From positions 1-49,040 of the forward strand of contig NZ_JAQSEA010000114.1 of NCBI RefSeq assembly GCF_029946185.1: a stretch of 49,040 bases of DNA, given 5' to 3'. The notes below the pieces were generated by a model. That model was given only the letters and a program-made list of their open reading frames with translations, ran no database searches and had not been told where the DNA came from. The translations under genes were made by a program, and so were the position numbers. Shown here piece after piece: positions 1 through 49,040 of the stretch (positions are counted from its first letter, which is position 1; every line of letters begins with the position of its first letter). Origin of the DNA: Prosthecobacter sp. (GTDB lineage: Bacteria > Verrucomicrobiota > Verrucomicrobiia > Verrucomicrobiales > Verrucomicrobiaceae).

Positions 1-441
1 GTTGCTCCGCTCGCGTTCAGAGAGATCATGTGCGTGACGTTGACTGACTTTGAACTCGTGGCGCAGTTCCTTGTTGGCAGAAGCCAGTCGAGCGGTGCGC
101 TCGATGACGCGCTGTTCCACCCCCGCATTCACTGCTGCCAGATCTGCGTGCACCTGCTTAAGTTCGACAAGGAGGTTGTCATACCGTAGCTGGATTTCTT
201 CGACCTCCCTTTTTGCCGCACCCAGGTATTCATTCTGCACTTCCAGCAGGTGCTGGGCCTCCGCCAGCGAGGGCTTCTGAGAATTCACCTGGAGCTGCGT
301 GGCGGCACGGCGGCGCGGCGCGCTGAAACCAGGAGCATCGTTTGATGTAGGCTCCGATTTTTTACGTACAGACGTCCTCTTCCGCGCAGCGGTCTGCCGT
401 TGCGGAGCGGGAACGTCCTGGGCCTGCTGTGAGGGCTTCAT
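1..441 (-). CDS. Partial signalling protein, N-terminal coiled coil (probable PAS/histidine kinase)
   Basis: The reverse strand reads open from an ATG at 441 to the left edge, 147 codons without a stop, so the gene continues outside the window. An in-frame TAA lies 39 bases upstream of the ATG, which makes this the only ATG start. Residues 1-60 are basic and Pro/Ala-rich. From about residue 66 the protein is heptad-like and includes the phrase VEQRVIERTARLASANKELR, the coiled-coil linker commonly found before PAS or HisKA domains in soluble kinases (family knowledge). No catalytic domain is in view, so kinase identity is inferred from this linker and from the neighbouring kinases. No membrane segment is visible. 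Confidence 0.7.
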   Translation of the reverse strand, partial: MKPSQQAQDVPAPQRQTAARKRTSVRKKSEPTSNDAPGFSAPRRRAATQLQVNSQKPSLAEAQHLLEVQNEYLGAAKREVEEIQLRYDNLLVELKQVHADLAAVNAGVEQRVIERTARLASANKELRHEFKVSQRHAHDLSERERSN

Positions 442-797
442 AGGATACGTTGCAGAAAGAGCAGAAAGCTTCGTTGTTTAAGCTATCCGGCACAGGAAGC
501 CGAACAGATAACTCCGGCCAACTGAATGCTGCCCACGTGTGTGCTTGGTTCAGGCGATCGCCAACTCACGCTGGCCGGACCAGTCAATCCTGTTGCCGAT
601 GATGCACGGCGGCAGGTCATGCGCTTGATAGAGAGATTTCATCCCATACAAGACCCCCATGCTCACACGCCTATCGGCCAATGACTGGGAATTTAACAGG
701 CATTGGGCGCACATCTGGGTGCCCTTCCAAGGGCATGACCAAGAGCAGGGTTGGAGTGAGTGGGTGGTTGACATGGCGGCAAGATGGCAGACTGGTT
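442..797. other. Intergenic region, no supported gene
   Basis: Short open frames exist on both strands here (for example on the minus strand at 550-774), but none has a recognisable motif, a convincing start or a coding-like composition. It lies between the start of the left-edge gene and the end of the DUF2934 gene, so it may hold the promoter of the left-edge gene. I see no clear promoter hexamers. Confidence 0.4.
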
Positions 798-1082
798 TTA
801 ACTCAAGGGTGAGGAAGCTAAAGAACCATCCCGGCAGATCTCCTTCTCAGCCTGACACCAATGCTGGTCCTCACGACCCTCCGGGCATCCTTGCTGCTGC
901 CAAATTTTGTAAGCCTGGGCGGCAATTTCTTCCGCTTGGGGACGCGAGTTTGTGACGGACTTTTCTGCAGCAGTGGAGGCAGCAGCAGTGGTTTTCACAA
1001 GGGATTCTTGAGCTGGGGATTTCTTGCTCAGACTGTTGGACTTTTTGAGAGGGACCGTCTTCGGTGTGGTTTGTGTTTTCAT
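798..1082 (-). CDS. DUF2934 domain small protein
   Basis: 94 residues from ATG at 1082. The N-terminal half is Lys/Ser/Thr/Ala-rich and looks disordered. The C-terminal half (about residues 49-82) carries the DUF2934 pattern: EEIAAQAYKIWQQQG, then PEGREDQHWCQAEKEI. In DUF2934 proteins this matches A-x-x-A-Y-x-L-W-x-x-x-G-x-P-x-G-R-D-x-x-x-W-x-x-A-E. The family is small, cytoplasmic and of unknown function. An upstream in-frame extension to 1127 is possible, but the MKTQT start is the natural one. The nearest upstream gene in the same direction is the kinase at 1422-2078. Confidence 0.75.
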   Translation of the reverse strand: MKTQTTPKTVPLKKSNSLSKKSPAQESLVKTTAAASTAAEKSVTNSRPQAEEIAAQAYKIWQQQGCPEGREDQHWCQAEKEICRDGSLASSPLS

Positions 1083-1421
1083 GGTTGGGAATGGCAAGAT
1101 GATGAATGAGTTTTTCACTCGCCACAATCAGGCCGCTGCCTGTTTGTACGATCAGGCAAACCCCTACCCCATTCGGCGCGAACGGCCCTGTTCTCTTGGC
1201 AGCAGGTCACGCTTGAAATATTCGATACACTTCAGACTACCGACACCCATTTTCGGCACCTGGCCATGATCGCAGCCTCTAGCTGCAGGCGAGTTACTCC
1301 CCACTTATTCCCATTCAGGGTCCTTCCTGAGGCCCATATCAGGCCCGACAGCTTCCCCTGCGATATGTCGCAAGATGGAAGGGTCTCCCCGCAAGTGACT
1401 GCCGCTAATGCGAGAGCTTAT
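1083..1421. other. Intergenic region with a TCAGG-N6-CCTGA palindrome
   Basis: No coding sequence is supported. At 1315-1330 there is a perfect inverted repeat TCAGG-GTCCTT-CCTGA, the same architecture as the sites near the kai operon and the giant kinase. It is about 230 bases upstream of the DUF2934 start and about 90 bases beyond the stop of the minus-strand kinase. It could be an operator or simply a short hairpin; no T-run follows it. Confidence 0.35.
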
Positions 1422-2078
1422 TCACACCACTGCAAGAACAAGCCGTGACAGCAAACAATTGTCTGCAGTGCAATAAGACTGCACGAAAGACACGCCAGAG
1501 GCAGCCATCAACCGCCGCGCCGTCCAGAGACCGAGGCCATAGTGATCGCGGCGTGTGGTGGAAAAAGGTTGGCCCCAGGTGCTGACGTCGATCACCGTGG
1601 GCTTCGGTTCGCGCAATTCAAAGGTCACCTCTCCGCTTTGCGCTCGGGCGATAATCGTCAAGGGAACGCCGGGTGAATAGACCGCTGCATTGGTCAACAG
1701 CTCGCGAAACACCGTGGCCATCATCTCGACATCCGCGTTCACTTCTTCCTCTTGGAGTTCATCCACCCATTGTACTTCCGGGGCGGGAGTCAGCGCTGCG
1801 TGCTTTTCACGCCAGATCTTGAGCAGTACTCGGGCGGGGGTTTTGACAACGGTCGGCAATGGATCCTGAAACAGCGCGGCGAGACCACGCAAGTGCTGCG
1901 CGAGACCACGCAACTGCTTGCGAATACGCCCTGCACTGTCCGCTGCCTCCCCCTCGGGTGCAAGTTCGAGCAAGAGCTCTGTCTCCAGATCGAGGCTATT
2001 CAGTCCATTGCGCACATCATGCGTGTGCCGGCGCATAAATGCGGTAACTCGTGACCAAGGTATGACGGTTTCATCCAT
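1422..2078 (-). CDS. Minimal histidine kinase without sensor domain
   Basis: 218 residues from ATG at 2078; a GTG at 2087 is an alternative. The dimerisation/phosphoacceptor segment contains RRHTHDVRNGLNSLDLE, with His20 the likely phosphorylated residue. The ATPase domain follows: N-box ELLTNAAVYS (about 138-147) and a G2-like box YGLGLWTARRL. The usual D-x-G-x-G G1 box is poorly preserved; the region reads ELREPKPTVIDVSTWGQPF. There is no PAS, GAF, HAMP or membrane segment, so input must come from a partner protein. It is transcribed divergently from the REC-HK-REC kinase at 2351. Because the ATP lid and G1 motif are weak, it might be a phosphotransfer or scaffold protein rather than an active kinase. 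Confidence 0.7.
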   Translation of the reverse strand: MDETVIPWSRVTAFMRRHTHDVRNGLNSLDLETELLLELAPEGEAADSAGRIRKQLRGLAQHLRGLAALFQDPLPTVVKTPARVLLKIWREKHAALTPAPEVQWVDELQEEEVNADVEMMATVFRELLTNAAVYSPGVPLTIIARAQSGEVTFELREPKPTVIDVSTWGQPFSTTRRDHYGLGLWTARRLMAASGVSFVQSYCTADNCLLSRLVLAVV

Positions 2079-2350
2079 GCAGGACACTACGTCACAAATG
2101 AAATGCAGGCGCTCACGAAATGACAGTGAGAGCCATTATTTCCCACACTCACTGTGTGTCATCTAACGCCACTGGTGGTCAAAGAGAGGAAAGGCCAAGG
2201 TTGGTGCCTTCAGCCCCCCCCCCGGTCCAGACATAAGCCAATCGCTCACAAGCTGAAATCGCCTGTCACATAAAGCCGGAGGTAACTCGGCGGGCGATTC
2301 TCTGAGAGGCGAAGAGTGCTTTTAATCTTCCCCACAACCCCCACACTCCC

Positions 2351-3928
2351 ATGGAGCAAAGAACTTTATTGGTCGTCGATGAAAATGCTAAAGATCGTGG
2401 AAACACCATCAGCCAGATGCGTTGTGATTTAAATTTCAGTTATCAAGTGACTGAAGCCGGAACAGTCGCGGAGGCGTTGGCGGCAGTCGCGAAGATCCGG
2501 CCTGACTGCGTGGTTATCGATCAAAAGCTGCCGGATGCCAGCGGCCACGAGTTCCTTCTGTCTGTGAGTGATTTGCAAGGACATCTCCCCTTTCCGGTCA
2601 TTATTCTTGCCAGTGCAGGTGATCAAGAATCCGCTGTCGCCATGATGAAAGCCGGGGCGATGGACTACCTCGTCAAAGCCAACACCGCCGCCGACTCAGT
2701 GCGCATGGCGGTGAACAACGCGATTTATAAATTTCTTGGCGAACGAAAGTTCGAAGAGCAGCAGAAGGAATTAAAGCTGCTATATAATGAAACCACTGTC
2801 AGTAATGACGCCCTGCGCGCGGCCAATGCGTCGAAGGATGATTTCCTAGCGATGCTCAGCCATGAATTACGCACCCCGCTGACACCGGTGCTCTCACTGG
2901 TCTCCGCGACAGTCAATGACAAGAGCTTGTCATCAGATCTGCGTGAGACCTTTTCAATCATTCAGCGTAATGTGGAGCTTGAGGCACGGCTGATCGACGA
3001 CCTGCTGGACCTGACACAAATATCCAGTGGCCGCCTGAAGATCGACAAGTCACCGTTGGACATCAACCAGTGCATCGAGGCGGCGCTGGACATCTGCCGC
3101 GAGGGATTCGCAGAGAAGCGCATCATTGTTCATAAGGAGCTGGAAGCGGAGAAGCCTATCGTGATGGGTGAGTTCTCCCGGCTCAACCAGGTGTTTTGGA
3201 ACCTGCTCAAAAACGCCATCAAATATACCAGTCCGCACGGCCATGTTACCCTCACCACGGCCAACGATAGCCACAACTGCGTGGTCGAGATTCGCGATGA
3301 CGGCCGGGGGATCGAGCCCTCGCAGCTGCCCTCGATCTTCGGCACCTTTCAGCCGATCAAGCCGCGCCCGACGGATACAGGCATTGGTTTGGGTTTGGCA
3401 ATTGCTCGTGCCATTGTGGAAGGACACGGAGGAGAAATTTCTGCGCAAAGCGAAGGCAAAGATCAAGGCGCGGTCTTCCGCATCCGCCTGCCGCTAGCCC
3501 AGACGGAGCCGACAGCGGATGAGGTGATCGAGGGTCCTGCCGCCAACGCAACCAGGCGAGGCCGGAGCATCCTCGTCGTTGAAGACCATGATGATACACG
3601 GCGAGCGCTGTCCCGTGTGCTGCAGCGCAAAGGATATGAGGTGACGGTTGCTGGCAGCGTGGCGGCAGCGGTCCAGCAGTTTTACATCAGTGCTCCGGAT
3701 CTTGTCATTTGTGACATCGGCCTGTCGGATGGCACCGGCTGGGATCTGATGAAAAAGCTGCACCAGCAAGGGCCGGTGCGCGCCATCGCTGTAAGTGGCT
3801 ATGGCATGGAGCATGACGTGAAAAAAAGCCGTGAGGCCGGCTTCATTGAGCACATGACCAAACCGATCAACATTTCCAATCTGGAAAATACGATCGCCGC
3901 CACGCTTCAAATTGCACCCAGGCTGTAG
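2351..3928 (+). CDS. Soluble hybrid histidine kinase, REC-HK-REC
   Basis: 525 residues, ATG start. The N-terminal receiver (about 5-125) has acidic residues Asp10/Glu11, phospho-acceptor Asp57 and Lys109. A short coiled coil leads to the HisKA domain, with the H-box [15 protein letters not shown] (His171). HATPase_c follows: N-box NLLKNAIKY (Asn288), G1 DDGRGIEPSQLP and G2 GIGLGLAIARAI. A second receiver (about 406-520) has Asp455, Ser482 and Lys504 and the signature SGYGMEHDVKKSREAGF, shared with three other kinases in this window. No membrane segment is present. The N-terminal receiver suggests control by another kinase or phosphotransfer protein. Its upstream neighbour is the divergent minimal kinase. 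Confidence 0.9.
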   Translation: MEQRTLLVVDENAKDRGNTISQMRCDLNFSYQVTEAGTVAEALAAVAKIRPDCVVIDQKLPDASGHEFLLSVSDLQGHLPFPVIILASAGDQESAVAMMKAGAMDYLVKANTAADSVRMAVNNAIYKFLGERKFEEQQKELKLLYNETTVSNDALRAANASKDDFLAMLSHELRTPLTPVLSLVSATVNDKSLSSDLRETFSIIQRNVELEARLIDDLLDLTQISSGRLKIDKSPLDINQCIEAALDICREGFAEKRIIVHKELEAEKPIVMGEFSRLNQVFWNLLKNAIKYTSPHGHVTLTTANDSHNCVVEIRDDGRGIEPSQLPSIFGTFQPIKPRPTDTGIGLGLAIARAIVEGHGGEISAQSEGKDQGAVFRIRLPLAQTEPTADEVIEGPAANATRRGRSILVVEDHDDTRRALSRVLQRKGYEVTVAGSVAAAVQQFYISAPDLVICDIGLSDGTGWDLMKKLHQQGPVRAIAVSGYGMEHDVKKSREAGFIEHMTKPINISNLENTIAATLQIAPRL

Positions 3929-4140
3929 CATTCAACCAAGGTTCTGAAAATAACGACGACCGTATTAAAGTTATCCCAGTGGGGCGTGTGCCGGCGGATT
4001 ACCTGAAGCATGCGACCTTCCCTCTGCTCGTCGTTGTTTCGACAAATGCCGAGTATGAATGATAGACGACCAGAGCGTCGGTCATATGCGATTTGCCTCA
4101 TGAAAAACACCGTGCCGACCACCCTTCACATCCAACCGCC

Positions 4141-5499
4141 ATGAACATCAAACATCTCAATTTTCGTTTCTTAACGGCTTGTTCTGCCGCACTGCTTGCC
4201 GGCGGCACACTGGCAGCTGCTGAAGAGGAATTACCGGCTGTCATACAACGCCTTCAGCAGGAGAAGGCCGCCTTTGCAGAACGCCAGCAGAAGCTGCTAA
4301 ACCAACGCTATGATCTATCCGACCGCCCATCCAAGGACGTGACCATGGCGCGCGGCAAACCGGTGCAGACAGGCGTGCGCGTGAAGCTGCCGGAGGATAT
4401 GACGTGGGAAAAACTCGCAGCGATGTCTCCCGAAATCATCCAGAGCAAGAACCTCTGGCCGGAGGGTTTCTATCCCCTGCCGCATCCGCACCATGAAGCA
4501 GGCGGAATGATCTTTCCAAAGCCTCTCATCGATGAGCTCAAAAAGCAGACGGAGCGCGATCTGACTCGATTCGACCTCGACTTTGACCTGCCACAGCATT
4601 TGCTGCCGGAATTTCCCGCGCCGATCTATCTCACCACCCGGACCGATCTGGGAGATGTCTCACAGGGGAAACTGGTGACGTCGTCGAATTTTTACGCCCT
4701 GTTCAAAGACATCCTCAATCCCAAGCAGCTAGAGGGGCTACGCCTGCTGGTCACCCCCTTTCCGCAGCAGCAGTTCAACGGCACCGAAGATCGTCGCAGC
4801 CTGAAGGCCAGCCTGGGAGTGAGCTGTTTTGACTGCCATGCTAACGGCCATACCAATGCGGCCACCCACACTGTGGGCGACGCCCGTCCCAATGAGCACC
4901 GGCGCCGTATCGATACGCCCACGCTGCGAGGAATGAATATCCAGCGGCTCTTTGGCTCCCAGCGTGCGCTTAAAACGGTGGAAGACTTCACCGAGTTCGA
5001 ACAGCGTGCGGCCTACTTTGACGGCATCCCTGCAGACGCCGCGCGGAAAGGGATCAATGTTCTCGAACGTGGCAGCCAGGTTCACTTCATGGCCGAGTTC
5101 CAGGAACTGCTGGATTTCCCGCCTGCGCCCAAGCTCGATGTGTTCGGTAAACTCAATCGCACCAAGGCCAGCGAAGCAGAGCTGCGCGGGCAGGAGCTCT
5201 TTTTTGGAAAGGCCCAATGCGCGGTATGCCACACACCGCCCTACTACACCGACAACAGCATGCACAACTTGCGGGTGGAGCGTTTTTTCAATGAGAAGAT
5301 GATCAATGGCCGCAAGGCCAGCGCCGACGGCCCTATCAAGACCTTCCCACTGCGAGGCATCAAGGACTCGCCACCGTATCTGCATGATGACCGCCTGCTG
5401 ACACTGGAAGACACCGTGGAGTTCTTCAACTTGGTGCTGGAAACTCATCTTAAGGAGGATGAGAAATTGGATCTAGTGGCGTTTCTTCGGACACTGTAA
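4141..5499 (+). CDS. Secreted di-haem cytochrome c peroxidase-family protein
   Basis: 452 residues from ATG at 4141; an in-frame ATG at 4093 would add a non-hydrophobic leader in front of the signal peptide and is less likely. Residues 1-27 form a Sec signal peptide ending in Ala-rich sequence. Two haem c motifs are present: CFDCH at 229-233 and CAVCH at 360-364. The C-terminal half has MauG/cytochrome c peroxidase-like features, including DTPTLRGMN, then FPLRGIKDSPPYLHDDR and a final TLEDTVEFFNLVL. It should be exported to the periplasm and loaded with two covalent haems. The substrate is unknown: peroxide, or another oxidation of the MauG/BthA type. It follows the kinase by about 210 bases. 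Confidence 0.85.
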   Translation: MNIKHLNFRFLTACSAALLAGGTLAAAEEELPAVIQRLQQEKAAFAERQQKLLNQRYDLSDRPSKDVTMARGKPVQTGVRVKLPEDMTWEKLAAMSPEIIQSKNLWPEGFYPLPHPHHEAGGMIFPKPLIDELKKQTERDLTRFDLDFDLPQHLLPEFPAPIYLTTRTDLGDVSQGKLVTSSNFYALFKDILNPKQLEGLRLLVTPFPQQQFNGTEDRRSLKASLGVSCFDCHANGHTNAATHTVGDARPNEHRRRIDTPTLRGMNIQRLFGSQRALKTVEDFTEFEQRAAYFDGIPADAARKGINVLERGSQVHFMAEFQELLDFPPAPKLDVFGKLNRTKASEAELRGQELFFGKAQCAVCHTPPYYTDNSMHNLRVERFFNEKMINGRKASADGPIKTFPLRGIKDSPPYLHDDRLLTLEDTVEFFNLVLETHLKEDEKLDLVAFLRTL

Positions 5500-5611
5500 C
5501 AAAGCCGGCAGATAGATTCCAAAATCAGAACGTCCAGATGCTGTGGCAGTCGCGATTTGAGGAAGCCAACCCTGACCTGACCTCTGCGAACGTGTTCCAA
5601 CCGGATGCAGC

Positions 5612-5637
5612 ACTCCTTTGGGTGATGGAGTATTTTT
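5612..5637 (+). terminator. Weak possible terminator after the di-haem gene
   Basis: A 5-bp stem ACTCC/GGAGT with a 10-base loop is followed by ATTTTT. It lies between the di-haem gene and the response regulator. The stem is short, so support is weak. Confidence 0.3.
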
Positions 5638-5645
5638 AACTTCCA

Positions 5646-6344
5646 ATGAATATGCAAGCAACCGCTGTATCCAGCGACCCGACGGTGGCCGAAGCTGGCA
5701 AGCGCGTACTTGTCGTGGATGATCACCCGGTCTTTCGGCATGGCATTTGCCAGTATCTTGGCCAGGTCTCAGACATCACGGTTTGCGCGGAGGCGGACAA
5801 TGCGCAGCACGCCCTTGAAGCGATGCGACATCATCAGCCTGATATGGTGCTAATGGATGTTGCTCTGCCAGGCACGAATGGGATTGAACTGATCAAACAC
5901 ATGCTCGCCGAGCGCCCGACGCTCATCATTCTCATGCTTTCCATGTATGATGAGGCGCTTTATGCGCTGCGTGCGCTGAGGGCCGGTGCCAAGGGCTACG
6001 TGATGAAGCAGCAGGCGATGGAAAACATTCTGGACGCGCTGAGAAAGGTCAGCAGCGGTGGCATTTATGTCAGTCCGCAGTTCAGTGAGAAATTGATTTT
6101 CAAGACGATTGCCGGTAGCACGGGGGCGCTGGGCTCACCGGTGGAAAAGCTCTCGGATCGTCAGCTCGAAGTGCTGCAATTGTTCGGGCGCAACAAGAGC
6201 ACGCGCGAGATCAGCGAACTGCTGAATCTCAGTGCCAAGACCATCGAAACACACCGGTCACACATCAAGGAAAAGCTTGGTTTCAAAGACGCGGATGAGC
6301 TTATGGATTTCGCCTTGGAGTGGATGACCACGCAGGAAGGCTGA
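5646..6344 (+). CDS. NarL/FixJ-type response regulator (paralogue of 41900-42595)
   Basis: 232 residues, ATG start. The receiver domain (about 20-140) has the acidic pair Asp25/Asp26 in VLVVDDHPVFRHG, phospho-acceptor Asp71, Ser99 and Lys121. The C-terminal LuxR/GerE helix-turn-helix (about 168-225) reads LSDRQLEVLQLFGRNKSTREI and then LSAKTIETHRSHIKEKLGF. It is a DNA-binding transcription regulator whose cognate kinase is not adjacent; it is followed by a DUF892-like gene. It is very similar along its whole length to the regulator at 41900-42595, including the HGICQYL and GTNGIELIKHMLAE segments, which indicates duplication. Confidence 0.92.
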   Translation: MNMQATAVSSDPTVAEAGKRVLVVDDHPVFRHGICQYLGQVSDITVCAEADNAQHALEAMRHHQPDMVLMDVALPGTNGIELIKHMLAERPTLIILMLSMYDEALYALRALRAGAKGYVMKQQAMENILDALRKVSSGGIYVSPQFSEKLIFKTIAGSTGALGSPVEKLSDRQLEVLQLFGRNKSTREISELLNLSAKTIETHRSHIKEKLGFKDADELMDFALEWMTTQEG

Positions 6345-6534
6345 GCTGCGGACAAGCCACACGACTACGCCGCTCTGCTGTCAATTTTGAAACCAGGCGG
6401 GTTCATGCCCGGAAACGTGTGGCCTGATGCGGTTTCCAGTCTCCAACCTGAAGCCCAGCCGCCAGTGGACTACGTTTAAGATGGCACTTCGGCCACTGGG
6501 GCAAACCCAATCCCCGGCCATACTTACCCATCTC

Positions 6535-7170
6535 ATGAATACCCAAGCCGAACTTATCGACTGGCTGCACGACGTCCATGCCATCGAAAAAGCCAAAGAA
6601 GTGGCGCTGCAAAAACTAGCCTCGCATCCCCATAATCATCAAGCTCTGCGCGAGGAGGCGACGCGCCACGGCACCGAAACGCGACGCCAGGCAGAGGCAG
6701 TGGTTACCTGCCTGAAGCGGCTCGGCTCAGATCCTTCCGTACTGAAAACCATGCCGGACCGAAGGATGGACGCAGATCTCATGAAAAGCACGGGGATGAC
6801 TTTCGGAGGGGATGAACGGATCAAGGATGTTCTGAGCATACTTGTCACCGAGCATCTCCAGATCGCCCGTCATACGGTGTTGCGCAAGGGGGCGGCGCGG
6901 CTGGGCCTGCTGGATTTGGTGAGCACCTGCGATCAAATCATCGACGATGAAAAGCGGATGGCAAAATGGTTGCAGGTGAATCTGCCGGAGATCATTGCGA
7001 CTTACCTCACTCCCGACGAGGCCGATGACGGCCCGCAGGAATGCGGTCCGACCGAAAGAGATCACACTGTGCACTGGGAGTTTGCCCAACTGGCGCAGAA
7101 TGCTTCATTGTTTGGAGGGCCGCTGCCGCGATCTATCTTTGCCAGCATGCGGAACTCGTGCAGCCGTTAG
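6535..7170 (+). CDS. DUF892/ferritin-like (YciE/YciF-type) protein
   Basis: 211 residues from the ATG at 6535; in-frame ATGs at 6427 and 6481 would add up to 36 residues that do not fit the family. The start MNTQAELIDWLHDVHAIEKA matches the DUF892 N-terminus, in which a helical L-x-D-x-x-x-x-E segment opens a ferritin-like four-helix bundle. Further helices contain EEATRHGTETRRQAEAV and LVTEHLQIARHTVLRK. Metal ligands cannot be assigned with confidence. The last roughly 40 residues extend past the bundle. In enterobacteria the family (YciE/YciF) is induced by osmotic and stationary-phase stress. It ends convergently with the sigma factor gene, overlapping by 4 bases. Confidence 0.6.
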   Translation: MNTQAELIDWLHDVHAIEKAKEVALQKLASHPHNHQALREEATRHGTETRRQAEAVVTCLKRLGSDPSVLKTMPDRRMDADLMKSTGMTFGGDERIKDVLSILVTEHLQIARHTVLRKGAARLGLLDLVSTCDQIIDDEKRMAKWLQVNLPEIIATYLTPDEADDGPQECGPTERDHTVHWEFAQLAQNASLFGGPLPRSIFASMRNSCSR

Positions 7171-7811
7171 GCGGCCTGAAGGCTGTGGATGGAGCTGCGG
7201 GTGCGGAAGGTCTGACGAAGCTTCTTCAAGCCGAGCTCCATCCGGGTCTTCACGGTGCCGAGGGGGCAGTGGGTGGCCTGCGCCACTTCGCGCTGGCTCA
7301 TGCCCTTGAGGAAGGCGAGTTCGATCACTTCTTTCTGGGCGTCAGGCAACAGCGAGAGATGCTCGTTGATTACACGGCCCATGTCTGCCTGCTCGCACTC
7401 GGCGGCGGAGTCCTGCGTGAAGGTGTCTGCCTGGTGGATGGATTCCTCCATGCGGTCCTTGGCGCGGCAGTAGGCCATGGAACGACGGAGGTGGTCGATG
7501 GCGCGGCGTTTGCCCAGCGTCATGATCCAGGCCAGCGGACGGCCCTTGGTCGGGGAGTAATGATCGGCTTGGCGCCACAGTTCGAAGAAGCACTCCTGCA
7601 GCACGTCTTCTGCGGCGGCATCGTCATTGACGGTGCGCATGATGGCGCTCTTGAGCAGACGGCGATAGCGCTGCATAAGGGTTTCCAAGGCGGTGGCATC
7701 GCGCTGCTGGATCGAGGCCATAAGGGACTCATCGGATGGCAGCATTGCATCGAGCTCGATGTGGGCAGGCGACTCGGAGAAAGAAGAGGAGGTGATGGTC
7801 TGTTTTTTCAT
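7167..7811 (-). CDS. ECF-type RNA polymerase sigma factor (copy 1)
   Basis: 214 residues, ATG at 7811. Region 2 (about 41-111) includes AAEDVLQECFFELWRQA and RPLAWIMTLGKRRAIDHLRR. Region 4 (about 155-205) includes LPDAQKEVIELAFLKGMSQ and then a helix-turn-helix LGTVKTRMELGLKKLRQ. Regions 1 and 3 are absent, as expected for group 4 sigmas. No anti-sigma gene is adjacent. It is a close paralogue of the sigma at 21948-22604: nearly identical from about residue 25 to the end, with a divergent N-terminus. The promoter-proximal DNA is also conserved between the copies, which suggests a shared, perhaps autoregulated, promoter. The gene downstream on the same strand lies off the cluster. Confidence 0.92.
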   Translation of the reverse strand: MKKQTITSSSFSESPAHIELDAMLPSDESLMASIQQRDATALETLMQRYRRLLKSAIMRTVNDDAAAEDVLQECFFELWRQADHYSPTKGRPLAWIMTLGKRRAIDHLRRSMAYCRAKDRMEESIHQADTFTQDSAAECEQADMGRVINEHLSLLPDAQKEVIELAFLKGMSQREVAQATHCPLGTVKTRMELGLKKLRQTFRTRSSIHSLQAA

Positions 7812-7854
7812 GATGGGAAGAAATACAAAAGCACACGACTTCCCACAACCCGAG
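7812..7854 (-). promoter_or_regulatory. Conserved upstream block of sigma copy 1
   Basis: Read on the minus strand, the block contains CGGGTTGTGGGAAGTCG followed by GCTTTTGTATTTC and ends at the start codon. An almost identical block precedes the second sigma gene at 22605-22648, while sequence further upstream differs. Conservation limited to this interval suggests a promoter recognised in both copies. The exact -35 and -10 elements are not assigned. Confidence 0.55.
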
Positions 7855-7864
7855 CCGGCCCTGT

Positions 7865-7887
7865 TCAGGCGCTAAGGGTAAGCCTGA
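7865..7887. promoter_or_regulatory. Inverted repeat TCAGGC-N11-GCCTGA upstream of sigma copy 1
   Basis: Perfect 6-base arms lie just beyond the conserved promoter block. A related TCAGG-N5-CCTGA palindrome sits at 22666-22680 at the equivalent place before sigma copy 2. The role is unproven; an operator or small hairpin is possible. Confidence 0.4.
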
Positions 7888-8002
7888 TGCATGAAGGGAA
7901 GGCTCAGAGCGGCTCTGACCGGGTATTCTGCCCCCCTGCCCCATACTTCACGCGGTCCTTTGACTTGAGGTGCTTTCGCCGCTCCTCGGGCACATGGGCA
8001 TG

Positions 8003-10471
8003 CTATTTGGCGTGCACCTCGCTGACGCTGCGGATGGCGGTAATGAGTTCGCGGAGGTCGATGGGCTTCACCAGATGTTCGGAGAAGCCCGCTTCACGGC
8101 TGCGACGCATGTCTTCCTCCATGCCGTAGCCGCTCATGGCGATGCCGGGGATGCCACGCAGGGCGCTGGCCCGACGCATGATGTCATAGCCGCTGCCGTC
8201 CGGCAGACCAAGATCGCTCACGAGGAGATCAAACGACTCCTGCTCCAACAATTTGATGGCGCTGCTTACATCTGAGGCCTGCGTGACCGTGACTCCCGCT
8301 CTGACCAACTGTCGGCTCAGGATGCGCGCAGTGTCCGCGTGATCCTCCACCAGCAGGAGCTTTAGAGGCGGCAGCGTGATGCTTGGCTGGGGGGACATCA
8401 GGCGTATTTTTGCCGTGGTCGTCATCGTCTTGGATGGCAGTTCAATAATGAACGTGGCCCCTTGACCCACGCCAGCGCTCTCAGCGCGGATGGACCCGTG
8501 ATGCAGCTCCATCAACGCCTTGCAGATGGCAAGCCCCAGCCCCAGTCCGCCAAACTGCCGGGTGATTTTGGTGCCGCCCTGCTCAAAGGCGTTGAACACA
8601 TGCGGCAGACGTTCCGCAGGAATGCCGATGCCAGGATCCTGCACCCTCACCTCGCAGAAGCCATCATTGCGCCGGAGAGTGCTCACCTGAATGACGCCAC
8701 TTTCGGGGGTGAATTTAATGGCATTTTTCAGCACATTCCACAGCACCTGCTGCAGACGCGCAGAATCGGCGGCGACCATGCCCGCTTCGCCATCAAGCTC
8801 GACCTCGAGAAAGACAAGCTGCTCGCTTAACTGCGGAGAGCAGATGCTGGATACCTGACGGACGATCTCATTGAGATCCACCGCTTCGATGTCCAGGGTG
8901 AGCTTGCCGCTGGTGATGCGGCTGAGATCGAGCAGGTCATCAATGAGGCGGATTTCCAGCTCAATGTTGCGCTTCATCGTCCGCAGGTCGTCGCGTGCCT
9001 CGGGGAGCAGAGTGGCCTCCTGCTCCAATGCGGCCAGCGTGAGCAGCACGGGAGTGAGCGGTGTGCGCAGTTCGTGGCTTAGCACCGCGAGAAAGCGGTC
9101 CTTGCTCTGGTTCGCGAGTTCTGCGGCGTCTTTGGCATCCCGCAGCAGGCTTTCAGTTCGCTTCAGTTCGGTGATGTCCAGCAGCATGTTCACTGCGCCG
9201 GTCATGATGCCATCGGCATCGAAGATTGGATTTGGACAAGGCAGCACATGCCGGCGGGTTTTATCCGGCCGCTCGACGACGATTTCGTCCTCCTGCACCG
9301 CCCTGCCACTGTGCAAGGTACGGGCCATGGGGCTGTGGATGAGTTCCATGGGGGAGCCGTCCGCATTGTAGATGCGCCATGAGCCGCACCACAAATCCTT
9401 GCCGATCTCCGGCTCGCGTCCCCAGAGCTCAGCCGCCGCCGCATTGTAGAGCTGGATGCGTCCCTCACAGTCACAGGTGTAAACGGCTGCAGGCAGGGAC
9501 TGAATCAAACTACGGAATTTCTCTTCGCTCGCACTCAGCGCGGCCTCGGCACGACGGCGCTCGGTGACATCCGTGTTGGTTTCGAGGATGGATGCCGAGC
9601 GGCCCTGGGGATCGCGATCCAGCACCCAGCGCGCGCTGTCGATGATGACGGAGCCGTCTTTCCGCATGTGCTTGAGCTCACCGGTCCAGCGGCCATCCTG
9701 TTGCAACTGCTCCAGGATCTGTGCGAGAGGCTGGGGAAATTTCGTGCGCAGCAGTTCGTGCTTGAGCCGCCCCAATGCTTCTTCACGGGTGAAGCCATAG
9801 GAAGCCTCAGCCCCCTGACTCCAGTAGGTGATGCGGTTGCTCGCATCGCACACGAAGATGGCATCAGCGCTGAGGTCCAGCAGCCGCGACTGCTCCGCCA
9901 GCCGGTCTTCTGTGTGCCTGCGCTCGGTGATATCACGGATGGTCGCCAGCGAGCCGATGACGCGGTCATCGGCACCGTTCAGGCGGATCACCGCAGACTC
10001 GACATGGATTTTTTCACCGTTGCGTTTGATGTGGATGCTTTCACCGCGCCAGCACCCTTCGTTTTGAAGGGCGGCGGCCGCTGCCGCCTCCACCTCAGGG
10101 CTTGCCCACTGCGTGGTCCAAAGATCATGCAGATTGCGACCCAAGGCCGCGGATGCGGTGATGCCGTACTGCTTTTCGGCAGCGGCGTTGAGATAGGTCA
10201 CGTGCTGGTCCTGATCCAGCGCGACGACGGAGTCACTGATTTGAGAGAGAATGTCTCCGCGAAACTGGTTCGCTTCAGTCTCGGTGCCCTGCAACGTGAA
10301 AATCTGCGTTCCTGACTCCCCCTGCACCACGAGGGCGTCCACCTCGCCATTGTGAATGGCGCGCAGAGTCTCCTCCGCTTCTTCTAACCGGGCACGCAGC
10401 TCCGCATTCGCGGCCCGCAGTTCTTCCACCTCAGTGTGCGGATTGGGTGCCTGACTGGAACTTTGGCTCAT
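8003..10471 (-). CDS. Soluble hybrid histidine kinase, three PAS domains, HK and REC; kai operon output candidate
   Basis: 822 residues, ATG at 10471 overlapping the stop of the preceding kaiB by 4 bases (ATGA). An N-terminal coiled coil (about 12-40) is followed by PAS domains at about 70-185, 190-310 and 318-438. HisKA has the H-box [15 protein letters not shown] (His466). HATPase_c has N-box NVLKNAIKF (Asn583), G1 DPGIGIPAERLP and G2 GGLGLGLAICKAL. The C-terminal receiver (about 703-818) has Asp753, Ser780 and Lys802. The PAS domains lack visible haem or flavin signatures. No membrane segment is seen. Translational coupling to kaiC and two kaiB genes suggests that it receives the Kai signal, as SasA does in cyanobacteria; unlike SasA it has no KaiB-like domain of its own. 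Confidence 0.9.
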   Translation of the reverse strand: MSQSSSQAPNPHTEVEELRAANAELRARLEEAEETLRAIHNGEVDALVVQGESGTQIFTLQGTETEANQFRGDILSQISDSVVALDQDQHVTYLNAAAEKQYGITASAALGRNLHDLWTTQWASPEVEAAAAAALQNEGCWRGESIHIKRNGEKIHVESAVIRLNGADDRVIGSLATIRDITERRHTEDRLAEQSRLLDLSADAIFVCDASNRITYWSQGAEASYGFTREEALGRLKHELLRTKFPQPLAQILEQLQQDGRWTGELKHMRKDGSVIIDSARWVLDRDPQGRSASILETNTDVTERRRAEAALSASEEKFRSLIQSLPAAVYTCDCEGRIQLYNAAAAELWGREPEIGKDLWCGSWRIYNADGSPMELIHSPMARTLHSGRAVQEDEIVVERPDKTRRHVLPCPNPIFDADGIMTGAVNMLLDITELKRTESLLRDAKDAAELANQSKDRFLAVLSHELRTPLTPVLLTLAALEQEATLLPEARDDLRTMKRNIELEIRLIDDLLDLSRITSGKLTLDIEAVDLNEIVRQVSSICSPQLSEQLVFLEVELDGEAGMVAADSARLQQVLWNVLKNAIKFTPESGVIQVSTLRRNDGFCEVRVQDPGIGIPAERLPHVFNAFEQGGTKITRQFGGLGLGLAICKALMELHHGSIRAESAGVGQGATFIIELPSKTMTTTAKIRLMSPQPSITLPPLKLLLVEDHADTARILSRQLVRAGVTVTQASDVSSAIKLLEQESFDLLVSDLGLPDGSGYDIMRRASALRGIPGIAMSGYGMEEDMRRSREAGFSEHLVKPIDLRELITAIRSVSEVHAK

Positions 10472-10833
10472 GACTTCGGCGACAGTGTTTCTCCTGCTTT
10501 GCGCAAATCAAGTCCGAGCAGGATGCGTTCCGTCTGCGACATGTCGCCAATGAAGCGGCGCAGCGGCAAGGGCAGCTTCTTGATCAAGGTCGGCGCGGCG
10601 ATGATCTGCTCCCCGGCGGCGAGCGTGGGATTCTGAGCGATGTCCACGACCTCAAGGTCATAGCGACCTTCCAGATGGTCCTCGCAGATCTTGCGGATGC
10701 GAACGATGGCCTTGGTGGAAAGCGGCGTATGGCCGGTGATGTAGAGCCGCAGAATGTAGCGGCTTTGATCTTGTACCGAGACTTCCTTGAGAAAGTCCTC
10801 GGCACTCTCGGCAATGGGTAGCTGCTTTCTCAT
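10468..10833 (-). CDS. kaiB: KaiB-family protein (second copy in operon)
   Basis: 121 residues from ATG at 10833. The KaiB/thioredoxin-like domain spans about 25-110: ILRLYITGHTPLSTKAI, then EVVDIAQNPTLAAGEQ, IAAPTLIKKLPLPLRRFIGD and ILLGLDL. These align with KaiB segments (LYVAG-N-T, VIDVLKNPQLAEEDKI, TPTL, IGDLS, GLDL). The N-terminus is about 20 residues longer than in the first copy, and DIAQNP replaces DLLKTP. It starts 13 bases after the first kaiB and overlaps the kinase start by 4 bases. In cyanobacteria KaiB binds the KaiC CI ring after a fold switch; whether this divergent copy does so is unknown. Confidence 0.88.
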   Translation of the reverse strand: MRKQLPIAESAEDFLKEVSVQDQSRYILRLYITGHTPLSTKAIVRIRKICEDHLEGRYDLEVVDIAQNPTLAAGEQIIAAPTLIKKLPLPLRRFIGDMSQTERILLGLDLRKAGETLSPKS

Positions 10834-10846
10834 CAGGCGGAAGGCT

Positions 10847-11161
10847 TCAAGGTTGGACTGGCTGCACGTCAAGCCCCACGAGTACACTCTCCTCGTTGGA
10901 AAGATCGCCAATGATTTTTTTGATGGGGTGCGGCAAGCGGCGTACGAGGGTGGGCACGGCGAGAATCTGATCTCCTGCGGCGAGCTGCGGAGTCTTGAGC
11001 AGATCAATGACCTCAATGCGATACTGTCCCGCCAGATGAACTTCGCAGATACGCCGCAAATTGGTCAATGCGGCCACAGATTTGCTGGTATGACCGGCCA
11101 CGTAGAGCCGCAGCTCGAAAGCGGCCACCGGCGGCTTGCTGGGTGTAGCGGGAGTTTTCAT
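10847..11161 (-). CDS. kaiB: KaiB-family protein (first copy in operon)
   Basis: 104 residues, a typical KaiB length. Motifs in order are [59 protein letters not shown] and VLVGLDV, closely matching canonical KaiB. The start codon overlaps the kaiC stop (ATGA), so translation is probably coupled to kaiC. Of the two kaiB copies this is the more canonical and the better candidate for KaiC binding. No kaiA is seen in the window. Confidence 0.92.
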
Positions 11162-12900
11162 GAGTTCTTTCGGGTTGGGCGGCTGCCGCCTTTGCCGCTG
11201 CGCAGGGCTGCCAGCTCCTTGGAGTTTTGCAGCGCGTCTTTTTCCTGCAGTCGCTCCTGCGCGATGACGAAATTCACCTCCGCCCCCTCGGCATCACTCT
11301 CGGCCTGGAGCATGGCAATCTGAGCTTCGATGGCTTTGCGCTTGCCGGCCAGCTGGCGCAGCTTGCGTTCATGGTTCTGGCCGCGCAGCGTGCTGGCGGC
11401 GAGCTCCTGCGCCTCCTGCATCTCGCGTGTGCTGCCGGTCAGCACACCGGCAGCTCCGACATAGACGTCCACCAGATCAATGCCCGCGTCACTCAGCAGG
11501 AATTCACGCACCTGGTTGGAGTGACTCATGCCGCGTGCTTTCAGGACATAGAGAGTACGGTTGTGCTCTCCGTTAAGTTCGCTGTTGCGCAGCAGCAGCC
11601 AGACATCCATGAGCGAAGAGACACCTATCTGCGAATCTTCGGGTGAAGACCTCAGTCCGCCTCCGGTGGTGAGACTGGTGAAAAAGGCGGTGATCTGCCG
11701 CTGTTTCAAAAAGTCGATCAGCCGCATGAGCGTCGGCTTCACGGCACTCTCGTTGGTTTCAAAACTGAGATTGCTAATGGGGTCCACCGCAACCACTGAA
11801 GGCCGAAATTCACAGACTGCGTCATGCATCATCACCAGATGCTGCTCCAGCCCCTGAAGAGTGGGGCGGGAGGAATGAATCTGGAGCAGCCCCCGCTGCA
11901 CATGCTTGTCCAGGTCAATGCCAATGGAGCGCATGTTACGCACGATCTGAGCCGCGGACTCTTCATAAGCAAACAACAGCGCGCGCTCGCCACGCTGGCA
12001 GGCTGCCTCGACAAACTTGGCGGCAATGCTGCTTTTTCCGGTGCCTGGAGTACCGGAAATCAGCACGCTGCTGCCACGGAAAACGCCCTTGCCTCCTAGC
12101 ATCTCATCCAGCCGGGCAACGCCCGTGGAGAGACGCTGCGTCGGTGCCTCATGGTCCAGCCGCAGCGAGGTGATCGGCAGCACTGAGATGCCATGCGCGG
12201 AGATCAGGAAGGGATATTCATTCATCCCATGCGTCGTGCCGCGATATTTCAGCACCCGCAGGAGGCGCGTGGAAATCTGCTCCTCGACGCGGTGGTCGAG
12301 AATGATCACACAGTCAGCCACATACTCCTCCAGGCCATACCGTGTGACGGAAGAATCGCCACGCTCACCGGTGATGACCGCGGTCACGCCACGGTCCTTC
12401 AGCCAGCGAAACAGGCGGCGTAGTTCGGCGCGCAGGATGGAGTGATTCGGCAGTCCGGCGAAGAGAGCCTCGATGGTGTCCAGCACCACGCGCTTTGCCC
12501 CGATGGAGTCGATGGCGTGACCGAGGCGGATGAACAGCCCGTCGAGATTGTACTCACCGGTCTCCTCGAATTCACTGCGCTCAATGTGCACGTGATCCAG
12601 CACGATTTTTTTCTGTGCCACGAGTTTATCGAGATCAAAGCCCAGCGAGCGGACATTGGCCGCCAGCTCAGAGGCGCTCTCTTCAAACATCATGCACACG
12701 CCGGGCTCGCCATACTTCATGGCGCCGCGAATCAGAAACTCCAGAGCCAGCATGGTCTTGCCGCAGCCCGCACCACCGCAGACGAGAGTGGGGCGTCCCT
12801 GCGGGAGGCCGCCCAGAGTGATCTCATCCAGTCCTTGGATGCCGGTAAGGGTTTTTGGCAACGTCTGGGCGGGTGCTGCAGGCTTTGCTTTTCGCTTCAT
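11158..12900 (-). CDS. kaiC: KaiC-family double-RecA ATPase
   Basis: 580 residues from ATG at 12900; a frame extension to 12930 is possible. The CI domain has Walker A GGAGCGKT (42-49), catalytic Glu-Glu 73-74 and [21 protein letters not shown]. The CII domain has Walker A GTPGTGKS (283-290) and Glu-Glu 313-314. The cyanobacterial Ser-Thr phosphosite region is represented by [16 protein letters not shown], with Ser428-Ser429 at the equivalent place; a Ser-Ser pair is common in non-cyanobacterial KaiC. After the CII domain (about residue 500 on) there is a long Glu/Lys/Ala-rich coiled-coil tail in place of the short KaiA-binding tail. It is first in the operon kaiC-kaiB-kaiB-kinase. Function is probably ATP-dependent timing or stress signalling; a true circadian role is not shown. 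Confidence 0.93.
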
Positions 12901-12916
12901 GGTGAGTGTGCTCGAT

Positions 12917-12922
12917 ATTATA
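12917..12922 (-). promoter_or_regulatory. Possible -10 element of the kai operon
   Basis: TATAAT on the minus strand lies 16 bases before the kaiC ATG, which would give a very short leader. No good -35 hexamer is seen at 16-18 bases upstream, so this is a weak call. Confidence 0.35.
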
Positions 12923-13086
12923 GGGTTCAATCTGGTGTCCGACGAGACCTAGCCGGAGGCCGCCCGGATCGTTTAAACTGCGGCGAAGGCGCAGCAGTGC
13001 GCACGTGATGGATGGGGCCGAATCTTGTGATGGCTTTAGTCTTTGCCATGGCAGTGAACGATTGATTTTGGTGTTACTAAAATCGT

Positions 13087-13155
13087 ATCAGGCCACATCC
13101 TGATTGCAATGTCAGGCGAATTTCAATCAGGGTATCCCTGAGGCTTGCGACCTGA
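13087..13155. promoter_or_regulatory. Cluster of TCAGG/CCTGA half-sites upstream of the kai operon
   Basis: Six half-sites occur within 69 bases, at 13088, 13099, 13112, 13127, 13137 and 13151. They include the palindrome ATCAGG-CCACAT-CCTGAT (13087-13104) and the palindrome TCAGGG-TAT-CCCTGA (13127-13141). The cluster lies in the 378-base gap between the DUF883 gene end and kaiC, 187-255 bases upstream of the kaiC start. Nothing else in the gap looks coding. A dimeric regulator binding here is inference. Confidence 0.45.
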
Positions 13156-13278
13156 GTGTTGAACCAGAATCAGCCCATGAAGAAGCGGGGACGGTGTGCC
13201 TGCGTTTGCCAAGCCCATTTCATCTTGCTTCCCAGTGCCCCGCAGAGTCAGGACCACATGCGGTGATGTGCTGAGCGG

Positions 13279-13614
13279 CTACCGTTTCGAGGCCTGCCCC
13301 AACAAGCCGGTGATCACAAGGCCGACGGCAAAGGCGACACCCACGGCTTTCAACGGATGAGCGAGAACCCAGCGAGCGGTTTGATCGTATTGCGCAGAAG
13401 CGTAGCGCTCCGCCTGCGAGACCTGCTGGGAGAGACGCTCACGGGTCTCCTGGACGGCGTCGCGTGCATAAGCGCTGGCGCGGCGTGCGACTTCCAACGT
13501 GGGATCCACCACCTGCTGGCGGGCCACTTTCATCGTATCATCTGCGAGGATTCGGACATCTTTCTTGAGAGTTTCCGCAGTGAGGTTTTCGGGCGCAAAA
13601 AATGAAGTTCTCAT
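13279..13614 (-). CDS. DUF883/YqjD-ElaB-like membrane-anchored protein
   Basis: 111 residues, ATG at 13614. The protein is helical and charged, with an Ala/Arg/Gln-rich amphipathic middle (about 40-80), and ends in the single hydrophobic segment AVGVAFAVGLVITGLL before a basic tail. This is the layout of the DUF883 family (YqjD, ElaB), C-tail-anchored inner-membrane proteins that bind ribosomes in stationary-phase E. coli. It is 57 bases downstream of, and co-directional with, the DUF892 gene, so the two probably form an operon. A related protein is at 40155-40478. Confidence 0.75.
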   Translation of the reverse strand: MRTSFFAPENLTAETLKKDVRILADDTMKVARQQVVDPTLEVARRASAYARDAVQETRERLSQQVSQAERYASAQYDQTARWVLAHPLKAVGVAFAVGLVITGLLGQASKR

Positions 13615-13671
13615 GATGTGTGGAGTGTATGTTACACCGTTAAATCGTTTTTCATTGGCATCGCGGCCCTC

Positions 13672-14289
13672 TCAAATCACGTCTCCATGCTGAAGAGAAA
13701 TCCCAGGCAGACTGAACTCGCTGCTGCCCATAAGGCGCATCGCGGCAAGGAATGGGCCTTGGAATGCAGATGTGGCACGTTTTGACATAGCCGCATCCAC
13801 CGTGCGGCGTTTCATTACGGATTTCGCCAGCCTGGTCAGACTGGCATCAAGTGCTTTTTGTTTGCGCAGATTCTCCTTGAGCAGGAGTTCCACATCCTCA
13901 AGCCCAAGACGGGAGGCAAGCATGGTGGCGAGTTCGGACTTCTCCACCTCATAGCAGATGAACTGACGGGCGGCGGAGATCAAGCAGACGTCATAGGTCT
14001 CGTTCCTGGCATGCGCATTGAGAAGGCTCTCACGAGCTTCGCCTTCGACCAGTTGCTTCAACCCTTCGCATCTCGGACCATCCAGTTCTTTTCCCACCAA
14101 CTTAGCAATACGCTCAAGCCTTCCGACCTGCTCCCCGCTTTCTTCCAAACGCGTATTGAACATGTCTCGCAGTTTCGGATGACAGGCTGCCTGGGCCATT
14201 TTCGTCAAAATTTTGATCAATTGTTTTTCAGTGCTGCAAAGGCTCCGCAGTTCCTGCTGTAAAAGATCTTTGAGAATATTGGATTTCAT
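13672..14289 (-). CDS. DUF892 (YciF-type) ferritin-like protein
   Basis: 205 residues from ATG at 14289; an in-frame upstream start at 14307 is possible. The N-terminal segment LKDLLQQELRSLCSTEKQLI and later helices (PKLRDMFNTRLEESGEQVGR; ISAARQFICYEVEKSELAT) match the DUF892 pattern of a ferritin-like bundle with repeated Glu-x-x-Gln/Glu helices. YciF structures bind metal in a four-helix bundle. The C-terminal 40 residues are extra. It is followed by the DUF883 gene, and is a second DUF892-type protein besides 6535-7170. Both families are stress-induced in enterobacteria, which fits the gene content here. Confidence 0.8.
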   Translation of the reverse strand: MKSNILKDLLQQELRSLCSTEKQLIKILTKMAQAACHPKLRDMFNTRLEESGEQVGRLERIAKLVGKELDGPRCEGLKQLVEGEARESLLNAHARNETYDVCLISAARQFICYEVEKSELATMLASRLGLEDVELLLKENLRKQKALDASLTRLAKSVMKRRTVDAAMSKRATSAFQGPFLAAMRLMGSSEFSLPGISLQHGDVI

Positions 14290-14484
14290 GCCCGGTATTA
14301 TCGACACATATGGAATGGCCGGATGTATGGAGCTTGAGCGAGTTGAATCGATCCTGCTTACAAGCGAAATTCAGCCATGCACCGGCAGTGGAAGTCATCT
14401 GTTCTAAACTTCCGATTTCTACGCTTAATCGCCCCTCCATCCCCGATAGAAGGATGCGATCACATCCTGATCCTCCACACTGCC

Positions 14485-16143
14485 ATGAGCCTCTCCTTAA
14501 AACCTGCCAATCTGAAACGTTACCGCGATCTGCTGATGCTGTTCTATAAATATGGCCACGGCGATCTCGTCAAAAACGCGCCGGTGATTGATGATCCTTT
14601 GCCCCATGCTCAGACGCCGCCGATGCCACTGGAAGCACGCGCGCTAGCCGACGATATTGAAAAACTCGGCCCCACGTACATCAAGCTCGCGCAGCTTCTT
14701 TCCACACGCTCGGACTTTGTACCACAGGGCTACATGGATGCACTTTCCCGACTGCAGGATCATGTGGAGCCATTTTCGTTTGAGCAGGTGCAGGCCATCG
14801 TTTCCATGGAAATAGGCGCACGTCTTTCGAAAGCATTTATCGAGTTTGATCCAACCCCCATCGCGGCGGCTTCTCTAGGACAGGTGCACCGGGCAGTGCT
14901 ACGCGGCGGCCAGCAGGTGGTGGTCAAGGTACAGCGTCCGGAGGCACGACAGAATGTGTCTGAGGATCTCGAGGCCATGACCGAACTCGCAGCCTTTATG
15001 GACGCGCACACAGATCTGGGGCGTCGTTATGGGCTGGTTCAAATCGTCGAGGAACTGCGCAAATCACTGCTCCGTGAACTCGACTACCGGTTGGAGGCCA
15101 TGAACCTGCTGCTGATGCGCAAGCATCTGGGGGCCTATGAGCACATCCTGGTCCCGGCCCCCGTGGAAGACTATTCATCCGGCCGTGTGCTGACGATGGA
15201 GCACGTCACCGGTCAAAAAATCACCAAGTTCAGTCCGCTTATCCGTGTGGAGATTGATGGCGATGCACTGGCCGAAGAATTGTTTCAGGCATACCTGCAC
15301 CAAATTTTGATGGTCGGGGTTTTCCATGCCGATCCGCATCCGGGTAACATTTTTTTAACCGATGATCGCCGCATTGCCCTTCTCGATCTAGGCATGGTCG
15401 GGCGAGTCGGTAACAACATGCAGGATCTTCTTCTCAAGCTGCTGCTCGGTATCAGCGAAGGAAATGGAGACCAGGCAGCGGCAGTTGCAGAAAAAATGGG
15501 CGAGCCGGACAAGGACTACGATGCGCTAACCTTCAAGCGCCGCATTGCAGATCTCGTCAGTCAGCAACGGTCTGCGAATTTAAACGATCTTCAAATCGGC
15601 AAGGTGGTTTTGGAGGTGCAGAAAATCGCAGGCGACTGCCATCTGCGTGTGCCGCCGGAGTTTACCCTGTTGGGCAAGACACTGCTCAACCTCGACCTCG
15701 TCGGCCGCACCTTGTCACCGACCTTTGACCCCAATGAGTCGGTGCGCCGCAATTCAGCCAAAATCATGCACGAGCAGGCGCTTAAGAGCTTCTCCTCCGG
15801 CAATCTTTTCGGGCTGATGCTGGAGGCGAAGGAGTTTCTCGAAAAGCTGCCTTCACGTCTCAATCAATTTATGGATCTGGTCTCCACCAACAAATTGCGG
15901 GTTAAGGTGGACACGTTCAATGAAAACCTCATCATCACCAGCCTGCAGAAGATCGCCAATCGCATCACTCTTGGCCTGATCCTTGCCTCATTGATCATTG
16001 GCGCGGCGCTTCTCATGCGGGTAGATACACCTTTCCGCATCTTTGGGTATCCAGGCGTGGCCATGCTGTGCTTCTTTCTGGCCGCCAGCGGCGGACTGGC
16101 GCTGGCTTGGCAAATTGTGCGCAGTGATCAGTCGGATCGATGA
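14485..16143 (+). CDS. UbiB/ABC1/AarF-family atypical kinase
   Basis: 552 residues from ATG at 14485; an in-frame ATG at 14377 is less likely. ABC1 signatures are LGPTYIKLAQLLSTRSDFVP (61-80, the KxGQ region, here K-L-A-Q), the Ala-rich loop AAASLGQVHRA (127-137), VVVKVQRP with the nucleotide-binding Lys, and the catalytic HADPHPGNIF and LLDLGMVG motifs. Two C-terminal membrane segments follow (about 500-520 and 525-548). Family members support ubiquinone or other isoprenoid lipid metabolism through an unusual ATPase activity. The KxGQ glycine is replaced by alanine here. The 24 bases before the ATG include CACATCCTGAT, also seen near the kai operon and the giant kinase. Confidence 0.92.
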   Translation: MSLSLKPANLKRYRDLLMLFYKYGHGDLVKNAPVIDDPLPHAQTPPMPLEARALADDIEKLGPTYIKLAQLLSTRSDFVPQGYMDALSRLQDHVEPFSFEQVQAIVSMEIGARLSKAFIEFDPTPIAAASLGQVHRAVLRGGQQVVVKVQRPEARQNVSEDLEAMTELAAFMDAHTDLGRRYGLVQIVEELRKSLLRELDYRLEAMNLLLMRKHLGAYEHILVPAPVEDYSSGRVLTMEHVTGQKITKFSPLIRVEIDGDALAEELFQAYLHQILMVGVFHADPHPGNIFLTDDRRIALLDLGMVGRVGNNMQDLLLKLLLGISEGNGDQAAAVAEKMGEPDKDYDALTFKRRIADLVSQQRSANLNDLQIGKVVLEVQKIAGDCHLRVPPEFTLLGKTLLNLDLVGRTLSPTFDPNESVRRNSAKIMHEQALKSFSSGNLFGLMLEAKEFLEKLPSRLNQFMDLVSTNKLRVKVDTFNENLIITSLQKIANRITLGLILASLIIGAALLMRVDTPFRIFGYPGVAMLCFFLAASGGLALAWQIVRSDQSDR

Positions 16144-16713
16144 GCAGCGGGTAAGCTCACGTAATACTCACCATTGTTTGTGCGTGCCACTGGTTTGACA
16201 CCCGGCAGTGCAATCCGTGGATGTGCCATGCGCAGAAGTGGTGACAGCACAGCGCCCCCCTCGTCGAAATATGACTGCGGAAGGGGGCGCCAGTTCACGA
16301 TTATTGGCCAAAACGGATGGGTCCGAGAATACCAGTCCCTCTTGAATGCGGTGCGCAGCGAGGAACAGCAGTCTCGCACCAGCGTAGCGATCTCACACTG
16401 CCAGAGGCCAAAAGCTTCGCGCAATGCCCAATTCCCTTTCGACTGCGATTCCTTGAAGTGAGTCACCGCCTCCCCCTTGCAGCATTTTAGCACAAGGAAA
16501 TATCAGCTACGGCCTTCATAGGCCGGTCAACTCACCCACTACTTGAAGGTGGCAACTCATGCAGGCTCGCTCCAAAAGACGCTCCGTTCTGGATACACAC
16601 CCACATCGGACCGCGCCTAGTTCAGACGCTGCCGGAATCCCCGGCAAACAAGTCTATATATGCTTGTTAGGTCACAGTTACGTTGTCTGACAAAAATCGC
16701 GGCGTTGTCTCTC
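16144..16713. other. Intergenic region, no supported gene
   Basis: A 121-codon minus-strand frame (16128-16493) overlaps the end of the UbiB-like gene and has no recognisable motif; the opposite strand is also open over part of it. A small hairpin TGCCGG/CCGGCA at 16630-16646 lies beyond the stop of the repeat protein but has no T-run. I see nothing firmer. Confidence 0.35.
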
Positions 16714-18306
16714 CTAGTTTCCACCACCACCACCACCACCACCGCCGGAGCCGCCACCAGAGCCGCCACCGGAACTACCGCCGGAGCCACCGCCGGAGCC
16801 ACCGCCGGAGCCACCGCCGGAGCCACCGCCGGAGCCACCGCCTGTGCTACCGCCTGTGCCGCTGTCTGTGCCACCGCCTGGTGCGGTTCTCCCACCATTG
16901 GTACTGCCGGTTGGCGCAGTTCTGCCGCCATTCGTATTACCTGCTGGTGCTGTTCTGCCCGCATTGTTTCCTGCTGCGGCCGTTCCCTGCACGCCATTTG
17001 CCGTGTTAGCCGTGGCTCCACCAGCCGTCGTTGCAGTTACACCGCCTGCAGTGGTAGCCGTCGTTCCTCCCGCCGTCGTTGCCGCCGCGCCACCTGCTGT
17101 ATTGGCTGTCGCCCCTCCCGCCGTGGTAGCCGGAGGGGCGCCTATGGTGCTGGCAGTCGTCCCGGCAGCCCCACTGTTGTTGCCTGTGGTACCCCCCCCA
17201 TTTGTTGTCCCTGACGCCCCTCCATTTGTACCAGCAGTCCCGCTCATGCCGGCAGCGGTTGTGCCGCTGCCTGCCGTTCCAACACTGGTTCCCGCGGTGC
17301 CATTGACGACGGCATTGGTTCGTCCAGCCGTCGTCCCCATAGTGCCCCCAATGGTTCGGCTGTTCGTCCCCTGAGCGCCGCCGCTGATATTTCCATTCGT
17401 TCCCTGAACGCCTCCATTAACGTTGGCGTTTTGTCCCTGAGCACTGCCATTAACGTTGCCGTTCGCCCCTTGGACACTTCCATTCATGTTCCCACTCGTT
17501 CCCTGAACGCCACCATTAAGATTGCCGTTCACGCCTTGCGCACCACCAGCCGCGTTCACCGCCACTCCGTTGACAATGCCATCGTTCACATTTGGAAGTC
17601 CAGTATTCGGACGGCCGTTGGGAGCGACTACATTGGTCACAGTACCATCGGCGTTCGTGACAGGAGTATTCGGCATGGCCCCGCCATTGGAAGCGTTGCC
17701 CGCCCCGGCGGGACTTGTGGTGGCTCCATTTTGCCCGTTGGTTGAGTTGCTCGGCTGCAAGCTGGAACCCTGCTGTGTTTGTGGCACTCCCGCCTGGCCT
17801 GAGAGCGTCTGCCCCGACGCAGCGCCCAGTGGTTCCCTAGCACCTGTTGTTGAGCCTTCCCGCATGAAGCCGCTAAAATCTGCCGGGAGCGGTGTCAGCC
17901 GTCCCTGGGCCGTGAGCACCTGCCCCTCAGGCACGACAGTCGCATTGATCAGTTCAGCCCTACCCTCACGCATCACATAGGATTTACCACCGAACACCAT
18001 GATACCATCTGGCTGAGTGGTGACATTGTCATAAATGCTGAAGCCTGAAGGCAGTGGCACCAACCGCCCTTCCCAAGTAAGCACGTTACCGTCTGGCACG
18101 AGTTCCTTGTTGATCAGCGCAGCGCGCCCATTGCGCATGAGAAAGACCTGCCCACGGTCCACTACAATACCATCCCCAGGGCCTGCGGTGGGGATTTGTG
18201 CGGACGCAGCGGGCGGTGTTCCTGGAGGGCTGGGACTCTGAGCGGAAGCCGGCACCGAAAGCGCCAGCAGAGAAAATGCGGTGATTGAGCGAGATAGTTT
18301 ATTCAT
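16714..18306 (-). CDS. Secreted Gly/Thr/Asn/Ala-rich repeat protein with two DUF6799-like domains
   Basis: 530 residues, ATG at 18306. The signal peptide ends near SVPASAQS (residue 23). Two copies of an approximately 45-residue domain follow at about 45-95 and 100-147: both run D-G-I-x-V, a V-F-L-M-R or Y-V-M-R segment, NGRA or EGRA, ELV or TVV, G-x-V-L-T, G-R-L and LP. This resembles DUF6799. The rest is low complexity: NGN-x-NG and QGTNGN repeats (about 230-310), TTAGG and TAGGA-type repeats (about 390-430), then (GGGS)n and a poly-Gly end. Such a sequence should be extended or fibrous, exported and possibly part of the cell surface or matrix. The composition is very unlike its neighbours. 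Function is unknown. Confidence 0.75.
   Translation of the reverse strand: MNKLSRSITAFSLLALSVPASAQSPSPPGTPPAASAQIPTAGPGDGIVVDRGQVFLMRNGRAALINKELVPDGNVLTWEGRLVPLPSGFSIYDNVTTQPDGIMVFGGKSYVMREGRAELINATVVPEGQVLTAQGRLTPLPADFSGFMREGSTTGAREPLGAASGQTLSGQAGVPQTQQGSSLQPSNSTNGQNGATTSPAGAGNASNGGAMPNTPVTNADGTVTNVVAPNGRPNTGLPNVNDGIVNGVAVNAAGGAQGVNGNLNGGVQGTSGNMNGSVQGANGNVNGSAQGQNANVNGGVQGTNGNISGGAQGTNSRTIGGTMGTTAGRTNAVVNGTAGTSVGTAGSGTTAAGMSGTAGTNGGASGTTNGGGTTGNNSGAAGTTASTIGAPPATTAGGATANTAGGAAATTAGGTTATTAGGVTATTAGGATANTANGVQGTAAAGNNAGRTAPAGNTNGGRTAPTGSTNGGRTAPGGGTDSGTGGSTGGGSGGGSGGGSGGGSGGGSGGSSGGGSGGGSGGGGGGGGGN
16720..16840 (-). repeat. Minisatellite coding the Gly-Ser tail
   Basis: Short tandem units of about 12 bases (GGCTCCGGCGGT on the coding strand, with variants) preceded by a run of CCA triplets on the plus strand. 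They encode GGGS and poly-Gly. Slippage is likely, so copy number may vary between strains or assemblies. Confidence 0.8.
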
Positions 18307-18697
18307 GGTAACAGGGATTCGCGCCTGCTACTCGCCCCCGCCTTCGGGAACTTCACTGCTCAACTGATCAGGGAGGTCGATTCCCGAGCGCCGTGGCAGC
18401 CAAGCTTTTTTCTTCCTTAACTCAAAATGGGGCAAAGCAGCAGTACAGACGTTCAACCCTGGCAGGTATACAGCACCAGCTCTGCACTCATACGGTACCA
18501 GCAAAAAAACATGTTCATCAACCTTATGGACTTGGGCTCCGGTTCCTCTTCTATTGAACAGCACAATTATTTTATCAGCAAGTCGCATGGGCGGGGGCGG
18601 CCACAGGCAGCCGTGTTCGGAATCCCGCGATTCATGAAGCCAGTCGCTCCCCTAGCTGCGAATCAACAGGGCCATCCAAACCCTGGCTGCTATATTT
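18307..18697. other. Divergent intergenic region
   Basis: It separates the divergently transcribed repeat protein and the 192-residue secreted protein and should hold both promoters. An 86-codon minus-strand frame (18328-18588) is possible but has no motif or homology I recognise. A TATATTTATG stretch at the right edge overlaps the start of the next gene. Confidence 0.35.
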
Positions 18698-19276
18698 ATG
18701 AAACACTCTTCACACCCCGCTAAGCTTTTTATCATTGCCGCCTCCATGTCGGCGCTGCCCCTGCTTTGCACGGCGCAGAGCGTCACTCCACCCCCGGTAG
18801 CAGTAGCACGGCCACAGAATCTTCACGCTTCAGGCACCGTCAGTGCGTATGACGCCAAAGGGCTGACCGTGCTGGAGCCGATAACCGGTAGCATGACGGT
18901 TTACCTCACGAATGCGAACACGTCATTCGTGGACACCCATGACCGCTTTGTCTCCCCTGACCTCATCGCCCAGCAGATTTCTGTGAAAGTCCATTATACT
19001 CAAACGGGGAACACGCTGCTTGCCACCAAGGTCGTCGTTAACACAACCCTCAACACGGAAGGCACCCTCATCGAAGTCAGCCCGGGCGTGGTGGTCATTC
19101 AGTTATCCGGAGCCCCGGCCACTCCTGTGCATTTCGTCAGCAATAAAGAGCTGAAGTTTGTGAATCACAAGGGTGCCTCAGTAAAGCCGCAAGAGGTGAA
19201 GTTGGGAGCTCAGGTGCGGGTCTTTTACAGCAAGACGGGTGATACGCTGGTGGCCAGCCAAGTCGAAATGCGCTAA
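18698..19276 (+). CDS. Secreted protein with two DUF5666-like repeats
   Basis: 192 residues, ATG start. A signal peptide covers about residues 1-26 (SALPLLCTAQS). Two related modules follow. Module one (about 44-115) runs from ASGTVSAYDAKGLTVLEP to VHYTQTGNTLLATKVVV. Module two (about 118-190) runs from TEGTLIEVSPGVVVIQ to VFYSKTGDTLVASQVEM. Each ends in the same V-x-Y-x-x-T-G-(N/D)-T-L-(L/V)-A-(T/S)-x-V pattern, indicating an internal duplication of a small beta-barrel module like DUF5666. The protein is exported; no catalytic residues are evident. It is divergent from the Gly-rich secreted protein, so the two may be co-regulated. Confidence 0.75.
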   Translation: MKHSSHPAKLFIIAASMSALPLLCTAQSVTPPPVAVARPQNLHASGTVSAYDAKGLTVLEPITGSMTVYLTNANTSFVDTHDRFVSPDLIAQQISVKVHYTQTGNTLLATKVVVNTTLNTEGTLIEVSPGVVVIQLSGAPATPVHFVSNKELKFVNHKGASVKPQEVKLGAQVRVFYSKTGDTLVASQVEMR

Positions 19277-19783
19277 GTGCGCAGCACAAGCTTGCCTGAC
19301 AGTCCGCAGCATGATGAGCGCCGCCATGAACGGCCTTTTCGCGAACTTGGGGCTGCGGATTAAACCCACAGCTCCACTTCGCAGCCGCACCTTCTACGAT
19401 GTGCGTCCGACCCTTGAATGCTTGTCCAAATTGGCGCGGATTTGAGCAGCTCCATGTGTGAAAGGCCTGGAGGAAGTTTCCGACCAAGCGGTGCGCCTGA
19501 TGCCTTGCGTCGATAACCTCACCATCCACATTGAGCTGAAACTACTACAACGTCGCATTTCGCACACTCACCGGCAGCGAGCCTCATCTTGCTTTTTAGG
19601 TGCGCTACGTGCGGGTGAATTGGCGGCATTTTTCTCTCATATGGTGAAGGGCGGAGGCAGCAGAGGCTGATGGTATGAAATCACATCAGCTCCATTTTCT
19701 CATTCCTAACGGCCAGCGTCTCCACCTCAGGCGATCATCATGAGTAAGCACCTATCCCGAATGTTGCCACCCTGCACCTCTCT
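19277..19783. other. Intergenic region, no supported gene
   Basis: 507 bases with short overlapping frames on both strands and no recognised domain. The part before 19784 should carry the promoter of the phospholipase D gene. I could not assign hexamers. Confidence 0.35.
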
Positions 19784-21103
19784 ATGAACATCCGCTCCCC
19801 GCTAAGACAAAAAAAGGAAACCGATGCTGAGGAAAAACCACATATCGGACTGCTGCTCGCTGGAACTGCTCTCGCGAGTGGTGTGGTCGGAATCTTGATT
19901 GCGCGGAATTTTTTTGAAACTGACAAAAAAATCCAGCATTCAATTCACACCCATTATGCCGCCGGTGATCCACCCTTCTGCCGCACCATGAGCCACCTTC
20001 TTGGACCGCCTCTCCTCGAAGGAAACACGGTGGAAACCTTGGAGAATGGGCGGCAGATTTTCCCGGCCATGCTGGCCGCCATTGCCAGTGCACAGCGCTC
20101 GATCACTTTCGAAAACTTTGTCCTTACAGAGGGGTATGTATGGCATGAGTTCGCCCACGCACTGGCAGAGCGCGCACAGGCAGGCGTCAAGGTGCACTTC
20201 TTGCAGGACGCCATGGGCTGCGACTGCCTGGATGGCGCTGAGATGGATTTGCTGAAACGCGTAGGAGTCGAAGTGGAAATCTTCCGCTACCTGAAATTCA
20301 CCCGCTTCAACCAGCGCACGCACCGGAAGATTTTAGTGATTGACGGTCGCGTCGGCTTCATCGGCGGCGTGGGCATTTCTGATGACTGGGACGGAGACGC
20401 AGATCTGCCGTGTCGCTGGCGGGACACTCACTATCGGCTGGAGGGTCCGACCGTCTCACAACTTCAGCAGGCCTTCATGGACAACTGGTTGGAGACCCGC
20501 GCAGTGGTGCTGCATGGTGACGACTATTTCCCTCATTTGTCTTCGGTGGGTGACACCACCTGTCAGGTCTTCAAGAGTTCGTCCAGCGATGGCGGGGAGA
20601 ATTCCCGCCTGATGGTTCTCATGTCGATCGCCTCCGCCCGTAAAACAATCCGCATTGGCAATGCGTATTTCATTCCAGACCACCTCACCATTCAAACACT
20701 GGTGGAGGCCTGCCAACGCGGAGTGACGGTTGAAATCACTGTACCGGGCCCGTTGATAGACGAGCCATTGGCCCGTCTCGTTGGCCGGGCGCTCTGGGGG
20801 CCGCTGCTAAAAGCAGGCGCACGCATCTATGAATACGGCCCTGCGCTCTACCACTGCAAATACATGGTGGTGGACAGCTGCTGGACCTCCGTGGGTTCTA
20901 CCAATCTGGACAACCGATCGCTGCGCCTCAATGCGGAGGCAAACTTAAATGTGCATGACACCAGATTCGCAACCTATCACGAGGAACTTTTTGCGAAGGA
21001 CCGGGTGGTTTCGAAAGAGATCACCCTTGAGGCTTGGAAGCGTCGTCCCATGCGTGAAAAGGCTCTGGGACTTATCGGCTCAGTCTTGCGCACTCAGATG
21101 TAA
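19784..21103 (+). CDS. Phospholipase D / cardiolipin synthase-like protein
   Basis: 439 residues, ATG start. One N-terminal membrane segment (about 21-41, IGLLLAGTALASGVVGILIA). Two PLD HKD motifs: HRKILVID (His180, Lys182, Asp187), followed by GFIGGVGISDDW, and HCKYMVVD (His357, Lys359, Asp364), followed by GSTNLDNRSLRLNAEAN. The pattern with two HKD motifs and the GSTN-D-RS motif is that of bacterial cardiolipin synthases, which condense phosphatidylglycerol or related lipids at the inner membrane. ClsB-like specificity cannot be told from sequence. It is convergent with the EEP-family gene next to it. Envelope lipid remodelling fits the stress gene content. Confidence 0.88.
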   Translation: MNIRSPLRQKKETDAEEKPHIGLLLAGTALASGVVGILIARNFFETDKKIQHSIHTHYAAGDPPFCRTMSHLLGPPLLEGNTVETLENGRQIFPAMLAAIASAQRSITFENFVLTEGYVWHEFAHALAERAQAGVKVHFLQDAMGCDCLDGAEMDLLKRVGVEVEIFRYLKFTRFNQRTHRKILVIDGRVGFIGGVGISDDWDGDADLPCRWRDTHYRLEGPTVSQLQQAFMDNWLETRAVVLHGDDYFPHLSSVGDTTCQVFKSSSSDGGENSRLMVLMSIASARKTIRIGNAYFIPDHLTIQTLVEACQRGVTVEITVPGPLIDEPLARLVGRALWGPLLKAGARIYEYGPALYHCKYMVVDSCWTSVGSTNLDNRSLRLNAEANLNVHDTRFATYHEELFAKDRVVSKEITLEAWKRRPMREKALGLIGSVLRTQM

Positions 21104-21104
21104 T

Positions 21105-21842
21105 TCACCCCAACTCCAGGTCGGCAATCACTGGCAGATGATCTGAAGCCAACCGGGTCAGCGGTGTGCGAGGAACGCGCACTCCAAGCACGCGAATGTC
21201 TGCGCTGACGAAGAGGTAGTCGAGACGGAGAAATGGAAAACGTGATGGAAAGGTGGCGCGGCGCTTGGTTTTGAGATGCAGCGCTGCATCGCGCAGCACA
21301 GCAGAGCAGCGGCGATGAACGGATGACCAAGACGGCGTGTTTAAATCTCCGCAAAAAATCACCGGAGTCCGACACTCCGGGTGCCCGAGCCAGTCATGCC
21401 CTAGGAGCGCCTCCATCTGCACGGCACGCTCCCGGCTGCTCAGTCCCAAATGCGTATTGATGATCTGAACCTCCTGATCTCCACATTTCGCCGTGACCCA
21501 CAGTGCACCACGGGGCTCAAAGGCTAGGCGCGCTTTCACGGTGGGAAGTTCTCCCGCATGACGCAGCTGAAGGGGCAACTTGCTCAGTATGGCGTCACCG
21601 TACATTTCATCCTTCACCCGCAGAGCGGGATGAAAGTGAAACCTCATTTTCAACTGCTCTGCAATGAGAGCGGCTTGATCCAGGCTGGCACTACGCACGC
21701 GTGACATATCAAGCTCCTGAATGGCAACAATGTCCGGGTCATACACCGCGATCACTTCCGCGATGCGCGCTTGGCTTAGTTTGCCATCAGTGCCGACGCA
21801 GCTATGCGCATTGTAGGTCATGATTCGCAGCCGGTGGGTCAT
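21105..21842 (-). CDS. Endonuclease/exonuclease/phosphatase (EEP) family protein
   Basis: 245 residues from ATG at 21842; upstream in-frame starts exist to 21947 but overlap the terminator of the sigma gene. EEP motifs in order: MTYNAHSCVGTDGK (metal-site Asn), IVAIQELD (catalytic Glu), YGDAILSKLPL, NTHLGLSSRER (His), FCGDLNTPSWS (Asp/Asn) and the C-terminal ASDHLPVIADLEL (catalytic Asp-His). All key residues of the DNase I-like fold are present. Such proteins in PLD neighbourhoods may be phosphodiesterases or sphingomyelinase-like enzymes; the substrate is not determined. No signal peptide is evident with this start. It ends 1 base after the convergent PLD gene. Confidence 0.88.
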   Translation of the reverse strand: MTHRLRIMTYNAHSCVGTDGKLSQARIAEVIAVYDPDIVAIQELDMSRVRSASLDQAALIAEQLKMRFHFHPALRVKDEMYGDAILSKLPLQLRHAGELPTVKARLAFEPRGALWVTAKCGDQEVQIINTHLGLSSRERAVQMEALLGHDWLGHPECRTPVIFCGDLNTPSWSSVHRRCSAVLRDAALHLKTKRRATFPSRFPFLRLDYLFVSADIRVLGVRVPRTPLTRLASDHLPVIADLELG

Positions 21843-21893
21843 GCTAGAACATCGCCGCAAGGACATCGATCGGATGCAGTGAAGCGATATGCT

Positions 21894-21930
21894 AAAAAAA
21901 GGGCGTGCAGTCTTTGCAGACGCACGCCCC
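21894..21930 (-). terminator. Rho-independent terminator of sigma copy 2
   Basis: On the minus strand GGGCGTGC-GTCT, tetraloop GCAA, AGAC-(T bulge)-GCACGCCC is followed by seven Ts. The hairpin is strong with a GNRA loop and starts 18 bases after the sigma stop codon. Confidence 0.9.
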
Positions 21931-21947
21931 TTGGTCAGGTCACTCAA

Positions 21948-22604
21948 TCAAGCAGCCTGCAGTGTGTGGATGGAGCTGCGGGTGCGGAAGGTCTGACGAA
22001 GCTTCTTCAAGCCAAGCTCCATCCGAGTTTTCACCGTGCCGAGCGGTGAGTGTGTGGCTTGCGCCACTTCACGCTGGCTCATACCCTTCAGGAACGCGAG
22101 CTCGATGACCTCCTTCTGGGCATCGGGCAGCAGAGAGAGATGCTCACCGAGCACACGGCCCATATCCGCCTGTTCGCACTCGGCGGCGGAGTCCTGCGTG
22201 AAGGTGTCTGCCTGCTGGATGGACTCCTCCATGCGGTCTTTGGCCCGGCCGTAGGCCATGGAACGGCGCAGATGATCAATGGCCCGGCGCTTGCCGAGTG
22301 TCATGAGCCAGGCCAGAGGACGGCCCTTGGCCGGCGAGTAATGATCGGCCTGGCGCCATAATTCATAAAAGCACTCCTGTAGGACGTCTTCTGCGGCTGC
22401 ATCGTCATTGACCGTGCGCATGATGGCGCTCTTGAGCAACCGGCGGTAGCGCTGCATCAGCGTTTCCAATGCGGTGGCATCGCGCTGCTGGATCGAGGCC
22501 ATGAGTGCTTCATCCGGTGGCTGCTGGGTGTCGACATCGAACTGGGACGACGACTCAGAGAAGGAGGTGGAAATGGATGAGGATGTGGTGGTGTGTGTTT
22601 TCAT
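21948..22604 (-). CDS. ECF-type RNA polymerase sigma factor (copy 2)
   Basis: 218 residues from ATG at 22604. Region 2 includes AAEDVLQECFYELWRQA and RPLAWLMTLGKRRAIDHLRR; region 4 includes LPDAQKEVIELAFLKGMSQ and LGTVKTRMELGLKKLRQ. It differs from copy 1 (7167-7811) mostly in the Ser/Thr-rich N-terminal 25 residues and a few substitutions (FFELW/FYELW, INEHL/GEHL-type changes). No anti-sigma is adjacent. The gene ends in a strong terminator, so it is monocistronic. The upstream 44 bases are conserved with copy 1. The two copies are directly oriented and about 14.8 kb apart. Confidence 0.92.
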   Translation of the reverse strand: MKTHTTTSSSISTSFSESSSQFDVDTQQPPDEALMASIQQRDATALETLMQRYRRLLKSAIMRTVNDDAAAEDVLQECFYELWRQADHYSPAKGRPLAWLMTLGKRRAIDHLRRSMAYGRAKDRMEESIQQADTFTQDSAAECEQADMGRVLGEHLSLLPDAQKEVIELAFLKGMSQREVAQATHSPLGTVKTRMELGLKKLRQTFRTRSSIHTLQAA

Positions 22605-22648
22605 GATGGAATGAAATACAAAAGCTCCCGACTTCCCACAACCCGAGC
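22605..22648 (-). promoter_or_regulatory. Conserved upstream block of sigma copy 2
   Basis: On the minus strand it reads CGGGTTGTGGGAAGTCG then GAGCTTTTGTATTTC, matching the block before copy 1 except at a few positions. A TCAGG-TGATG-CCTGA palindrome follows upstream at 22666-22680. The block is probably the promoter. Confidence 0.55.
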
Positions 22649-22778
22649 TGACCCCGTCCATGATGTCAGGTGATGCCTGACCCTATCAAGACCGCCTCAG
22701 GGTGCTGGAATGCTCCTCGATGAGGGAGCTGTGACCGGCCTCACACAACCCCAGCGCACTGAGGTTGCGAACTCAGCG

Positions 22779-23290
22779 CCCATCCCACCCGCATGGACAG
22801 ATGTATGAATCTGCCCCCCTCGTTAACGGCCACATTCAAGCAACGGGGCGTGACGAACGGCGGAGAAAGCAATACTGCAACCATCCGCGCTAGCTTGCAC
22901 TAAGCTACGCGAGCAAATACGAACGCATGATGACTTTGGAACCATGCTACCACGCATCCGCCAGTGTGTATCCGCTGATCTGCATCGCCACGGCATGAGT
23001 CGGCTGAAGGTCATGACGACAGTCGTGCAACTGCTGGAGACGACGCCGATCCGCGTGGGCAATGACGAGTATGCGCAGTAGGGCGGCAGCAATGGTCTGA
23101 CGGCCTTGCTCAACCGGCATGCGAGGGTGCATTCCACACAGATCACTTTTTCGCTCAGGGTAAAAGTAGCAGGCGACATCAGATCCACGTTCATGATTTA
23201 CGGCTTGCCAAAATGGTGTGTCGTTACCAGGACAACACCTCCTTAAATTCCTCGATGAAGCTGAAAGCGTGCATGAGGTGGAATCTGAAA
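22779..23290 (+). pseudogene. Decayed type IB DNA topoisomerase (poxvirus-type)
   Basis: Translated fragments in successive frames match bacterial topoisomerase IB in the right order: PIPPAWTDV-stop-ICPP (22779-22820), NGHIQATGRDERRRKQY then HPR-stop (22825-22893), SKYERMMTL (to 22938), LPRIRQCVSADL through LLETTPIRVGNDEYAQ-stop (22947-23081), GSNGLTALLNRHARVHS, HDLRLAKMV (from 23192) and PGQHLLKFLDEAESVHEVES (23227-23289). The family has Trp where the first two stops fall (TDVWICP and HPRW), so both are probably single-base TGG-to-stop changes. At least three frameshifts join the pieces. The N-terminus and the C-terminal portion with the catalytic Tyr are not found. The gene is clearly dead. 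Confidence 0.85.
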
Positions 23291-23388
23291 CGCAGACTAA
23301 GACCGATCCGGCATACTTTCACCCTGCAAGCCGTCACGCGATGCACTGCAGCCCGTGCATTACAATGACTTGCCGCGCCACATTATCC

Positions 23389-23508
23389 CTAGGTGCAGCC
23401 GCGCATGAGGAACAGAATGAGGAGGATAGGAACAGGAATACCTACGAGCCACAGCAGTACCCAACCGATCTTGCCGCTATTCCAGCGGTTAGTGTTTGTT
23501 GTTTTCAT
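23389..23508 (-). CDS. Tiny single-span membrane protein (paralogue of 24126-24248)
   Basis: 39 residues, ATG at 23508, stop at 23389. A polar N-terminus (MKTTNTNRWNS) precedes GKIGWVLLWLVGIPVPILL, a hydrophobic span ending in MRGCT. The plus-strand gene at 24126-24248 has the same plan with GKIGYALLWLLGIPLPVLI and LRG. Identity in the shared core, including G-K-I-G, L-L-W-L, G-I-P and P, supports both as real genes. It lies divergent to the CsbD lipoprotein. Function is unknown; it is an inner-membrane microprotein by prediction. Confidence 0.7.
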   Translation of the reverse strand: MKTTNTNRWNSGKIGWVLLWLVGIPVPILLILFLMRGCT

Positions 23509-23750
23509 ACCTTTACATCGTCACTGAAGGCGTGGGTGATTGTATCAAACATGCAAGTTCATCCTCAAAAGTAGAACACCGAACCTGTTGTAGCTCCCGA
23601 CACGCTGTTGCGCATGATTCCCGTGCATCCGGCGGTGAAATGGAATGCGATAAGTGGCCGAATACATGCATTCAACACCTGCGCTCCAGGGGCCGTGCAG
23701 GCACGACACCCAGCCGTGATCACGCCTCTTTCACTTAAACACTACACACC

Positions 23751-24068
23751 ATGAAAACGAACCTCAAAACCATGCTCAGTCTCCCGATTCTCGCACTCTC
23801 CCTCGCCGCATGTGAGAAACAATCAACCACCCAAGTAAGCGAAGAAACCCGGGAAAAAATTCACGAGACCGCCACGTACTCCCCCGGCCAGCTCAAGATC
23901 AAGGGCAATTGGAACGAGATGAAAGGCAAGTTGAAGCAAAAGTTTGGTGATTTGACCGATGACGACGTGATGTACGAAAAAGGCAAGGAGGACGAACTTT
24001 ATGGCCGCTTGCAGAAGAGACTAGGCAAATCCCGAGAAGAGGTGGATCGCATGTTAAACGAACTCTAA
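23751..24068 (+). CDS. CsbD-domain lipoprotein
   Basis: 105 residues, ATG start. A lipoprotein signal peptide ends in the lipobox LSLAAC (Cys21), so the mature protein should be lipid-anchored. After a Thr/Ser/Glu linker the CsbD domain runs from about 46 to 105: [26 protein letters not shown], then [20 protein letters not shown]. CsbD/YjbJ proteins are abundant general-stress proteins (sigma-B regulated in Bacillus, stationary-phase in E. coli), normally cytoplasmic; a lipobox in front is notable. The tiny membrane gene at 24126 follows by 57 bases, suggesting co-transcription. Confidence 0.88.
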
Positions 24069-24125
24069 TTTTGCGCCTATGGGCACCTTCAATTCAATAG
24101 CAAAAAACACTTACCCTTCACGATT

Positions 24126-24248
24126 ATGAAAAACACACTCATCAACAAATGGCAGAATTTGGAACAGGGCAAAATTGGTTACGCTCTGCTCTGGCTTCTG
24201 GGCATCCCCCTTCCCGTGCTGATCATTTTCTACTTTCTACGCGGCTGA
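24126..24248 (+). CDS. Tiny single-span membrane protein (paralogue of 23389-23508)
   Basis: 40 residues, ATG at 24126, TGA at 24246. An N-terminal polar part (MKNTLINKWQNLEQ) is followed by GKIGYALLWLLGIPLPVLI and FYFLRG at the end. It directly follows the CsbD lipoprotein in the same direction. The similarity to the minus-strand microprotein 0.6 kb away, conserved chiefly in the membrane span with its central G-I-P-x-P kink, argues for selection. Function is unknown. Confidence 0.7.
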   Translation: MKNTLINKWQNLEQGKIGYALLWLLGIPLPVLIIFYFLRG

Positions 24249-24290
24249 AATTAATTCGTCTTGCAGCAGAGCTTTGGCAGATTCAGGGGT

Positions 24291-27200
24291 TCATACGCTT
24301 GAGCTCCGCACTTTCAAACTCTGAGACAGCACACTGAGATCAATGGGTTTGACGAAATACTCGTCAAACCCAGCTTTACTGGCCGCCACACGATCTTCCG
24401 CGCTGCCGTAACCACTCATGGCTATCAGGAAGACGCCCTTCAAGGCTGACATCATGCGCAGCTGCCGTGCCACCTCGAAGCCGTTCATACCTGGCAGACC
24501 GATGTCCAGCAGCACGACTTCAGGTTTGAACTCTGCAGCCGCGGACAAAGCCTCCGGGCCGGTGAAAGCCGTGCATGTCTCATGCCCGCGCCGCCGCTGC
24601 AGGATGGCAAGGCTGCGCGCGGAGTCAGTATTGTCATCCACGATCAGGATTCGGCGCGGCGTTTCCCTGGCTGTATCGGCAGGCAGCTCAGGACGTAGTG
24701 GCGGTTCACGCAAAATAGGCAGACGGACGATGAATTCACTGCCTTGGCCGAGCCCCGCACTGCGCACCTCAACGCTGCCGTCGTGCAGTTTTACAATGCG
24801 TTGCACCAGTGTGAGGCCGATGCCCAGGCCTCCATGCGCACGGTCAAGCGCCCGCGTAGCCTGCACAAACAAGTCGAAGACATGCGGCAGCAGCTCCGGC
24901 GCGATGCCGATGCCGTCATCACGCACGGATACGATGACCTCCGGCGGCACCACTCCCAGACTGCGTTCTGCGCGAAGCACGATGTGGCAGCCGTCACCGC
25001 TGTATTTGCAGGCATTGCTGAGAAGGTTGCAAAACACCTGCTCCAGCCGCGTGGCGTCAGCGTTCAGATAGATCGGGTTCTGCGGCATAGCCACCGTCAG
25101 TTCCTGCTGGTGGCTGGAACAACTGGAACGCACGACGCTGGTCGCCGCCGTAAGGATGTCCTCCAGCGCCACGGGCTTCTTGCGCAGCTCGATCTTGCCG
25201 TGGGTGATGCGAGAGATGTCGAGCAGATCTTCGATCATGCGGCTCATGTTCTCGATCTGACGGACAATGATGCACTGCGCGTGCTGGCGCTCTGCGGTGC
25301 TGGCATTCTCAGCATGCATGATCTCCGCAGCATTGCGCATTGGGGCCAGCGGGTTGCGCAGTTCGTGGGCGAGCATGGCGAGAAATTCGTCTTTGGTCCG
25401 GTCTGCCCGCGCCAGCTCCTCGGCGCGTGCCACCAGGGCATTTTCCAGCAGACGGCGCCCGGTGATGTCACGCGCGATCTTCGATGCGCCGACAACGCGG
25501 CCCGTGCTGTCCCGGATGGGTGAAATTGTCAGCGAAACATCGATCAGCCGCCCATCTTTGCGGAGGCGCAGCGTTTCAAAATGTTCGACAGGCTCCCCAC
25601 TGCGGATATGACCGAGAATATGCGCCTCTTCTGCTTGACGTTCGGCAGGAATGAAAAGAGTCACCGGCTGGCCGATCACTTCAGCGGCCGCGTAGCCAAA
25701 CAGCCTCTCCGCTCCCGCATTCCAAGTCGTGATGATGCCGTTGAGGTCTTTGCTCATGATCGCATCATCCGAAGATGAAACAATGGCGGCCAGCCTGTTG
25801 GCGGCATCTTCCGCCTCGACGCGTTCAGTGATGTCTTCGACTGAGACCACGATCAGCGGCTCATTGCGAGTATTCGGAAGCCGGCAGGCCCGCATCTGCA
25901 TGACTCTGGAACCGAGGACCTCAAACGTATGACGCACTTCGAAGTGGTCGATGACGGATTCCAGCGGCAGCACCTTCTCGAGCAGCCTGCGCAGTTCCGG
26001 GATGTCCCACTGGTGGTCATTTATGTCATAGATGAGGCGGCCCAGAGTGGTGGAGGGCGTGGCTTTAAAGCATTCATAAAAGGCGCGGCTGGCAGTCCTG
26101 ATGCGCAGCTCTTTGGTCAGTACAAGCAGCGGAACACGCACGCAGGCGACGATGTCCTCGGCGTAGTCCCGGGCTTCCTGAAGTTCGAGGTTCCTGTGGT
26201 TGAGTTCGTCATTGACCGTGGCCAGCTCCTCGTTGCTGGACTGGATCTCCTCCTTGGAGGTCTCCAGTTCTTCATTCACGCTTTGCAGTTCCTCGTTGGC
26301 GGACTGTGTCTCTTCATTGGCGGACTGCAGCTCTTCATTGACCGCAGCCTGCTGCTCAATGACTGATTCCAAGTACTCGCGTGTGGCTGCCAGCTCTTGA
26401 GTCAGACGCAGCATTTCCTCTTCGGCACTGCCAGTCGTCGGCAGCGGCCTGGTCGGAGGGGCGCTGGCTGCTGCATGCTCCCCTTCATCAAAGAGCACTA
26501 CAAACCCGCCTTCACGTGTCAGGGAGTTCTTGAGCGGGATAACCTCCACAGCAATCTGACGAACGCCGCTCTCGTTTTTTACCCGCAGTCCTTCCTCCCG
26601 CACAGCACGCCCTTCCACCCCAGCACGCGTGATGGCGGCGCGCACGCCGATGAGCAAGCCCTCACGCAGCATCTTCAGCAGGTGCAGGCTCGGCGTGCCA
26701 GCCGCGGGTGCCAGGTAGGCACCGGTTTCCCCGCGAAACTGCAGGATCTCCATCCCGGCTGAGACGACCACTCCGGGCGGGGAGTATCTGGCCAGCAGCA
26801 GGCGCTCGGCATCGCGGTACAGTTCCGCATGGGGCACATCACGTGCTCTCTGCACAGGGAGCGGGCTGAGCCGGTGCTCTTCCACGTGCTCCACCGGTTG
26901 ATGTCTGCGCAGAGCGGTCGAGCCCGGACGCCGCTTAAAAATCTTGTGCTTCACATCTTCGACATCAAAGAGCTTGCGGTGAGTGCCCACGGTCTCGGAG
27001 CTGCCGAGCCAGAGACAACCACCGGGCTTCATCGCGTAATGCAGCACGGGAAAGAGCTGCCGCTGTAGCTGGGGTTCAAAATAGATGAGCAGGTTTCGGC
27101 ATGAGATTAAATCCACCCGCGAAAAAGGTGGGTCGGCCAGCGCGTTGTGCCGCGAAAAAATGCAGTGCTCACGGATCGATTTGCAAATGCGCCAGCCGCC

Positions 27201-28358
27201 CTCCTCCCGGGTGAAGAATCGCCGCAGCCGCTCGGGAGAAACATCCCGCTCAATGCTTGCCGGGTACAAGCCCTTGCGCGCCTTTTCGATGCACACCCCG
27301 TTGAGATCCGTGGCAAATAATTGCAGCTGCACGGGACTGCCCGCCGCCTCGGCGCATTCGGTGAAGACCATCGCGAGCGAATAGGCCTCCTCCCCGGTGG
27401 AACAGCCGAGAGTCCAGATGCGCAAAGGCTCATGACGCTGATGCGTGGCCAGCAGCTGTGGAAAGACGGTGGCCGCCAGCGCCTCGAACGCGTCGGGATT
27501 GCGAAAAAAACTCGTTACATTGATCAAAACATCTTGGTAGAGCGCTTCGGTCTCCCCCGGCGTGCTGCGAAGATACGCCTCGTATTCCCGCAGGGTGTCG
27601 ATCTTTTGAAGCATCATCCGCCGCGTGATGCGCCGGTGCAGCGTCTGTGCCTTGTAGTGGGTAAAGTCCACACCCATCGCGCGCCGGACAATCTGCGCGA
27701 TGCGGGCGTGCTCCGGCCCTTGCGTGGGAGCCTCCACCGCCAACTGCGGCAGCCGGGCGATGCGCGCAATCTCGTGCGCAATCTCCGCCGGCGGCAGTAC
27801 GAAATCCACACATCCTGTGGCCACCGCACTGCGCGGCATGCTGGCATGCTGCGCGCTGTCATCCTGGGCAAACACGATCCCGCCCATCGCCTTGATTTCC
27901 TCGATGCCCAGCGTGCCATCATTCGCACTGCCAGACAGCACCACACCGATGATCAGCCGACCGTCATCCTCCGCCAACGAATGGAAAAATTGATCAATGC
28001 CGTGGTGCGGAGCGCGGTTCCCCTGCTGCAGCAACTGCAACCGCCCTTTCGCAATGAGCATGTCCCGACCCGGCGGGATCACATAGACATGGTTGGCTTC
28101 GACCTCCGGTTCATCGCTCACCTGACAGACAGGCATTTGCGTGGCCCGCCCCAGAATTTCCGCCAGATTGCTGCCATGATCGGGTGACAGATGCTGCACG
28201 ATGACGAATCCCATCCCGGTATCGGCCGGAAGCGCCTGCAAAAGCTGCCGCAGTGCCTCCAGTCCGCCGGCTGACGCGCCTACCGCAACAATGGGAAAAG
28301 CCGGGGTCCGCACAGCGGGATTTGGCATTTCTTTTTGGGTTGGGTTCTCTGCGGGCAT
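24291..28358 (-). CDS. CheB-CheR-PAS-histidine kinase-REC fusion protein
   Basis: 1355 residues, ATG at 28358 (or Met11). The CheB methylesterase domain (about 20-205) has VGASAGG (Ser29), QHLSPDHGS (His56) and VVLSGSANDGT (Asp). The CheR methyltransferase (about 215-480) has LHRRITRRMM, TSFFRN, the SAM motif LGCSTGEEAYSLAM (near 314) and SCRNLLIYF. A long coiled coil (about 650-735) repeats NEELQS/NEE-type heptads. Two PAS domains follow (about 735-855 and 865-985), then HisKA FLAMLAHELRNPLAP (His998), HATPase_c (NLLSNACKY; DDGIGIAPELLP; GGLGIGLTLVQRI) and a receiver with Asp1285. All catalytic residues appear intact. No chemotaxis genes (cheA, cheW, MCP) are nearby, so it probably acts on a protein-modification cue outside flagellar chemotaxis. 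Confidence 0.93.
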   Translation of the reverse strand: MPAENPTQKEMPNPAVRTPAFPIVAVGASAGGLEALRQLLQALPADTGMGFVIVQHLSPDHGSNLAEILGRATQMPVCQVSDEPEVEANHVYVIPPGRDMLIAKGRLQLLQQGNRAPHHGIDQFFHSLAEDDGRLIIGVVLSGSANDGTLGIEEIKAMGGIVFAQDDSAQHASMPRSAVATGCVDFVLPPAEIAHEIARIARLPQLAVEAPTQGPEHARIAQIVRRAMGVDFTHYKAQTLHRRITRRMMLQKIDTLREYEAYLRSTPGETEALYQDVLINVTSFFRNPDAFEALAATVFPQLLATHQRHEPLRIWTLGCSTGEEAYSLAMVFTECAEAAGSPVQLQLFATDLNGVCIEKARKGLYPASIERDVSPERLRRFFTREEGGWRICKSIREHCIFSRHNALADPPFSRVDLISCRNLLIYFEPQLQRQLFPVLHYAMKPGGCLWLGSSETVGTHRKLFDVEDVKHKIFKRRPGSTALRRHQPVEHVEEHRLSPLPVQRARDVPHAELYRDAERLLLARYSPPGVVVSAGMEILQFRGETGAYLAPAAGTPSLHLLKMLREGLLIGVRAAITRAGVEGRAVREEGLRVKNESGVRQIAVEVIPLKNSLTREGGFVVLFDEGEHAAASAPPTRPLPTTGSAEEEMLRLTQELAATREYLESVIEQQAAVNEELQSANEETQSANEELQSVNEELETSKEEIQSSNEELATVNDELNHRNLELQEARDYAEDIVACVRVPLLVLTKELRIRTASRAFYECFKATPSTTLGRLIYDINDHQWDIPELRRLLEKVLPLESVIDHFEVRHTFEVLGSRVMQMRACRLPNTRNEPLIVVSVEDITERVEAEDAANRLAAIVSSSDDAIMSKDLNGIITTWNAGAERLFGYAAAEVIGQPVTLFIPAERQAEEAHILGHIRSGEPVEHFETLRLRKDGRLIDVSLTISPIRDSTGRVVGASKIARDITGRRLLENALVARAEELARADRTKDEFLAMLAHELRNPLAPMRNAAEIMHAENASTAERQHAQCIIVRQIENMSRMIEDLLDISRITHGKIELRKKPVALEDILTAATSVVRSSCSSHQQELTVAMPQNPIYLNADATRLEQVFCNLLSNACKYSGDGCHIVLRAERSLGVVPPEVIVSVRDDGIGIAPELLPHVFDLFVQATRALDRAHGGLGIGLTLVQRIVKLHDGSVEVRSAGLGQGSEFIVRLPILREPPLRPELPADTARETPRRILIVDDNTDSARSLAILQRRRGHETCTAFTGPEALSAAAEFKPEVVLLDIGLPGMNGFEVARQLRMMSALKGVFLIAMSGYGSAEDRVAASKAGFDEYFVKPIDLSVLSQSLKVRSSSV

Positions 28359-28926
28359 GGCGGGAGTGTGAAACTTGCCCCGCAGAGTGGCAATCTTCTA
28401 TTTATTGGTAAGCGCAAATGGCATGCTGTGGGTGAACTTCACGCCTGATTATCGGGCGCTGCTTCTCTCTTCGTAAAGAGATCCACTCGTTAATCCCCGA
28501 TCTATCGCAGCTCCTAGCGCGCACGGTTGCATGCAAAACCATTTTATGAGTACTCTCGACGTGGAGCAGACGTTCACTTCCAATATCCATCTGCCGCCAC
28601 GCACCACGGCAGCATGAGGCTTCAATTGGTTATGAAAAATAGATCATTTCGCAGAGAGGCGCGAAGTGAATTGCAGTGCCGAACCGGCATTTTTAAGGGG
28701 GACTCGCAGCCACCTTATTGATAATAGGTACAGCCGCAGTGCAGGACAGAGACGGATAATTAAGGCCGACACACTTTAATGGCGACTCCCACTTCGACAT
28801 CCTCGTTACAGAAGCGCCCTCACGGGCGTTTGATCGAATGTGCAAACAAAGTGATGTCATCTGTTGAATATGTAAAATTAGTTGGGACAGTCAGCCACTT
28901 CGGAACAACGACAAAGACGCCGCTTC
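28359..28926. other. Divergent intergenic region, 568 bases
   Basis: It lies between the CheB-CheR fusion and the REC-HK kinase, transcribed away from each other, so it should carry both promoters. AT-rich stretches occur near 28860-28885. A small hairpin CGCCC-TCAC-GGGCG (about 28817-28830) followed by TTT might be a weak terminator. No gene is supported. Confidence 0.35.
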
Positions 28927-30036
28927 ATGACTCCACTGGATAAAGAAATAATTCTCATTATTGACGATCAGGAGGAAAATCTCCGGGTGATTGGCAACGT
29001 GCTGACATTGATGTCCTACGACATCGTCCTCGCCAGCAATGCGGAGCAGGCCTTGCAACAGCTTTCCGAGTGCACGCCAGACCTCATCTTGCTGGATGTC
29101 ATGATGCCGGACCAAGACGGACTTGTCACCTGCCGTCAAATCAAGTCCAATGCCTGCTGGGCTGACATACCCGTCATTTTTCTTTCTGCAGACGACGATA
29201 AAAACGTCATCGTTCAGGCGCTCGAAGCCGGCGGCGTTGACTACGTCACCAAGCCCTTCAACAGGGCGGAACTGGTCTCACGTGTACGCACGCAGCTCGC
29301 CCTCAAGCGGGCCAAGGACCAGTTGCGCGCGCTCGTTGAGGACAAGGATGAGATCATTGGCATCCTCGCTCATGACCTTAAGAACAGCCTCGCCGGAATG
29401 AAGCTCAGCGCCAGCCTGCTCCAGTCTCGGATCGCGGATCTGCCTGCACGCTGCGCCCCATTGGTGGACAACATCATGAACGCCAGCGAACGCATGCTGT
29501 CATTCATGCAGGAGTTCCTTGCGAATCAATGCGCGGAGCAACTTCAGTTGAAAAGCATCTCCGTGAACCTGTGCTCCGTGGTGGCAAAAATCACCTCCAG
29601 CCATCAGCCCGCCGCAGGTGCAAAGAAAATCGATTTGACCGCGCACATTCCGGAAGAGGCTGTGTATGTCAATGCAGACCCCGAAGGGCTGACCCAAGCT
29701 CTGGAAAATTTGGTGTCAAATGCCATCAAATTTTCTTCTGAAGGCGGCGTCGTGGAGGTCACGGTGCAACGCCCGATGGCTGGCATGGCCAAGTGCTTCG
29801 TGCGCGACACCGGCCCCGGCTTCACCGAAGAAGATCGCACAAAGATGTTTCGCCGTTATGGACGCCTCAGCGCCCAACCCACGGGTGATGAGCCGTCCAC
29901 CGGCCTCGGCTTGTCCATCGTGAAACGTTTGGTGGATGCGATGGGCGGAACGGTCATCCTCGTTGACTCCCCTGCTGGTGGAGCGGAGTTCGTCATCACC
30001 ATGCCTATTCTAGACACCAAAACCGCTGCCGCCTGA
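28927..30036 (+). CDS. Soluble REC-histidine kinase
   Basis: 369 residues from ATG at 28927; an in-frame ATG at 28882 is less likely. The N-terminal receiver (about 5-125) has Asp13/Asp14, phospho-acceptor Asp57, Ser87 and Lys109. A short helix leads to a HisKA domain with IIGILAHDLKNSLAGMKLSA (His149). HATPase_c has NLVSNAIKF, DTGPGFTEED and STGLGLSIVKRLV. There is no C-terminal receiver, sensor or membrane segment, so it is probably controlled through its receiver, as in two-component phosphorelays. It ends 27 bases from the convergent DUF5985 gene. Confidence 0.9.
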   Translation: MTPLDKEIILIIDDQEENLRVIGNVLTLMSYDIVLASNAEQALQQLSECTPDLILLDVMMPDQDGLVTCRQIKSNACWADIPVIFLSADDDKNVIVQALEAGGVDYVTKPFNRAELVSRVRTQLALKRAKDQLRALVEDKDEIIGILAHDLKNSLAGMKLSASLLQSRIADLPARCAPLVDNIMNASERMLSFMQEFLANQCAEQLQLKSISVNLCSVVAKITSSHQPAAGAKKIDLTAHIPEEAVYVNADPEGLTQALENLVSNAIKFSSEGGVVEVTVQRPMAGMAKCFVRDTGPGFTEEDRTKMFRRYGRLSAQPTGDEPSTGLGLSIVKRLVDAMGGTVILVDSPAGGAEFVITMPILDTKTAAA

Positions 30037-30063
30037 TAGCGGCGACGCCGTTCCTGCCAGCAG

Positions 30064-30324
30064 TCAGGAACGCCGGTTTTTGTCCACCACAGCGACAATG
30101 ATCAAGACGAACGCGGCGAGACGGATTGTATATACGTAGGGGGCCCACTCGGTTTGAGCCTCCATGACCGCGCGAACGATCCGTTCGAGCATGAGAAAGA
30201 AAAAGGCACCGGCGAAAAAGAGAAACAGCCGGTCACCTGTCCCTTTCCAGAAACGGACAAAGAACAGTGCAATGACGAGCTGGCTGATGGTGGCAGCACC
30301 GTCGAGGTATTGGTTGAACATCAT
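30064..30324 (-). CDS. DUF5985-like small membrane protein (second of pair)
   Basis: 86 residues, ATG at 30324. Three predicted membrane helices, including ISQLVIALFFVRFW, LFLFFAGAFFFLMLERIV and LAAFVLIIVAVVDKNR. It starts 3 bases after the stop of the related gene at 30328-30585 and shares its F/L-rich three-helix plan. Paired DUF5985 proteins next to a winged-helix gene recur in other bacteria (family knowledge). Function is unknown. Confidence 0.7.
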   Translation of the reverse strand: MMFNQYLDGAATISQLVIALFFVRFWKGTGDRLFLFFAGAFFFLMLERIVRAVMEAQTEWAPYVYTIRLAAFVLIIVAVVDKNRRS

Positions 30325-30327
30325 GAC

Positions 30328-30585
30328 TTAGTCGGATTCAAATATTAGACCGTATAAAAGCACCAGAAGGGCGATTTGAGTGACGACGCTGCGGTATGGC
30401 AGGAAGTTTATATTTGGCAGAAGGACCATGTCCAGAATGAGTAGGCCGTTGGAGACCGCCATGATGGCAAAACAAAGAGCGCTCCAGTACAACAGCCGCT
30501 GGCAGGTGCGGCGATAGCCACGCCACAACAGCAGCGCTGAACCCAGGCAGGTGAGTGCGCAAAGGAGGTAGATGATTGGACCCAT
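30328..30585 (-). CDS. DUF5985-like small membrane protein (first of pair)
   Basis: 85 residues, ATG at 30585, overlapping the stop of the upstream winged-helix gene by one base (TAATG). Helices: IIYLLCALTCLGSALLLW, LLYWSALCFAIMAVSNGLLI and VVTQIALLVLLYGLI. No soluble domain is present. Overlapping start and short gaps make this, the next gene and the regulator one operon. Role unknown; presumably a membrane complex subunit. Confidence 0.72.
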   Translation of the reverse strand: MGPIIYLLCALTCLGSALLLWRGYRRTCQRLLYWSALCFAIMAVSNGLLILDMVLLPNINFLPYRSVVTQIALLVLLYGLIFESD

Positions 30586-30980
30586 TATGAGTTTTGATCG
30601 GTTGGTTTAATTTTGAATGCGTCAGCGAAACTCTGTGCCGCGTTGGCATCGCGCTTGTATATGGCTTCAATGACGCGAACCGGCCTGGTGCGGTAGATGT
30701 CTCCAAGAGCAGCCATCTGTGCTACCAGGCTCTCTTTGGTGCAGCAGCGGTAACTGGCGTCCGGATCGGAAAGCTTCTCAAGCAGCCCGTCACGGACAAG
30801 CTCATCGAGCCATTTTTGCACGGACTTGGGGGTGCTCAGGATCGCATCATAAACTTTCTGCACCGACCATGCGTCATCTGGATTTCCACTGAACAAAAGC
30901 ATGATTTCCAACTGCTCAACCGAACGGACATATCGGGAGATGAAAGAGCGAATGGATGGAGGGATGTCCGTTTCGTGCAC
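30585..30980 (-). CDS. Winged-helix-like regulatory protein
   Basis: 131 residues, GTG start at 30980; no suitable ATG is upstream. The sequence resembles a small MarR/wHTH protein: VEQLEIMLLFSGNPDDAWSV, then VYDAILSTPKSVQKWLDELV as a likely recognition region and RDGLLEKLSDPDASYRCC as the wing. It probably controls its own operon with the two DUF5985 genes, as it is first and overlaps the next gene. DNA binding is inferred from fold similarity only. Confidence 0.6.
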   Translation of the reverse strand: MHETDIPPSIRSFISRYVRSVEQLEIMLLFSGNPDDAWSVQKVYDAILSTPKSVQKWLDELVRDGLLEKLSDPDASYRCCTKESLVAQMAALGDIYRTRPVRVIEAIYKRDANAAQSFADAFKIKPTDQNS

Positions 30981-31175
30981 GAAAGTGGATAGATGATACT
31001 TAGAATGATAAATCGCCCTCGACCCACGGCATTTGAAAGAGCAGGCTAGGACATAAGAATTCGCAGCCGGAGATCACTGCGGATGTATCAAATCAAGACC
31101 GTACGAAATTCTAGTCAATCGAAAATCGCACACCAAGCATCAGGACGTTGCAAAATAATAGTTTCCGATATCTCA

Positions 31176-31193
31176 ATCAGTACACATCCTGAT
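31176..31193. promoter_or_regulatory. Palindrome ATCAGT-ACACAT-CCTGAT before the giant kinase
   Basis: An 18-base near-palindrome, 40 bases before the start codon at 31233. It shares the spacing and the ACAT-CCTGAT half with ATCAGG-CCACAT-CCTGAT at 13087-13104. The position fits an operator or activator site close to the promoter. Confidence 0.45.
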
Positions 31194-31232
31194 GGTAGAT
31201 GAGTCGCGATAGACCAAAGATCGTTTTGCACT

Positions 31233-34200
31233 ATGAGAACCGCTCAATCTCTCTCCCCTGTCGATTCCCCCCTCCCTGCGCCACGGAAACGCCAGGCTGC
31301 CAAAAAAGTTCCAACTAGCACCGGTGAGGCTTGGGAGCTCGAGCTTCTGGCCGCCATGCTGGCCTTTCGTAAAGGTGACTTCACGACACGACTGCCCGAG
31401 GGCTGGACCGGCGTGCGGGGCAAGATTGCCGATGCTTTTAACGATGTGCTCGGCATGAGCGAATTTCGCGCGCGGGAGGCGGCACGCGTGGCCCGTGTTG
31501 TCGGGAAAGAAGGGCGCCTGCGGCAGCGCATCGTCAGCACCGGCATGGTTGGCGGCTGGGCGGATGAAGTGCAGGCACTCAATACCCTGATGGACGACCT
31601 CGTGCGCCCGACGACGGAGGTCACGCGAACCATTGGAGCCGTGGCCAAGGGAGATCTCGGACAGTCCATGGCGATCGAGGTCGATGGCCGTCCGCTGGAG
31701 GGCGAGTTCCTGCATTCGGCCAAGCTGGTGAATCGCATGATCGACCAGCTATCTGTTTTCACCTCGGAAGTGACGCGCGTCGCACGCGAAGTGGGCACCG
31801 AGGGCAAGCTGGGAGGACAGGCGCAGGTCAAGGGTGCGTCCGGCGTGTGGAAGGATCTCACTGAGAGCGTGAACCAGATGGCGGGCAACCTCACCGCACA
31901 GGTGCGCAATATCGTGGATGTGACCATTGCTGTCGCCGCAGGTGACTTGTCTAAAAAGATCACGGTGGACGTGCGTGGCGAAATTTTGCAGCTCAAGGAG
32001 GCCATCAACACGATGGTCGATCAGCTCCGCTCGTTCGCTTCAGAAGTGACGCGTGTGGCGCGCGAAGTCGGCACCGAAGGCCGGCTGGGGGGACAGGCGG
32101 TGGTGCCGGGGGTGGCGGGCACGTGGAAGGATCTTACCGACTCCGTGAATGCGATGGCTTCCAATCTCACTGCGCAGGTGCGCAACATCGCGGCGGTGAC
32201 GACGGCGGTGGCACGCGGTGACCTTTCCCGCAAAATCACGGTGGATGTGAAGGGCGAAATTCTGGAACTGAAAGAAACGATCAACACCATGGTCGATCAG
32301 CTCAATGCTTTCTCCTCAGAAGTAACGCGTGTGGCACGCGAAGTCGGTACGGAAGGCAAGCTCGGCGGTCAGGCGGAAGTCTCCGGCGTCGCGGGCACCT
32401 GGAAAGATCTCACCGACTCCGTCAACTCGATGGCCTCAAACCTCACCGGGCAGGTGCGCAACATCGCCGATGTGACGACAGCCGTCGCCCGTGGTGACTT
32501 GTCGCGCAAGATCACGGTGGACGTGAAGGGGGAAATCCTGGAGTTGAAGAATACGATCAACACGATGGTGGATCAGTTGAACAGCTTCGCCTCCGAAGTG
32601 ACACGCGTGGCGCGTGAGGTCGGCACCGAAGGCAAGCTAGGCGGTCAGGCCACCGTCCCTGGCGTCGGTGGCACCTGGAAGGATTTGACCGACAATGTGA
32701 ACTCCATGGCCTCGAATCTCACCGGCCAGGTGCGCAACATCGCCGACGTGGCCACGGCCATTGCGAAAGGTGACCTTTCGTCAAAGATCACCGTCGAAGT
32801 GAAGGGCGAAATCTTGGAGCTTAAAAACACCATGAACACGATGGTGGATCAGCTCAATGCCTTCGCCTCCGAAGTGAGCCGTGTGGCGCGCGAAGTGGGC
32901 ACCGAAGGCAAGCTCGGCGGTCAGGCCGAAGTGCAGGGCGTGGCGGGAACGTGGAAGGATCTGACCGACAACGTGAACTTCATGGCCAACAACCTGACCG
33001 ATCAGGTGCGCAACATCGCGGATGTGGCCACGGCCATCGCCAGCGGTGACTTGTCGCGCAAGATCACGGTGGACGTGAAGGGTGAAATCCTGGAGCTGAA
33101 GGACACGCTCAACACCATGGTGGACCGCTTGAACGCCTTTGCCTCTGAAGTGAGCCGCGTGGCGCGCGAAGTGGGCACCGAAGGCAAGCTCGGCGGTCAG
33201 GCCGAAGTGGGTGGTGTCGCAGGCACATGGAAGGATTTGACCAACAACGTGAACTCCATGGCGTCCAACCTTACGGGCCAGGTGCGCAACATTGCCGAAG
33301 TGGCCACAGCCGTGGCCAATGGCGACCTTTCCAAAAAAATCACCGTGGACGTGAAGGGCGAAATTCTCGAACTGAAGAACACGCTCAACACCATGGTCGA
33401 CCAGCTCAACGGCTTCGCTTCGGAAGTGAGCCGCGTGGCGCGCGAAGTGGGCACCGAAGGCAAGCTCGGCGGTCAGGCTCAAGTGCGTGGTGTGGCGGGC
33501 ACATGGAAGGATCTGACCGACAACGTCAACTCCATGGCGTCCAACCTCACCGGGCAGGTGCGCAACATCGCCGACGTGGCCACGGCCATCGCGAAGGGCG
33601 ACTTGTCCCGCAAGATCACGGTGGATGTGAAGGGCGAAATTTTGCAGCTCAAGGAAACCATGAACACCATGGTGGACCAACTTAACGCCTTCGCCTCTGA
33701 GGTGACTCGCGTGGCGCGTGAAGTGGGCACGGAAGGCAAACTCGGCGGCCAGGCGCAGGTTCCAGACGTGGGTGGCACCTGGAAAGACCTGACGGACAAT
33801 GTGAACTCCATGGCGAACAGCCTCACCGCGCAGGTGCGCAACATCGCCGAAGTGACGACGGCGGTGGCACGCGGCGACTTGTCACGCAAGATCACCGTCG
33901 ATGTGCAGGGCGAAATTTTGGAGCTGAAAAACACTATCAACACGCTGGTCGATCAGCTCAACGCCTTCGCGTCCGAAGTGAGCCGTGTGGCACGTGAAGT
34001 GGGCACGGAAGGCAAGCTCGGCGGTCAGGCGCAGGTATCGGGTGTGGCGGGAACTTGGAAAGACCTCACCGACAACGTGAACTCGATGGCGTCCAACCTC
34101 ACCTCCCAAGTGCGTAACATCGCGGAAGTGACGATCGCTGTGGCAAATGGCGACTTGTCGAAACAGATCACCGTGGACGTGCGCGGCGAAATTTTGGAGT

Positions 34201-37200
34201 TGAAGGAAACGATCAACACCATGGTGGAGCAGCTCCGTTCGTTCGCTTCCGAAGTGACACGCGTGGCCCGCGAAGTGGGCACGGAAGGCAAGCTCGGCGG
34301 TCAGGCCCAGGTGCCGGGTGTCGCGGGCACCTGGAAGGGCCTGACGGACAATGTGAACTCCATGGCCTCCAATCTCACCGGCCAGGTGCGCAACATCGCC
34401 GACGTGGCCACCGCCATCGCCAAGGGCGACTTGTCCCGTAAGATCACGGTGGACGTGAAAGGTGAAATTCTCGAACTGAAAAACACCGTCAACACGATGG
34501 TGGATCAGCTCAATGGCTTCGCCTCCGAAGTGAGCCGCGTGGCGCGCGAAGTGGGCACGGAAGGCAAACTCGGTGGTCAGGCCCAGGTGTCCGGTGTGGC
34601 CGGCACATGGAAAGATTTGACCGACAACGTCAACTCCATGGCCTCCAACCTTACAGGCCAGGTGCGCAACATCGCGGAAGTGACCATCGCCGTGGCGAAT
34701 GGAGACTTATCACGCAAGATCACAGTGGACGTGCGCGGTGAGATTTTGCAGCTCAAGGAAACGATCAACACCATGGTGGAGCAGCTTCGTTCGTTCGCCT
34801 CCGAAGTGACGCGCGTGGCGCGTGAAGTCGGCACCGAAGGCCGCCTCGGCGTGCAGGCCGTGGTGCCTGGTGTGGCCGGAACGTGGAAGGATTTGACCGA
34901 CTCCGTAAACGCCATGGGCACGAACCTGACCGACCAGGTGCGCAACATCGCTGAAGTGACCACAGCCGTGGCACGTGGTGACTTGTCCCGTAAAATCACG
35001 GTGGACGTGAAGGGAGAAATTCTGGAGCTAAAGAACACGATCAACACCATGGTCGATCAGTTGAATGCCTTCTCCTCCGAAGTGACCCGTGTAGCTCGCG
35101 AAGTGGGTACGGAAGGCAAGCTCGGCGGCCAGGCCCAAGTGCCGGGTGTGGCAGGCACGTGGAAGGATCTCACCGACTCCGTGAACGTGATGGCGGCCAA
35201 TCTCACCGACCAGGTGCGCGGCATTGTGAAGGTGGTGACAGCCGTAGCGAACGGCAATCTCCGCCAGCGCCTCTCCGTGCAGGCCAAGGGCGAAGTGGCG
35301 GCACTTGCGGAAACCATCAACAACATGACCGACACGCTGGCGACCTTTGCGGATCAGGTGACCAACGTCGCGCGTGAAGTCGGGGTGGAAGGCCGTCTCG
35401 GGGGTCAGGCCAACGTGCCCGGTGCTGCGGGCACATGGAAGGATCTTACTGGCAACGTGAATCTCCTCGCGGCCAACCTCACCACGCAGGTGCGCGCCAT
35501 CGCTGAGGTGGCCACCGCAGTGACGAAGGGTGACTTGACGCGCTCTATTCAGGTGGAGACGCGTGGTGAGGTCGCCGAGCTCAAGGACAACATCAACACG
35601 ATGATCGACAACCTGCGCGTCACCACGGAGCGCAACAAAGAGCAGGACTGGCTGAAGACGAACCTGGCGAAATTCACCCGCATGCTGCAAGGACAGCGCG
35701 ATCTTTACACCGTCGGCCACATGCTGCTCTCCGAACTCGCGCCGCTGGTTGATTCGCAGCAGGGATCCGTCTATCAGATGACTGCGGGCGACGACGAAGC
35801 CCCATTGCTGCAGCGTCTCGCCAGCTACGCCAATGAGGCCGATCTGCCGGAGCAGATCCTTCTGGGCAACGGTCTGGTCGGACAATGCGCACGCGAAAAA
35901 CAACGAGTGCTCCTGACCGAAGTGCCGGCCGATTACACCCAGATTCATTCCTCCCTGGGCAGCACACGCCCCGCGAATGTCGTGGTCCTACCGGTTTTGT
36001 ATGAAGGCCAGACCAAGGCGGTCATCGAGCTGGCGGCGCTTCATCCCTTTACCGACGGACATCTCAACTTCCTCGAACAGCTCACGCAGTCCATCGGGGT
36101 GGTGCTTAACACCATTGAGGCTACCATGCGCACGGAAGGCCTGCTGCAGCAAAGCCAGCAGCTCACCGCCGAACTGCAGTCAGGTCAGAAGGAACTCCAG
36201 CAGACCAACGAAGAACTCGAGCAGAAGGCGCAGGAACTTGCCGATCAAAACGCCGAGGTGGAACGCAAGAACAAGGAGATCGAGCAGGCCCGGCGCGCAT
36301 TGGAAGAAAAAGCGGCGGAGCTCGCCCTGACCTCGAAATACAAATCCGAATTCCTCGCCAACATGTCGCACGAACTGCGCACACCCCTCAATTCCATCCT
36401 GATTCTCGGTCAGCAGCTCGGAGAGAACACCGTCGGCAATCTGAATCCGAAACAGGTCGAGTTCGCCCGCAATATTCACTCCGCGGGCTCTGACCTGCTC
36501 AATCTCATCAATGATATTCTCGATCTTTCGAAGATTGAATCCGGCACCGTCACGGTGGATGCCGAGGAGATCAGCTTCATCTCACTGAAGGACTCGGTGG
36601 ACCGCAGCTTCCGCCACATCGCAGAAAGTAAAAATCTGCCCTTCATCATGGCGTTCGATTCCGATCTGCCCTTCGCTTTCACCAGCGACTCCAAGCGTCT
36701 GCAGCAGATCATCAAGAACCTCCTTTCAAACGCATTCAAGTTCACGGCCGCCGGCCAGGTCCGCATGGATGTGAAGCCGGTCCAAAGCGGCTGGAGTCCC
36801 GACCACCCCAGCCTGAACCGGGCCGGGGCAGTCATCGCGCTGGCGATCACCGACACGGGCATCGGCATCGCGCCGGAAAAGCAGCGGCTCATCTTCGAAG
36901 CTTTCCAGCAGGCGGATGCAGGCACTTCGCGCAAATATGGCGGCACCGGTCTCGGTCTCGCCATCTCACGCGAACTCGCATCGCTGCTCGGCGGAGAAAT
37001 CCGGCTCGCCAGCACGCCGAACGAGGGCAGCACCTTCACACTCTACCTCCCGCTCGTCTATCTTGGCCCGGCAAACTCAGCCGTGAATCCCCTCAGCGAA
37101 GGGAGAGGCAGCGCGCGTCCCTCCATCGCACTGCCCGTGGCCGTCGCACGCGACGAACCCATTGAGGACGACCGCGCCAGCATGAAAGACGGCGATCTTG

Positions 37201-38366
37201 CGGCCCTCATCGTCGAAGACGATCCCCATTACGCACGAGTGCTCCTCGGCCTGGCTCGCGACAAGGGCTTCAAAGGCCTCGTTGCCACGCGTGGTCATGA
37301 GGCGCTTTCGCTCGCGCGGCAGTACAAGCCCACGGCGATCACGCTCGATATTTTCCTCCCCGACATGCTCGGCTGGACCGTGTTGAACAACCTCAAGCTC
37401 TCACCGGAAACACGCCACATCCCGGTGCAGATCATCACTCTCGAAGAGGAGCGCAGCCACGGCCTCTCCCGCGGTGCATTCTCCTACTTGGTGAAACCGG
37501 CCACGACCGAAGATTTGGAAAACGCCTTCGACAAGATCAAAACCTTCGTCGCCCCCCGCACCAAGCGCCTGCTTGTGGTCGAGGACAACGACACCGAGCG
37601 GATGAGCATCGTCGAACTTCTCGGCCACAACGACATTGAGATCAAAACCGTGGCCACCGGCGAGGAGGCTTACACCACATTGCTCGACCGCCACTTTGAC
37701 TGCTGTGTGCTGGATCTGCGACTGCCAGACATGACCGGCTTTGATCTGCTGGACCGCATTCATGATGAACCCAGCCTCAGAGATATTCCTGTCGTGGTTT
37801 TTACCGGCAAAGATCTTTCTGGTGCGGAAGAGACCCGGCTGCGCGCCATAGCGAAGAGCATCGTTCTCAAGGACGTGCAGTCCCCCGAGCGCCTGCTGGA
37901 TGAAACGGCGCTGTTTCTGCACCGGGTGGTGGCCGACATGCCGCAGAGCAAGCGGCAGATGCTGGAACGACTCCACAGCACCAATGAGGTGCTGCGCGGA
38001 CGCAGAGTCCTGATTGTGGATGATGATGCCCGCAACATTTTCGCGCTCTCAACCGTCCTGGAAAATCAGGAGATGGAAATCCTCAGCGCCACCAACGGGC
38101 GCCAGGCCATCGAGCTGATCCAGGCCACAGATGATCTCGCCATGGTGCTGATGGATATCATGATGCCGGAGATGGACGGCTACGAAACGATGCGGGAGAT
38201 TCGCAAACAGCCGGAGTTCCGAAATCTCCCCATCCTCGCGCTGACGGCCAAGGCAATGAAAGGCGATCGTGAAAAATGTTTGGAAGCAGGTGCGAGCGAT
38301 TACATTGCCAAACCCGTTAATACAGACCAGCTTCTCTCGTTACTCCGAGTCTGGCTGCATCGCTGA
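31233..38366 (+). CDS. Giant poly-HAMP hybrid histidine kinase with GAF and three receivers
   Basis: 2377 residues, ATG start. Residues 1-30 are disordered; 31-175 hold divergent HAMP-like segments. Residues 176-1463 are fourteen tandem 92-residue units, each with EV(T/S)[22 protein letters not shown] and GDLS-x-(K/Q)ITV, i.e. alternating canonical and divergent HAMP modules as in fungal group III (Nik1/Os-1) kinases. A GAF domain (about 1480-1625) and a coiled coil lead to His[15 protein letters not shown] (His1713), HATPase_c (NLLSNAFKF, Asn1833; [21 protein letters not shown]) and receivers with Asp2039, Asp2161 and Asp2308. There is no membrane segment. A second kinase starts 10 bases later. 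In Nik1 the repeats sense osmotic stress; the same role here is inference. Confidence 0.95.
31758..35621 (+). repeat. Fourteen 276-bp in-frame tandem HAMP units
   Basis: The units are exactly 276 bp each and cover 3864 bases with no indels. Units 1-12 are very similar; 13 and 14 diverge in their second half (GNLRQRLSV and GDLTRSIQV). Units 1-3 and 11-13 share specific variants ([21 protein letters not shown]), pointing to a block duplication. Confidence 0.95.
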
Positions 38367-38376
38367 ACGCGCCACC

Positions 38377-40059
38377 ATGTCCCTAGATCTCCCCATTCAC
38401 GAAATGACACCGCAGGACCAACCCACGGTGCTGGTCGTTGACGATGACTCCAGGAACCTCCTAGCGATCGAGAGCGTGCTCAATGGAGCCAGCTACAGGC
38501 TCAGCAAAGCGCAGACTGGAGCCGAGGCGCTGATGGCGCTGATGAACGGTGATTTCGCAGTCATCGTACTCGATGTGCAGATGCCCGACATGAGCGGGAT
38601 CGATCTGGCGAAGATGATCAAAATGCGCAAACGCACCCAGCACATTCCGATCATCTTTCTCACCGCGCATTACCGCGAGGATGAGCATGCCGTGCTCGGC
38701 TATGACGTCGGCGCGGTTGACTACCTGACCAAGCCGGTAAATCCCGCCGTGCTGCGATCCAAAGTGAACGTCTTTGTTGATCTGTTCGCAAAGACTCGTG
38801 CCCTGGCCGAGATGAACAGCACCCGGCAGACGGCGGAAGAGGCCCTGCGCATTGCCAATATGGAACTGGCCGCACGCAATGAGTCGCTGGTTCGTGAGGC
38901 CGAGGAACGCGAGCGCCGCATTCGCGCGGAATCGGCGCAGGCTGAGGCAGAGGAGGCCAATGCCGCCAAGGACCGCTTTCTAGCAATGCTCTCCCACGAG
39001 CTGCGCACGCCCCTTTCACCCATCGTCCATGCGGTCACGTTGCTGCAGGAGATCGAATGTCCGCCAGCTATCCGCGAACACATCGACATCATCCAGCGCA
39101 ATGTGCGGCTCGAAGCGCGGCTGATTGACGACCTGCTCGATCTCGCGCGCATCCGCAACGGCAAGCTGCGCCTCGAACTGCAGCCCGTCGATGTTCATGA
39201 AGCGCTGCGGCAAGCCGTGAAAATCTGCCAGCCAGAACTCGCAGCAAGACGAATCCGGGTGGTGGAAAAGCTGGAGGCAACAGATCCATACGTGCGCGGG
39301 GACTTCGCCCGCTTGCAGCAGGTGTTCTGGAATCTCCTGACCAACGCCGCGAAGTTCAGCCCGGAAGACAGCACCGTCGAAATGATCACCTTCGCCTCCG
39401 ATCCTGGCGGCAGCATCCATATCGAATTCGCGGATCAGGGCATGGGCATCGTGTCCGACAAGCTCGACCGCATCTTTGATGCATTTGAGCAGGGCGGACG
39501 GCGGACGCAGGCAGGTCTGGGTCTCGGACTCGCCATCTGCAAGGCGCTGGTACAGATGCACAGCGGCGGGATAGCCGCGCATAGCGAGGGACAAAATCGC
39601 GGCGCAAAATTCATCGTCCGCCTGCCCGCCGCCGCGCCTGACGAGCATCCGAACGGAGCCTCAAAGCATGAGATCACTCCCCCCCAAGGTTTGCGGTTGC
39701 TGGTGGTGGAAGATCACCCGGACACCTTGGTCACACTGACACGACTCCTCACGCGGCGGGGCTACACCGTGCGCACAGCGGCCTGCATTGCCGAATGCCT
39801 GGAAGTCGCACGGGAATACGAGTTTGACCTGCTCATTTCAGACATCGGACTGCCCGACGGCCGTGGCACCGAATTGCTGGAGCAGCTCCATGCACTCCAT
39901 GGCAAACGCCCGCCTGCCATTGCCATGAGCGGCTTTGGGATGGACGACGATGTCGAACGCAGCCAGCAGGCCGGATTCTCTGAACACCTGACCAAGCCGG
40001 TCGAGTTTTCCGCCTTGCAACACGCGATTGCACGCCTTGCGGGCAGCCAGGCTGAATAA
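38377..40059 (+). CDS. Soluble hybrid histidine kinase, REC-HK-REC, co-transcribed with the giant kinase
   Basis: 560 residues from ATG at 38377, 10 bases after the giant kinase stop; an in-frame ATG inside that gene at 38269 is unlikely. The first receiver (about 16-135) has Asp22-24, Asp66, Thr96 and Lys119. A coiled coil (about 140-195) leads to His[17 protein letters not shown] (His207). HATPase_c has NLLTNAAKF, DQGMGIVSDKLD and GLGLGLAICKAL. The final receiver (about 439-553) has Asp489 and Lys540 and SGFGMDDDVERSQQAGF, related to the terminal receivers of the kinases at 2351, 8003 and 24291. The domain plan resembles the 2351-3928 kinase. The operon arrangement suggests a phosphorelay with the giant kinase. 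Confidence 0.92.
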   Translation: MSLDLPIHEMTPQDQPTVLVVDDDSRNLLAIESVLNGASYRLSKAQTGAEALMALMNGDFAVIVLDVQMPDMSGIDLAKMIKMRKRTQHIPIIFLTAHYREDEHAVLGYDVGAVDYLTKPVNPAVLRSKVNVFVDLFAKTRALAEMNSTRQTAEEALRIANMELAARNESLVREAEERERRIRAESAQAEAEEANAAKDRFLAMLSHELRTPLSPIVHAVTLLQEIECPPAIREHIDIIQRNVRLEARLIDDLLDLARIRNGKLRLELQPVDVHEALRQAVKICQPELAARRIRVVEKLEATDPYVRGDFARLQQVFWNLLTNAAKFSPEDSTVEMITFASDPGGSIHIEFADQGMGIVSDKLDRIFDAFEQGGRRTQAGLGLGLAICKALVQMHSGGIAAHSEGQNRGAKFIVRLPAAAPDEHPNGASKHEITPPQGLRLLVVEDHPDTLVTLTRLLTRRGYTVRTAACIAECLEVAREYEFDLLISDIGLPDGRGTELLEQLHALHGKRPPAIAMSGFGMDDDVERSQQAGFSEHLTKPVEFSALQHAIARLAGSQAE

Positions 40060-40154
40060 CTTCCGTTCGCCCCCCGTAAGTCACCCACGGGTGAAGGATA
40101 CAACCGTTGTCCCCGTTGGATGCGAATGATTCCAAGAACCCTTCCCCCCATACC

Positions 40155-40478
40155 ATGAACAATCCCACCATGCTGGATGACCCCGAAAATCTCTCAGACA
40201 AAGCAGTCAGCGCTTGGGAGAACGCCACGGAGCAAGAAATTGCCAAAGAAGCCGGCCAGGCCTGGAGCCATACCAAAGAGAAAGCCGGCGAGGTGCTGCA
40301 TTCAGGCGAGCGCTATTTGCGCGACCATCCGGGCACCTCCATGCTGGGAGTGTTCGGCGCTGGAGTTCTCGTAGGAGCACTCGCTGCCTGGTCCCTCGCG
40401 CATGAACAGCGGGACGACGCGTCAGATATCATCCACCGGTTTTTCTCACGTTTGGGCCGAAAGCTGAACCTTGACTGA
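40155..40478 (+). CDS. DUF883-type C-tail-anchored protein
   Basis: 107 residues from ATG at 40155. A helical charged region (AWENATEQEIAKEAGQAWSH, then KEKAGEVLHSGERYLRDHP) precedes the membrane segment TSMLGVFGAGVLVGALAAW, followed by a basic tail. This is the DUF883 (ElaB/YqjD) arrangement with the typical R-D-H-P-G before the anchor. The 14-base palindrome TCACCC-AC-GGGTGA at 40081-40094, 60 bases upstream, may be regulatory. The next gene follows by 30 bases, so an operon is likely. Confidence 0.78.
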   Translation: MNNPTMLDDPENLSDKAVSAWENATEQEIAKEAGQAWSHTKEKAGEVLHSGERYLRDHPGTSMLGVFGAGVLVGALAAWSLAHEQRDDASDIIHRFFSRLGRKLNLD

Positions 40479-40508
40479 TCGCGAAATCCAAGTCTAAAGC
40501 CCACTTCT

Positions 40509-40796
40509 GTGATCTCGGTCTCCAGTCACACCAAGGCGGCATCCCCGCTCACGGTCATTGACGATGACCTCGCTCAGGCACGAACAAAGACAAAGCAGGT
40601 GATCGACCAGACACTCGCTTACTCGCATGACCATCCTGAAGAGGCGCTGGTCTATGCGTTGGCGACAGGGTATGTGCTGCGAACCCTCCCAGTGACACGT
40701 TTGCTGGGAGGCATCGTCCGAGTTGCTCTGCCTTTGCTCAAGCCCGCAGCCTTGTTCTACGGCATTTCAAAAGTGGTTTTGAAAAAGAGGAATTGA
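40509..40796 (+). CDS. Small protein following DUF883, unknown function
   Basis: 95 residues, GTG start at 40509; no in-frame ATG gives a full-length product. It has an acidic/basic N-terminus, DDDLAQARTKTKQVIDQ, then ATGYVLRTLPVTRLLGG and a moderately hydrophobic C-terminal part (VRVALPLLKPAALFYGISKV) ending KKRN. The H-D-H-P-E-E-A segment echoes the R-D-H-P of DUF883 proteins, so it may be a partner or a shortened relative. It probably sits at the membrane. I do not recognise a named family. Confidence 0.55.
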   Translation: MISVSSHTKAASPLTVIDDDLAQARTKTKQVIDQTLAYSHDHPEEALVYALATGYVLRTLPVTRLLGGIVRVALPLLKPAALFYGISKVVLKKRN

Positions 40797-41157
40797 TCTG
40801 GGGCGCAGTATGGCCCCCTACGTCTCTTGGCGCTATTGTGTAGCTGACCGTCAAATAAGGGAGCGTTTTGGAGGCTGCGCGGATGACTTTGATATCCGCC
40901 TCTGCGCCCATAGAACCGCTCTTGCCGCACGCCCACATCCAGAGACTTGGACGGGCTAAATTAGCGAAGTGAAACTCATGACGGGTTTCATTTTTCAAAC
41001 ACCGTCTGTTCCATGACGGCGCGCTACCCTTGGTCATGAAACGGAATGACGCCAGGTGAGTTTCGAAGCCGCGTCCATAAAGACTCTGCAAGTGCGATCA
41101 ACGCGTACATCCGTTGTATGCACGTCATGCGAATTATAAGAAACAGAAAGCCACTTT
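40797..41157. other. Intergenic region, no supported gene
   Basis: Short frames on both strands with no motif. The right end must contain the promoter for the DUF1328 gene. Confidence 0.35.
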
Positions 41158-41325
41158 ATGTTATCCTACACAGTCACATTTCTCATCATCGCACTCATCG
41201 CGGGTGCCCTTGGTTTCAGCGGCGTTGCCGGTGCTTCCGCATCAATCGCCCATGTTTGTTTCGTCTTGTTTCTGATCTTGTTTCTTGTGTCCTTTATATC
41301 AGGTCGCCGTCCGCCTGCAGTGTGA
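41158..41325 (+). CDS. DUF1328 (YtjA-type) membrane protein
   Basis: 55 residues, ATG at 41158. Two membrane helices: [20 protein letters not shown] and then [16 protein letters not shown], ending SGRRPPAV. The first helix with A-L-I-A-G-x-L-G-F-x-G-x-A-G-A-S is diagnostic of DUF1328/YtjA, a small stress-linked membrane protein family of about 55 residues, so the length is typical. It is alone, downstream of a 360-base gap. Confidence 0.9.
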
Positions 41326-41440
41326 CCCAAGCAGCAAGCGCCCTCCCTGTAAGACAACCTGTTCGCGTGCATCACGCGATGACGACTCGGAACTTCGACA
41401 GCCTGCTGGGCAGTCACAAACCTTCTTTTTCCACACCCCT

Positions 41441-41737
41441 ATGACACTCGGCCCTCCCCCATCCTTGGCAGTGTCAGCCTTTGTCGGTTTCACTCATAAC
41501 AGTGAAGCCTCAGGTGGTGTGGTTGCTTCCTTTGATTTGCTATGCCTGTCAGGCATGATCGTCTCGGTTCTTGCGGATGACAGTTTTAGCACCAGCACAG
41601 GAATGGGATTGCTGTCCATCCACCTCTATATCGATGACACGATGGACCTGACAGTCCCGGTGAACCTGAGCGTAAGATCCACGGACTCTTCGGCACTCAG
41701 GTATGGCATGCTCAATGGCGGCCTCCGACCATTCTGA
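41441..41737 (+). CDS. Possible small protein, weak support
   Basis: A 98-codon frame from ATG at 41441. Contains SMIVSVLADD-like hydrophobic beta segments (LCLSGMIVSVLADDSF, GLLSIHLYIDDTMDLTV) but no motif I can name. The frame is open in a longer form back to 41285, overlapping the DUF1328 gene. It could be noise. Confidence 0.25.
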   Translation: MTLGPPPSLAVSAFVGFTHNSEASGGVVASFDLLCLSGMIVSVLADDSFSTSTGMGLLSIHLYIDDTMDLTVPVNLSVRSTDSSALRYGMLNGGLRPF

Positions 41738-41899
41738 GTCCCGCCTGTTCCAATTTCCTTTGGAGAAATTCCAAGGTTCGCTCCGTCACCTTTGCGACAG
41801 GAGTTCAGCGGCGTAATGGGCCAGCCGAGTCACCCTGCTTGCCCGGATCAGCATAGCGAAATTTGCCGAGTTGCATGGTTTTGCAGGGGAAGCCCCATG

Positions 41900-42595
41900 T
41901 TAATGGTCCGCCACCTCAACCCATTCGGCGGCAAATTTCATCAATTCATCTGCTTCTTTAAAACCGAGCTTTTCTTTGATGTGCATCCGATGTGTTTCGA
42001 TGGTTTTGACACTTAGATGCAATGAGTCCGCAATCTCTCTTGTGGTCTTGCCGCGTCCGAACAGTTGCAGCACTTCGAGTTCACGGTCGGAGAGCTTGTC
42101 AACGGGCGACCCCAGGTCTCCTTCGCTGCCCTGGATGGCCTTGAAAATCAATTTTTCGGTGAATGGCAGGCTGACGTAAATTCCGCCGCCAATCACTTTC
42201 CTCAGCGCCTCCATGATATTTTCTATTGCCTGCTGTTTCCTCACATAGCCCTTGGCTCCAGCCCGCAAAGCACGCAAGGCGTAGAGCGATTCATCGTGCA
42301 TGGAGATGACGAGGATAGCGAGTGCTGGCTCCTCGGCGAGCATGTGCTTGATAAGCTCAATCCCATTCGTGCCAGGCATGGAGACGTCGAGGAGCGCCAA
42401 CTCGGGCTTGTGCAGCCTCATGGCTTCCAGCGCCTGCTGCGCATTTGACGCCTCTCCACAGATCGAAACGTCGCTAAACTGACTCAAATACTGACAGATT
42501 CCGTGACGGAAAACGGGGTGATCGTCCACCACCAACAGGCGCTTGCCGAGCACGTTCGCAGGAGAACCAGAAATAGGTAGTGTGTGTGCGCTCAT
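41900..42595 (-). CDS. NarL/FixJ-type response regulator (paralogue of 5646-6344)
   Basis: 231 residues, ATG at 42595. The receiver has Asp24/Asp25 in LLVVDDHPVFRHG, Asp70, Ser98 and Lys120. The LuxR-type helix-turn-helix reads LSDRELEVLQLFGRGKTTREI and LSVKTIETHRMHIKEKLGF. It is closely related to the regulator at 5646-6344. It is divergent from the third regulator at 42917 across a 321-base gap. No kinase is adjacent, so its partner is probably one of the hybrid kinases in the window. Confidence 0.92.
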   Translation of the reverse strand: MSAHTLPISGSPANVLGKRLLVVDDHPVFRHGICQYLSQFSDVSICGEASNAQQALEAMRLHKPELALLDVSMPGTNGIELIKHMLAEEPALAILVISMHDESLYALRALRAGAKGYVRKQQAIENIMEALRKVIGGGIYVSLPFTEKLIFKAIQGSEGDLGSPVDKLSDRELEVLQLFGRGKTTREIADSLHLSVKTIETHRMHIKEKLGFKEADELMKFAAEWVEVADH

Positions 42596-42916
42596 GTTTT
42601 CCCAGTCAGCAGAGCCCTACTGACGCTCGTGCCACAACAGCGGGGAACAAAGATCATGCATGAATCACTCATTTCAGATTCTTCGTAACTGACAGCGCAT
42701 CTGGCCGTCTCTATTTGGTCGAAATGAGCGACCGCCTTGATGCTCACCATCACTCGGGACAGGCTTTGAATCCCCCCCTACCCTCTGCCCTGCAGGATCT
42801 CGCTGCGGGCAAGCTCGTGGCAAGAAGCCTCCCCTCATGTCGTTCAGCAGTAAAATGCGCTTGCCCCCCCCGAGTAGTGGCTGTTTCCTACCCTTTACCA
42901 ACTGATCCCAGATCTC
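42596..42916. other. Divergent promoter region between two regulators
   Basis: 321 bases with C-runs near 42769 and 42863 and no supported gene. Both regulator genes must be transcribed outward from here. No clear palindrome of the TCAGG type is seen. Confidence 0.4.
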
Positions 42917-43627
42917 ATGGCTAAAGCATCCACCAGCGAACCTGTAAAGAAGGAGTCTCCTGCCAAAGAGATGAAACATCGCGTATTGATCGTGGACGAT
43001 CATCCCATCTTCCGCGACGGCATCACCCAGCTCATCAACAGTCAGCCGGACCTCCATGTATGCGGGCACGTCTGCTCGGCGGCACAAGCCCTGTCTTCCG
43101 TGGAAGCGCTCAAGCCGGACATGCTCATTGTGGACATTTCCATCCAAGGCACCAACGGCATTGAACTGATCAAAACCATCCGAGCCCAACATCCTGCGAT
43201 GCGCGCCCTGATGCTTTCCTCACATGACGAAAACCTCTACGCGGAGCGCGCACTGCGTGCGGGCGCCAGGGGATACATCATGAAAGCCGAGTCATCTGAA
43301 AAAGTCATCGAGGCAATCCGACGCGTACTCAGCGGTGACCTCTATCTCAGCGAGGCCATCGGCGGCCGGCTTCTCGACACTTTTCTCAATGGCCGTGCGT
43401 CCCAAACCGGCACCTCGGCCGTGGAACAACTCAGTGACCGCGAACTCGAAATATTCCGCGCCCTCGGGGAAGGCCGCACCACGCGTGAAATTGCCGAGAC
43501 TCTTTTCCTCAGCGTCAAGACGGTGGAAACCCATCGCTCTCACATTAAGGAGAAACTCAATGTCCAAACAGCTCCTGAATTGATCCGTACTGCCGTCGAG
43601 TGGGTCAACAGCCAGGAGAGCCTGTAG
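42917..43627 (+). CDS. NarL/FixJ-type response regulator
   Basis: 236 residues, ATG start. A Lys/Ser/Glu N-terminus precedes the receiver (about 20-140) with Asp27/Asp28 in VLIVDDHPIFRDG, Asp73, Ser101 and Lys123. The LuxR-type DNA-binding domain reads LSDRELEIFRALGEGRTTREI and LSVKTVETHRSHIKEKLNV. It is less similar to the other two regulators than they are to each other. It is divergent from the regulator at 41900. Confidence 0.92.
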   Translation: MAKASTSEPVKKESPAKEMKHRVLIVDDHPIFRDGITQLINSQPDLHVCGHVCSAAQALSSVEALKPDMLIVDISIQGTNGIELIKTIRAQHPAMRALMLSSHDENLYAERALRAGARGYIMKAESSEKVIEAIRRVLSGDLYLSEAIGGRLLDTFLNGRASQTGTSAVEQLSDRELEIFRALGEGRTTREIAETLFLSVKTVETHRSHIKEKLNVQTAPELIRTAVEWVNSQESL

Positions 43628-43659
43628 CAGAGCTACACTTGTGCAAACGGCTCTTCCGC

Positions 43660-43805
43660 TCAAAGGAACAGGCATGGATTGATGCGCGGCGGCTTGCTGC
43701 AGATGGCCTTGAGTGTCCGTCCGACGCATTCGCTGGAGGCGCTTGCGGTTGACCACCCGCCCATGATCTCGGTCCAGCATCATTCGATCACGCCCCTGCC
43801 CCGGC
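43660..43805 (-). pseudogene. Remnant of an IS3-like transposase (OrfB N-terminal part)
   Basis: On the minus strand one frame reads RMMLDRDHGRVVNRKRLQRM and, after a one-base shift, TLKAICSKPPRINP then a stop. This matches the linker region of IS3-family OrfB, where V-N-R-K-R-V-x-R-L-M-R is followed by G-L-x-A-I-x-P-K-P. There is no catalytic DDE core in view. It lies next to a tandem tRNA pair, a common target for mobile DNA. Confidence 0.45.
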
Positions 43806-43919
43806 ATTGCAGTATAAACATGGAATTTGGACGCCATCTCACGTGATTGGGCATTTTCTTAGCCACGTTCTCACGTTAATCCAACCCTTTTGGCAAGCCA
43901 ACCGCGTCGGGTTCCAACG

Positions 43920-43994
<75 letters not shown>

Positions 43995-44001
43995 ATTGCA
44001 A

Positions 44002-44076
44002 TGGCTCCTGAGGTAGGGTTCGAACCTACGACCTAGTGGTTAACAGCCACCCGCTCTACCGCTGAGCTACTCAGGA
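44002..44076 (-). tRNA. tRNA-Asn (GTT), CCA encoded
   Basis: Acceptor arms TCCTGAG/CTCAGGA with discriminator G and encoded CCA (44004-44002). D-arm GCTC-GAGC; anticodon loop CTGTTAA with GTT; T-loop TTCGAAC. It lies 7 bases from tRNA-Met, so the two are likely co-transcribed. Confidence 0.96.
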
Positions 44077-44168
44077 ATCACTTTTTCCCGCTTCCGAGGA
44101 AGGGGGCGAGATGGATAAACGTTCCCATCCATCACGCAAGCTTTTTTGACACTGAATTTGAATAGTTT

Positions 44169-45479
44169 TTAACCAACGGCGTTTGCCTTGAGCAGATCCC
44201 CCAATAATCCGCGCTGGCGGTAGAACTCGACTTCGGCCACGCCTGTGGCTTCCAAATCGGCGCGAATCTCTGCCGCACCACGCTCTGAGGCGACGTGCTG
44301 ACGGATGAGGGCGGTCTTGCGGGCCTGCAAATCGAGGAACTCCAGGTCCACTACCGGGGTCTCCGGCCATTTGCCGTCGGCCTGCCCAGACTTGAGCACC
44401 TGTTTGAAGGGCTTGCCGACCTTCTGCGCCTGCGTCTTGGCCTCATTGATGCCGGCATACCAGTCCGGGTGCACGAGGCGGTAGTAGTCGCGCATGGCCT
44501 GCTTGTTGTAATGAATGACCAGCTTGCGGCCTTCCACTTCAAGGAAGGTGGTGCCACGGAAGGAGTCGGCGTCGATGGTATCGACGAAGAGCAGCTCTTC
44601 GCGATCCACGGCAAATTCCCATTTCAGGTCCCACAGGAGCAGGCCGGCGCTTTCCAGAAGCTCCCGCACGGCCCAGCCGCCGAGGATGGCCAGCTTGACG
44701 GTGTGCAGGAAGTCATCGCTGCTGAGGCCGGACATCATCAGCGCCTCCTGCTTGCTCACGGCGCGGTCTTCGGGCTCGTATTTGCTGGTGAGGTCATAGA
44801 TGGCCCGCTCCAGCATTTCCCACACGCCCATGGGCTTGGAGAGGCCAAGTTCCTGCTCGTAGCTGCGCTTGGCGGGTTCGCTGAGGCTCTCATATTTTTT
44901 CAGGATGGACGAGCCGCTGGTCACACCAAAGCGCACGATGTATTCCAGAGGCACCACGTACGTGGCGCTCTGGTGGAACTGTGCGTAGTCAAAGACATGC
45001 GCGCCCAGCAGGTTGCGCTGCGGTGGGTGCATCACCGGGAAGCGGCGCACGACGTTGTAGCAGCTCGGATTCGTCGGGAGGCCTGTGCGGACGATTTCGC
45101 CCGTCACAGCATCCACCATGCCGATATGATGAGTCGCCGCGCCACGCTCCAGCATCGTTTCCATGGGGCCGGTGAGCAGTTCTTTGCGCCAGGCGGGGTC
45201 CATCGGTGTGTTTTCGATGGCCGTCTTCACCCGCTGCCAGGTTTCCGGCTGGCTGAGGCGGGAATACATGGCGTGGCGGAAGATGGCGCGGTTCAGGTCA
45301 TTGCCTTCGATGTTGAAGATGGAGCCCACGTCAAAGACGGAGCCTGCAGGCGTCGTTTCGCACACGACGTAGCCCGGATGATCTGGCACGGCGTAGAGAT
45401 TCTGCACGGAGCCGCGATAGACGGGCTCGCCGAGCTTCGAAAGATTGAGATGCGTGGGCGCTGGAGCGGGGTGGGACAT
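44169..45479 (-). CDS. purC: Long SAICAR synthase-like protein (PurC family)
   Basis: 436 residues from ATG at 45479. SAICAR synthetase-like features: YRGSVQNLYAVPDH with the nucleotide-binding loop, SVFDVGSIFNIEGNDLNR, EYIVRFGVTSGSS and LLLWDLKWEFAVDRE followed by VDTIDADSFRGT, corresponding to the family D-x-K-x-E-F and D-E-x-x-x-D-S-x-R segments. The protein is much longer than typical bacterial PurC (about 240 residues) and diverged. Expected role: ATP-dependent condensation of CAIR with aspartate in purine synthesis. The gene symbol is tentative. No purine genes are adjacent. Confidence 0.75.
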   Translation of the reverse strand: MSHPAPAPTHLNLSKLGEPVYRGSVQNLYAVPDHPGYVVCETTPAGSVFDVGSIFNIEGNDLNRAIFRHAMYSRLSQPETWQRVKTAIENTPMDPAWRKELLTGPMETMLERGAATHHIGMVDAVTGEIVRTGLPTNPSCYNVVRRFPVMHPPQRNLLGAHVFDYAQFHQSATYVVPLEYIVRFGVTSGSSILKKYESLSEPAKRSYEQELGLSKPMGVWEMLERAIYDLTSKYEPEDRAVSKQEALMMSGLSSDDFLHTVKLAILGGWAVRELLESAGLLLWDLKWEFAVDREELLFVDTIDADSFRGTTFLEVEGRKLVIHYNKQAMRDYYRLVHPDWYAGINEAKTQAQKVGKPFKQVLKSGQADGKWPETPVVDLEFLDLQARKTALIRQHVASERGAAEIRADLEATGVAEVEFYRQRGLLGDLLKANAVG

Positions 45480-45558
45480 GGTTCCGGGGAAAAACAACGG
45501 ATTCTGCGCCTGCGCAAGTGCCGAGAGCGTCGCAGATTCCAGAACATTGATTCTTTGA

Positions 45559-45620
45559 CCACGGAATACCCGGAAGCCAGAATCCTTGAGATCGGGTCTT
45601 TTCCGTGTATTCTGTGTATT
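45559..45620. repeat. Short interspersed GGAATAC/GTATTCxG-type repeat
   Basis: Between purC-like and glnS, ACGGAATAC (45561-45569) is opposed by GTGTATTCTGTGTATT (45605-45620) as an imperfect inverted repeat. This looks like a small dispersed intergenic repeat, but only one copy is in this window. Confidence 0.3.
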
Positions 45621-45737
45621 GACTGCGCTGCGCTTGCCCTGCGGGCTCCCTATGGGTCGTCTGTCTCACTACGTTCGGCTCCGTGGTTCAACGCCCCTCC
45701 TTGACTCATCACTGCTTGTGCGGAAACTCCGCCCTCC

Positions 45738-47438
45738 ATGTCCGAAGCCGCCGCCACTCCTCCCGCCTCCCTCGATTTCATCCGTGAAATGATCGCTGCC
45801 GATCTCGCCGCAGGTCGCAATGACGGGAAGGTCGTCACCCGTTTCCCGCCGGAGCCGAATGGCTACCTGCACATCGGCCATGCGAAGAGCATCTGCCTGA
45901 ACTTCGGCATCGCGCAGGAGAATGCGCCGAATTCGCGCTGCCACCTGCGCTTTGACGACACGAACCCGACCAAGGAAGAAGTCGAGTACGTGGACAGCAT
46001 CAAGGCCGACGTCCAATGGCTCGGCTTCGACTGGGGCGACCACCTCTTCTTCGCCAGCGACTACTTCGAAAAGCTCTACGGATTCGCGGAGCAGCTCATC
46101 ACCAAGGGCCTCGCGTATGTGGATGACCAGACGCAGGAGGAGATGCGGGCCAGCCGTGGCACGCTCACCTCCCCCGGCACCCGCAGTCCCTATGCGGACC
46201 GCAGCGTGGAGGAAAACCTCGATCTCTTCCGCCGCATGCGGCAGGGCGAGTTCAAAGAAGGAGAGAAAGTCCTGCGGGCCAAGATCGACATGGCCTCGGT
46301 CAACATGCACATGCGCGATCCGGCGCTCTACCGCATCCTCCGCGCGCACCATCACCGCACGGGCGATGCGTGGTGCATCTACCCGATGTACGACTACGCG
46401 CACCCGCTCAGCGATGCGCTGGAAGGCATCACCCACAGCCTCTGCACGCTGGAGTTCGAGATCCATCGCCCCCTGTATGAGTGGCTCATCAACAACGTCG
46501 ATGGCCTGCCCGGCGCGCCGTATCAGCGCGAATTTGCCCGCCTGAACCTGACCTACACCGTGATGAGCAAGCGCAAGCTGCTCCGCCTCGTCAAAGAAGA
46601 CCTCGTCAACGGCTGGGACGACCCACGCATGCCCACCATCTCCGGCATGCGCCGCCGTGGAATCACCGCCTCTGCCATTCGCAGCTTCTGCAAAACGATC
46701 GGGCTGACCAAGTTCAACTCGCTCACGGAGATCGCCTTGCTGGAGCACTCCATCCGCGAAGACCTCAACAAGATCTCCCACCGCGCCTACGGCGTACTGC
46801 GCCCGATCAAGGTGGTCATCACGAACTACCCTGAAGATCAGGTCGAGTACTTCGATGCACCAAACCACCCTGAAGATCCGGAGGCGGGCACACGCCAGGT
46901 GCCGCTCTGCCGTGAGCTGTACATCGAGTCCGACGACTTCATGGAGTTCCCCTCCGACGGCTTCCACCGCCTCAAGCCCGGCGGCGAAGTGCGCCTGAAG
47001 TTTGCCTTCTGCATCATCTGCCAGGAGGTCATCAAAGACGCCGAGGGGAACATTCTCGAACTGCGCTGCACCTACGACGACGCCACGCGCCACGGCAAGA
47101 AACCCGAAGGCCGCACCAAGCCCAAAGGCATCATCCACTGGGTCAGCGCCCGCCACGCCATCGACGCCCCCGTGCGCCTCTACGACCGCCTTTTCACCGT
47201 GGAAACCCCAGACGCCGATGCAGGCGAAGACGGGGATTTCACGAAGTTCCTCAACCCAGCTTCGTGTGAAACGATCACCAATGCCAAGCTGGAGCCGAGC
47301 TTGAAAGACGCCGCCCCCGGCAGCCACTGGCAGTTCGAACGCGTCGCTTATGTCTATGCTGACCCGATTGATTCGAAGCCTGGCGCGCCAGTTTTCAACC
47401 GCACGGTGACGCTGAAGGATGGGTGGGTGAAGAAGTAG
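45738..47438 (+). CDS. glnS: Glutaminyl-tRNA synthetase
   Basis: 566 residues, ATG start. Class I aminoacyl-tRNA synthetase motifs: HIGH (45-48, in [16 protein letters not shown]) and the KMSKS equivalent VMSKRKL (275-281). [15 protein letters not shown] and [20 protein letters not shown] are GlnRS/GluRS subfamily segments, and the C-terminal beta-barrel anticodon-binding region is present. Length is typical for GlnRS. It charges tRNA-Gln directly. It is monocistronic and ends at a terminator. Confidence 0.96.
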
Positions 47439-47465
47439 GGCTGTTGCTTTGTGACAGAAGTTCTC

Positions 47466-47500
47466 GCAGACCAGTTGCTCAGCGATTGGTCTGCTTTCTT
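47466..47500 (+). terminator. Rho-independent terminator of glnS
   Basis: Stem GCAGACCA/TGGTCTGC, loop of 13 bases, then TTTCTT. It begins 28 bases after the glnS stop. Confidence 0.8.
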
Positions 47501-47550
47501 CCTGCCATTCAAAAGAGACATTCGTTGCAAGCACGAGTGCCCGTATCACT

Positions 47551-47952
47551 TCAGAAACTTCCCAGTGAGCAGCTCGCAACGCCAAGAAAGTCGAATCGAA
47601 TCAGAATGGCGATCATGACAGCGCTCAGAACGAATCTGTAAATTCGCTGCCAGATGGTCCCGGAGTTCAAAGCTCCAACCATGAGCGCAAATGCGGCAAT
47701 CACAGTCGCCGGATAGACCAGAAGACCGTAGGGAATGGCCAGATTGACGAATGCTATGCCTTCGGGGGTTCGGAAACTCATGCTGCCACCGCCTGCATAC
47801 TCGTTTCGCCAGCTGTCCAAGAGAGCACCTGAATCAGTCACTCTTTCCATGAGGCACCACATCGTGATCGAATACACCGCGAGAAACAGGATGATGGCTT
47901 GAGCTATGGAAAAGCGACGGAGGCTGCTTGATGATATGGCGTTGGTTTCCAT
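47551..47952 (-). CDS. Hypothetical membrane protein
   Basis: 133 residues, ATG at 47952. Three likely membrane helices: AQAIILFLAVYSITMW, LAIPYGLLVYPATVIAAFALM and YRFVLSAVMIAILIRF. A periplasmic loop is predicted between helices 1 and 2. No family is recognised. It is preceded by the VOC gene on the same strand. Confidence 0.65.
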   Translation of the reverse strand: METNAISSSSLRRFSIAQAIILFLAVYSITMWCLMERVTDSGALLDSWRNEYAGGGSMSFRTPEGIAFVNLAIPYGLLVYPATVIAAFALMVGALNSGTIWQRIYRFVLSAVMIAILIRFDFLGVASCSLGSF

Positions 47953-47970
47953 TTTAGGTGAACATGAAGA

Positions 47971-48333
47971 TCAATTCGAGGTTACCAACTCCACCACATG
48001 CCCATCAAGGTCTTTAACCACGGCACGGCGTCCCCACTCAGAATCAGTCGGCGCGGTGATGATCTCGGTACCGATCTGCGAAAGCAGGGTCACGATCTCA
48101 TCCACTGATTCGACCCGAAATCCAATTCGGGCACCGGTCGTCGGTAGGGATTTGGGAGTCATTGGGTAGATCTCAAACACCATCCCGGAGACTTCTGAGG
48201 CGTAGTGCTCTGGACCCGAGCCGTGGGAATGGCGCGTCAACAGCAGTCCCATCTGCCGATAAAATTGCGCAGCACGATCGATGTCCGGCGAGCGGAGCAC
48301 AACCAAGTTCAAATGGGGCGGTGGGGCAAACAT
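47971..48333 (-). CDS. VOC (glyoxalase/dioxygenase-like) protein
   Basis: 120 residues from ATG at 48333; a TTG at 48354 is an alternative. A single VOC-type fold: NLVVLRSPDIDRAAQFYRQM, then GMVFEIYP, IGFRVESVDEIV and VVKDLDGHVVELV, the C-terminal metal-site strand. Such proteins are often metal-dependent isomerases or resistance proteins; the ligand is unknown. It is immediately upstream of the membrane protein gene (18 bases), suggesting an operon. Confidence 0.8.
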   Translation of the reverse strand: MFAPPPHLNLVVLRSPDIDRAAQFYRQMGLLLTRHSHGSGPEHYASEVSGMVFEIYPMTPKSLPTTGARIGFRVESVDEIVTLLSQIGTEIITAPTDSEWGRRAVVKDLDGHVVELVTSN

Positions 48334-48567
48334 GCTAAAGTGTTGAACAGTCAAGGTGAGGTGGGGCCGTCTCCACCATTTTGTTCGTCGTTGTTATCGT
48401 CCGCTGTTATATCCTGCATGCTCATATAGTCGAAATGCAGCCATGGAGGCGGTTGCAGGGTCGTCTGCTCGCTTCGGGTCAGTCCCATGCCATTCCAAAT
48501 TTTGGCCAAGGATGTTTTGACGCGGTGGTGCAAATGGGGGCACATTGACCTAACGTCCCCCTTCCCC

Positions 48568-48825
48568 ATGAAACTGATCCGTGATATTCTCGTGCTCTGC
48601 TCGGGCATTGTGTCTGCTCTTTACCTGCTGAACGTTGGTTTCGGTGTGGCGGAGTTCATTCCGGACAACATTCCCATCTTTGGCAATCTGGATGAAGCGG
48701 CGGCGACGGCGCTGTTGATCAACTGCCTGGCTTACTTTGGGTTGGATATCGGGCACTTTCTTCGACGCAAGGGTACGGAGGAGAAAGCTGAGCCGAAGAC
48801 GCATGACATTGATGTGACGAAGTGA
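48568..48825 (+). CDS. Small two-helix membrane protein
   Basis: 85 residues from ATG at 48568. Helix one LVLCSGIVSALYLLNVGFGV; then FIPDNIPIFGNLDEAAATAL and helix two ALLINCLAYFGLDIG. The I-P-D-x-I-P-x-x-G-x-x-D-E motif is that of DUF1232-like/YkvA-type small membrane proteins. It ends with a charged tail. It is divergent from the VOC gene. Confidence 0.7.
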   Translation: MKLIRDILVLCSGIVSALYLLNVGFGVAEFIPDNIPIFGNLDEAAATALLINCLAYFGLDIGHFLRRKGTEEKAEPKTHDIDVTK

Positions 48826-48860
48826 GCGGGCTGGGATGAGCGTCCTAGCGGCGGCACCCA

Positions 48861-48973
48861 AGTACTCATGAGCTTTAGCTCGTTCTGGGTTCTGGGAGAG
48901 GCGGCGCTTCCAGAACGAGCTGAAGCTCAGGACTACTTTTTCCAGAGCGAGCTGAAGCTCGGGAGTGCTTTCT
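48861..48973. repeat. REP-like inverted and direct repeat cluster
   Basis: A copy at 48910-48937 (CCAGAACGAGCTGAAGCTC core) is opposed by an inverted copy at 48861-48888 that matches at most of the 28 positions, and a third direct copy lies at 48942-48960 (CCAGAGCGAGCTGAAGCTC). Each contains the palindrome GAGCT-(G/T)AAGCTC or close to it. The arrangement can form a large hairpin and looks like an interspersed repetitive element. Confidence 0.75.
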
Positions 48974-48974
48974 A

Positions 48975-49040
48975 AGCGCTGGGTATCGCTCCTATGACGA
49001 CGTCGGCTATGGGGCCGGAGGCTTCCGCGTCAGCGCCTTG
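48975..49040 (+). pseudogene. Possible C-terminal fragment of a formylglycine-generating enzyme-like gene, cut at window edge
   Basis: In one plus frame, immediately after the repeat, the sequence reads SAGYRSYDDVGYGAGGFRVS at about 48976-49035. G-F-R-V near the end and R-S-Y-D before it resemble the C-terminus of SUMF1/FGE-sulfatase-family proteins. No start or upstream domain precedes it, because the repeat lies directly before it. The opposite strand is also open from the edge. Very short, so uncertain. Confidence 0.3.

Follow-up and report, generated by a model that had tools for sequence, protein, structure and literature searches.

Two microprotein genes flanking csbD in Prosthecobacter belong to a widespread family of putative small membrane stress proteins

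Two related genes on either side of csbD

The window, the whole 49,040-nucleotide stretch of Prosthecobacter sp. DNA analysed here, carries two very short genes encoding the microproteins P0001 and P0002. These flank a gene for a CsbD-domain protein (P0003), and the locus is made up of the following features:

21948 to 22661, minus strand: ECF-type sigma factor gene (Pfam Sigma70_r2, 2.9e-18; Sigma70_ECF, 6.1e-9)
23389 to 23508, minus strand: microprotein P0001, 39 aa, cysteine type, ending in Arg-Gly-Cys-Thr
23509 to 23750, no strand assigned: intergenic region between the divergent P0001 and csbD genes, presumed site of both promoters
23751 to 24068, plus strand: CsbD-domain protein P0003, 105 aa (Pfam CsbD, E 2.3e-17)
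24126 to 24248, plus strand: microprotein P0002, 40 aa, cysteine-less subfamily, ending in Arg-Gly
24291 to 28358, minus strand: CheB-CheR-PAS-histidine kinase-receiver hybrid, convergent with P0002

The first-pass annotation had described open reading frames (ORFs) of 39 and 40 codons on opposite strands, one following a csbD-like gene and the other divergent from it. Both ORFs were recovered at exactly the positions reported; P0002 starts 57 nt past the csbD stop codon on the same strand, and P0001 is divergent. The middle gene had also been named correctly, since P0003 matches Pfam CsbD (PF05532) at 63.1 bits, above the cut-off of 40. P0003 is a member of the CsbD family, which the microproteins are not, and its N-terminus has a signal-like stretch and a lipobox-like LAAC (read by eye). 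P0001 and P0002 are the only copies found in the host genome. The ECF-type sigma factor gene lies 0.7 kb past P0001, and the window also carries two sensor kinases. At another locus of the family, L084, an 84.5% identical homologue of the hybrid kinase lies 2.4 kb from the csbD-microprotein pair. Two DUF892 genes, at 6550-7008 (plus strand) and 13804-14274 (minus strand), make the window look like a stress-gene region.

The two peptides have in common the core Gly-[Trp/Tyr]-x-x-Leu-Trp-Leu-x-Gly-Ile-Pro-x-Pro. By BLASTP they are identical at 21 and similar at 29 of 40 positions (45.8 bits), and their Smith-Waterman score of 119 is far above those of 2000 residue shuffles of P0002 (mean 24.6, standard deviation 5.2, maximum 49), so that hydrophobic composition in common does not explain the likeness. 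Moreover, among the 750 window ORFs of at least 20 aa, scores above 38 were obtained only for P0001 itself and P0002. The first-pass annotation, which had called the peptides twins, was thus right about their kinship and common core, but they are not a recent duplicate pair. In a tree of the family, P0002 is joined by L006, L084 and L010 (support 100/86), none of which has the C-terminal cysteine. P0001 sits with members of the cysteine type, in a weakly supported position (L008, 96/67; L021, 94/76); L007, the nearest to P0001 by identity, groups with L081 (97/83). The tree rests on 36 columns, most of its deeper forks are open and its bootstrap is not settled. Recent tandem duplication was rejected because P0002 falls with these three loci and P0001 elsewhere; on the evidence of the tree, the two are older paralogues, with P0002 in a well-supported cysteine-less subfamily.

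Substitutions in the 75-base core were counted against the nearest relative of each gene by core identity, L007 (genome G030) for P0001 and L006 (genome G021) for P0002. P0001 and L007 differ at 14 bases, distributed 2/0/12 over the three codon positions (dN 0.047, dS 1.016), and P0002 and L006 at 13 bases, distributed 1/0/12 (dN 0.038, dS 0.943). With 126 cores compared in 2005 pairs, the differences divide 10589/2214/23687, a third-position excess that is somewhat inflated by the use of protein-like patterns to find the cores; median dN is 0.12 and median dS 1.16 over the 1750 core pairs for which both were computable. In L006 and L084, moreover, a csbD gene upstream (85% and 65% identical, respectively) fixes the position of the microprotein gene.

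The C-terminus is equally constrained. In columns left free by the DNA search pattern, 116 of 120 distinct peptides have Leu, 113 Arg, 116 Gly and 110 Cys, and the stop codon falls at the same place in 113. P0001 has the full Arg-Gly-Cys-Thr end; P0002 ends at Arg-Gly.

As far as sequence can tell, then, P0001 and P0002 evolve as protein genes. The earlier proposal that conservation of the core suggests function is supported by relatives in sister genomes and by the third-position bias. A non-coding substitution pattern, which would have spoken against it, was not seen (12 of 14 and 12 of 13 differences are at third positions), nor was the peptide absent from related genomes (11 of 35 genomes of the genus have relatives). 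That the ORFs are chance or decayed reading frames without function is suggested by their extreme shortness and by their presence in a minority of relatives; set against this are the third-position substitutions, the fixed stop and the wide family. The substitution pattern in effect refutes this explanation, whose probability we regard as negligible.

Breadth and novelty of the family

The family can be summarized by the pattern GKIG[WY]xLLWLxGIPxPxLLxxFLLRGCT. Because the first profile was built from P0001 and P0002 themselves, its matches elsewhere are what provide independent support for the family. Of 35 genomes searched in the genus, 11 have a relative by this two-row profile, the host's own included and a row from G024 (E 0.06, internal stop) excluded, and no member was found in 21 further genomes of the order. 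A 59-row profile matched 13 of 240 genomes across the phylum, again including the host's own and one from another family of the order; most genomes therefore do without it.

When GTDB species genomes were scanned with a DNA pattern, at least 117 stretches matched. Among the matches listed, record titles name Verrucomicrobiota, Nitrosomonas, Thiobacillus, Rhodoferax, Rhodanobacter and Thiothrix as well as Desulfuromonadales, Planctomycetota, Hydrogenedentota and others, so that Verrucomicrobiota, Pseudomonadota, Desulfuromonadales, Planctomycetota and further groups all have the microprotein family. Most letters of the core are prescribed by the scan pattern, so neither the invariance of the core nor the shares of taxa among the matches listed can be read as estimates. 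At an E threshold of 0.001, matches occur in 15 of the 61 genomes from the Nitrosomonas family, seven of these genomes reaching E < 1e-17. Each of 14 genomes examined whole has one or two family matches.

Of 131 pattern loci among the matches listed, 120 were retained for neighbourhood counts; the 11 dropped comprise four overlapping window copies, six duplicate contigs and L073, a pattern match outside the family. The 59-row alignment A2 omits near-identical copies, L073, L078 and L130, together with members that have nonstandard ends (L010, L087, L030, L109, L112, L116 and L125). Apart from L073 and the duplicate L087, rows left out of A2 still count among the 120 loci and towards the column totals.

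Pfam, NCBIfam, PHROGs and the PDB contain no family matching the microproteins. Neither P0001 nor P0002 has a Pfam match, and the 59 members searched against Pfam at E 0.1 gave a single one, to DUF2938 at 0.056; this and PHROG 32725 (E 0.025) were taken as chance matches. The peptide strings LLWLLGIP and GIPIPILL were not found printed in the literature searched. Small-ORF catalogues such as GMSC (PMC11364881), or annotated genomes, may nonetheless have entries for the family. The P0001/P0002 family is new to the searched family libraries and literature, while stress-associated small membrane proteins are a known kind.

Several members or near-members stand apart. The microprotein of L062, from a record labelled Akkermansia muciniphila, groups in the tree with members from the Verrucomicrobiaceae genus, and that of L039, labelled Deltaproteobacteria, groups with Chthoniobacterales-type rows; these placements suggest mislabelled or mis-binned MAG contigs. 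L112 and L125 (labelled Alcaligenaceae and Hyphomicrobiales) encode members of 23-24 aa that begin at the core and do not have the Arg-Gly-Cys-Thr end. In the Nitrosomonas family, L162, L163, L165, L167, L168 and L171 encode peptides of about 25 aa, either shorter relatives or look-alikes, with the core AWLLGVP (AWLLEVP in L167) and E values of 3e-6 to 6e-4 against the family profile. Five of these six (not L168) lie just before two genes resembling the ElaB/YqjD-YqjE osmotic stress pair, which in L162 match DUF883_C (2.3e-5, under its cut-off) and Phage_holin_3_6 (1.2e-6). Neither Pfam nor NCBIfam has an entry for the L162 peptide.

Predicted membrane topology

By eye, P0001 and P0002 each have one hydrophobic stretch only. 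Across the family, N-terminal net charge (up to 14 residues) averages +1.8 and is negative in 1 of 120 peptides, and the charge at the C-end is +1 in 103 of 120. AlphaFold2, run with 59 sequences, predicted a helix at residues 9-23, a break at residue 24 and a second helix at 25-37 (pLDDT 78, pTM 0.36), with the break exactly at Ile-Pro. Foldseek found no match in the PDB for the predicted structure.

The simplest reading of these features is a single-span membrane peptide with its N-terminus inside, a kink at Gly-Ile-Pro-x-Pro and the cysteine outside. The short basic N-terminus would remain in the cytoplasm, approximately 22 hydrophobic residues would enter the membrane as a helix broken mid-way by Gly-Ile-Pro-x-Pro, and the fixed C-terminus, normally Arg-Gly-Cys-Thr, would end at the membrane surface.

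The main structural rival to a single span is a re-entrant (monotopic) peptide, in which the break at Ile-Pro would leave both ends, and with them the cysteine, in the cytoplasm and one half of the peptide in each leaflet, so that it might act as a wedge or anchor. We consider this arrangement possible but unlikely: 22 hydrophobic residues also suffice for one crossing, no polar residue is present at the break, and proline kinks occur in membrane-spanning helices too. What keeps it in view is the predicted break exactly at Ile-Pro, the basic character of both ends, and a precedent. PglC is made re-entrant by a Ser-Pro break and basic N-terminal residues, and the same report suggests that Ile/Leu/Val-Pro motifs, in which a branched residue precedes the proline, may serve likewise (PMC6133551). 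The microprotein may have an arrangement of this kind, its N-terminus being basic and its break predicted at a proline motif.

Gene neighbourhood and proposed role

The csbD gene is one of several stress-type neighbours of the family. By a home-made profile, 13 of the 120 dereplicated loci have it within 1.5 kb, where 0.16 would be expected from the density given by the Pfam profile (47 Pfam CsbD rows in about 109 Mb from 21 genomes). These 21 genomes are all known microprotein carriers, some picked after CsbD had been seen nearby, and the set serves for density and presence, not for adjacency. A directly upstream csbD in operon-like order is found in the window and five other loci, one of them a single in-frame ORF (L076); in the window, L006, L084, L047 and L116 the csbD gene ends less than 100 nt upstream on the same strand, the gap in L116 being calculated from the start position usual in the family. 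The P0001 relative in G030 has csbD and a BrkB gene divergent from it. CsbD is also present in all 21 scanned genomes with the microprotein, and in a set of 34 relatives all 8 genomes with it and 2 of the 26 without it have two or more CsbD rows (Fisher p 2.5e-6, uncorrected for kinship or genome size). The CsbD link is thus statistically real but partial, as CsbD is absent from the 1.5-kb surroundings of 107 of the 120 loci.

The CsbD proteins themselves differ in character. Those of the window, L006, L007 and L084 have a signal-like N-terminus, with lipobox-like sequences recognized by eye in L006 (IAAC) and L084 (LTAC) in addition to that of P0003, and less clearly in L007. The CsbD proteins near the microprotein in L021, L047, L059 and L116 look plain cytoplasmic. 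In L116, the microprotein copy downstream of csbD (3760-3849) has lost its C-terminal part.

This association raises the question of a dedicated membrane partner, a peptide that brings CsbD to the membrane. The closely spaced upstream csbD genes and the genome-level co-occurrence favour such a role, as does L076 (4561-4890, minus strand), where a CsbD stretch is in frame with the microprotein in one ORF and the first part scores 48.6 bits against the Pfam CsbD cut-off of 40. That part is missing the last 11 of 53 profile positions, and an internal start codon exists; this one case in one MAG may be a natural fusion, an accident, or a truncated csbD beside a separate microprotein gene. Additionally, CsbD occurs in 5 of 14 control genomes scanned for CsbD alone, including E. 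coli and B. subtilis, and most microprotein loci have no csbD nearby. The lipoprotein-like, apparently exported CsbD of the window and the cytoplasmic CsbD of L076 (if the N-terminus is inside) are inconsistent with a single common CsbD-binding face. Direct CsbD binding is possible, but the geometry conflicts, and a dedicated partnership is on balance improbable. A bolder proposal is that the CsbD stress response has a further, membrane-bound half and that this family supplies it. The helix-break-helix peptide, which may be monotopic, would then dock CsbD, or a complex containing it, on the inner membrane under stress; it would occasionally be an operon partner of CsbD and in one case a fusion, and the cysteine-less subfamily of P0002 would have become tied to exported lipoprotein CsbDs. 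We hold this to be a long shot. CsbD occurs in many bacteria and is not known to have an assigned biochemical role. In group B Streptococcus it has been reported to aid bile-salt resistance (PMC10294668).

Other neighbours widen the association with stress genes. Thirteen of the 120 loci have a DUF892 gene within 1.5 kb, against 0.13 expected (38 rows). In Thiobacillus denitrificans the microprotein gene comes after a KatE-like gene, and Brevifollis gellanilyticus carries a microprotein gene as well. In a raw tally without a random-position control, 45 of 120 loci have a CsbD, DUF892, BON/DUF4142/PRC, KatE-like or 17M-like neighbour and 75 have none of these; adding the threonine-aldolase-like and PutA genes of Chthoniobacterales and kin brings the count to 59. 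Neighbour clusters were named from sequence, and Pfam tallies and spot checks agree with the names: among the matches listed for the 224 nearest ORFs are DUF892 (10), catalase (6), BON (at least 5), Beta_elim_lyase (13) and Pro_dh (8). Since related soil MAGs supplied many of the loci, the neighbour counts are not independent.

The 118 upstream regions yielded no common promoter motif, known-type motifs being at chance and k-mers consisting mainly of ribosome-binding and start-codon words. A dyad present in approximately 11-13 regions, compared with 0-1 in shuffles, was set aside as mostly coding sequence of upstream catalase genes. A sigma-70-like site on the minus strand before P0001 (23568-23539) is likewise at chance, with one found and 0.8 expected. 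With no promoter motif above chance, control by an ECF-sigma regulon is unsupported.

A mobile element was considered and rejected: no match was found in 72,556 plasmid or 50,697 phage records, nor, by pattern, in viral contigs. The same searches bear on whether P0001 and P0002 are copies of a small membrane toxin from a type I toxin-antitoxin pair, comparable to TisB or Hok. Size, hydrophobicity and basic ends would fit such a toxin. In addition to the plasmid, phage and viral results, the occurrence of one or two copies per genome, conservation across phyla and the stress-gene neighbourhood all argue against it. Furthermore, no Rfam family matches within 21900-25400, a search that bears on an overlapping antisense RNA and covers described RNAs only. 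A toxin is thus very unlikely.

The reading that we favour, with some confidence, is that P0001 and P0002 are both translated and belong to a widespread but unprofiled family of small stress proteins of the inner membrane, which act on the membrane or on a membrane partner. Selection on the coding sequence, family breadth, the fixed C-terminus and the neighbourhood can be read from the sequences; from these we infer translation, membrane location and topology, induction by stress and mode of action. The microproteins would be made together with the general-stress genes CsbD, DUF892, BON, DUF4142 and catalase, and during stress they would probably alter the membrane or bind a larger membrane protein. 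The usual way for small proteins to act is to modify a larger protein or complex (PMC5437024), and small membrane proteins have been tied to stress (PMC7549839).

Several known systems are of this general kind. The Pmp3/YqaE/RCI2 proteins (UPF0057) are likewise small, membrane-located and stress-linked; RCI2 proteins are described as stress-induced small hydrophobic proteins with two transmembrane segments (PMC7835403). Unlike Pmp3/YqaE, which have two spans, P0001 and P0002 have the one stretch, and UPF0057 was not matched among the Pfam results for P0001, P0002 or the 59 members. To our knowledge, E. coli YohP has neither the Gly-Ile-Pro-x-Pro core nor the Arg-Gly-Cys-Thr end. YohP and YkgR (27 and 33 aa) are small, membrane-located and stress-linked, a likeness drawn from their description (PMC7549839). 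In Salmonella, the CsbD-like YjbJ and YqaE are among the small ORFs controlled by sigma-S (RpoS), which places the microproteins in similar company; the family itself is not described in the available part of that report (PMC5437024).

These observations show that Pfam and NCBIfam can lack a family whose conservation extends across phyla; a possible reason is gene length, which is mostly 30-60 codons. Most members have a C-terminal cysteine, through which topology is easily measured, and the role of the microprotein, so far without assignment, is now testable. Its position beside CsbD, DUF892, BON and catalase genes in unrelated phyla offers a handle on the membrane effects of stress islands.
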